A DNA stretch of 36,719 nt from Myxococcaceae bacterium (GTDB taxonomy: Bacteria > Myxococcota > Myxococcia > Myxococcales > Myxococcaceae). This document shows, piece after piece, positions 1 to 36,719 of this stretch. The notes beneath the pieces were generated by a model, which made no database searches, had not been told where the DNA came from, and saw nothing but the letters and a program-made list of their open reading frames with translations. Every line of letters begins with the position of its first letter. The first letter of the stretch is position 1. The DNA lies in contig JADGRA010000057.1 of assembly GCA_017881265.1 (NCBI GenBank), positions 1 through 36,719 on the forward strand. Reading direction: 5' to 3'. The position numbers were made by a program, and so were the translations under genes.

Positions 1-2441
1 CCGCCCGTGGCGAGCTGGCTCACCACCGAGATTTGTCGCTCCCGGTTCTCGTGCTCAATGAGGCTGGGGCCGTCCTGGACGGAAACCTGGGCCACATCCG
101 ACAGCCGGTGCGTGCCGGCGGGGGTGAAGAGCTCGATGTCGGCGATGCGCTCCGGCGAGCTGCGGTCCTGCTCCCGGAGTCGGACGCGGATGTCGGTCTC
201 GTCCTTGCCCTGCCGGAGCTTGGCGGCCACCTCGCCGTTGAGGGCCAGGCGCAGCTGTTGCCCCAGGGGCCCGGCCTGCAGCCCCAGGTCGGTGGCGCGG
301 GTGCGGTCCACCGCCACCTGAAGCTCGGGCTTCGGCGGGTTGGCCTGCACCTTCACGTCGGCGGTCCCTGGCAATGATTTCAGCGTCCTGGCGACGAAGT
401 CGCCCATCTCGGCCAGGCGCTGCATGTCCGGGCCGGTGAGGATGACGATGATGGGCGGGTAGTCCCCCAGCCCTTCGAGGGTCGGCGGGTCGCCGACGGT
501 GGAACGGGTCGCCGGCAAGGCCGCCAGCAGCCGGCGTGCCTCGTCCTTGAGCGCGAGAATGCCCCGACGGCGCTCGCGCTTGGGAAGCAGCAGCACGCGC
601 AACCGGGCCTTGTTGACCTCGCCCTGGGGCCCGACCACCGCGTAAATGTCGGTGACTTCCTTCACCGTGCGCAGGGCCCGCTCGGCCTCGGCCGTCCGCT
701 GCAGGGTGAGGGCGAGGCTGGACTGGTCGGGGAGTTCCAGGTTGACGATGAATTGGCTGCGGTCCTCCACCGCGAGGAACTCCGAGCCGAGAAAGACGCT
801 GGAGGCGAGCAGCGACAGCACCAGCAGGGCCACCGCGCCGGCGGCGGTGAGCGCCTTGTGGGCCAGCACCCAGGCGAGCGTCCGGGTGTAGGCGCGTTCG
901 GCGGCCTCGAAGCCCGCCCGGAGCCGGCGCACCAGGGCGCTGTCGGCCTGCGCCTCGCCGGGCCGGCGCGCCCGCACCAGGCGGGCCGACAGCATCGGGT
1001 CGAGGGTGAAGGAGATGAACAGGGAGATGAGCACCGCCGCGCTGATGGTGATGCCGAACTGGCGAAAGAATTTCCCGACGATGCCTGACATGAAGGCCAC
1101 CGGGACGAAGACCGCGACCAGCGTGAGGGTGGTGGCGAGCACTGCCAGGCCCACGTCCTTGGTGCCCTGGGAGGCTGCCTGCCTCGGCTCCTCGCCGCGT
1201 TCCAGACGGTGGGTGATGGCCTCACGCACCACCACCGCGTCGTCAATCAAAAGCCCGATGGCCAGCGAAAGGGCGAGCAGCGTCATCTGGTTGAGCGTGA
1301 AGCCCAGCACGTACATGACGAAGAAGGTGCCCACCACCGAGGTGGGGAGCGCCAGCGAGGAGATGAAGGTGCCGCGCGGGTCGAGCAGGAAGACGAGGAT
1401 GATGAGCACCGCCATCAGCCCGCCGAAGATGATGGCCACCCACACCTCGTGGGCGTTCTCGCGGATGAGCTCCGACTGGTCGATGAGCAGCGTCGTGGAA
1501 AACCCATGCCCCAGCTCTGGCGTCAGCCGGGCGAGCTGGCGCTTGGCCTGGTCGGACACCTCGACCGTGTTGGCGCCGGGCTGCTTCACCACCTCGAAGA
1601 TGATGGCGTCCTTGCCGTTGAGGCGAGCGACGGTGCGCCGCTCTGCGACGCCGTCGGTGACCCGGGCCACCTCCGAGAGGCGCACCTGGGTGCCGCTCTT
1701 GCCCACCACCAGGGGCAGCTGGCGCAGCTGCTCCACGTCGGTGAATTCTCCGAGCGACCGCACGGCCAGCTCGGTGGGACCGAGCTGCAGATGGCCCGCG
1801 GGGACATTCATGTTTTCCCGGGCAATCCGCTCGGCCACCTCGAGCGGGGAGATGCCGGCCGCCCGGGCTCGCTCGAGGTCCAGGTCGACCGCAACTTCCC
1901 GCACGTCCCCGCCGGTGACGCTGACCTGGGCGACGCCCTGCAGCTGCTGGAGCGAGGGCTGGACCCGGTCCTCCACCAGCTTGCGCAGGGCCTGGCTCGG
2001 CAAATCGCCGCTGACGGCGTAGGTGAGGACGGGCTGGGCCGACAGGTCCACCCGGCTTACGGTGGGAATGTCCGCGTCCTTCGGCAGAAGCGACACCACC
2101 CCGGACACCTTCTCGCGCACCTCCTGGGTGGCGCGGTCAATGTTCTCCGCGAGGTTGAAGGTCACCACCACCTGGCCGGCGTTCTCCCGGCTGAAGCTGT
2201 GGATTTTGTCGACGCCGCTGATGCCGGCGATGGCGTCCTCGATGGGCTTCACCACCTGGGTTTCCACCTCGCCCGGACCGGCACCCTTGTAGACGCCCGT
2301 CACCACCACCACCGGGAGGGAGACGTCCGGGTAGAGGTCCGTCCCCAGCCGCTGCAGCCCCATCAGCCCGAGCACCAACAGGCCGAGGGCCATCATCCCG
2401 GTGAAGACGGGCCGCCCGATGGCCACGTCGCTGAGCGACAT
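1..2441 (-). CDS. RND efflux permease, HAE1/AcrB type (partial, 3' end off window)
   Basis: This is the inner-membrane proton-driven pump subunit of a tripartite efflux system. The frame is open from an ATG at 2441 to the left edge, giving 813 codons of an expected 1,000-1,050; the C-terminus lies outside the window. The start MSLSDVAIGRPVFTGMMALG is the typical cytoplasmic helix plus TM1, followed by the porter domain (TDLYPDVSLPVV, VVKPIEDAIAGI). TM4 carries the conserved Asp pair D400/D401 (GLLIDDAVVVREA) that relays protons in AcrB-type pumps, and VFVPVAFMSGIVGKFFRQFG matches the following family segment. Only 3 bases separate it from the stop of the upstream membrane-fusion gene, so the two are probably translated together. 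Substrate is unknown. Identification as an RND pump is secure; a role in drug efflux is inferred from family and context. Confidence 0.95.
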   Translation of the reverse strand, partial: MSLSDVAIGRPVFTGMMALGLLVLGLMGLQRLGTDLYPDVSLPVVVVTGVYKGAGPGEVETQVVKPIEDAIAGISGVDKIHSFSRENAGQVVVTFNLAENIDRATQEVREKVSGVVSLLPKDADIPTVSRVDLSAQPVLTYAVSGDLPSQALRKLVEDRVQPSLQQLQGVAQVSVTGGDVREVAVDLDLERARAAGISPLEVAERIARENMNVPAGHLQLGPTELAVRSLGEFTDVEQLRQLPLVVGKSGTQVRLSEVARVTDGVAERRTVARLNGKDAIIFEVVKQPGANTVEVSDQAKRQLARLTPELGHGFSTTLLIDQSELIRENAHEVWVAIIFGGLMAVLIILVFLLDPRGTFISSLALPTSVVGTFFVMYVLGFTLNQMTLLALSLAIGLLIDDAVVVREAITHRLERGEEPRQAASQGTKDVGLAVLATTLTLVAVFVPVAFMSGIVGKFFRQFGITISAAVLISLFISFTLDPMLSARLVRARRPGEAQADSALVRRLRAGFEAAERAYTRTLAWVLAHKALTAAGAVALLVLSLLASSVFLGSEFLAVEDRSQFIVNLELPDQSSLALTLQRTAEAERALRTVKEVTDIYAVVGPQGEVNKARLRVLLLPKRERRRGILALKDEARRLLAALPATRSTVGDPPTLEGLGDYPPIIVILTGPDMQRLAEMGDFVARTLKSLPGTADVKVQANPPKPELQVAVDRTRATDLGLQAGPLGQQLRLALNGEVAAKLRQGKDETDIRVRLREQDRSSPERIADIELFTPAGTHRLSDVAQVSVQDGPSLIEHENRERQISVVSQLATG

Positions 2442-2444
2442 GGG

Positions 2445-3569
2445 CTAGTGGCCCCTGGTGGTGCCGGCGACGGGCGGCGTGGAAGTGGCCTGCACGTGGG
2501 CCCCCTCGACGAGGTCCACCGAGGGCGAATCCACCACCTGGGTGAGGGGTCGCTCGGCCCGCACCACCACCGACGTAGGGCCGCGGTCGAGCACCTGCAC
2601 CGGCACCCGGGCCACGACGCCGTCCGCGTCGACGACGAAGACGTGGTCTCCACCCGCGGAGGCCAGCGCCGTGGCTGGCAGCTGGGTGGCGGCCTGCGCT
2701 GCCCCGAGGCTGAGCTCCGCCCGCACCAGGGTGTGGGCGGTGAAGCGGCTGTCGGCGTTGGGCACCTGCAGCTCCACCGGGACGCGGCGCGTGGCACCGT
2801 CCGCCGACGGAAGGATGACCCACACCGTCGCCTCGTCGGTGCTGGCGGCCGAGCTGACCGCGGACACGTGGACGCGCGTCCCCGGGGCGAGGGCAGCGCG
2901 TGCCGTCTCCGCGACGGTGAGGTGCAGGGTGAGCGGGTCGAGCTGCTCGAGGGTGAAGAGGGGGGTGGTGAGGCTGGAGACGATGGCGCCGGGCTGGTCC
3001 GGCGCCTCCACCACCACACCAGCGAAGGGCGCCCGGAGGCTGTGGCGTGCGCGCCGCGCCCGTAACTCGGCCACCTGGGCACGCGCCAGGGCGACCTGCG
3101 CTTCGGCGTTGCGGGCGTTGGAGGTGACGGCCTGTCCCTGCTGCTCCGAGACGGCGCCCCCGGCCTTCAGCTTCTCGGTGCGCTGGGCCACATCGCGGGC
3201 GGTCTCGGCCTGGGAGTGGGCCCCCTGAAGCGCTGCGTCGGCCTGCTGCAGCTGCGCGTCGACCAGGTCGGTGGCGAGCTCGGCGAGGAGGTCCCCCTCC
3301 TGCACGCGCTGGCCCTTGTGTGCCACCACCCGGGCCAGCCGGCCCGTCACCTCGAAGCCCAGCTGGACGCGCTTGGAGGGTTCCAGCGTCCCCGTCACCT
3401 CGTCGCGCGGCGACATCGTCACCGGCTGGGCCACGCACAGCTGCACCTGCGCCAGGGGCGCCGGCCGGGGCGCCTCCCTCCGGTGCTGCGTCTTCAGCGA
3501 CAAGAGCACCAGGACGAGGAGTCCCACGGTGCCGCCCACGCCGAGGCCCCACGCCAGGGTGGGCTTCAT
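2445..3569 (-). CDS. RND periplasmic adaptor (membrane-fusion protein, HlyD/AcrA family)
   Basis: This 374-residue adaptor should link the RND pump encoded just downstream to an outer-membrane channel. An N-terminal membrane anchor (about residues 6-24, GLGVGGTVGLLVLVLLSL) is followed by a biotinyl-lipoyl-like half-motif (GFEVTGRLARVVAHKGQRVQ), a coiled-coil hairpin rich in Ala, Gln and Arg (about residues 95-170), and the second lipoyl half (LRAPFAGVVVEA) with beta-barrel segments. The ATG at 3569 is chosen because its first three bases overlap the TGA of the upstream tetR gene (ATGA), a classic coupling arrangement; longer upstream readings run through tetR in another frame. No outer-membrane factor gene is seen in this operon within the window. 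Confidence 0.93.
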   Translation of the reverse strand: MKPTLAWGLGVGGTVGLLVLVLLSLKTQHRREAPRPAPLAQVQLCVAQPVTMSPRDEVTGTLEPSKRVQLGFEVTGRLARVVAHKGQRVQEGDLLAELATDLVDAQLQQADAALQGAHSQAETARDVAQRTEKLKAGGAVSEQQGQAVTSNARNAEAQVALARAQVAELRARRARHSLRAPFAGVVVEAPDQPGAIVSSLTTPLFTLEQLDPLTLHLTVAETARAALAPGTRVHVSAVSSAASTDEATVWVILPSADGATRRVPVELQVPNADSRFTAHTLVRAELSLGAAQAATQLPATALASAGGDHVFVVDADGVVARVPVQVLDRGPTSVVVRAERPLTQVVDSPSVDLVEGAHVQATSTPPVAGTTRGH

Positions 3570-4330
3570 GGCGTCCTCCGCCGCTTCGCCGGCCGGCGGG
3601 GGGCGGCCGTGCGGCCCCCGACGGGCCGTCCGCAGCGGGTGGGGGCGCCCCTGCGGGCGTGGGCCAGGCCGGGCGCGCCGCGGGACGCCAGGGCTCCGCC
3701 GTGGATGAGGCGCTGCAGCGTGCTGGCCCAGGCCTCGAGGTCGGGCCGCTCCGCCAGGCGGGAGAGGCGCTTGCCCACGAGGAAGTAGGCCCCCACCGCG
3801 AGCTCGGCGAAGAGCTCCGCCTCCACGTCTCCGCGGCCCGCGCCGCTGCGCTGCATGGCCTGGAATTCGGCCCGTGCCCGGGCGACCTCCTCCTCGAGGA
3901 ACGTCCACACCAGGCCCTCGAAGGCCGTGCCGGCGCAGCCGCGGATGAGCACGTCCAGGGTGTCGCGGTGCTCCCACATCATCTGCAGCGCCTGCTGGTC
4001 GAACTCCGTCTCCAGCGCCAGGTAGCGCCGGTAGCGGGGCGTGCGCAGCTCGACGTCCCGGGCCGTCAGGCGCCCGCGCTCGGCCCCCACCTCCTCCAGC
4101 CCCACCGTGCGCGCGCTGTGCAGCGCCCGCATGGCGGAGGCCAGCGCCTGCACCACCTCGTCGAAGAGGGCTTCCTTGGAGGCGAAGTGCAGGTAGAAAG
4201 CCCCCTTGGAGAGGCCACAGGCGGCGGTGATGTCCTCGATGCGGGCCCCCCGGAGACCCTTCTTGACGAATTCGGCGCGCGCCGCGGCCACCAGCGCGCT
4301 GTGGGCCTTCGGGTCGGCGGGGCGGGACAT
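3566..4330 (-). CDS. TetR/AcrR-family transcriptional regulator
   Basis: This is a 254-residue repressor, first gene of the operon TetR-MFP-RND. The N-terminal helix-turn-helix lies at about residues 28-52 (IEDITAACGLSKGAFYLHF, then SKEALFDEVV), the standard TetR signature. The C-terminal ligand domain is divergent, with a basic, Arg/Pro-rich tail. The ATG at 4330 (MSRPADPKAHSALV) fits the usual distance to the helix-turn-helix. No Shine-Dalgarno precedes it, and a good sigma-70-like promoter ends 10 bases upstream, so the message may be nearly leaderless. The stop overlaps the next start (ATGA). It probably represses its own operon through the dyad lying inside that promoter; this is inferred from position. 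Confidence 0.93.
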   Translation of the reverse strand: MSRPADPKAHSALVAAARAEFVKKGLRGARIEDITAACGLSKGAFYLHFASKEALFDEVVQALASAMRALHSARTVGLEEVGAERGRLTARDVELRTPRYRRYLALETEFDQQALQMMWEHRDTLDVLIRGCAGTAFEGLVWTFLEEEVARARAEFQAMQRSGAGRGDVEAELFAELAVGAYFLVGKRLSRLAERPDLEAWASTLQRLIHGGALASRGAPGLAHARRGAPTRCGRPVGGRTAAPRRPAKRRRTP

Positions 4331-4340
4331 GACAACGCCG

Positions 4341-4369
4341 TTACTAAACCGTCGGTCAGAAATTGGCAA
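4341..4369 (-). promoter_or_regulatory. Sigma-70-like promoter of the tetR-MFP-RND operon
   Basis: Read on the minus strand, TTGCCA and TAGTAA are separated by exactly 17 bases. The -10 box ends 10 bases before the TetR start codon, which predicts a transcript leader of only a few bases. It lies in the 41-base gap between tetR and the divergent glycosyltransferase gene. Box match and spacing are seen directly; activity is inferred. Confidence 0.55.
4344..4359. promoter_or_regulatory. Candidate TetR operator
   Basis: A short dyad with perfect core ACCG-T-CGGT and near-symmetric flanks (CTAA on the left, CAG on the right) sits between the -35 and -10 boxes of the tetR promoter. This is where an autoregulating TetR protein would block RNA polymerase. 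The regulator itself makes this assignment likely, but the dyad is short. Confidence 0.45.
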
Positions 4370-4371
4370 GA

Positions 4372-5859
4372 ATGGCTGAACGGCCGGTCAACAACCCGCA
4401 GGGCGGTGCGGTCCGGGACCTTCCCGGCTGGGGCTGGGCGCTGCTGGCCGTCGGGGTGGCGCGGGCGTGCCTGCTGCCGGTCTTCGAATTGGTGCCGCAG
4501 GAGGCCTACTACGCCTACTACGCCGGCCATCCGGCGCTGTCCTACTTCGACCATCCGCCGCTTCTGGCCTGGTCGCTGGCCGCGGCCTTCGGCCTCTTCG
4601 GCCACCATGCCCTCGTCCTGCGCGCGGTGCCTTTCCTCTTCACCCTCCTCAGCCAAGCCGGCTTCCTGCTGCTGGCTCGGCGCCTGGTGCCGGGCGGGGT
4701 GGGCCGGGCGGTCCTGCTGTTCTGCACCACCGGCGCAGTGACGCTGCTGTCGCTGGTGGCGCTTCCCGACGCGCCGCTGGTGTGCGCCTGGACACTGGCG
4801 CTTCTGACACTTTCGGCCGCCCTCTTCGACGGCTCGCGGTGGGCGTGGCTGCTCTCCGGCGTCTTCATGGGGCTCGCCTTCGACGCCAAGTACACCGGGG
4901 CGGCGCTGTGGCTCGGGCTGGTGCTGTTTCTTCTGGCCTCGCCTTCTCACCGGCGTCTGTGGCGCACGCCCTGGCCCTACCTCGCGCTCGGGGTGGCGCA
5001 GCTGGTGGCCCTGCCCGTGTACGTCTGGAATGCCCAGCACGGCTGGGCGTCCTTCCTCTTCCAGACGGCCGGCCGGGCCCAGTCGGCGTCGGGCTTCGGC
5101 CTGCGCCACCTGCTCGGCCTCACCGGCACGCAGGCGGTGCTTCTGCTGCCCCCCCTCTTCCTCGCCCTGGTGGCCACACTGGCCCGGGGCCTAAAGGCGC
5201 TGCGCCGCCGTGGCCTCTCGCCCGAGGAACTCTTCCTCGCTGCCTTCTGCCTGCCGGTGCTGCTGGCCGGGGCGCTGCTCAGCACCGTCGTGCTGGTGAA
5301 GCCGAACTGGCTACTGCCGGCGTACGTGGCTGGGGTGCTGTGGGTGGCAAGGCACAGCGGCCAGCGGCTGGTGCGCTGGAACGTCCTGGTCAGTGCGGGC
5401 TTCCACGCCCTCTTCCTGGTGGAGCTGCTGTTCTACCCGGTGGTGTTGCGCACCGACGACACCTGGGTGGGCTGGACGTCCCTCGCTAGCCAGGTGCAGG
5501 CGCGCGTCCGCCCGGGCGAATTCGTCTTCTCCGCGGATGACTACAAGACGACGGCGGAGCTTCTCTTCTACTCGGACCTCGAGGTGTACGGACGCAACGT
5601 CCTCGGCGAGCGTGCCCTGCAGTTTGACTATGGGGGACCGGACCCGCGTGGACTTGTGGGCCGGGATGCCCTTTTCGTCGACTCGGCGCCCAACGACCCG
5701 GAGGGACGGGAGGGGCCCGGGGCGCCGCCTCCGCGGCTACGCCAGGCCTTCCAGACGGTGCAGGCCGAGCCGTGGCTGCGCATCACCCTGCACGGCCGGC
5801 CGGTGCGTGCCTTCCGGGTGTGGCGCTGCCTCGGCTACCTGGGCCCGCCCGAGCGGTGA
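4372..5859 (+). CDS. Glycosyltransferase family 39 (PMT/ArnT-like) integral membrane protein
   Basis: This 495-residue polytopic protein resembles the PMT_2/ArnT-like GT39 family, which transfers a sugar from a polyprenyl-phosphate donor on the periplasmic side. The first periplasmic loop has the family pattern PQEAYYAYYAGHPALSYFDH followed by PPLLAW, where an acidic residue next to the first membrane helix is thought to be catalytic. About ten hydrophobic helices follow, and then a soluble C-terminal part (SADDYKTTAELLFYSDLEVY) seen in bacterial homologues. The ATG at 4372 is preferred to an in-frame TTG nine bases earlier. It diverges from tetR with a 41-base gap, so its promoter must lie in or near the tetR start. 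Its 3' end overlaps the next, convergent gene by 25 bases. The acceptor (lipid A, protein or other glycan) cannot be told. Confidence 0.85.
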   Translation: MAERPVNNPQGGAVRDLPGWGWALLAVGVARACLLPVFELVPQEAYYAYYAGHPALSYFDHPPLLAWSLAAAFGLFGHHALVLRAVPFLFTLLSQAGFLLLARRLVPGGVGRAVLLFCTTGAVTLLSLVALPDAPLVCAWTLALLTLSAALFDGSRWAWLLSGVFMGLAFDAKYTGAALWLGLVLFLLASPSHRRLWRTPWPYLALGVAQLVALPVYVWNAQHGWASFLFQTAGRAQSASGFGLRHLLGLTGTQAVLLLPPLFLALVATLARGLKALRRRGLSPEELFLAAFCLPVLLAGALLSTVVLVKPNWLLPAYVAGVLWVARHSGQRLVRWNVLVSAGFHALFLVELLFYPVVLRTDDTWVGWTSLASQVQARVRPGEFVFSADDYKTTAELLFYSDLEVYGRNVLGERALQFDYGGPDPRGLVGRDALFVDSAPNDPEGREGPGAPPPRLRQAFQTVQAEPWLRITLHGRPVRAFRVWRCLGYLGPPER

Positions 5860-6314
5860 GGCGGCGGCTGGCCGGGGGACACCGCCGGCCAGGGCGCGGG
5901 CTCGGCGTCCTCGGGGTTACTTTCATCGACGCCGTGGGCGAATTCCGTGTGCCCGCTCGTCTCCAGGAAGGGGCCGCCTTCCTCCTCCGGGCGCTCGCTC
6001 TCGTAGTGCTCCTCCGGGTCCTCCCCGCTGGTGGCGCTGAGGACGAAGCTTTCCCCGAGTTCCTCGGCCAACTCATCGGTGGCGTGGCGCGCGTCGAGGA
6101 AGAAGGCCTGCGTTTGCTCCGGTCGGCCGGGATGCTTCTGGCGGAGACCGACCTCGGGCGCCGTCCTCGGCTTCCGCGTCTTTATCCTCGTCTTCTTCTT
6201 CGGCCCCGCCGCGGCCGCCGGCCGCGGGGCGGCGCGCATCTTCGGGACGGCAGACTTGCTCACCTTGCGTGCGGGGACGCTCTTGCGCGGGTGCGCCTTT
6301 CGTTTGGTGGCCAT
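5835..6314 (-). CDS. Hypothetical charged protein, basic N-terminus and acidic C-terminus
   Basis: This protein of 159 residues is not assigned to a named family. The first 55 residues are strongly basic and low-complexity (MATKRKAHPRKSVPARKVSK, then a stretch of Ala/Pro and KKKTRIKTRKPR). The second half is acidic and ordered-looking (TDELAEELGESFVLSATSGE, then EDPEEHYESERPEEEGGPF and ETSGHTEFAHGVDESNPEDA). The start MATKRK at 6314 is preferred to an in-frame ATG 18 bases upstream because the leader would otherwise be odd. It converges on the glycosyltransferase gene and overlaps its last 25 bases, and diverges from the hybrid kinase gene. The polarity suggests nucleic-acid or polyanion contact by the N-terminal tail, but that is speculation. 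Confidence 0.7.
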   Translation of the reverse strand: MATKRKAHPRKSVPARKVSKSAVPKMRAAPRPAAAAGPKKKTRIKTRKPRTAPEVGLRQKHPGRPEQTQAFFLDARHATDELAEELGESFVLSATSGEDPEEHYESERPEEEGGPFLETSGHTEFAHGVDESNPEDAEPAPWPAVSPGQPPPHRSGGPR

Positions 6315-6467
6315 GGCAACTGTCTCCTTCACCCCGGGCCGGGGGAGGGGAGTCTAGGCGACAACCGGGGTGAGGTGCCCACAGCATCACTCCTGTGGGT
6401 ACATGCGGCGCCCGGCATTCCCTCGCCTTCGGCCGACGTCTTCGTGTCTGATGACGGGCCGGACGTG

Positions 6468-8396
6468 ATGGGCGAACGCGAGCTGCTGCGGGCGGGAACA
6501 CGGGACGTGTTGCGTGTGCTTCTCGTCGAGGATTCCGAGGCGGACGCCGCCCTCATCGTCCACGCGCTTTCCGCGGAGGGTCGCCTCATCCGCCCCGAGC
6601 GCGTGGACACGCCGGAGGGCTTCTCGGGGGCGCTGCGCGGCAATACGCCGTGGGACGTCATCGTCTCAGACCACCGGATGCCGAGGTTCTCGGCCGTCGA
6701 GGCGCTCAGGATTCTGCAGAGCACGGGACGTGACATCCCGTTCTTGATTGTGAGCGGCGCCATCGCCGAGCACGACGCCGTCGCGGCGATGAAGGCCGGG
6801 GCAAACGACTACTTGATGAAGGACAACCTGGCCCGCCTGGGGCCGGCCGTGGAGCGCGAATGCGGGGAGGCCGCGCAACGCGCGGGCCGTCGCCGCGCGG
6901 ACTCGGCGCTGCGGCGTAGCGAGGCCGAGCTCCGGGCGGTGATGGCGCACGTGCCGGATGGGTTGCTCACCGTGTCGCCGGCCGGGGCGCTGGTCTCGAT
7001 GAACGCCGCGGCGGAGCGGATTTTCGGCGTGCGCGCCGAGGAGGTGCTGGGGCGACCGGCGGAGGACTTCCTGCCACCGGGCTTTGCCTCCTCGGTCGGG
7101 CAGGGGTCCCTCGAGTGCGAAGCGCGCCGGGCGGACGGTTCCTTGCTTCAGCTGGAGGTGTCGGTGGCCGAGGTCCCCGACAACGACCCGAGCTTGGTGG
7201 TGACGGTGCGGGACGTCACGGACCGCCGCCGCCTCGAAGCCGAGGTGCAACGCACTCAGAAGATGGACACCGTCGGCATGCTGGCCGGCGGTGTGGCGCA
7301 CGACTTCAACAACGTCCTCACCGGCATCCAGAGTGCCGCCGCGATGGCTCGCCTAGAGCTTCCGAGGGAGCACGCCGCCGAGGGCGACCTGGCCGAAATC
7401 GAGCGGCAGTGCCAGCGCGCCGCGGCCCTGGTGCGCCAGCTGCTCGCCTTCGCGCGAAAGCAGCCGCTCGCCCGACGCACCCTCAGCGTCAACGAGGTGG
7501 TGCTCGACGTGGAGAGCCTGCTGCGAAGGGTCATTGGCGAGCACGTCCGCTTCGCGGTGGAGCTGCAGCCGGACGTGTGGAGCATCAGCGGCGACAGCGC
7601 GCAGCTGGAGCAGGTGCTGATGAACCTGTGCATCAACGCCCGCGACGCGATGCCCGAGGGCGGCCGCCTCACCGTGCGCACCGGGAACCTCACTGCCGGT
7701 TCGGAGCTCGCCGCGCGGGCCCGCAGCGTCCCCGGCAAGCGCTACGTGATGCTCTCCGTGCAGGACAGCGGCACCGGCATCCATCCGAGGACGCTGGAGC
7801 GCATTTTCGAGCCTTTCTTCACCACCAAGGCGCCCGGGCGCGGGACCGGCCTCGGCCTGGCCGTGGTGCACGGCATCGTCCGGCAGCACGATGGGATTAT
7901 CGACGTGGACAGCGCCCCCGGCTCGGGCAGCACCTTCTCCGTCCTGCTGCCGGCGGTGGAGGCCGACGCCGTCGCCGTGCCGGCGCTCAGCGGCGTCGCC
8001 ACCCAGCCCGGCTCCGGCACCCTGCTGGTGGTGGAGGACGACGCCAGCGTCCGGCTGGGCATGGTGCGGATGCTGGAGCACGCTGGCTACCGCGTCCTCG
8101 CCGCGGCGGACGGCGAGGCGGCGCTGGGAATCCTCGAGCAGGGGCAGGTGGATTTGGTGCTGCTGGACGCGGTGCTGCCTGGCCTGTCCGCACTGGACAC
8201 CTACCGCGGCGTGCTGAGCCGACGGCCGGGCACCCCGGTGCTGCTGGTGAGCGGCTACAGCGAGGCGATGCTCGACGCCACGCTGCGCCGCGAGCTCGCC
8301 GGGCAATTCCTGCAGAAGCCCTTCAGCCTCGAGGGGCTGGCAGGGCGCGTGCGCGTCATGCTGGCCCCGGTGGGGGCGCGGGTGGGTTCGGGCTAG
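6468..8396 (+). CDS. Hybrid sensor histidine kinase/response regulator (REC-PAS-HisKA-HATPase-REC)
   Basis: This cytoplasmic kinase of 642 residues has no transmembrane segment. The order is: receiver domain 1, about 14-130, with phosphoacceptor D68 in SDHRMP; PAS sensor domain, about 150-255; HisKA with H-box histidine H278 (GGVAHDFNNVLTGI); HATPase with N-box around N386-N390 (NLCINARDAMPEGG), G-box DSGTGI and FFTTKAPGRGTGLGLAVVHG; and receiver domain 2, about 517-632, with D567 (LVLLDAVLP) and conserved K617 (LQKPF). A receiver at both ends suggests that it takes input from another kinase as well as self-phosphorylating. The ATG at 6468 begins just before the first receiver and is the best start seen; the ribosome site is weak. 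No output domain is present and no dedicated partner is adjacent, so it is an orphan here. Confidence 0.92.
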   Translation: MGERELLRAGTRDVLRVLLVEDSEADAALIVHALSAEGRLIRPERVDTPEGFSGALRGNTPWDVIVSDHRMPRFSAVEALRILQSTGRDIPFLIVSGAIAEHDAVAAMKAGANDYLMKDNLARLGPAVERECGEAAQRAGRRRADSALRRSEAELRAVMAHVPDGLLTVSPAGALVSMNAAAERIFGVRAEEVLGRPAEDFLPPGFASSVGQGSLECEARRADGSLLQLEVSVAEVPDNDPSLVVTVRDVTDRRRLEAEVQRTQKMDTVGMLAGGVAHDFNNVLTGIQSAAAMARLELPREHAAEGDLAEIERQCQRAAALVRQLLAFARKQPLARRTLSVNEVVLDVESLLRRVIGEHVRFAVELQPDVWSISGDSAQLEQVLMNLCINARDAMPEGGRLTVRTGNLTAGSELAARARSVPGKRYVMLSVQDSGTGIHPRTLERIFEPFFTTKAPGRGTGLGLAVVHGIVRQHDGIIDVDSAPGSGSTFSVLLPAVEADAVAVPALSGVATQPGSGTLLVVEDDASVRLGMVRMLEHAGYRVLAAADGEAALGILEQGQVDLVLLDAVLPGLSALDTYRGVLSRRPGTPVLLVSGYSEAMLDATLRRELAGQFLQKPFSLEGLAGRVRVMLAPVGARVGSG

Positions 8397-9582
8397 CCTT
8401 CACGGCGCTCGGCACGTCGGGCAACTGGATGCCGGCGGCCGGGAACTCGTGCTGGAGGGCGTTGAGCAGGGCGCGCTGCGCCTCGGAGGGCGACTGCTGC
8501 TGGATGCGCGTCACCTCCTGTCGGCCATGGTCGAGGTCGCCGGCGGACAGGTGGGCCCGCGCCGCCCAGGCCAGCAGCGTGAGGTCGTCCGGCTGAATCT
8601 GCAACGCCTGGGCGAAATGGCCCGCGGCGACGGAGAAGTCCCGGTCGTGGAAGGAGAGCATGCCCTGGGCGAAGCTGAAGGCTGGGTCGCGCTTGGCCAC
8701 CTGCTGGCCGGCGGCCCGCCAGAGCTTCACCAGGTCCGGAAGCCCACTGGCCGCGGCGGCGGACACCGCGTTGCTGTACAGGGGGACGAAGCCCGGGAAG
8801 CGCTCGATGGCCTGCCCGTACAGCTCGGTCGCCTCCTGCATCCGGTGCTCACGCATCAGGATGATGCCGAGGTTGTTGTAGACCTCCGGGACCTCCGGCG
8901 CGTGCTCCAGAAGGTACGTCAGGAGCCGATCGGCTTCCGCCAGGCGGTCCTGGAGCAGGAACTCGACGGCCCGGTTGCTGTGAAAGAGCACGAAGGCCGT
9001 CTCGTCGTCGATGGGGGTGTAGAGGGAGAAGCGCCACTCGGAGGTGTGGGTGGCCGTGTAATCCACCACCATGGCGTTCTCCCCCCAGGTGTCCGCGCCA
9101 TGGGCGACGGCGATGTGCGAGGAGGTGAAGAAGCGGCCGCGGTCCTCCCAATAGATGGGTAGCTCCGTGATGCGCACGAAGTGCACCTCGATCCCCGCGC
9201 TCCGGGCGGCGGCCACGTAGAGCATCGCGTAGCTCATGCAGTCCCCCTCGCGGGCCTCGAAAGCAGCCTGGGCGTTGAGGGTGCGCGTGTGCGCGTAGCG
9301 GAAGCCGAGCCCGTCCCGGTCGACCAGGTAGCGGACGAGCGAGTGCATCCGGCTGCGCTCGGAGTCGCCCACCGAGGCCTTCTTGCCGAGGTAGGCCTGG
9401 GTGGAGGGGCTGAGTTGAAGCGGGTCCTCCAGGGGAAGCCCGAGCGCGATGCCGTCCCGCAGCCACTCGGGCCCGTTCGCCGGGGACGTCTTCTTCGCCG
9501 AGCCTGGCGTCGCGCAGCCGGTCATGGCCAGCACCAGCGCACCACCCAGACACAGGCGCATTCGCAAGAAAAGCGGCGCCAT
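8356..9582 (-). CDS. Transglutaminase-like/TPR lipoprotein
   Basis: This envelope lipoprotein has 408 residues. The signal peptide ends in a lipobox (LAMTGC, lipidated Cys23). A transglutaminase-like cysteine-protease fold follows, with candidate triad C115 (EGDCMSYAM), H156 (SSHIAVA) and D174 (MVVDYTA). Residues about 210-385 form tetratricopeptide repeats (VPEVYNNLGIILMREHRMQE, ATELYGQAIERFPG, AAGHFAQALQIQPDD), followed by a Pro/Ala-rich tail. AGGAGGT lies five to six bases before the ATG at 9582, which fixes the start. The family usually acts in peptide cleavage or cross-linking or as a scaffold; substrate unknown. Its 3' end overlaps the hybrid kinase gene tail-to-tail by 41 bases. Confidence 0.88.
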   Translation of the reverse strand: MAPLFLRMRLCLGGALVLAMTGCATPGSAKKTSPANGPEWLRDGIALGLPLEDPLQLSPSTQAYLGKKASVGDSERSRMHSLVRYLVDRDGLGFRYAHTRTLNAQAAFEAREGDCMSYAMLYVAAARSAGIEVHFVRITELPIYWEDRGRFFTSSHIAVAHGADTWGENAMVVDYTATHTSEWRFSLYTPIDDETAFVLFHSNRAVEFLLQDRLAEADRLLTYLLEHAPEVPEVYNNLGIILMREHRMQEATELYGQAIERFPGFVPLYSNAVSAAAASGLPDLVKLWRAAGQQVAKRDPAFSFAQGMLSFHDRDFSVAAGHFAQALQIQPDDLTLLAWAARAHLSAGDLDHGRQEVTRIQQQSPSEAQRALLNALQHEFPAAGIQLPDVPSAVKASPNPPAPPPGPA

Positions 9583-9672
9583 CAGCGACCTCCTGCCAGG
9601 GGCCCCGTCCCCTCGTGGGGAACCCCTCCACCGAGCCTACTCCCCTCCAGCGGAAAAGGCAGGCGGGCGGCG

Positions 9673-9701
9673 TTGACTTCCAAGGGGGCTGTCAGTACAA
9701 G
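9673..9701 (+). promoter_or_regulatory. Promoter of tRNA-Lys
   Basis: TTGACT and TACAAG are separated by 17 bases and lie 20 bases before the tRNA. The same -10 hexamer, with the same spacing, precedes the tRNA-Leu gene at 34020, which supports both. Confidence 0.7.
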
Positions 9702-9721
9702 CCCGCGCCTCGCGCAAGCGG

Positions 9722-9794
9722 GGGAGCGTAGCTCAATTGGCAGAGCAATGGACTCTTAATCCATAGGTTGTGGGTTCGATTCCCTCCGCTCTCA
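9722..9794 (+). tRNA. tRNA-Lys (anticodon CTT)
   Basis: A complete 73-base cloverleaf can be folded by eye. It has acceptor GGGAGCG/CGCTCTC (one G-U pair), D-stem GCTC/GAGC, and anticodon stem ATGGA/TCCAT with loop CTCTTAA giving anticodon CTT. The T-stem is GTGGG/CCCTC around TTCGATT. There is one U-U mismatch in the T-stem at positions 50-64. The 3' CCA is not encoded. Confidence 0.96.
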
Positions 9795-10014
9795 TTCACC
9801 GGCGGCATGGCTCTCTCACAGCGGGACGGGGGGCGTGCCGCCGGTTTGCGCTTCCCAGGCCCGGCCCGACACGCTTCCACCGGCGCGCAGCGAGGGGCGG
9901 CGAAGCCGTGACGCGGCGCGGCAGTGACGGGGCCGCAACAAATGCGCCGCGGGGCCGTGGCGCCCCGCTTCACTCGGTTTCTGTGAGGGCAGCATTGCCC
10001 GGGCGTTGCGGGGC

Positions 10015-10049
10015 GTTACCGATGGTAACGCGCTGTTACCGGTCGCCAC
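10015..10049 (+). promoter_or_regulatory. Upstream activator site: GTTACC dyad plus second half-site
   Basis: The exact dyad GTTACCGATGGTAAC (10015-10029) is followed five bases later by GTTACCGGTCGCCAC (10035-10049), whose left half is intact. The spacing of 20 bases puts the sites on the same face of the helix. The dyad recurs as GTTACC-N3-GGTAAC at 26783-26797 and in an imperfect form at 25163-25177, each about 74 bases upstream of a sigma-54 promoter. It is probably the binding site of an NtrC-type activator; the CbrB-like regulator at 26835-28184 is the best candidate. Confidence 0.75.
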
Positions 10050-10102
10050 GGCAGGCAGATCCGTTGTTGATTTAAGCGCTTGACCTTCGCGCCGGTCTCT
10101 AG

Positions 10103-10118
10103 TGGAACGCACCTTGCG
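10103..10118 (+). promoter_or_regulatory. Sigma-54 (-24/-12) promoter of the porin gene
   Basis: TGGAACGCACCTTGCG carries the invariant GG (10104-10105) and GC (10116-10117) separated by exactly 10 bases, close to the consensus TGGCACG-N4-TTGC. Transcription should begin near 10129. The upstream dyad at 10015 lies 73 bases away, a normal range for an enhancer-bound activator. Confidence 0.82.
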
Positions 10119-10205
10119 TACAGGGGCGCCAAACAGATGGCGCTCTGCCGGAGAGATTCCCGCTGACGGCCATTGCTGCAGCGTCCACGTGAAGAGGGGA
10201 ATTGC

Positions 10206-11579
10206 ATGAAGCTGAAATCAGGGGTGCCGTTTCTGGCGGTGCTGTTCGTGGTGCTGCTGGCCACGCCGGCCCGCGCTGCGAAAATCACCATCGGGGACTC
10301 TGGCGGTTTCGTTGACGTCGGGGCGATTGTCCAGACTTGGGTTCGTGTGAATGAGAGAGGCTCGGCAGACCACTCGGGTCCGTCGTACGACATCTTCTTC
10401 CGGCGCATGCGGTTCTACGTGAACGGCGAAATCAACAGTCACATCGGCATCATCGCCAACACGGACGTGAGCTACACGCAGGCTGGCGCGGCTGCTTCGG
10501 ACGTCATCACCAACCCGGTCACGCAGCAAAACTCAGTCCGGTTCGCGTCCCCGACCATCGTAATCAACGAAGCGCTGGGTTATTGGGCCCCCTGCAGCGA
10601 GTTCATCTTCATGGCTGGCCTCCAGCTCATCCCATGGGTCCACGAATCCTTCACAGACATTACGAAGTTCTCCGCCCTGGACGAGCAGACGGACGCCACG
10701 GAGCGCGGGCGGCCAGGAGGCTTCTTTGGCCGTGACCGAGACATGGGTCTCGCCGTTCGCGGAGACCTCGCTTTCATCAACTACCGCATCGGCGTGTTCA
10801 ACGGCGTGCAGACCATCGCTGGCAAGTCGACGGTGACGGCGACCGGCCTCGTCACCGGCCCCACCAACGTGGCGGTCAACTACCCCGCCTACACCGGCGT
10901 CAACCCGGGTGACTCCCCAAGCTTCGACGGCGCCATCCGCATCAACATTGTGGGGAGGGAGCCGGGCTACGCGTACACGGGCATCGCCTACGACGGGAAG
11001 TCGTACTTCAGTATCGGCGGCGGCGTGAACTTCCAGCCGAGGGCGATTGCCGCCACGGCGCGTGGGCTCTCGACTGCCACCTACACTGGCTACTTCGCCG
11101 ACTTGCACCTGGACCTGGCGTTCGGAGACAACGAGCTCGTGCTCGAAGCCGGCTGGATCCGCACTGTCTACTCTGGCAACGGCGCCCCCATCCCCTCGAA
11201 CAGCGCCGCCGGACTGGCCCTCGTCAACAACGCCGGCAACGCGTACTACGGCAGCCTGGGAGTCCGCTTCGCCTGGTTCTACCCCTACTTCGCGATGGAG
11301 TATTACAAGTCCAACCTCCCCGACGCCCTGGTCCAGTCCACGTACCAGGCCTTCGGAAACGGCTGGCTTCCCGCGGCAGGTCGCGTCGGCACCCTGGCCA
11401 CGTACCACGGCGGATTGAAGTTCTTCATCTCCGCGCCGCCCGGGAACCAGTTCATGATCAACCTGGACATGGCCTTCCAGGGCAAGACGAACGCTGGCCA
11501 GGTCACAGTGGCCGGTGGCGCCGAGCCCATCAACGGGAACCAGTGGTCGGGCACCGTCGAGTTCCAGTGGAAGATTTAG
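10206..11579 (+). CDS. Outer-membrane porin (beta-barrel, OprO/P-like)
   Basis: This protein has 457 residues with a Sec signal peptide (MKLKSGVPFLAVLFVVLLAT, cleavage after ARA at about residue 24). The mature part is a chain of amphipathic beta-strands with an early pattern (DIFFRRMRFYVNGEINSHIG) like that of phosphate-selective or general porins of the OprO/P type. It ends in a strand (VEFQWKI). It should form a channel for small solutes in the outer membrane. GAGGGG stands nine bases before the ATG at 10206, deciding the start over an in-frame site 33 bases upstream. It is transcribed alone: its own sigma-54 promoter lies upstream and a terminator downstream. Sharing regulatory sites with the MHS transporter and the synthetase-like gene suggests that it admits the same nutrient; specificity cannot be read from sequence. 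Confidence 0.85.
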   Translation: MKLKSGVPFLAVLFVVLLATPARAAKITIGDSGGFVDVGAIVQTWVRVNERGSADHSGPSYDIFFRRMRFYVNGEINSHIGIIANTDVSYTQAGAAASDVITNPVTQQNSVRFASPTIVINEALGYWAPCSEFIFMAGLQLIPWVHESFTDITKFSALDEQTDATERGRPGGFFGRDRDMGLAVRGDLAFINYRIGVFNGVQTIAGKSTVTATGLVTGPTNVAVNYPAYTGVNPGDSPSFDGAIRINIVGREPGYAYTGIAYDGKSYFSIGGGVNFQPRAIAATARGLSTATYTGYFADLHLDLAFGDNELVLEAGWIRTVYSGNGAPIPSNSAAGLALVNNAGNAYYGSLGVRFAWFYPYFAMEYYKSNLPDALVQSTYQAFGNGWLPAAGRVGTLATYHGGLKFFISAPPGNQFMINLDMAFQGKTNAGQVTVAGGAEPINGNQWSGTVEFQWKI

Positions 11580-11612
11580 CGCTCGGCTGAGCTGCCGTCC
11601 GACGTAAGCCAA

Positions 11613-11652
11613 GGGGCGAGGTTCCCTCCACGGGGCCTCGCCTCTTTTATTT
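11613..11652 (+). terminator. Rho-independent terminator after the porin gene
   Basis: The stem GGCGAGG (11615-11621) pairs with CCTCGCC (11636-11642) and is followed by TCTTTTATTT. It lies 33 bases after the porin stop. Confidence 0.85.
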
Positions 11653-11722
11653 GTGCGCCAGCCCCCCCGTGGTCCTGCCACGGCCGCCCCAGCGTTTGCG
11701 CAGCGACGGCTGCAGCTTGCCG

Positions 11723-13114
11723 TCAGTCGTCGCCAGTGGTCGGGTCCTGGTCGCCGAGAAGCTTTGCCAGCGTCTTTCGGTCGACCCCGAGTGCATCCGC
11801 GGTCGCCAGTCGCCGCCCGCCTTGCTGGTGCAGGGCCCAAAGGGCGTAGTGGCGCTGCAGCTGCCGCAGCGGCAGGACCGGCGGCCTAAACTCGGCGTGG
11901 CCCTCCCCGCTTTCGTCCGGCAGTTCAAGGTGCAATTCCTCGGGCTGGACTTCCCGACCGCGGCCCAGGAGGACCGCGCGTTCCACCACGTTCTCGAGCT
12001 CACGCACGTTGCCTGGCCAGGGGTGTCGCGCCAGCCTCGCGTGGGCGGCCAGGGAGAAAGCCTCGACCGGTGAGCGCGGATGGCGTGATTTGGCGACCTG
12101 GAGGAAGTGCTCCACCAGCACCGGGAGGTCCTCGAGCCGGTTCCTCAGCGCCGGCAGCTCGAGGCGGACGACGTCGAGCCGGAAGAGCAGGTCCTCCCGG
12201 AAGCTACGCCGGGCGACCAGCTCTCGAAGGTTTCGGTTGCTGGCGGCGACGATGCGCACGTCGACCGCCCGCGGCTTGTTGGCCCCGACGGCCCGCACCT
12301 CCCCGCTTTCCAGGACGTTGAGGAGCTTGGCTTGCAACGCAATGTCCATCTCGCCAATCTCGTCGAGGAACAGGGTGCCCCCTTGCGCCTCCTCAAAGAG
12401 TCCGGTGCGGGGGGCCACCGCGCCGGTGAAGGCGCCCTTCACGTGGCCGAACAGTTCCGACTCGAGAAGGTTTTCGGGGAGTGCGGCACAGTTGACGGTC
12501 ACGAACGGACCCTCCGAGCGCCGCCCGAGCGCATGCAGCGCTCGAGCCACCAGGCCCTTCCCCGTGCCCGTTTCTCCCGACAAGAGAACCGGTACGTCGG
12601 CGTCGGCCACTCGCTCGATGAGGTCGAACAGGGTCCGCATCGAGGTGCTGGTGCCGACGAGGTTGGCCAGGCCAAAGCGCTCCCGCAGTGCGCGGCGCAG
12701 CACGAAAGCCTCGTTCCGCAGGCGGGCCTCGTCCAGGGCCTTGTGCAGAAAGAGTCCCAGCTCGTCCACGGTGAAGGGCTTGGTGAGGTAGTGGTAGGCC
12801 CCCTGGCGAATGGACTCAATCGCCGAGGCGACCGCGCTGAAGGCCGTGGTGACGATGACGGGCCGCATCGGGTCCAGACGGCGGGACAGCGCCAGCAGCT
12901 CCATCCCGTCCAGCCCGGGCATCCGCAGGTCGGTCACCAGGGCGTCGAAATCCTCGTGTTCCAGGCGCCGGGCCGCCGCCGTGCTCGACTCCTCGGGAAC
13001 CGCCCGGTAACCACGCCCCTCGAGGCCATCGGCCAGCGTCTCGGCGAGCGCGAGGTCATCGTCGACCACCAGCACCCGAGTCGCGACTTCGGTTTCTCTA
13101 GTCGGCAACGTCAC
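11723..13114 (-). CDS. Sigma-54-dependent response regulator (NtrC family)
   Basis: This activator has 463 residues. The receiver domain spans about 12-130 with phosphoacceptor D62 (VTDLRMPGLDG) and the Lys of TKPF. The AAA+ domain, about 150-385, has Walker A GETGTGKG, the sigma-54 contact loop GAFTGA (GHVKGAFTGAVAP), Walker B FLDEIGEMD and HPWPGNVRELENVVERAV. A Fis-like helix-turn-helix lies at the C-terminus (RRLATADALGVDRKTLAKLL). The start is a GTG at 13114 with AAGGAG four to five bases before it; this overlaps the end of the kinase gene by 17 bases, so the pair is co-translated. It should activate sigma-54 promoters when phosphorylated by the adjacent kinase. A likely target is the divergent efflux operon at 14735; this is inferred from position and from a candidate promoter and dyad there. 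Confidence 0.95.
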   Translation of the reverse strand: MTLPTRETEVATRVLVVDDDLALAETLADGLEGRGYRAVPEESSTAAARRLEHEDFDALVTDLRMPGLDGMELLALSRRLDPMRPVIVTTAFSAVASAIESIRQGAYHYLTKPFTVDELGLFLHKALDEARLRNEAFVLRRALRERFGLANLVGTSTSMRTLFDLIERVADADVPVLLSGETGTGKGLVARALHALGRRSEGPFVTVNCAALPENLLESELFGHVKGAFTGAVAPRTGLFEEAQGGTLFLDEIGEMDIALQAKLLNVLESGEVRAVGANKPRAVDVRIVAASNRNLRELVARRSFREDLLFRLDVVRLELPALRNRLEDLPVLVEHFLQVAKSRHPRSPVEAFSLAAHARLARHPWPGNVRELENVVERAVLLGRGREVQPEELHLELPDESGEGHAEFRPPVLPLRQLQRHYALWALHQQGGRRLATADALGVDRKTLAKLLGDQDPTTGDD

Positions 13115-14471
13115 GGCGCTCCTTCGTCACGGCGGCAATCTCGACCCGGACGCGCGTCCCGGCCCCCCCCGGCCCCGCCCCGGTGCGCGGCTCGAAGGCC
13201 AGGCTCCCGTGGTGGTGCTTCACAATCTCGCTGGCGATGCTGAGCCCCAAGCCCGTCCCCTGGCCGGGCGCCTTGGTGGTGAAGAGGGGTTCGAGGCAGC
13301 GTTCGGCCGCTTCGGCGGAAATGCCCGTCCCGTTGTCATCCACCAGAAAGGCGACACGGTTGCCCCGGTGCTCGACTTGCAGCGTCACGCTGCCACCAGG
13401 GGGGCAGGCGTCACACGCGTTGAGCAGAAGGTTCACCAGCACCTGCTCAAAGAGGGCCGGGTCACAGGCCACCAGCGGTAAGTCCGGCTCCAGTCGGTGG
13501 ACGAGGGCGACGTTCGCCTGGGCAAAGCGGTGCTCGACGAGTTCCAGCGCCGAGCGCGCCAGGGCGGCCGGCTCGACGTGAATCAGCGCGGGGGTGCCTC
13601 CGCGTGCCAGGGTGAGGAAGGCACGGATGATGCGGGAGATGCGGCCCGCCTGCTCGAGGATGGAGGAGGCTGCGCGATGGGACCGCGAGTGCGGCTCCAT
13701 GCGGGCCAGCAGTTGCTCCGCGCGGCCGACGATGATGCCGAGCGGCGTGGACACCTCGTGCGCCACGCCCGCTGCCAGCGTCCCCAGCGTGGCCAGCTTG
13801 TCGGCCTCCACCAGGCGCCGGTCTCGGGCCTGCACCGCCTCCCGCACCGCCAGCACCTGCTGCAGCTCGAGCTCCCGGCGCTGCTTGCGCAGCGCGAGCC
13901 CGCCGAAGATGCCCACCAGCGCCGAGGCCAGGGCGGTGCCCAGCACCAGTCGCCACAGGGCGCGGGATTCACGGTCCCGCACCCGCTCGGCGGTGGCCAG
14001 CACGGCGATGGACCAGAGGCGTTGCCGCCCATCCGCGCGTTGTGCCAGTCCAGCCAGGGCCATCCGGCGCGGGAGCCCCACGGCCGCCGCCTCATCCCGG
14101 GAGAGGCGCACCCAGGGCCGCCCCGCGTCGAATGCGGTCTGGATGGCCGGCGCGGAGACGGCTTCCCCGCCGGCGCCGAGGAGCAGGGGTTGACCGGGCG
14201 CTCGCACCAGGACGCGCACTGCGCCCGGTTGCTGGGCGGAGCCGCCGATGGCGGCGAGCGCCTCGAGGAGGCACGGACTGCCGGGCTGGGCGCACTCCGG
14301 CGTCCGGACACGGTCGAGCAGGGCAATGGCAGCGCTCCGGGCCACCGCCGTCTGCTCGGCGGCGAAGTCGTCCAGGGCCGCGCGTGCCTCACGCCGTTCG
14401 TCCCACAGGGCAACGGCCAGCACGGCGGCCAGCGCGAGCACCATCCCCACCATCAGCTGGATGCGCTTCAT
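13098..14471 (-). CDS. Membrane sensor histidine kinase, partner of the NtrC-type regulator
   Basis: This protein of 457 residues has TM1 at about 5-23, a periplasmic sensor part at about 24-172 with two cysteines (C60, C67), and TM2 at about 174-194. A short coiled linker follows. HisKA carries H238 (LAAGVAHEVSTPLG), and the HATPase domain has NLLLNACDACPPGG, DDNGTGI and FTTKAPGQGTGLGLSIASEI. The start MKRIQLMVGMVL at 14471 is preferred because it directly precedes TM1; longer in-frame starts add an Arg/Ala-rich stretch without a ribosome site. Its 3' end overlaps the regulator gene by 17 bases. The stimulus is unknown but periplasmic by topology, which fits control of the divergent efflux genes. 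Confidence 0.92.
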   Translation of the reverse strand: MKRIQLMVGMVLALAAVLAVALWDERREARAALDDFAAEQTAVARSAAIALLDRVRTPECAQPGSPCLLEALAAIGGSAQQPGAVRVLVRAPGQPLLLGAGGEAVSAPAIQTAFDAGRPWVRLSRDEAAAVGLPRRMALAGLAQRADGRQRLWSIAVLATAERVRDRESRALWRLVLGTALASALVGIFGGLALRKQRRELELQQVLAVREAVQARDRRLVEADKLATLGTLAAGVAHEVSTPLGIIVGRAEQLLARMEPHSRSHRAASSILEQAGRISRIIRAFLTLARGGTPALIHVEPAALARSALELVEHRFAQANVALVHRLEPDLPLVACDPALFEQVLVNLLLNACDACPPGGSVTLQVEHRGNRVAFLVDDNGTGISAEAAERCLEPLFTTKAPGQGTGLGLSIASEIVKHHHGSLAFEPRTGAGPGGAGTRVRVEIAAVTKERRDVAD

Positions 14472-14613
14472 GGCGGGGACGTTGCCAGCGAGGAGCGGCG
14501 GCAGGGTCGACGCTCGCCGGGCGGCAGGGGCCAGAAGGACAGCCAGCATTCGGACGGAGGACTGAGCAAGGCAGGTGCCATGGCGCGTCGGAGCCACACG
14601 CGCGTCGAATCAA

Positions 14614-14645
14614 CCCCCCCTTGCGGGAATCCTTCCGCCTGGGGG
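14614..14645. promoter_or_regulatory. Imperfect dyad between the two-component genes and the efflux operon
   Basis: The inner repeat GCGG (14623-14626) / CCGC (14635-14638), with one further matching A/T pair, is flanked by a C-run at 14614-14620 and a G-run at 14641-14645, so the whole element is symmetric. It ends 57 bases before the candidate sigma-54 promoter of the efflux operon, where an activator such as the adjacent NtrC-type regulator would bind. This is a pattern-based suggestion only. Confidence 0.4.
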
Positions 14646-14702
14646 TGGGAAAAAGTCCTCGCGGCCCGGCGAGGTCCTAGGCTCCTCCGGAGTATCCCCT
14701 GC

Positions 14703-14718
14703 TGGCCCAAACCTTGCT
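14703..14718 (+). promoter_or_regulatory. Candidate sigma-54 promoter of the efflux operon
   Basis: TGGCCCAAACCTTGCT has GG-N10-GC and matches the consensus well at both ends. Against it, the predicted transcript start near 14729 falls after the Shine-Dalgarno AAAGGAG (14720-14726) and only six bases before the start codon. Either the message is nearly leaderless or the match is accidental. Confidence 0.4.
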
Positions 14719-14734
14719 CAAAGGAGCGACGACG

Positions 14735-16192
14735 ATGCCCTGCGTGACCCGCGCCCAGGCCCGTTGGGTGTGCTGCCTGCTGTTGATGGCCCCTGGTGCA
14801 CAGGCCCAGCAGGCGCCCGACGCCGGAGTGGAATACCCAGCCGGCCCTCTGCCGGACTTGCCGCTCGCCACGCAATTGCTCGAACCCCCCAAGGTGTCGC
14901 TCTCCGCTGCCCTCGACTTCGCCGCGAAGCACCAGCCCGCGGTGAAGGCCGCCCTCGCCCGCGTCGCGGCCCGGCAGACCGAAGTCGGCATCCCCAAAGG
15001 GGCCTGGCTCCCGTCCGTTGGCTTGACGGTGCAGGTACTGGGCGGGACGGCCAACAACACCACCGCCTCTTACCTCGGGGCGCCACTGGTGCCGACGCCC
15101 CGCGTGGGAGGCACCACGTCCACCAACGCCGCCGGCGCGAGCTGGGCGCCTCAGGCATCGACGTTTGTGGGACTGGGCGTGACGCAGGAGGTCTTCGACT
15201 TCGGCCGCATCAGCGCCGAGGTCGCCGCGCGCGACTCCCTGGTGAGCGCCGAGCAGCGCAGCGCCGAGGCTCAAACCCTGGATGTGCGCCTGGGCGTGGA
15301 GGAGGCCTACTTTGCCGTCTACGCCGCCAAGGCCGTCCTCGCCGCCACGGACGAGGCCTATACCCGGGCGCGCCTCCAGTTTGACCTGGCAGAACGGGGG
15401 GTCGCGGCGGGGCTCCGGCCGCCCATCGACAAGACCCGCATCGCGGCGCAGATGGCCCGCTTTGACATTACCCGGATTCGGGACCGAGGCGCGGTCCGCG
15501 TCGCCCAGGCGCTGCTCGCCGCCGCGGTGGGCAGTCCGGAGCCAGCCTTAGACGTCGCCAATGCGCCGCCCGGTCCGGCGGACCTGCCCTCCCTCGACGT
15601 GGCCTTGCAGCACGCGCTGCAGCGGGAGCCCGAGCTCCAGGCCGCAATGGCGCGCATCCAGGCCCAGGAGGACGCGACACGGGCCGTCTTCGCTCAACTT
15701 CGTCCCGACCTGCTGTTCGCCGGAACCCTCAACAGCCGGGCCGGCGGCTCCCAGCCCTCCGGCAGCGCGCCCGTCCCCAACGGAGACGGGTGGATTCCGA
15801 GCGTTCCCAACTACCAGGTGGGCGTCGTCCTCAGCTGGCCCCTCTTCGAGGGAAGCGTGTGGGCCCGAGGCCAGGCTTCGCTGCAGCTCGAGGCCGTCCG
15901 GCGGGAAGAGGCCGCCCTGCTTCGGCAGCAGCTGGTCGCGCGCGTCGACAATGCCTACGTGGGGGTGCTTGTCGCCCGGGAAGCGCTTCCGAGAATCGGC
16001 GCCGCGCTCGAGGCGGCGCGCGCCAACTATGCCCAAGCCGAGGCCCGCTTCCGCGCCGGCCTCGGAAGTGCAACCGACCTGGCCGACGCTGCCTCACTGT
16101 GGGTGGAGGCGCAGACCGGGCTGGCACTGGGAGAATTCGACCTGGCCCGGGCGCGCGCCGCGTTCGGCCGCGCCATCGCGGAGGGCCTATGA
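14735..16192 (+). CDS. Outer-membrane efflux channel (TolC/OprM family)
   Basis: This outer-membrane factor of 485 residues is the exit duct of the tripartite pump encoded by the next two genes. The signal peptide (MPCVTRAQARWVCCLLLMAP, cleavage near AQA at about residue 24) is followed by two repeats of the OEP fold. Each has long amphipathic helices (LSAALDFAAKHQPAVKAALA; LDVALQHALQREPELQAAMA) and strand segments (VGLGVTQEVFDFGRIS; YQVGVVLSWPLFEGSVWARG). AAAGGAG lies eight bases before the ATG at 14735, which is preferred to a TTG 21 bases upstream. The stop overlaps the next ATG (ATGA). It is the first gene of a five-gene operon divergent from a two-component system. Confidence 0.93.
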   Translation: MPCVTRAQARWVCCLLLMAPGAQAQQAPDAGVEYPAGPLPDLPLATQLLEPPKVSLSAALDFAAKHQPAVKAALARVAARQTEVGIPKGAWLPSVGLTVQVLGGTANNTTASYLGAPLVPTPRVGGTTSTNAAGASWAPQASTFVGLGVTQEVFDFGRISAEVAARDSLVSAEQRSAEAQTLDVRLGVEEAYFAVYAAKAVLAATDEAYTRARLQFDLAERGVAAGLRPPIDKTRIAAQMARFDITRIRDRGAVRVAQALLAAAVGSPEPALDVANAPPGPADLPSLDVALQHALQREPELQAAMARIQAQEDATRAVFAQLRPDLLFAGTLNSRAGGSQPSGSAPVPNGDGWIPSVPNYQVGVVLSWPLFEGSVWARGQASLQLEAVRREEAALLRQQLVARVDNAYVGVLVAREALPRIGAALEAARANYAQAEARFRAGLGSATDLADAASLWVEAQTGLALGEFDLARARAAFGRAIAEGL

Positions 16193-17418
16193 AGAGTCCG
16201 GACAGCCATCGAGAAGCCGCCGCTGCCGGCACGCCGGGCACGGACAACCGGCGGCTCCGCGTCTACCTCATCGGCGGGGTCGCCGTCGTCCTGGTGCTGG
16301 GCGCCGTGCTGCTGTGGCGCGCCCAGTCGGGCGTCAACCGGGTGGCGCTGGCGAGTGCGCCGAAGCCTGTCACGGTGGTGAAGGCGCAGGACGTCCAGTT
16401 CCGGCCCTTCCGCACCTACGTGGGGACCCTGGACCCCTGGCAGTCCGCACAGGTTGGTCCACAGCTCATCTCCGCGTACGTCTCCTCGGTGCTGGTCCGG
16501 CCGGGGGCCGTCGTGAAGAAGGGCGAGGTGCTGGCCACCCTGGACTGCCGACACGCCACCGCGTCGACGCACGCGGTGGCGATGCAGGCCGACGCCATCG
16601 AAGCCCGGCAGAAGGCACTCGCCGACGAGGCGGCCCGCACCCAGGGCCTGCTGGACGGCGGCTTCGTCTCCACCAACGAGGCGGAGCAGAAGCTTGCCGA
16701 GAGCGCCTCCGAGGCGGCCCACCTGCAGGCGGGAATGGCACAGCTCACGCGGAGCTCGCTCGAGGTGAACGACTGTGTGCTGCGGGCCCCCTTCGACGGC
16801 GAGGTGGCCGTCCGCGCCATCGACCCGGGCGCCTTCGTCCGTCCGGGCATGTCCATGGTGTCGGTGGTGGACCGTTCCATCATCCGTGTCACCGCCGAGG
16901 CACCGGAGGTTGACTTCGCGGTGGTTGAGACCGGGACGCCCGTGAAGATGCATCTGCTGGCCACGGGCCAGGACGTCGTCGGGAAAGTCTCCCGCCGCGC
17001 TCCGGCGGCGGACCTTGGGACCCGCACCCTGCATTTCGAGGTGGACGTGGCGGACCCGGCGCGCACCTTGCCGGTGGGGACGACGGCGGAGATGACCATC
17101 GACGTTGGGCAGCCCCGTCCGGCCTCCGGGGTGCCGCTGGCGGCGGCGGCCGTCCGCAGCGGCAACGCGCTTCTTTTCGTGGTGGAGGGCGACACGGCCC
17201 ACGCCCGCGTGGTGCCGCTGCTGGGCGAGCGCGAGGGCTTGCTCTACCTCGACCCCTCGCTCAAGCCGGGAACGCCGGTGGTGCTGGAGGGGCGGGCGCT
17301 CCTCGGGGACGGGGAGAAGGTCCACGTCGGAGCGGTGGAGGACGTGGCGCATGGCCCGTCCTCCGCGCCGCGAGCGCAATCTCCAAAGTCGGGCACCGAC
17401 GTGGAGCTGACGCCGTGA
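16189..17418 (+). CDS. RND periplasmic adaptor (membrane-fusion protein)
   Basis: This adaptor has 409 residues. A short cytoplasmic tail is followed by one anchor helix (about 25-43, YLIGGVAVVLVLGAVLLW). Then come the lipoyl half-motif (SAYVSSVLVRPGAVVKKGEV, then LATLDC), an alpha-hairpin (about 120-190), the second lipoyl half (LRAPFDGEVAVRAIDPGAFV) and beta-barrel and membrane-proximal domains. The ATG at 16189 overlaps the upstream TGA, and its own stop overlaps the GTG of the RND gene, so three genes are linked by 4-base overlaps and should be made in fixed ratio. It bridges the RND pump and the TolC-like channel. Confidence 0.94.
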   Translation: MKSPDSHREAAAAGTPGTDNRRLRVYLIGGVAVVLVLGAVLLWRAQSGVNRVALASAPKPVTVVKAQDVQFRPFRTYVGTLDPWQSAQVGPQLISAYVSSVLVRPGAVVKKGEVLATLDCRHATASTHAVAMQADAIEARQKALADEAARTQGLLDGGFVSTNEAEQKLAESASEAAHLQAGMAQLTRSSLEVNDCVLRAPFDGEVAVRAIDPGAFVRPGMSMVSVVDRSIIRVTAEAPEVDFAVVETGTPVKMHLLATGQDVVGKVSRRAPAADLGTRTLHFEVDVADPARTLPVGTTAEMTIDVGQPRPASGVPLAAAAVRSGNALLFVVEGDTAHARVVPLLGEREGLLYLDPSLKPGTPVVLEGRALLGDGEKVHVGAVEDVAHGPSSAPRAQSPKSGTDVELTP

Positions 17419-20400
17419 CGCGCCTGTCCCTGAGTAACCCCATCGCCGTCCTGATGGTGTCCATCGCGGTCATGGTGTTTGCCTTCGTCACCACGCCCCG
17501 CATGAGCATCGACACGTTTCCCGAGCTGACCCCTCCGGTGCTGGTGGTGGGCACCTTGGCGCCGGGACTCGGCCCCAAGGACGTGGAGAAGACGCTCACC
17601 TGGCGTATTGAAAAGTACGTCAGCGCGACGCCGGGCGTGGACCACGTGGAGAGCATCTCGCGGAACAACCTGAGCATCGTCTTCGTCTGGCTCAAATGGG
17701 GCACGGACCTCAACGGCGCCCAGACGCTGGTCCAGCAGCAGACGGCCTTCGCCATGGCGGCGGTGCCGAAGAGTCTCGGCGTCCTGCCGCCCTTCGTCCT
17801 GCAGTACGACCCCTCCAACGCGCCGGTGGTGCAGGTCGCCGTGTCCGGGGGCGGGCTGAGTGGCCCGCAACTGTACGACTACGCGCTCAACAACATCGAG
17901 CCGGTCCTGGAGGGCATCCAGGGCGTCGCCTCGGCCTCCATCAACGGCGGGCGGCAGCGCCAAATCAACATTGTCGTCAGCCTCTCGGCCGCGCAGGCCC
18001 GCGGCGTCACCTCCAGCGACATCGCCGCGGCGGTCGCCCAGGCCAATGCCTTACTCCCGTCCGGCGTCTTCATCTCGCCGCACTTCGACTCCAACGTCTA
18101 CACCAACGCCGTCCCGGAGCGGGTGGAGGCCATCGGCAGCGCGATGGTGAAGGTGGTGGGCGGCAAGCCGGTCTTCATTCGCGACGTCGCCAAGGTGGAG
18201 GACGGCGGGAGCCCGGAGACGCAAGCCGTGTCGGTCAATGGCCAGAACGCGGTCTACCTCAACGTGCTCCGGGTTCCCGGCGGCAACACGCTGAACATCG
18301 TCGACTCGGTCAAGAAGGCGGTGGCCGGCCTGCACGACCTGCCGCCTGGCGTCGAGGTGAAGGCCGTCTTCGACCAGTCCACCTTCGTGCGCACCAGCTA
18401 CCACGGCCTGAAGCAAGAGGTGCTGCAGGCGCTCATCCTCATCGCGCTGGTCATCCTGCTCTTCCTGCAGAGCGTCCGGGGCACCCTCATCGTCTCGGTG
18501 GCCATCCCGCTCTCCTTCGCCATCACGCTGATTGTGCTGTACGCCAATGGCCAGACCCTCAACGCTTTCACGCTGGGTGGGTTGACGCTGGCCATGGGTC
18601 GCCTGGTCGACGACGCGGTGGTGGTGCTGGAGTCCATTCATCGCCACCAGCGCATGGGGAAGAGCAACTACCGCGCCGCGCTGGACGGCACTAACGCCGT
18701 CGCCCTGCCCGTTCTGGCCTCGACGTTGACCACCATGGCCGTCCTGCTGCCGGTGCTGCTGCTGTCCGGGCTGGCCCAGAAACTATTTGCTCCGCTGGCG
18801 CTGACGGTCGCCATGGCCATGACGGCCTCGTACTTCGTCAGCGTCTGTGTCACGCCGGTGGCCTGTCGGTATTTCCTCGGGCACGCGGAAAGCACCGGAC
18901 TGGCCCGGCTGGTGGCTGCCAGGATTGACGGCCTGGCGGACGGCTACTCGTACCTGCTCGGGCGCGTGCTTCCGTACCGGGCCACCGTCATCGTCTGCTG
19001 CGCCGTCTTGACTGCTGGCGCGCTGTGGGCCGCGGGGAAGCTGCCCAGCACCTTCTTCCCCGAAATCGACGAGTCGATGGAGCGGGTCTACGTCCGAGTC
19101 GCTCCCGGGACGTCCCTGGAGAATGCAGCCCGGCGCATCGGCGAGATGGGGAAGGTGCTCGCGCAGGAGCTTCCCAAGGGCACGGTCGAGCTCGTCCTCA
19201 CCAATGTCGGCTCGCCGAACAATGCCCGCAGCGCGATGACGAGCCCCAACAACGGACCGCACATGGGCTTCATCCGCCTGGCCCTGGTGGACCCGGAGAA
19301 CCGGAAGCTGTCCCAGCGGGACCTCTCCAACCGGATGCGAGAGATTCTGGTGAAGCATTTCCCGGGCGTCGAGTTCCTCCAGTGGCCGGGCGGCCTGGTG
19401 GCCTCCGTCTTCGCCAACGGCTACATCGCTCCGCTGGTGGTCGAGGTGCGGGGTGAAAACCTCGCCCAGCTGGAGAGCGACGCCAAGGAGGTCGCCCGGG
19501 TCGCCCAAACAGTTGCCGGCGTCCGCGACGTCCGGGTGAGCCTGCAGAACGACTACCCGGAGGTCCGGGTCGAGACGAAGCGCGACGAGGCGGGCATGGT
19601 GGGCGTCAGCGCCCGCGCCACCGCCCAGACCACCCTCGAGGGAACGCTCGGCAACATCAACACCCCGAGCGTCTGGATTGACCCCAACAACGGCCAGTCC
19701 TACTACGTCGTCACCTACTACGCGGGCAGCGACGTGCCGGACCCGAACGCCCTCGGCGCACTCCCGGTGCGCATTAGCCCGGAGGGCACCCCGGTCGCCC
19801 TCGGCACCTACAGCGTCATCCGCCGCTCCGTCGGCCCGGTGGCCATCGAGCGCAACCAACTGCAGCGAGCGGCACACGTGCTGATGCAGACGGAAGGCCG
19901 CGACATCGGCACCGCCGCGGCGGAGTTGGAGGACAAGCTGCACCGCGACGGCAAGACGCGGAGTCTCCCCTTCAACTACGTCGGCCAGGTTCAGCTGATG
20001 CGGGACACGTTTTCTGGGCTCGGCTTGGCCATTACCTTGGCTGTGATGGTGGTATTCATGATTATGGCGGCGCAATTCAAATCCCTGCGCCTTCCCTTCG
20101 TGATGCTCTTCACCATCCCGGTGTCGCTGGTGGGAATCGTCATGGCTTTGCTGGCGGCAGGGCAGGGCTTCTCCATCACCGCCCTCATGGGCGTGCTGAT
20201 GGTGGTGGGAATCGCCGTGTCCAATGGCATCCTCCTCGTCGACGACGCCAACCGCCGCTACTCCTCGGAAGGGGCGGAGAAGCTGGAAGCCGTCATTGCC
20301 GCGGCACGTTCACGCTTCGTGCCCATCGCCATGACGAGCCTGGCGACCGTCATCGGGCTGATTCCGACCGCCCTGGCGCTGGAGAAGGGGACGGAGTCCA

Positions 20401-20561
20401 ACCAGCCGCTGGCGCTGGCCGTCGTGGGCGGGCTCACGTCGTCGACGTTGCTGTCTCTGTTTCTCGTCCCGGTGATGTTCATGATTTTCGCCCGCAGGGA
20501 GGTTTCGGCCGAAGACGAAGTTCCGTCGGCCGCCGGGCCCGCCCTGCCGAGACACGCTTGA
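17415..20561 (+). CDS. RND efflux permease (AcrB/HAE family)
   Basis: This full-length inner-membrane pump has 1,048 residues. It has TM1 (NPIAVLMVSIAVMVFAFV), the FPELTPP loop and porter domains. TM4 carries the Asp pair D399/D400 (AMGRLVDDAVVVLESIHRHQ). The second half repeats the pattern (FFPEIDESMERVYVRVAPG; MGVLMVVGIAVSNGILLVDD). The GTG start at 17415 overlaps the stop of the adaptor gene. With the upstream channel and adaptor it forms a complete tripartite exporter. Two SPFH lipoprotein genes follow at 13 bases, which is not usual for RND operons. Transported compound unknown; the Ser/Asn-Gly at the second-half position is typical of drug and solvent pumps rather than of metal pumps with charged residues there. 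Confidence 0.95.
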   Translation: MTRLSLSNPIAVLMVSIAVMVFAFVTTPRMSIDTFPELTPPVLVVGTLAPGLGPKDVEKTLTWRIEKYVSATPGVDHVESISRNNLSIVFVWLKWGTDLNGAQTLVQQQTAFAMAAVPKSLGVLPPFVLQYDPSNAPVVQVAVSGGGLSGPQLYDYALNNIEPVLEGIQGVASASINGGRQRQINIVVSLSAAQARGVTSSDIAAAVAQANALLPSGVFISPHFDSNVYTNAVPERVEAIGSAMVKVVGGKPVFIRDVAKVEDGGSPETQAVSVNGQNAVYLNVLRVPGGNTLNIVDSVKKAVAGLHDLPPGVEVKAVFDQSTFVRTSYHGLKQEVLQALILIALVILLFLQSVRGTLIVSVAIPLSFAITLIVLYANGQTLNAFTLGGLTLAMGRLVDDAVVVLESIHRHQRMGKSNYRAALDGTNAVALPVLASTLTTMAVLLPVLLLSGLAQKLFAPLALTVAMAMTASYFVSVCVTPVACRYFLGHAESTGLARLVAARIDGLADGYSYLLGRVLPYRATVIVCCAVLTAGALWAAGKLPSTFFPEIDESMERVYVRVAPGTSLENAARRIGEMGKVLAQELPKGTVELVLTNVGSPNNARSAMTSPNNGPHMGFIRLALVDPENRKLSQRDLSNRMREILVKHFPGVEFLQWPGGLVASVFANGYIAPLVVEVRGENLAQLESDAKEVARVAQTVAGVRDVRVSLQNDYPEVRVETKRDEAGMVGVSARATAQTTLEGTLGNINTPSVWIDPNNGQSYYVVTYYAGSDVPDPNALGALPVRISPEGTPVALGTYSVIRRSVGPVAIERNQLQRAAHVLMQTEGRDIGTAAAELEDKLHRDGKTRSLPFNYVGQVQLMRDTFSGLGLAITLAVMVVFMIMAAQFKSLRLPFVMLFTIPVSLVGIVMALLAAGQGFSITALMGVLMVVGIAVSNGILLVDDANRRYSSEGAEKLEAVIAAARSRFVPIAMTSLATVIGLIPTALALEKGTESNQPLALAVVGGLTSSTLLSLFLVPVMFMIFARREVSAEDEVPSAAGPALPRHA

Positions 20562-20574
20562 GGACTGCGGTGTC

Positions 20575-21435
20575 ATGCGCGCTTGCAGTGGATTGACAGC
20601 GCCTCGCGGCTTCCGGAGCCCGGGCCGGATGGGTGGTTCCGCCACCAGAGCGGGGGGCAGGGTGGCTGGGGCCGCGCTCCTGGGTCTGGTTCTCACAAGC
20701 GCCGCCTGCATCACTGTCCCTCCGGGCCACGCCGCCGTCGCTCTTGCTCCCTCTGGCCTCCGCCCCGACGTCCTGCCAGAGGGCGTGTCTGCCATTCCCT
20801 GGTTTGGTCAGGTGTACCTGTATGACACCCGCGAGCAGGAACTGACGCTCCGCTTTAACGCCATCAGCCGGGACGGCAGCCCGGTGACGACGTCCGCCTC
20901 CGTCGTCACCTACCGCATCGTCCCGGAGGAAGTGGTCGCGCTGGCCCGCGAGGTGGGGCCGAACTACGCCGACGTGCTGGTCCGGCCAGAGGTCGAGGCC
21001 GCCCTGCGGCTGGTGGTCGGTGGTCTCGGCTCCGATGAGCTGGACACGGACCACATCCTCGTCGCGCAGGCCGCTGTGAAGGAGCGTGCCGCGGCACGCC
21101 TGCGCCCCTACCATGTGGTGCTCGAATCGGTCGACTTTCGAACGCTGCAAGTCGTCTCCCCGCTCGCCCTCGGGCAGGTCGGTGCGTCGCTGGTTCTCCA
21201 GCAGCGGCTGCTCGAGGCTCCGCGTCAACTCGAGATTGTCCGCAAGCAAGCGGAGGCCCGCCGCGAGGAAGCGGCGGGCCTCGCGCAGAACCACGAGGCG
21301 CTCGAGGGTTCTCTTTCGGCGTTGACCCTTGCGGATTTACGACGGCGCGCTTGGGACGCGCTGCTTCGTGCACCTTCCTCAACCGTTCACGTCAAGGCCG
21401 CCGGTGCGCCGGCGATTGTCGAGGTACCGCCATGA
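20575..21435 (+). CDS. SPFH/prohibitin-like (band 7) lipoprotein, copy 1
   Basis: This protein has 286 residues from the ATG at 20575. A start at 20629 (MGGSATRAGG) would also give a good signal peptide and cannot be excluded. The lipobox LTSAAC precedes ITVPPGHAAVALAP. The body shows the band-7 pattern: TSASVVTYRIVPEEVVALAR, VRPEVEAALRLVVGG, an amphipathic helix VKERAAARLRPYHVVLESVD and a coiled C-terminal helix (LLEAPRQLEIVRKQAEARRE). Prohibitin-like proteins form rings or scaffolds next to membrane proteins; as a lipoprotein this one would sit in the periplasm. It is 13 bases after the RND gene and overlaps the next gene (ATGA). It is a diverged tandem copy of that gene. Confidence 0.82.
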   Translation: MRACSGLTAPRGFRSPGRMGGSATRAGGRVAGAALLGLVLTSAACITVPPGHAAVALAPSGLRPDVLPEGVSAIPWFGQVYLYDTREQELTLRFNAISRDGSPVTTSASVVTYRIVPEEVVALAREVGPNYADVLVRPEVEAALRLVVGGLGSDELDTDHILVAQAAVKERAAARLRPYHVVLESVDFRTLQVVSPLALGQVGASLVLQQRLLEAPRQLEIVRKQAEARREEAAGLAQNHEALEGSLSALTLADLRRRAWDALLRAPSSTVHVKAAGAPAIVEVPP

Positions 21436-22238
21436 AGAAGCTCACACTCCTCGCCGCGTTGGTGCTGTTCCCCGCATGCGTCACGGTCGGTCCGGGCCAG
21501 GCCGGCGTGCTGTGGAAAGCCGGGGGCGGCACGCAGAAGGAGACCTACGGCGAAGGCGAGTACTGGGTGTGGTTCCAGAACAAGATGTACGTGTACGACC
21601 TGCGCGTCATGAGCAACGACGAGAAGCTGGCCGTCATTGCCAACAACGGTCTCTCCATCAACCTGGACGCCACGGTCCGCTACCGAATCGCTCCGAACGA
21701 GGTCGTCGCCCTCACCGAGGAGATTGGCCCCGACTATTACAACGTCATCCTCGAACCCCTGGTGCGGTCGGACGCGCGCCGGGTGGTCGGGAGGTATTCA
21801 CCCGAGGAGATTTACTCGACGAAGCGAGACGTGGTGGAGCGCGAAATCCGGGAGCAGCTCATCAGCCGTGCGGCGGGAAAGCACCTCATCATCGAGGCCG
21901 TTCTCATCCGAAATGTGGAACTCCCGCCGGCGATTCGACAGGCCATCGACCAGAAGCTGGCCGCCGAGCAGGAAGTGCTGAAGATGAACTACGTGCTCCA
22001 AATCACCAAGGCGACTGCTGACCAGCGCCGGGCCGAGGCAGAAGGAATTGCCGATTACAACCGGACCATCTCCTCGAGTCTCAGCCCGTCCATCCTGGAA
22101 TACGAGAGAATCCTTCAGCTCGAAAAGCTGGCGGCCTCGGGAAACTCGAAAACCGTGGTGCTCGGACCAGGCGCCGGCTCCACGCCGGTGCTCTTGTCCG
22201 CGCAGGCCCCGACGCGTGGGGGTTCGCCTCAGCCGTGA
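21432..22238 (+). CDS. SPFH/prohibitin-like (band 7) lipoprotein, copy 2
   Basis: This protein has 268 residues, with signal MKKLTLLAALVLFPAC (Cys16 lipidated) and then VTVGPGQAGVLW. The band-7 core is better preserved than in copy 1: DATVRYRIAPNEVVALTEEI, YSPEEIYSTKRDVVEREIRE, LIIEAVLIRNVELPPAIRQA, and a coiled-coil (IDQKLAAEQEVLKMNYVLQI, RAEAEGIADYN). The ATG at 21432 overlaps the stop of copy 1. It is the last gene of the OMF-MFP-RND operon; the next gene converges with a 15-base gap. Copies 1 and 2 align along their length, so they arose by tandem duplication and may form a mixed ring. Role in pump assembly or membrane stability is inferred from context alone. Confidence 0.88.
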   Translation: MKKLTLLAALVLFPACVTVGPGQAGVLWKAGGGTQKETYGEGEYWVWFQNKMYVYDLRVMSNDEKLAVIANNGLSINLDATVRYRIAPNEVVALTEEIGPDYYNVILEPLVRSDARRVVGRYSPEEIYSTKRDVVEREIREQLISRAAGKHLIIEAVLIRNVELPPAIRQAIDQKLAAEQEVLKMNYVLQITKATADQRRAEAEGIADYNRTISSSLSPSILEYERILQLEKLAASGNSKTVVLGPGAGSTPVLLSAQAPTRGGSPQP

Positions 22239-22253
22239 CGCGTCGGACAGCAG

Positions 22254-23237
22254 TCACCGAATCCACCCCAGAAGCACGGCGCCCAGTGTCGCGCTGGCCA
22301 CCAGTCCCCACAACGACAGGCCCATGAGGAAGGGGCGCGCCCCCACCCGCCCCAGGGCAGCGCGGGACAGGCCGAGGCCAAGCAGGAGCAGGGTGAGAAC
22401 CAGGAGGCGTTGGGCGGCCAGCGCCACCAGCCTCCCCTCGGGCTGGAGGCTGGGGACGAAGCTCACCAGCGCCGCTGCCGCGAGAAACCCGAGGATGAAC
22501 CATGGGCGCTTTGCCTTCGCGGGTGTAGGGCCGGCCACTGGGCGCGCGACCACGGCGCCGAGCACCAGGGTGACCGGAACAATCCACAGCGCTCGGACGA
22601 GCTTGGTGGTCGTCGCGACCATCAGCGCCTCGGCACCGTAGCTCGCCGCCGCCCCGACGACGCTCGAGGTGTCGTGAATGGCCAGGGCTGCCCAGAGCCC
22701 GAAGCCGCGCTGCGGCAGGTTAAGCACGTGGCCGATGAAGGGGAACAGCAGGAGTGCTAGCGCATTCAGCACGAAGACAATGCCAAGCGCTGCACTGGTG
22801 TCCTCGTCGTGCGCGCCAATCACCGGCGCCGCGGCTGCTATGGCGCTGCCGCCACAAATGGCAGTGCCGACGCCGACCAGAATCCCGGTCGCCCGACGGA
22901 CGGCGAGCCATCGCCCGAGGAGGGCGGCCAGCCCCAGCGTCCCCCCGATGCCCAGAAGCGTGTAGCCGAAGCCCTGGAGGCCGACCACCGCCACCGTCCG
23001 TAGATTCATCGCCGCTCCGAGGCCCATCACCGAGAAGGCGAGGAGGCGCGGTGTCAGGGCCCTGGTGCCGGCAGGCCAGGGATTTCCGAGCGCGAGCGTG
23101 ACCGCGATGCCGCAAAGCAGGGCAGCCCAGGTTGGGATGGCGTGCCATCCCAGCGGAGGAACATCGGGCACCAGGCAGAGTACAGCGAGAAGCCCGATGA
23201 GCGGCTTGGCGATGGGCGAGGGCCGATGCGAACTCAC
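22254..23237 (-). CDS. YeiH/UPF0324-family membrane protein (putative anion exporter)
   Basis: This polytopic protein of 327 residues has about ten helices. It carries the family signatures GVGTAICGGSAIAAAAPVIG, FPFIGHVLNLPQRGFGLWAA and AIHDTSSVVGAAASYG. Members of this family (Cons_hypoth698) are annotated as putative sulfate exporters, but few have been tested. The start is a GTG at 23237; the ribosome site is not clear. It is convergent with the SPFH operon and lies downstream of the MHS transporter gene on the same strand, separated by 189 bases with a terminator, so it is probably a separate unit. Confidence 0.9.
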   Translation of the reverse strand: MSSHRPSPIAKPLIGLLAVLCLVPDVPPLGWHAIPTWAALLCGIAVTLALGNPWPAGTRALTPRLLAFSVMGLGAAMNLRTVAVVGLQGFGYTLLGIGGTLGLAALLGRWLAVRRATGILVGVGTAICGGSAIAAAAPVIGAHDEDTSAALGIVFVLNALALLLFPFIGHVLNLPQRGFGLWAALAIHDTSSVVGAAASYGAEALMVATTTKLVRALWIVPVTLVLGAVVARPVAGPTPAKAKRPWFILGFLAAAALVSFVPSLQPEGRLVALAAQRLLVLTLLLLGLGLSRAALGRVGARPFLMGLSLWGLVASATLGAVLLGWIR

Positions 23238-23366
23238 CCCCGTCTCTTACCGTAGGTCCAGGAGTGGCTGCCCTGCGGGTGCACCCCCCACCCGGGAACG
23301 CCGGAGGAACCCAAATGCCAGCAGCGCCAACGACGCAGGCCTGGGGCATGGCGTTCCAAAGCAAAC

Positions 23367-23398
23367 GGGGCCCACCGTCGCCGGCGGGCCCCTCTTTT
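23367..23398 (-). terminator. Hairpin terminator after the MHS transporter gene (symmetric)
   Basis: The stem GGGGCCC (23367-23373) pairs with GGGCCCC (23386-23392). On the minus strand it is followed by GTTTGCTTT, after the MHS gene that ends at 23427. On the plus strand it is followed by TCTTTT. No plus-strand gene ends here, so I assign it to the minus strand. Confidence 0.65.
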
Positions 23399-23426
23399 GA
23401 CCGGCAGGCAGTCTCGACCCTGGGAT

Positions 23427-25034
23427 TTAGACCGTCGAGATTTTGTGGTCCTTCGTCTCGCGGATGAAGAGCGAGCCGATGACGAATGTCATCGCCGCGA
23501 CGATGATGGGGTACCAGAGGCCGTAGTAGATGTCGCCGGTGGCGGCCACCAGCGCCGTCGCCGTTAGGGGGAGCATGCCGCCGAACCAGCCGTTGCCGAT
23601 GTGGTAGGGCAACGACATGGACGTGTAGCGAATGCGGGTCGGGAACAGCTCGACCAAGAACGCCGCAATCGGCCCGTAGACCATGGTCACGTAGATGACC
23701 AGGATGAACAGCAGCAGTAGAAGCATCCCGAAGTTGACGTCCGAGGCCTTCGCCGACGTCGGGTACTGCATCCCGGCCAGGACGGTCTTCAGCTTCGCCT
23801 CATCCACGCCGACAATTTCCTGCTCGTTGATGCGCACCACCGGCTGGGCCCCGGGGGCGCCCTCAACCTTCGAGTAGGTGAGACTGCGGCTCGAGAGCTG
23901 ACTCTGCACCTTGTCACACGGGCTGTAGACGGTGGTGGGTAGAGGGAAGAGGTGAATATGGCAGTCGCTCGCGGTGAGCGTGATTTTGGTGCGCGAGTTG
24001 AAGTCCTCCAGCGCCGGATTGGCGTAGTGGGTGAGCGCCTTGAAGATGGGCTGGTAGGTGAAGACTGCCAGGAGGCAGCCGAGCATCATGATCCACTTGC
24101 GGCCAATCTTGTCCGACAGCCAGCCGAAGACGAGGAAGAAGGGCGTGGCGAGGATGAGCGAGAGGGCGATGAGGATATAGACGGTGGTCCAGTCGACCTT
24201 CAGCGTCGTCCCGAGGAAGAAGAGCGCGTAGAACTGCCCCGTGTACCAGACGACACCCTGCCCCGCGGTCGCCCCGAAAAGCGCGAGGATGACGATTTTC
24301 AGGTTGCCCCAGCGCGCGAAGCTCTCCGTGAGAGGGGCCTTGGAACCCTTGCCCTCGGCCTTCATCCGCAGAAACACCGGCGACTCCTGCAGCCGCAGCC
24401 GGATGTAGACGGAGATGATGAGCAGGATGATGGAGCAGAGGAACGGGATGCGCCAACCGATGGCCTTGAAACTGTCGGGGCCAAGCCCGTTGCGGCACAG
24501 GTAGACCACCATCAGGGCGAGGAGGAGACCCAACGTGGCGGTGGTCTGGATGAAACTGGTGTTGTAGCCGCGCTTGGAGTCCGGCGAGTGCTCGGCAACG
24601 TAGGTGGCCGCCCCGCCGTACTCCCCGCCGAGGGCCAGGCCTTGCGCAAGTCGCAGGATGAGCAGCAGCAGCGGCGCCAACATGCCGACCTGGGCATACG
24701 TCGGCAAAAGACCGACCAACGCCGTGGAGAGGCCCATGACAATGATGGTGACGAGGAAGGTGTACTTGCGGCCAATGAGGTCGCCCACCCGTCCGAAGAC
24801 CAGCGCGCCGAAGGGCCGCACCAGGAAGCCTGCGGCGTAGTTTACGAATGCACCCAGCAACGCCGCCTGCTGGTTCCCAGGCGGGAAAAACACACCGGCG
24901 AAGAAGGGCGCCAGGATGGCGTAAATGTAGAAGTCGTACCATTCGAAGACGGTGCCCAGAGACGACGCGAAGATGACGCGTCGTTCTTCTGGAACCTCAA
25001 GCGGGGCGGCGATGGCACTTGCGGGTGTGGCCAC
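23427..25034 (-). CDS. MHS-family (MFS) metabolite:proton symporter
   Basis: This inner-membrane transporter has 535 residues with twelve predicted helices. MHS signatures are TVFEWYDFYIYAILAPFF, RPFGALVFGRVGDLIGRKYT and LRLAQGLALGGEYGGAATYV. Relatives carry carboxylates, betaines or proline with protons. An insertion of about 100 residues (FKALTHYANPALEDFNSRTK to about AKASDVNFG) between late helices holds two cysteines and is predicted periplasmic. The start GTG at 25034 is chosen because GGAGG lies seven bases before it and because the sigma-54 promoter predicts transcription from about 25062; an in-frame GTG at 25067 would lie upstream of that. It is regulated like the porin and the synthetase-like gene. 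Confidence 0.9.
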   Translation of the reverse strand: MATPASAIAAPLEVPEERRVIFASSLGTVFEWYDFYIYAILAPFFAGVFFPPGNQQAALLGAFVNYAAGFLVRPFGALVFGRVGDLIGRKYTFLVTIIVMGLSTALVGLLPTYAQVGMLAPLLLLILRLAQGLALGGEYGGAATYVAEHSPDSKRGYNTSFIQTTATLGLLLALMVVYLCRNGLGPDSFKAIGWRIPFLCSIILLIISVYIRLRLQESPVFLRMKAEGKGSKAPLTESFARWGNLKIVILALFGATAGQGVVWYTGQFYALFFLGTTLKVDWTTVYILIALSLILATPFFLVFGWLSDKIGRKWIMMLGCLLAVFTYQPIFKALTHYANPALEDFNSRTKITLTASDCHIHLFPLPTTVYSPCDKVQSQLSSRSLTYSKVEGAPGAQPVVRINEQEIVGVDEAKLKTVLAGMQYPTSAKASDVNFGMLLLLLFILVIYVTMVYGPIAAFLVELFPTRIRYTSMSLPYHIGNGWFGGMLPLTATALVAATGDIYYGLWYPIIVAAMTFVIGSLFIRETKDHKISTV

Positions 25035-25072
25035 AGTGGAACCTCCGGGTGGGGAAGCGACCTTCACCAGTG

Positions 25073-25088
25073 GGCAACTCCCACGCCA
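25073..25088 (-). promoter_or_regulatory. Sigma-54 promoter of the MHS transporter gene
   Basis: Minus-strand TGGCGTGGGAGTTGCC has GG and GC with 10 bases between. It is nearly identical to the promoter of the synthetase-like gene (TGGCGTGGGCTTTGCG). Predicted start of transcription is near 25062, 28 bases before the chosen start codon. Confidence 0.82.
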
Positions 25089-25149
25089 ACCAAAAGCGCG
25101 AGGAGTCCTCGACGCTTGCGTCCACTACGCGGCGCAGCATGCGGCGGGG

Positions 25150-25177
25150 GGTAACACCGCCTGCTACCAAACGTAAC
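25150..25177 (-). promoter_or_regulatory. Upstream activator site of the MHS transporter gene
   Basis: Read on the minus strand, the imperfect dyad GTTACGTTTGGTAGC (25177-25163) is followed by an intact half-site GTTACC (25155-25150). The first copy lies 74 bases from the sigma-54 promoter, the same as in the synthetase-like gene. It is the weakest of the three sites, and the positional match is what supports it. Confidence 0.6.
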
Positions 25178-25212
25178 GGACGCCGGCAGCCCGCGTAGCT
25201 CGCGTCCGCCCG

Positions 25213-26676
25213 TCAGGCGTGTCCCAGCGGCCCGGAGAGGGGCTCCGCCGACGTGAGGCCCACCAGCGCCGCCTCGTGCTCCCGGCCAGTCCAGGCGAGG
25301 CCTCCGTCGGGAAGCACCTGACAGCGTTCCAGCGTCCGGTACAGGCCCGGGAAGCGGTGCAGGCGCTGGTCGACGAAGCGCGCGTGGTCGGACTCCAGCG
25401 TGCGGGGCTGCGCGGGCCAGGAGGCGCGGGTACACAACTCGCCTTCCGCCCCCCGGGGCACTGGCATTCCGCGTGTGTCCAGCACCACGGGGTCCACGCC
25501 GAAGAGGGGCGTCGCGCCGACGCCCGGCCAGTGCGCCAGCAGCAGCCCCGCCCCCTCGCTGCTCCACACCGCGTGCAAGTCGGCGCTGCCACCCCAGGCC
25601 GCATCCAGCAGCACCGTCGTCCGGGGCAACCGGGCGGCGGGGGCCCCGGCCAGGTCCGCCGCGCTTGCCAGCACGTGCGTGACGCCGAGGGCGTCCAGCT
25701 GCTTCAGGGCATCGCCCCGCTCGTCCAGCACCAGCGTCGCCCCCAGCGCCAGGGCGCCGAACAGCACGTCGCTGCGGGGGCCTCCGACGTCGGAAGGGCA
25801 CAGCACGCGGTCGCCCGGGCGCACGCCGAGGGCCTCGCGCTGCACGAGGAGGGCCTGGAGGAGGAAGCCGGCCGCGCCATGCAACACCGGGCGCGCGCCG
25901 TCCTCGCCTGCGGCCGCCACCAGCAAAAGCCCATCCTCTCCCTGCACCAGCGCGGGCGCACACGTCGGCCGGGCCAGCGCCAGCGCTCGCTCCAAGTCGT
26001 GGTCGCGGGCATAGGCCAGGGGCACCCGGGCGCCCGTCCGCCGCTGCACCAGGACGGCCTCCACGCGGCCCAGGCCGTTGAGGGCCTCATCGGCGCGTTC
26101 CCACAGGGCCAGGCGCTCGCCCTGCACGTGCGCCTCATTGGCCGTCACCAGAAGCCGCGCCCGGGCCACGCGCAGCGCCCGGCGCAGCCACGGGGGGTCT
26201 GCCTGCACCGGCACGCACAGGTGCACTGCCCCCACACGCGCGCACGCCAGCAGCGCGACCACCAGCGGTGCGCCCACCGGCAGGTACACCGCCACGCGGT
26301 CCGCCGGCCGCACCCCTTCGCGCAGAAGGACGTTGGCCATGCGACACATCTGCTGGCGCAGCGCCCGGTAGGTGAGTGTCTCGACGTCCCCCTCCGGGCG
26401 AAGCCACACCAGCGCCGGCCGCTCCGGCGTCGCTGCCGCATGGCGGTCCACGCAGCTCAGCGTGACGTTCAGCAGGCCATCGCCAAACCAGCTGACGTCC
26501 CCTTCGGAGAGGTCTCCCTCGAAGGAGCGCTCGGGCGAGCGCACCCAGGAGAGTGCCGCCGCCTCCCGGTGCCAGAACTGCTCAGGCTGGGCGAGGCTCT
26601 CGGCGTGCAGTCGCTGACACTGGGCCAGTCGGGCTGCGGGCGAAAGGCGTGGGGCGGCGGCGGTCGAGCGGCTCAC
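25213..26676 (-). CDS. Acetyl-CoA-synthetase-like protein, truncated and probably non-catalytic
   Basis: This protein has 487 residues from GTG 26676, versus about 650 for acetyl-CoA synthetase. It retains the ACS N-terminal cap (QRLHAESLAQPEQFW, DGLLNVTLSCVDRHAAATPE) and fold markers (VYLPVGAPLVVALLACARVG; FGALALGATLVLDE; HARFVDQRLHRFPGLY). The catalytic motifs are replaced. The P-loop TSGSTGKPKG corresponds to AAAGEDGARP (about 254-263). The DTWWQTETG region corresponds to WSSEGAG. The Asp of YFTGD is Glu450 in YRTLE. The protein ends just after the hinge, so the C-terminal domain with the catalytic lysine is absent. The frame is intact and the gene has its own sigma-54 promoter, which argues for a retained non-enzymatic role rather than decay. 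The start is uncertain: a GTG at 26709 overlaps the promoter. Confidence 0.82.
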   Translation of the reverse strand: MSRSTAAAPRLSPAARLAQCQRLHAESLAQPEQFWHREAAALSWVRSPERSFEGDLSEGDVSWFGDGLLNVTLSCVDRHAAATPERPALVWLRPEGDVETLTYRALRQQMCRMANVLLREGVRPADRVAVYLPVGAPLVVALLACARVGAVHLCVPVQADPPWLRRALRVARARLLVTANEAHVQGERLALWERADEALNGLGRVEAVLVQRRTGARVPLAYARDHDLERALALARPTCAPALVQGEDGLLLVAAAGEDGARPVLHGAAGFLLQALLVQREALGVRPGDRVLCPSDVGGPRSDVLFGALALGATLVLDERGDALKQLDALGVTHVLASAADLAGAPAARLPRTTVLLDAAWGGSADLHAVWSSEGAGLLLAHWPGVGATPLFGVDPVVLDTRGMPVPRGAEGELCTRASWPAQPRTLESDHARFVDQRLHRFPGLYRTLERCQVLPDGGLAWTGREHEAALVGLTSAEPLSGPLGHA

Positions 26677-26692
26677 ATCTTCAAGCGCACAA

Positions 26693-26708
26693 CGCAAAGC
26701 CCACGCCA
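26693..26708 (-). promoter_or_regulatory. Sigma-54 promoter of the synthetase-like gene
   Basis: Minus-strand TGGCGTGGGCTTTGCG has GG-N10-GC and matches the consensus well. Predicted start of transcription is near 26682, six bases before GTG 26676, which implies a very short leader. Confidence 0.8.
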
Positions 26709-26768
26709 CCCGGCGTGGGCCGCGCCCTCCATGGACTTACCGTCGTCGCCGCGCTGGCTGGCCGTGTC

Positions 26769-26797
26769 GTTCCGGAACAGCCGTTACCGAAGGTAAC
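26769..26797 (-). promoter_or_regulatory. Upstream activator site of the synthetase-like gene
   Basis: The exact dyad GTTACCTTCGGTAAC on the minus strand (26797-26783) is followed four bases later by the perfect palindrome GTTCCGGAAC (26778-26769). The dyad stands 74 bases from the sigma-54 promoter. It lies just after the end of the CbrB-like regulator gene. Confidence 0.75.
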
Positions 26798-26834
26798 AGG
26801 CGACGACCAGGCTGACGTCCGGTTGCCGCGGCCG

Positions 26835-28184
<1,350 letters not shown>

Positions 28185-28193
28185 GTGCGTCAC

Positions 28194-31154
28194 CTACTTC
28201 GCTGGGGCCTGAAGCTGGGCGGCCCCGCCGGCCAATCGCTCCGGTTCTCCTCTCGACGGCAACTCCACCACCACCGTCGTTCCTTTCCCAGGGGAACTCT
28301 CCACTTCCAACGTCCCAAGATGCTCCCGGACAATGCTTTGCGCGAGGGGGAGTCCAAGTCCCGTACCCTGTCCAGGTGGCTTTGTCGTGAAAAAAGGTTC
28401 GAACATGCGTTCGCGCACTGCGTCGTCGATGCCAGTGCCGCGGTCCGTCACGCGCAGACGCACCACATCGCCCAGCGCCTCGCCCTCCACCACCACGTCG
28501 CCCCCGGCGGGACTTGCGTCACAGGCGTTGGAGATGAGGTTGACGAAGACCTGCAGCAGCCGCTGACGGTCCCCGTCGAGCAACAGGCCTGAAGCAACGC
28601 GGTTGTGGCACACCACCCGCTTGGCCTGCCGGGACAGCTGCACCAGCGTGATGGCCTCCCCGAAGGCCTCGCGCGCTTCGAAGCGTTCAAAGCGCGGCAC
28701 CGCGTGGATGGTTCCGGCGTGGCTGAAGCCAAGCAGCACCCGGACGATGGTGTCGATGCGCTGGGTTTCGCGAAGGATGAGGGCGAGGCGGTCGCGCTGC
28801 TCTCCGGAGGACTCCTTCTGTAAGTTCTGGGCGAGGCAGGCGATGCCGGTGAGGGGGTTTCCAATCTCATGGGCCACCCCGGCCGCTAGTCGCCCCACCG
28901 AGGCAAGCCGGTCCTGGTGGGCCACCTGCGCGGCAAGGGCCTTGCGCTCGGTGAGGTCCTCCACCAGCAGCACGGGCCCGCGCAGGTCCGCTGGCGCGCT
29001 GGAGGCCGGTTCCTGACTTTTCCCGAGGGACAGCACCCGCTCCCGCCCGTTGAAGGTGAGGCACACCTCGGCGTGGGGGGACTCCTGCTGCAGGAAGTTA
29101 CGGAGGGTGAGGGCGAGCGGTCCCTCCAGCTGGTCCAGGCGGGCGCCCACCGCGTCGGAGGCGTGCACGCCGGAGAGTGTCTCGAGCGCCCGGTTCCAGA
29201 TGACGACGTCGCGGTCCGGTCCCAGCGCACACACGCCTAAGGGCAAGTCCTCCAGCACCCGCCGCAGGTACCGGCGGAAGGCCTCCAGCTCGGCCGGCGC
29301 CCCGTGCAGCTGCGCCCGGCTCATCCGCAGCTGCTCCTCCAGGGAACGCAGCCGCTCGGACAGGGCCGGCTGGCGCCGCGGGTCCACCCGGATGCCCCGG
29401 TCCACCAGCCACCGCGCCCGCAAGGGGCCCACCAGGCCCGACAGGTTGCGCTGCAGCCGTTCCCGCAGCTTCTGCAGCTGGGCCGGCCGTCTCTCATCCA
29501 CCAGCATGTTGAGGTCGGCCAGGGCGAGGTCGACCTCGGTGGTGGCCGCGTCCAGCCCCAACAGTGGAGCCAGCTTGGCCTGGAAGTCCCGCGGGCTGCC
29601 CGCCTCCACCACCATCGGCTCTACCAGCCGGGGGGCCCGCGTGCAGAGTCCCGCTGCCTCCTCCTCGCGCGGGCTTTGCTGGGTCAGCAGGGAGACGCCC
29701 CCAAACAACAGGACGTTGAGGCCGAGGGACCAGAAGGTGGCGATGCTCCAGGGTTCTGTGCCAGGCACGATGCCGAAAAAGTGCGCCAGGTCGAAGCCGG
29801 CGGGCAACAGGTGGGCGCGGGCCAAGAGCGGCAGAAACAAGGTGGCCGCCCACACGGCAATGCCGGCCGACAGCCCGCTGAGGAAGCCCAGGCGCGTGGC
29901 GCCCCGCCAGAAGAGGACGGCCAGCAGGCCGGGCAGCACCTGGACGACGGCGACGAAGGAGATGAGGCCCAGCTCCACCAGCCCGGCCCGGACGTCGAGC
30001 AGCCGGGAGAAGCCGTAGCCGAAGAAGATGATGACGACGATGAGGACGCGCCGCGCCCACAGAAGGCCGCGGTAGAGGTCGCCCGCGCCGGCCAGGTTTC
30101 GCCTGGGCAGAAAGAGGTGATTGAGACACATGGCCGCCAGGGCCAGCGTGTCCACAATCACCATGGCGCTGGCGGCGGAGACGGCCCCCACGAAGGCCAG
30201 CGCGCTGACGCCCGTGCCGTGGGCCAGGCCGAGGACGTAGTTGTCGGGATGGACGCCCGGCAGGGCCACCTGGCCCGCCCACAACAGTGGCAGCACGGCC
30301 AGGTTGAGCAGCAGCAGGAAGGCGGGGAAGGCCCAGGCCGCGACGCCGAGGGCCCGGCTGCCCAGCGCCTCGGTGAAGGCCATGTGGAACTGCCGGGGCA
30401 GCAGAAAGCCGGCGGCGAAGGACAGGAGCAAGAGCGTGGCCCAGGGCCCCTCGCGCACCGGGCGGTAGACTTCCTCGAGGGCCTCCGGGTGCGCGGCAAG
30501 CCAGCGGCCGAGTCCACCCGCGCCCCCAAACACGTGGGTGACGGCCACCGCCGCGACGGCCAGCAGTGCGCCCAGTTTCACCACTGACTCGAAGGCGATG
30601 GCCAGCCCGAGGCCGGCGTGCCGTTCCCGGGGGGTGACATGCCGGGCGCCAAACAGAAGGGCGAAGAGCGCCACCAGCGCGCAGAAGACAAGGCCCACCA
30701 TGGACGCCGGCGGGGCGTGTCCGAGCAGACGCACGCCTTGGGTAACGGCGCGAATCTGCAGCGCCAGGTACGGCACGTTGCCCGCCAGCATGAAGAGCGT
30801 CACCAGCACGCCCGCGCCGTGGCTCTGAAAGCGGAAGGCGAAGAGGTCCGCCAAAGACGTCAGCTGGTGCTCGCGCGTCAGGCGCAGCACCGGCTGCCAC
30901 ACCACCGGGACAAGGAGGCACGACAGCGTCACCCCCACGTAGATGGCGAGGAAGTTGAAGCCTTGGGCCCGCGCGTAGCCCACGCTGCCGGAGTAACTCC
31001 AGGAGGTGGCGTACACCCCCAGCGACAGCGCGTAGGTGAGGGGGTGACGCACCAGCCCCGCCGGGACCCACCGTCGCTCGGCGGCATACGCCACCAGAAA
31101 CAGCAGCAGCAGGTAGCCAACGGCGACGGCAAAAAGCTGTCCGAGCTGGAGCAC
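28194..31154 (-). CDS. CbrA-like sensor kinase: sodium/solute symporter domain fused to PAS-HisKA-HATPase
   Basis: This protein has 986 residues. The first 500 or so form an SLC5/SSF-type membrane domain with about twelve to thirteen helices (TYALSLGVYATSWSYSGSVG, FLAIYVGVTLSCLLVPVVW, VGAVSAASAMVIVDTLALAA). A cytoplasmic linker, a PAS domain (about 624-740, DRDVVIWNRALETLSG), HisKA with H762 (AAGVAHEIGNPLTG) and HATPase (NLISNACDASPAGG, DRGTGI, FFTTKPPGQGTGLGLPLAQS) follow. CbrA of Pseudomonas has this same layout and links histidine or carbon supply to gene control. The start is a GTG at 31154, 16 bases after the small membrane protein gene. Its stop is followed closely by the regulator start, so all three are likely one operon. 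Ligand unknown; the regulated transporter suggests a carboxylate. Confidence 0.94.
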   Translation of the reverse strand: MLQLGQLFAVAVGYLLLLFLVAYAAERRWVPAGLVRHPLTYALSLGVYATSWSYSGSVGYARAQGFNFLAIYVGVTLSCLLVPVVWQPVLRLTREHQLTSLADLFAFRFQSHGAGVLVTLFMLAGNVPYLALQIRAVTQGVRLLGHAPPASMVGLVFCALVALFALLFGARHVTPRERHAGLGLAIAFESVVKLGALLAVAAVAVTHVFGGAGGLGRWLAAHPEALEEVYRPVREGPWATLLLLSFAAGFLLPRQFHMAFTEALGSRALGVAAWAFPAFLLLLNLAVLPLLWAGQVALPGVHPDNYVLGLAHGTGVSALAFVGAVSAASAMVIVDTLALAAMCLNHLFLPRRNLAGAGDLYRGLLWARRVLIVVIIFFGYGFSRLLDVRAGLVELGLISFVAVVQVLPGLLAVLFWRGATRLGFLSGLSAGIAVWAATLFLPLLARAHLLPAGFDLAHFFGIVPGTEPWSIATFWSLGLNVLLFGGVSLLTQQSPREEEAAGLCTRAPRLVEPMVVEAGSPRDFQAKLAPLLGLDAATTEVDLALADLNMLVDERRPAQLQKLRERLQRNLSGLVGPLRARWLVDRGIRVDPRRQPALSERLRSLEEQLRMSRAQLHGAPAELEAFRRYLRRVLEDLPLGVCALGPDRDVVIWNRALETLSGVHASDAVGARLDQLEGPLALTLRNFLQQESPHAEVCLTFNGRERVLSLGKSQEPASSAPADLRGPVLLVEDLTERKALAAQVAHQDRLASVGRLAAGVAHEIGNPLTGIACLAQNLQKESSGEQRDRLALILRETQRIDTIVRVLLGFSHAGTIHAVPRFERFEAREAFGEAITLVQLSRQAKRVVCHNRVASGLLLDGDRQRLLQVFVNLISNACDASPAGGDVVVEGEALGDVVRLRVTDRGTGIDDAVRERMFEPFFTTKPPGQGTGLGLPLAQSIVREHLGTLEVESSPGKGTTVVVELPSRGEPERLAGGAAQLQAPAK

Positions 31155-31170
31155 GAGGCCGTCCGCCGGG

Positions 31171-31362
31171 TCAGTCCGTCCGCCGGTTGACGACTGCGCC
31201 GACGAGGATGACGGCCGCCCACAGCCCGAAGGGCCACAGCCAGCTGTGCTGCCCGTCCGCCCACATCAACCGGGAGCGCGAGGCGAACACCAGCAAGGCG
31301 AGGCCGAAAACCCACAGTGCAGGCTCGACGACGCGCGTGCGGTGGTCGGGGCGGTGGGGCAT
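31171..31362 (-). CDS. Small membrane protein preceding the symporter-kinase
   Basis: This protein has 63 residues with two predicted helices (VVEPALWVFGLALLVFAS and LWPFGLWAAVILVGAVV) joined by a short charged turn, and a cytoplasmic-type Arg tail. The ATG at 31362 (MPHRPDHRTR) is preferred; a longer reading from 31440 adds a Pro/Arg-rich leader. Only 16 bases separate it from the symporter-kinase, so the two are co-transcribed. Symporters of the SSF group often have a small partner membrane protein, and pseudomonad cbrA is preceded by the small gene cbrX. Whether this is an equivalent is a matter of position only; I do not recognise a named family. Confidence 0.75.
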   Translation of the reverse strand: MPHRPDHRTRVVEPALWVFGLALLVFASRSRLMWADGQHSWLWPFGLWAAVILVGAVVNRRTD

Positions 31363-31493
31363 GGGACGTCCCGCCTTCTTAGGCCGAACCCAAGCAAGCC
31401 GGGGAGTGCCACGAGGCGCTGGTTGTAGCGCAGTGCGCAACGGCTATTCCCGAGGCGGTCGCACCCCCGCCTGGGGTAAGCGGGGCCCCTCCC

Positions 31494-32234
31494 GTGAATG
31501 CCCTCCTCTCGGTGTGGACGTGGTTCGAGATTGGCCTGGTGGCCTTCCTCGCCTGGATTGTCCAGATGGTCCTTGCCCTCTTCACCTTCGCCTTCGACCG
31601 GCGCCGGGTGGTGGTGGGCCGCACCTTCCGGCTGGTGGGCGTGGTGGCCTCCCGCCTCACGCCCTTCTGGCATTTCGCGGTGGTGGGACCGACGCCGAAG
31701 GTGGCCGGCCGGACGGTGGTGGTGAGCAACCACGAGTCGCAGGCCGACCCGTTCCTTATCTCCCACCTGCCCTGGGAGATGAAGTGGCTCGGCAAGGCGT
31801 CCCTTTTCCGCATCCCCGTGGTGGGCTGGATGATGTGGCTGGCGGGCGACGTCCCGGTGCACCGTGGCGACAAGGCCTCGCGCAAGGGTGCGATGGCCAC
31901 CTGCGCCAAGTGGCTCGCCCGCGGGATGCCGGTGATGATTTTTCCGGAAGGGACGCGCAGCTCCGACGGGGCCATGTTGCCCTTCAAGGATGGCGCATTT
32001 CGACTGGCCATCGAGACGGGCGCGGACATTCTGCCGATTGCCGTCTCTGGCACCCGCGCGGCACTTCCCAAGCACAGCTGGCGCTTCCAGTACGCCTACG
32101 CCAGCGTCACCGTCGGGACGCCCCTGTCCACGCGGGGGCTGACGCTGGACAACCTCGAGGCGCTGAAGACGTCGGCGCGCGTCCAGGTGGAGGGGCTTCG
32201 CGAGCGCCTTCGCGGCCTGGCCGCGGCGCGCTAG
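31494..32234 (+). CDS. plsC: 1-acyl-sn-glycerol-3-phosphate acyltransferase (PlsC family)
   Basis: This protein of 246 residues acylates lysophosphatidic acid to phosphatidic acid in phospholipid synthesis. It has an N-terminal membrane helix (VAFLAWIVQMVLALFTFAF) and then motif I NHESQAD (NHx4D; catalytic His-Asp). LFRIPVVGWMMWLAGDVPVH corresponds to motif II, and motif III is FPEGTRS, followed by GADILPIAVSGTRAALPK. The start is a GTG at 31494 with only a weak purine stretch before it. It diverges from the small membrane protein/CbrA-like operon and is followed four bases later by the GNAT gene. The symbol is assigned by family; more than one PlsC paralogue may exist in such genomes. Confidence 0.92.
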   Translation: MNALLSVWTWFEIGLVAFLAWIVQMVLALFTFAFDRRRVVVGRTFRLVGVVASRLTPFWHFAVVGPTPKVAGRTVVVSNHESQADPFLISHLPWEMKWLGKASLFRIPVVGWMMWLAGDVPVHRGDKASRKGAMATCAKWLARGMPVMIFPEGTRSSDGAMLPFKDGAFRLAIETGADILPIAVSGTRAALPKHSWRFQYAYASVTVGTPLSTRGLTLDNLEALKTSARVQVEGLRERLRGLAAAR

Positions 32235-32238
32235 ACAG

Positions 32239-32739
32239 GTGCCCACGGTGGACGCGTCGCCGCACATTTTCCTTCGCCCCGGTACGCCGGGCGACGTGCC
32301 GCTGCTGCTGGCCCTCATCCGGGACTTGGCCAGCTACGAGAGGGCTCCTGACGCGGTGGTGGCGTCCGAGGCCGACCTCTTGCGCGACGGTTTCGGGGCC
32401 GTGCCCGTGTTTCGCACGCTCATCGCCGAACTGGACGGGGCTCCGGTCGGCTTCGCGCTGTACTTTCTGGCCTACTCCACCTGGCGGGGCCGCCCGACGC
32501 TGTACCTGGAGGACCTCTTCGTGCGTCCTTTGGCGCGCGGGAACGGCGTCGGCAGGGCGCTGATGGGGGCCCTGGCCCGCGAGGCCGTCCACCTCGGCTG
32601 CGCGCGCTTCGTCTGGCAGGTGCTGGACTGGAACACCCCTAGCATCCGCTTCTACGAGTCGCTGGGTGCCGAGCTGCAGCGGGAGTGGCTCACCGTCCGT
32701 CTGGAGGGAGATTCGCTCCGGGCACTTGCCGAGAAGTGA
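32239..32739 (+). CDS. GNAT N-acetyltransferase, spermidine/thialysine acetyltransferase-like
   Basis: This protein of 166 residues has a GNAT fold with the acetyl-CoA loop RPLARGNGVGRALMGALARE. The segment FLAYSTWRGRPTLYLEDLFV and the following VLDWNTPSIRFYESLGAE closely resemble eukaryotic and bacterial SSAT-type enzymes (YSTWKGR, YLED, LDWN, YKALGA), which acetylate polyamines or thialysine. The GTG at 32239 is used; a GTG nine bases later has a better-placed AGGTG and may be the true start. It is probably co-transcribed with plsC. The substrate cannot be fixed from sequence. Confidence 0.88.
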   Translation: MPTVDASPHIFLRPGTPGDVPLLLALIRDLASYERAPDAVVASEADLLRDGFGAVPVFRTLIAELDGAPVGFALYFLAYSTWRGRPTLYLEDLFVRPLARGNGVGRALMGALAREAVHLGCARFVWQVLDWNTPSIRFYESLGAELQREWLTVRLEGDSLRALAEK

Positions 32740-32793
32740 CGCGGGGCGCCGCCCGCGAGGCAGGGCAGCCCCTCCGGTGGCGCGGCGACGCCG

Positions 32794-33252
32794 CTACTTC
32801 GACCCCGTGAACGTCTGGGTGAAGTTGATGGTTCTCCCGTCGGAGCACGTGTCGCTCCCGGCGAGGACGACGGTCAGAACGCTTCCAGTGAGGGTTCCGC
32901 TTCCGCCCCGAAAAGTCGTGGTCTGTGAAGAGTTCGCGCCCGGACAGGCGATGCCATTTTGCACCGGGGGGCACGCGTGCGTCCCGCCCGAGAATTCAGT
33001 GGCAGAGGTTGCCGTCGCGGGTAGCCCCGACCCGTCGGAGCAGAAGACAGGGAGGCTGCCGACCCCGCCCAGCGTCAGGGAGTTCTTGCCAGGCTCGGTG
33101 ATGGAAACCGTCTGGGAGAAGCTGAAGCTCTCCGCCCCCACCGCCTCCGACAGAATCCCGTTCCAGGTGCCGACGAAGTTCTGCCCGAAGTCATCGCTCC
33201 CGCACGCCCCCAGGAAGACGGCTGCAACCACTGCCAGAACCCCTCGCCGCAT
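32794..33252 (-). CDS. Hypothetical lipoprotein
   Basis: This protein has 152 residues. The signal peptide MRRGVLAVVAAVFLGAC has a clear lipobox (Cys17). The mature part is Ser/Thr/Gly-rich and beta-like (FVGTWNGILSEAVG, FSFSQTVSITEPG, GSGTLTGSVLTVVLAG). It has four cysteines (FCSDG, HACPP, IACPG, DTCSDG) that could form two disulfides. The sequence pattern GTWNG...TVSI...GTLTG is like small lipocalin-type or secreted beta-barrel lipoproteins of myxobacteria. The ATG at 33252 is chosen by the signal peptide. No function is claimed. A second lipoprotein gene lies 71 bases upstream on the same strand. Confidence 0.82.
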   Translation of the reverse strand: MRRGVLAVVAAVFLGACGSDDFGQNFVGTWNGILSEAVGAESFSFSQTVSITEPGKNSLTLGGVGSLPVFCSDGSGLPATATSATEFSGGTHACPPVQNGIACPGANSSQTTTFRGGSGTLTGSVLTVVLAGSDTCSDGRTINFTQTFTGSK

Positions 33253-33322
33253 GGTCGATTTCCCCGCATGGCCGCCTCGTTCGGGCGTGCCCCCTGGGGA
33301 TTCTCTCACAAACCTGGAAGGG

Positions 33323-33850
33323 CTACTTCAGGGCGGTGTTGTGCGGGGTGACTGCCCCGGAGCTCACGCTTCCGTGGCTGGTGGAGACGATGACGGTGGG
33401 GATGATGGCCATCAGGACAGAGAACAGCGTGATGATGGCGGCGGTCTTCGTGCTGCTGTACTGCTCCACCTCCACCGAGGCAACGCTGTCCAGCGGGACG
33501 CCGAAGGGCGGCCCGGCGAGCGGGACGGCGTCGAACCGGTTCTCGGTGACGTAGATGTTCGCGAACGGGCCTGGCGGGGCGAGGTGCTGTCCGGCGTCTC
33601 CGAGAAGGTAGAGCTCCTTGGACGAGTTGTAGTCCACCACCTCGCCCTGGGCGGTGAGGAGGCGGTACGGCCGGTCCGTGAAGGTGACGCCGTTGACGTT
33701 CTGCTCGCTGTGGATGTCGTAGCCGTTGAGGTACGCCAGCTGGCCCGGGGGAATGGTGAAGCGGTCCATGCACGCCGATGTGAACAGGACGGCGGTGGCC
33801 GCCGCACCGGCACGCAACGACGCCCGCATGGATGATGTCGCCCCGTTCAT
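33323..33850 (-). CDS. Hypothetical lipoprotein with C-terminal membrane segment
   Basis: This protein has 175 residues from the ATG at 33850; MRASLRAG at 33829 would also serve as a start. The lipobox LFTSAC precedes MDRFTIPPGQLAYLNGYDI. A middle part with strands (TDRPYRLLTAQGEVVDYNSS, DAVPLAGPPFGVPLDSVASV) is followed by a hydrophobic helix near the end (TAAIITLFSVLMAIIPTVIV) and a short Ser/Thr-rich tail. A lipid anchor at one end and a membrane helix at the other is unusual; the protein may be held to the membrane at both ends. Family not recognised. The region 33851-34019 upstream holds only the tRNA-Leu promoter. Confidence 0.8.
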   Translation of the reverse strand: MNGATSSMRASLRAGAAATAVLFTSACMDRFTIPPGQLAYLNGYDIHSEQNVNGVTFTDRPYRLLTAQGEVVDYNSSKELYLLGDAGQHLAPPGPFANIYVTENRFDAVPLAGPPFGVPLDSVASVEVEQYSSTKTAAIITLFSVLMAIIPTVIVSTSHGSVSSGAVTPHNTALK

Positions 33851-33982
33851 GCCCGCAAGACTTTAGCGGGTTTGAGACGCGCTCGCCGACTGGCCATTCA
33901 CGCCCACCCCGGCCGAAACGCCCAGACTGTCGGGCCCGTCGACGGCGAAGGCTGCGGGGCGTCCGCAGGCCGGGGCGGGGGT

Positions 33983-34011
33983 GTGGACGGCCCGGCCAGC
34001 CGAGGTACAAG
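33983..34011 (+). promoter_or_regulatory. Promoter of tRNA-Leu
   Basis: GTGGAC and TACAAG are separated by 17 bases, and the -10 box ends 8 bases before the tRNA. The -10 hexamer and spacing equal those before tRNA-Lys at 9722. Confidence 0.65.
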
Positions 34012-34019
34012 GGGCGCCT

Positions 34020-34102
34020 GGGCCTGTGGTGGAACTGGTAGACACGTCGGCCTTAGGAGCCGATGCCCCCAAGGCATGAGGGTTCGAGTCCCTCCGGGCC
34101 CA
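34020..34102 (+). tRNA. tRNA-Leu (anticodon TAG)
   Basis: An 83-base class II tRNA with long variable arm. Acceptor GGGCCTG pairs with CGGGCCC (one G-U). Anticodon stem TCGGC/GCCGA has loop CTTAGGA, giving anticodon TAG. The T-arm is GAGGG-TTCGAGT-CCCTC. CCA is not encoded. Confidence 0.96.
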
Positions 34103-34200
34103 CACGGGGCCGTGTCGTGGGCCCCTGACGCACACCCCTTGGCTCCAACCCTTCTGCCGGGCGGCCCGTTGGCGTCTTCCTCGCGCGGGGCCATTTCACA

Positions 34201-34229
34201 TTGACAGGGTGTCCAGCCACCCTTAAGGC
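34201..34229 (+). promoter_or_regulatory. Candidate promoter of tig-clpP
   Basis: A perfect -35 TTGACA (34201-34206) is followed after 17 bases by TAAGGC, a weak -10. The start of transcription would be only a few bases before the tig ATG at 34242. The rest of the gap between tRNA-Leu and tig holds nothing else clear. Confidence 0.45.
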
Positions 34230-34241
34230 CCAGAGCTGCCC

Positions 34242-35513
34242 ATGAAGGTCCACGTCGAGACGCTGTCCCCCATCGAGCGCAAGCTGTCCATCGAAGTCGA
34301 ACCCGACCAGGTGACGGCCGAGCTGGGCCGGGCCTACCACGCGCTCGGCGAGCGCGTGCGTCTCCCCGGCTTCCGGCAGGGCAAGGTTCCGCGCCGCATC
34401 CTCGAGCAGCGCTTCCGGGGCGAGGTCGAGGACGACGTCACCCGTCGTCTCGTCGAGCGCAGCTACCTGAGCGCCATCGCCGAGAACGGCGTGGAAGCGG
34501 TGGGCGAGCCGCAGGTGACGGGGGCCCGGCTAGTCCTGGACGCGCCCTTCTCGTTCCAGGCCACCGTCGAGGTCCGGCCGGAAATCGCCCCCAAGGACTA
34601 CCAGGGCCTGCCGTTGAGGCGCGTCACGCCCAAGGTGGAGGAGGCCCAGGTGGAGAAGCGCCTGGAGGAGATTCGCCAGCGACTCGGGCGCTTGGAACCG
34701 GTGGAGGACAGAAAGACGGCACAGCTGGGTGACTTCGCGGTGGTGGACTACCAGGGGACGGTGGACGGCCAGCCCTTCGAGGGCGGCTCCGGGGAGGCCG
34801 TCACGGTGGAGGTGGCTGCGGGCGAGGTGAGTGCGGGCAACGTTGAGGCGCTCGCCGGCCTGTCCCTGGGCGAGAACCGCGAGGTGTCGGCCACCTTCCC
34901 TCAAGGCCACTCGCGGGCCGGCCAGACGGCCACCTTCCGCTTCACGCTGAAGGGCCTGAAGCGCCGGGTGGTCCCGCCCCTGGACGATGAACTTGCCCGC
35001 GAGGTGGGCGGCGGTCCCACCCTCGACGCCCTGCGCACCCGCATCCGCACGGAGCTCGACACGGCAGCCAAGTCCGAGGCCGCACGGGGGGAGCGGGACC
35101 AGCTGGTGAAGGCCCTCATCGAGCGCAACCCCTTCCCCGTCCCCAAGGCCATGGTGGAGCGGGGCGTGGAGGCGATGCTGGAGGGGGCGCTGCGGTCCCT
35201 GGCCCGCGGCGGGGTGGACCCGCGCGCGCTGAACCTCGACTTCGAGGCCCTCCGCGGCGAGATGCGCCCGCGCGCCGAGACCGAGGTCCGGGGCGCCCTC
35301 CTCCTGGAGGCCATCGCCCAGGCCGAGGGACTCAGCGTGCAGCCGGCCGAAGTCGACGCGCGCATCGAGCAGCTTGCCAAGGAGAGCGAGCAGCCAATCA
35401 GCCAGGTGCGCAAGGCCTTCAAGGAGCCCAGCCAGCGGCGGGGGCTCGAACTGCGCGTCCGAGAGGAAAAGACGGTTGAATTCCTCAGGTCGCGGGCGAA
35501 GGATGACCAGTAA
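34242..35513 (+). CDS. tig: Trigger factor, ribosome-associated chaperone and peptidyl-prolyl isomerase
   Basis: This chaperone of 423 residues binds the ribosome exit tunnel and nascent chains. The N-terminal ribosome-binding domain carries the signature GFRQGKVP at about residues 43-50. The FKBP-type isomerase domain (about 160-245) includes DFAVVDYQGTVDGQPFEGG and FPQGHSRAGQTATF. The C-terminal helical chaperone domain follows (IERNPFPVPKAMVERGVEAM; EVDARIEQLAKESEQ). Length and domain order are standard. The gene is followed at 20 bases by clpP, the common tig-clpP-clpX order. The short leader leaves the ribosome site unclear. Confidence 0.97.
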   Translation: MKVHVETLSPIERKLSIEVEPDQVTAELGRAYHALGERVRLPGFRQGKVPRRILEQRFRGEVEDDVTRRLVERSYLSAIAENGVEAVGEPQVTGARLVLDAPFSFQATVEVRPEIAPKDYQGLPLRRVTPKVEEAQVEKRLEEIRQRLGRLEPVEDRKTAQLGDFAVVDYQGTVDGQPFEGGSGEAVTVEVAAGEVSAGNVEALAGLSLGENREVSATFPQGHSRAGQTATFRFTLKGLKRRVVPPLDDELAREVGGGPTLDALRTRIRTELDTAAKSEAARGERDQLVKALIERNPFPVPKAMVERGVEAMLEGALRSLARGGVDPRALNLDFEALRGEMRPRAETEVRGALLLEAIAQAEGLSVQPAEVDARIEQLAKESEQPISQVRKAFKEPSQRRGLELRVREEKTVEFLRSRAKDDQ

Positions 35514-35532
35514 CCTCTGAGGTCACCGCCCC

Positions 35533-36150
35533 ATGCCCTACATGCCTGTCCCCTACGTCATCGAGCAGACCCACCGCGGTGAGCGGACCTACGACATCTA
35601 CAGCCGCCTGTTGAAGGACCGCATCATCCTTCTCGGCACGGAGATTGACGACGACGTGGCCAATGCCATTGTCGCCCAGATGCTCTTCCTCGAGTCGGAG
35701 GACCCGGACAAGGAGATTAATCTCTACGTCAACTCCCCCGGTGGCTCCGTGACGGCCGGGCTGGCCATCTACGACACCATGCAATACGTGCGGCCCCCGG
35801 TGGCCACCATCTGTGTCGGTCAGGCTGCCTCGATGGGGGCGGTGCTGCTTCTGGCCGGCGCCAAGGGCAAGCGCCAGTCGCTGCCCAACAGCCGCATCAT
35901 GGTGCACCAGCCGATGGGCGGAGCCCGGGGTCAGGCCTCCGACGTGGAAATCCACGCCAGGGAGATTCTGCGAATGCGGTCCATGCTCAATGACCTCATC
36001 GCCAAGCACACCGGGCAGTCTTTGGACCGGGTGGAGAAGGACACCGACCGGGACTTCTTCATGAGCGCCCCGGAGGCCAAGACTTACGGCATCATCGACG
36101 AGGTGGTGTCGGTCAACCGGAAGACCTTGCCCAAGGAGCGGGACCGCTAG
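35533..36150 (+). CDS. clpP: ATP-dependent Clp protease proteolytic subunit
   Basis: This serine peptidase of 205 residues forms the two-ring tetradecamer that degrades proteins fed by ClpX. The catalytic triad is S100 (GQAASMGAV), H125 (MVHQPMGG) and D174 (DTDRDFF), with [15 protein letters not shown] and NSRIMVHQP around the site. The first residues [20 protein letters not shown] match myxobacterial ClpP. GAGGT lies ten bases before the ATG. The gap to tig is 20 bases, so the two genes share a transcript; clpX follows after 141 bases. Confidence 0.97.
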
Positions 36151-36188
36151 TGGCGCCGGGGGGCAGAGTGCGGTCGGAGGTGGGAGCG

Positions 36189-36256
36189 GTTAGCTAACAA
36201 CAGGCAGCGACACATGGGGACGAACAGGGGCGTGGACCCGGACCTCGTCCCCCCAT
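36189..36256 (+). promoter_or_regulatory. Palindrome and hairpin in the clpP-clpX gap
   Basis: A perfect 10-base palindrome GTTAGCTAAC (36189-36198) is followed by a potential RNA stem GGGGACGA (36216-36223) / TCGTCCCC (36245-36252). Both lie in the 141-base gap before clpX. They could be a regulator site and a leader structure; no T-run follows, so it is not a simple terminator. Confidence 0.35.
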
Positions 36257-36291
36257 ACCATCTGACCGGCAGGGCATCGCCCGGGGGCATC

Positions 36292-36719
<428 letters not shown>

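Follow-up and report, generated by a model that had tools for sequence, protein, structure and literature searches.

The window, that is, the whole stretch of 36,719 nucleotides analysed here (contig JADGRA010000057.1 of the Myxococcaceae assembly GCA_017881265.1, positions 1 to 36,719), contained a gene for a truncated acetyl-CoA synthetase (ACS) homologue, referred to below as the pseudo-ACS, together with a sensor kinase, a response regulator, a symporter and a porin-like gene. The features are listed below; G006 and G102 are two genomes of one sister genus that carry orthologues.

25213 to 26676, minus strand: pseudo-ACS, a truncated ACS homologue of 487 aa without an active site (open reading frame, Pfam, orthologues in G006 and G102)
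26694 to 26708, minus strand: predicted -24/-12 sigma-54 promoter TGGCGTGGGCTTTGC of the pseudo-ACS (consensus matching)
26783 to 26797, no strand: enhancer palindrome GTTACCTTCGGTAAC upstream of the pseudo-ACS (exact, conserved in G006 and G102)
26835 to 28193, minus strand: NtrC/AtoC-type response regulator with receiver and AAA+ sigma-54 activator (domain searches; 80-81% identity in G006 and G102)
28194 to 31154, minus strand: sensor histidine kinase with a membrane domain of about 500 residues, PAS, HisKA and HATPase, CbrA/CrbS-like in architecture (69-70% identity in G006 and G102)
23427 to 25067, minus strand: MFS metabolite:H+ symporter, MHS-like (domain searches; orthologues at 72%)
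25074 to 25088, minus strand: predicted -24/-12 sigma-54 promoter TGGCGTGGGAGTTGC of the MFS gene (consensus matching)
25163 to 25177, no strand: enhancer-like palindrome GTTACGTTTGGTAGC upstream of the MFS gene, with one mismatch (the MFS orthologues of G102, at C106:2160, and G006, at C50:24194, have it without a mismatch)
10015 to 10029, no strand: enhancer palindrome GTTACCGATGGTAAC upstream of the porin-like gene (exact)
10206 to 11579, plus strand: porin-like protein of 457 aa, predicted to lie in the outer membrane (matches the ExtI porin weakly; its G006 and G102 orthologues follow the same palindrome)

The true start of the MFS symporter is likely the GTG at about 25034, which stands behind GGAGG. 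About 100 residues of this protein (about 345-455) lay outside the match to the MHS family model and were conserved in the G006 orthologue.

Domains and lost motifs of the pseudo-ACS

The pseudo-ACS reading frame, on the minus strand, started with GTG at 26676 and ended with its stop codon at 25213, which confirmed the clean frame of 487 codons described in the initial annotation, where no strand had been named. Pfam showed ACAS_N (PF16177) at residues 21-75 (1.6e-11) and AMP-binding (PF00501) at residues 77-335 (2.3e-30), both over the gathering score, and the latter match covered model positions 2-260 of 384, i.e. only the first two thirds of the domain model. On both homologies the protein is an ACS homologue by descent, and the N-terminal cap noticed earlier was borne out. 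Like AMP-forming acetyl-CoA synthetase (AcsA, TIGR02188; S. enterica Acs, 1PG4), it has the ACAS_N cap and N-domain homology over residues 21-470, with about 28% identity in the structural alignment. Unlike AcsA, it has no P-loop, GEP, WWQTET, Asp500, C-terminal domain or Lys609, and it scored 249.8 bits against a family cut-off of 724.95, which was not reached.

Alignment with full-length ACS of the family showed that all the motif losses named in the initial annotation (P-loop, WQTETG, catalytic Asp and the C-terminal domain with the catalytic lysine) were real. The catalytic roles given to these positions are those known for S. enterica Acs. The P-loop TSGSTGKPKG was kept in none of the three known copies, its position being occupied by AAGEDGA-RP in the window copy and by GGSDEGPP and PGLEDGPP in the other two. 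The window protein carried HAVWSSEG in place of DTWWQTET, with one W and the final E surviving, and Glu450 at the position of the catalytic Asp500; VTG, GEP and the CoA-phosphate arginine motif were also missing, and all three copies stopped before the C-terminal domain with the catalytic Lys609. Of the residues invariant in ACS, catalytic ones were kept in 3 of 24 cases and the remainder in 61 of 158 (p = 0.012). The P-loop and GEP regions were shortened and unlike one another among the three copies, while the best-preserved stretches were the first 150 or so residues and residues 400-446. At 26 positions the trio agreed on a residue other than the one constant in ACS, and many of these positions fall in the region of the former active site (residues 250-375). 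Having lost every catalytic element, the protein is, as read from its sequence, a pseudoenzyme and should be incapable of ACS chemistry.

The structure modelling suggested in the initial annotation gave a confident ACS fold when full-length ACS rows were included in the alignment (AlphaFold, pLDDT 84; best matches ACS, Z about 47), and no usable model from the three copies alone (pLDDT 34). The predicted fold thus rests on homology.

Orthologues, selection and origin

The homologue search covered a family sample of 96 Myxococcaceae genomes, a phylum sample of 195 genomes and a wide scan of 84,980 species. Among the 96 Myxococcaceae genomes, two orthologues with the same truncation were found, those of G006 and G102 (482-484 aa; 54 and 52% identity). 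Both had lost the same motifs, and the C-terminal end GPxGxA-stop was common to all three copies. The pseudo-ACS was present in 3 of the 195 phylum genomes, and the scan of 84,980 species returned the same two MAGs (RPRB01000112.1 and JADGQZ010000318.1, unrelated assemblies), the remaining matches being more distant relatives of 27-33% identity, which were not each checked and are taken to be ordinary ACS. All three carriers are MAGs or draft assemblies of uncultured myxobacteria; an assembly artefact was ruled out, the gene being carried by three independent assemblies. The order kinase, regulator, pseudo-ACS and MFS gene was complete in G102, and G006 agreed with it up to its contig end.

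Between the G006 and G102 copies, dN was 0.115 and dS 0.735, giving a dN/dS of 0.157 (kinase 0.163, regulator 0.105), with low values in all four quarters of the gene (0.12-0.21). Identity at codon positions 1, 2 and 3 was 0.89, 0.92 and 0.58, respectively. Amino acid identity was 81.5%, against about 60% (maximum 63.8%) in 1000 random placements of the same substitutions. No stop or frameshift was found in any of the three copies; random placement left zero stops in 73 of 1000 runs from G006 to G102 and in 6 of 1000 from the window to G006, and the window frame was open where random change of equal amount gave about 4.6 stops. The sister-genus copies are under purifying selection, as measured on the G006/G102 pair. 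Recent decay was ruled out by the codon-position bias and dN/dS, and the earlier statement that the gene is not simply decaying was upheld. With its catalytic residues lost and its sister-genus pair under purifying selection, the protein is, on sequence comparison, a conserved pseudoenzyme. Its rate of change was higher than that of its neighbours (50% vs 70-80% identity).

In other Myxococcaceae genera (G003, G073, G099 and G053), the orthologous kinase/regulator pair adjoined an intact ACS, and the two of these genes that were looked at had comparable but imperfect palindromes and -24/-12 sites in front. The initial annotation had held that intact homologues in close relatives, combined with relaxed selection on the truncated copy, would speak against a maintained pseudoenzyme; other genera do carry intact homologues at the matching position, but selection on the truncated copies was constraining and not relaxed. 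In the phylogenetic tree, the three pseudo-ACS copies formed one clade (support 100), which with their common end indicates that the truncated form arose once, before the split of the two carrier genera. The trio was placed towards the kinase-linked ACS group (support 94), though without strong support, and its grouping with canonical ACS was marginally rejected (p-AU 0.044). The stem branch was very long, at about 4 changes per column, so the place of the trio among ACS is uncertain; the length is read here as a single episode of rapid change, after which new constraint set in. From the position of the kinase/regulator pair by an intact ACS elsewhere and the tree placement, the pseudo-ACS most likely arose by alteration of the ACS gene that the regulator itself targeted, its probable ancestor being the intact ACS that adjoins the same pair in other genera. 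Elsewhere, the window's own genome contained two intact ACS genes (C31 and C10), each scoring above the family cut-off.

Predicted sigma-54 regulon

The sigma-54 control of its own that the initial annotation had assigned to the pseudo-ACS was recovered as the -24/-12 site and the exact palindrome ahead of the gene. The description of both as nearly perfect held for the enhancer and was generous for the promoter, in which GG-N10-GC was intact and the long consensus was matched at 9 of 12 positions. Only two TGGCRYRN4TTGC sites were present in the window (0.25 expected), one before the pseudo-ACS and one before the MFS gene. The predicted leader ahead of the GTG at 26676 was about 6 nt, without a Shine-Dalgarno sequence; translation of the pseudo-ACS may therefore be weak, and may be leaderless. 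In G102 and G006 the upstream ATG of the gene fell inside the sigma-54 promoter, so the true start there is probably also a GTG.

Exact GTTACN5GTAAC palindromes occurred twice in the window's genome (4.4 Mb assembly), before the pseudo-ACS and the porin-like gene, and three times each in G006 and G102, before the porin, pseudo-ACS and MFS orthologues, so that all eight perfect palindromes of the three genomes precede one of these genes. The counts in the window's genome were not above those of the reversed control (2 vs 1 exact; 17 vs 40 with one mismatch), and the case for a regulon therefore rests on position and conservation. The palindrome of the porin-like gene was followed by a sigma-54-like site, TGGAACG-N4-TTGC, near 10103. 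Exact palindromes were also found in G003 and G040, before an ACS paralogue and before the gene of a secreted, perhaps porin-like, protein; the secreted protein of G003 had no detectable homology to the porin-like protein of the window. No palindrome within one mismatch was found near the canonical ACS of the window's own genome.

Features of an NtrC-type sigma-54 regulon were present at the sequence level: the AAA+ sigma-54 activator, the enhancer palindrome and the -24/-12 promoter. We infer that the NtrC-type regulator would bind the GTTACN5GTAAC palindrome. Because the sites are shared by the sensor-adjacent genes and the porin-like gene, the sensor pair, outer-membrane entry, inner-membrane symport and the pseudo-ACS look like one unit, with the porin-like gene as putative third member of the regulon beside the pseudo-ACS and the MFS symporter.

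The second exact palindrome and the porin-like gene behind it lie 15 kb away, beside a tRNA-like sequence at 9733-9795 (recognised by reading only), and in G006 and G102 the porin orthologue and its palindrome likewise had a tRNA-like sequence close by. A second two-component pair with an NtrC-type regulator (11723-14597) adjoins the porin-like gene, whose promoter it could control as well.

The membrane domain of the kinase matched the solved histidine kinase chain 10ed_A (PDB) over its whole length of about 500 residues (5e-160) and the monocarboxylate permease MctP weakly (0.0043). CrbS/R controls acs in Vibrio and Pseudomonas (PMC5436829), and CrbS/CrbR (MxtR/ErdR) is a system in which an ACS gene is controlled by a sensor kinase with a membrane transporter-like domain (PMC5436829, PMC5715377). 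The locus resembles this acetate regulon in having a kinase of apparently similar architecture and an ACS-type target, and differs from it in that the myxobacterial regulator is NtrC-type, with sigma-54 promoters, and the ACS target in the pseudo-ACS lineage is a pseudoenzyme. CbrB is also NtrC-type. The CbrA kinase carries an SLC5-like domain (PMC7096432). The window kinase is CbrA/CrbS-like by architecture, with no Pfam match for an SSF/SLC5-like domain, and the window regulon, in contrast with that of CbrA/CbrB, comprises few genes (porin, pseudo-ACS, MFS), located for the most part next to those of the regulatory pair.

Proposed role and alternative explanations

The explanation regarded as rather probable is that of a conserved, non-catalytic ACS pseudoenzyme that is co-induced with short-chain carboxylate uptake and acts by protein binding; the gene product is probably a former enzyme that now serves as a regulator or scaffold. 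The kinase would sense a short-chain carboxylate, acetate or a relative, the acetate-type signal being suggested by analogy, and the NtrC-type regulator would switch on the porin, pseudo-ACS and symporter genes together. With no ACS chemistry expected and the ligand contacts gone, protein binding is the most likely mode of action, presumably via the kept parts (the N-terminal cap and first 150 or so residues, 200-240 and 400-446). The most likely candidates for the partner are the cell's own intact ACS, the symporter and the kinase, and the pseudo-ACS would tune carboxylate activation or uptake instead of making acetyl-CoA. Partnership with the transporter and regulation of a true ACS, both suggested in the initial annotation, are thus kept as candidate roles. 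A more specific version, put forward tentatively, is that an acetate-type two-component regulon swapped its enzyme target for a dedicated pseudo-ACS. In response to carboxylate, this protein would bind to the housekeeping ACS, to the symporter or to the kinase and so set the rate of activation or uptake.

Four other explanations were weighed against protein binding. A repurposed enzyme or ligand-binding protein, whose rebuilt pocket binds or converts another small molecule, would fit the 26 trio-constant substitutions; it is considered rather unlikely, since the nucleotide, acyl and CoA contacts are gone, the shortened and differing P-loop and GEP regions show no common new motif in their place, and the C-terminal domain, which closes the pocket, is absent. 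The loss of the same contacts weighs on a sensor of acyl-adenylate, AMP or CoA that informs the kinase or transporter. Such binding had been proposed in the initial annotation, and it agrees with the ACS homology and with the shared control of the gene and a transporter next to a sensor kinase, but no copy retains the residues with which ACS binds these ligands, so sensing by the old pocket appears very unlikely.

A dispensable ACS in the course of being lost, with its regulatory sites left over, would account for the very long stem branch, the faster change than in the neighbours and the missing Shine-Dalgarno sequence, and selection on the window's own branch is not separately measurable. 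Set against this are the comparison of G006 with G102, in which dN/dS was low and codon-position bias strong in every quarter of the gene, the frames free of frameshifts and of stops, where random placement seldom left no stop, and the C-terminal end shared by all three copies; this explanation is given slightly less credence still. An N-terminal subunit of a split ACS, with the C-terminal domain supplied by another protein, is scarcely credible: the pseudo-ACS does end near the domain boundary, but its N-terminal domain has lost its own P-loop, GEP, WQTET and Asp500, which a C-terminal domain acting in trans could not make good.

Control of acetate activation by ACS is tight in all forms of life and works chiefly through transcription and through acetylation of the catalytic lysine. 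An ACS devoid of catalytic residues but kept by selection within an acetate-type regulon would add a further layer to this control; in the more specific version above, it would be a bacterial ACS pseudoenzyme with a regulatory role. A literature search for ACS pseudoenzymes in bacteria found nothing relevant. The gene also offers a clear natural case in which an enzyme has, judged by sequence, become a non-enzyme at a known locus, and with the intact ancestral state still found in related genera, the change can be studied side by side. Profile matches (7aih, 6hiv) also pointed to the kinetoplastid mitoribosomal protein mL69, a non-enzyme partly similar to the ACS N-domain. A shared origin of the loss of catalysis is not suggested; the match covers only about 70-95 residues, and mL69 sits in the ribosome of a eukaryotic organelle.
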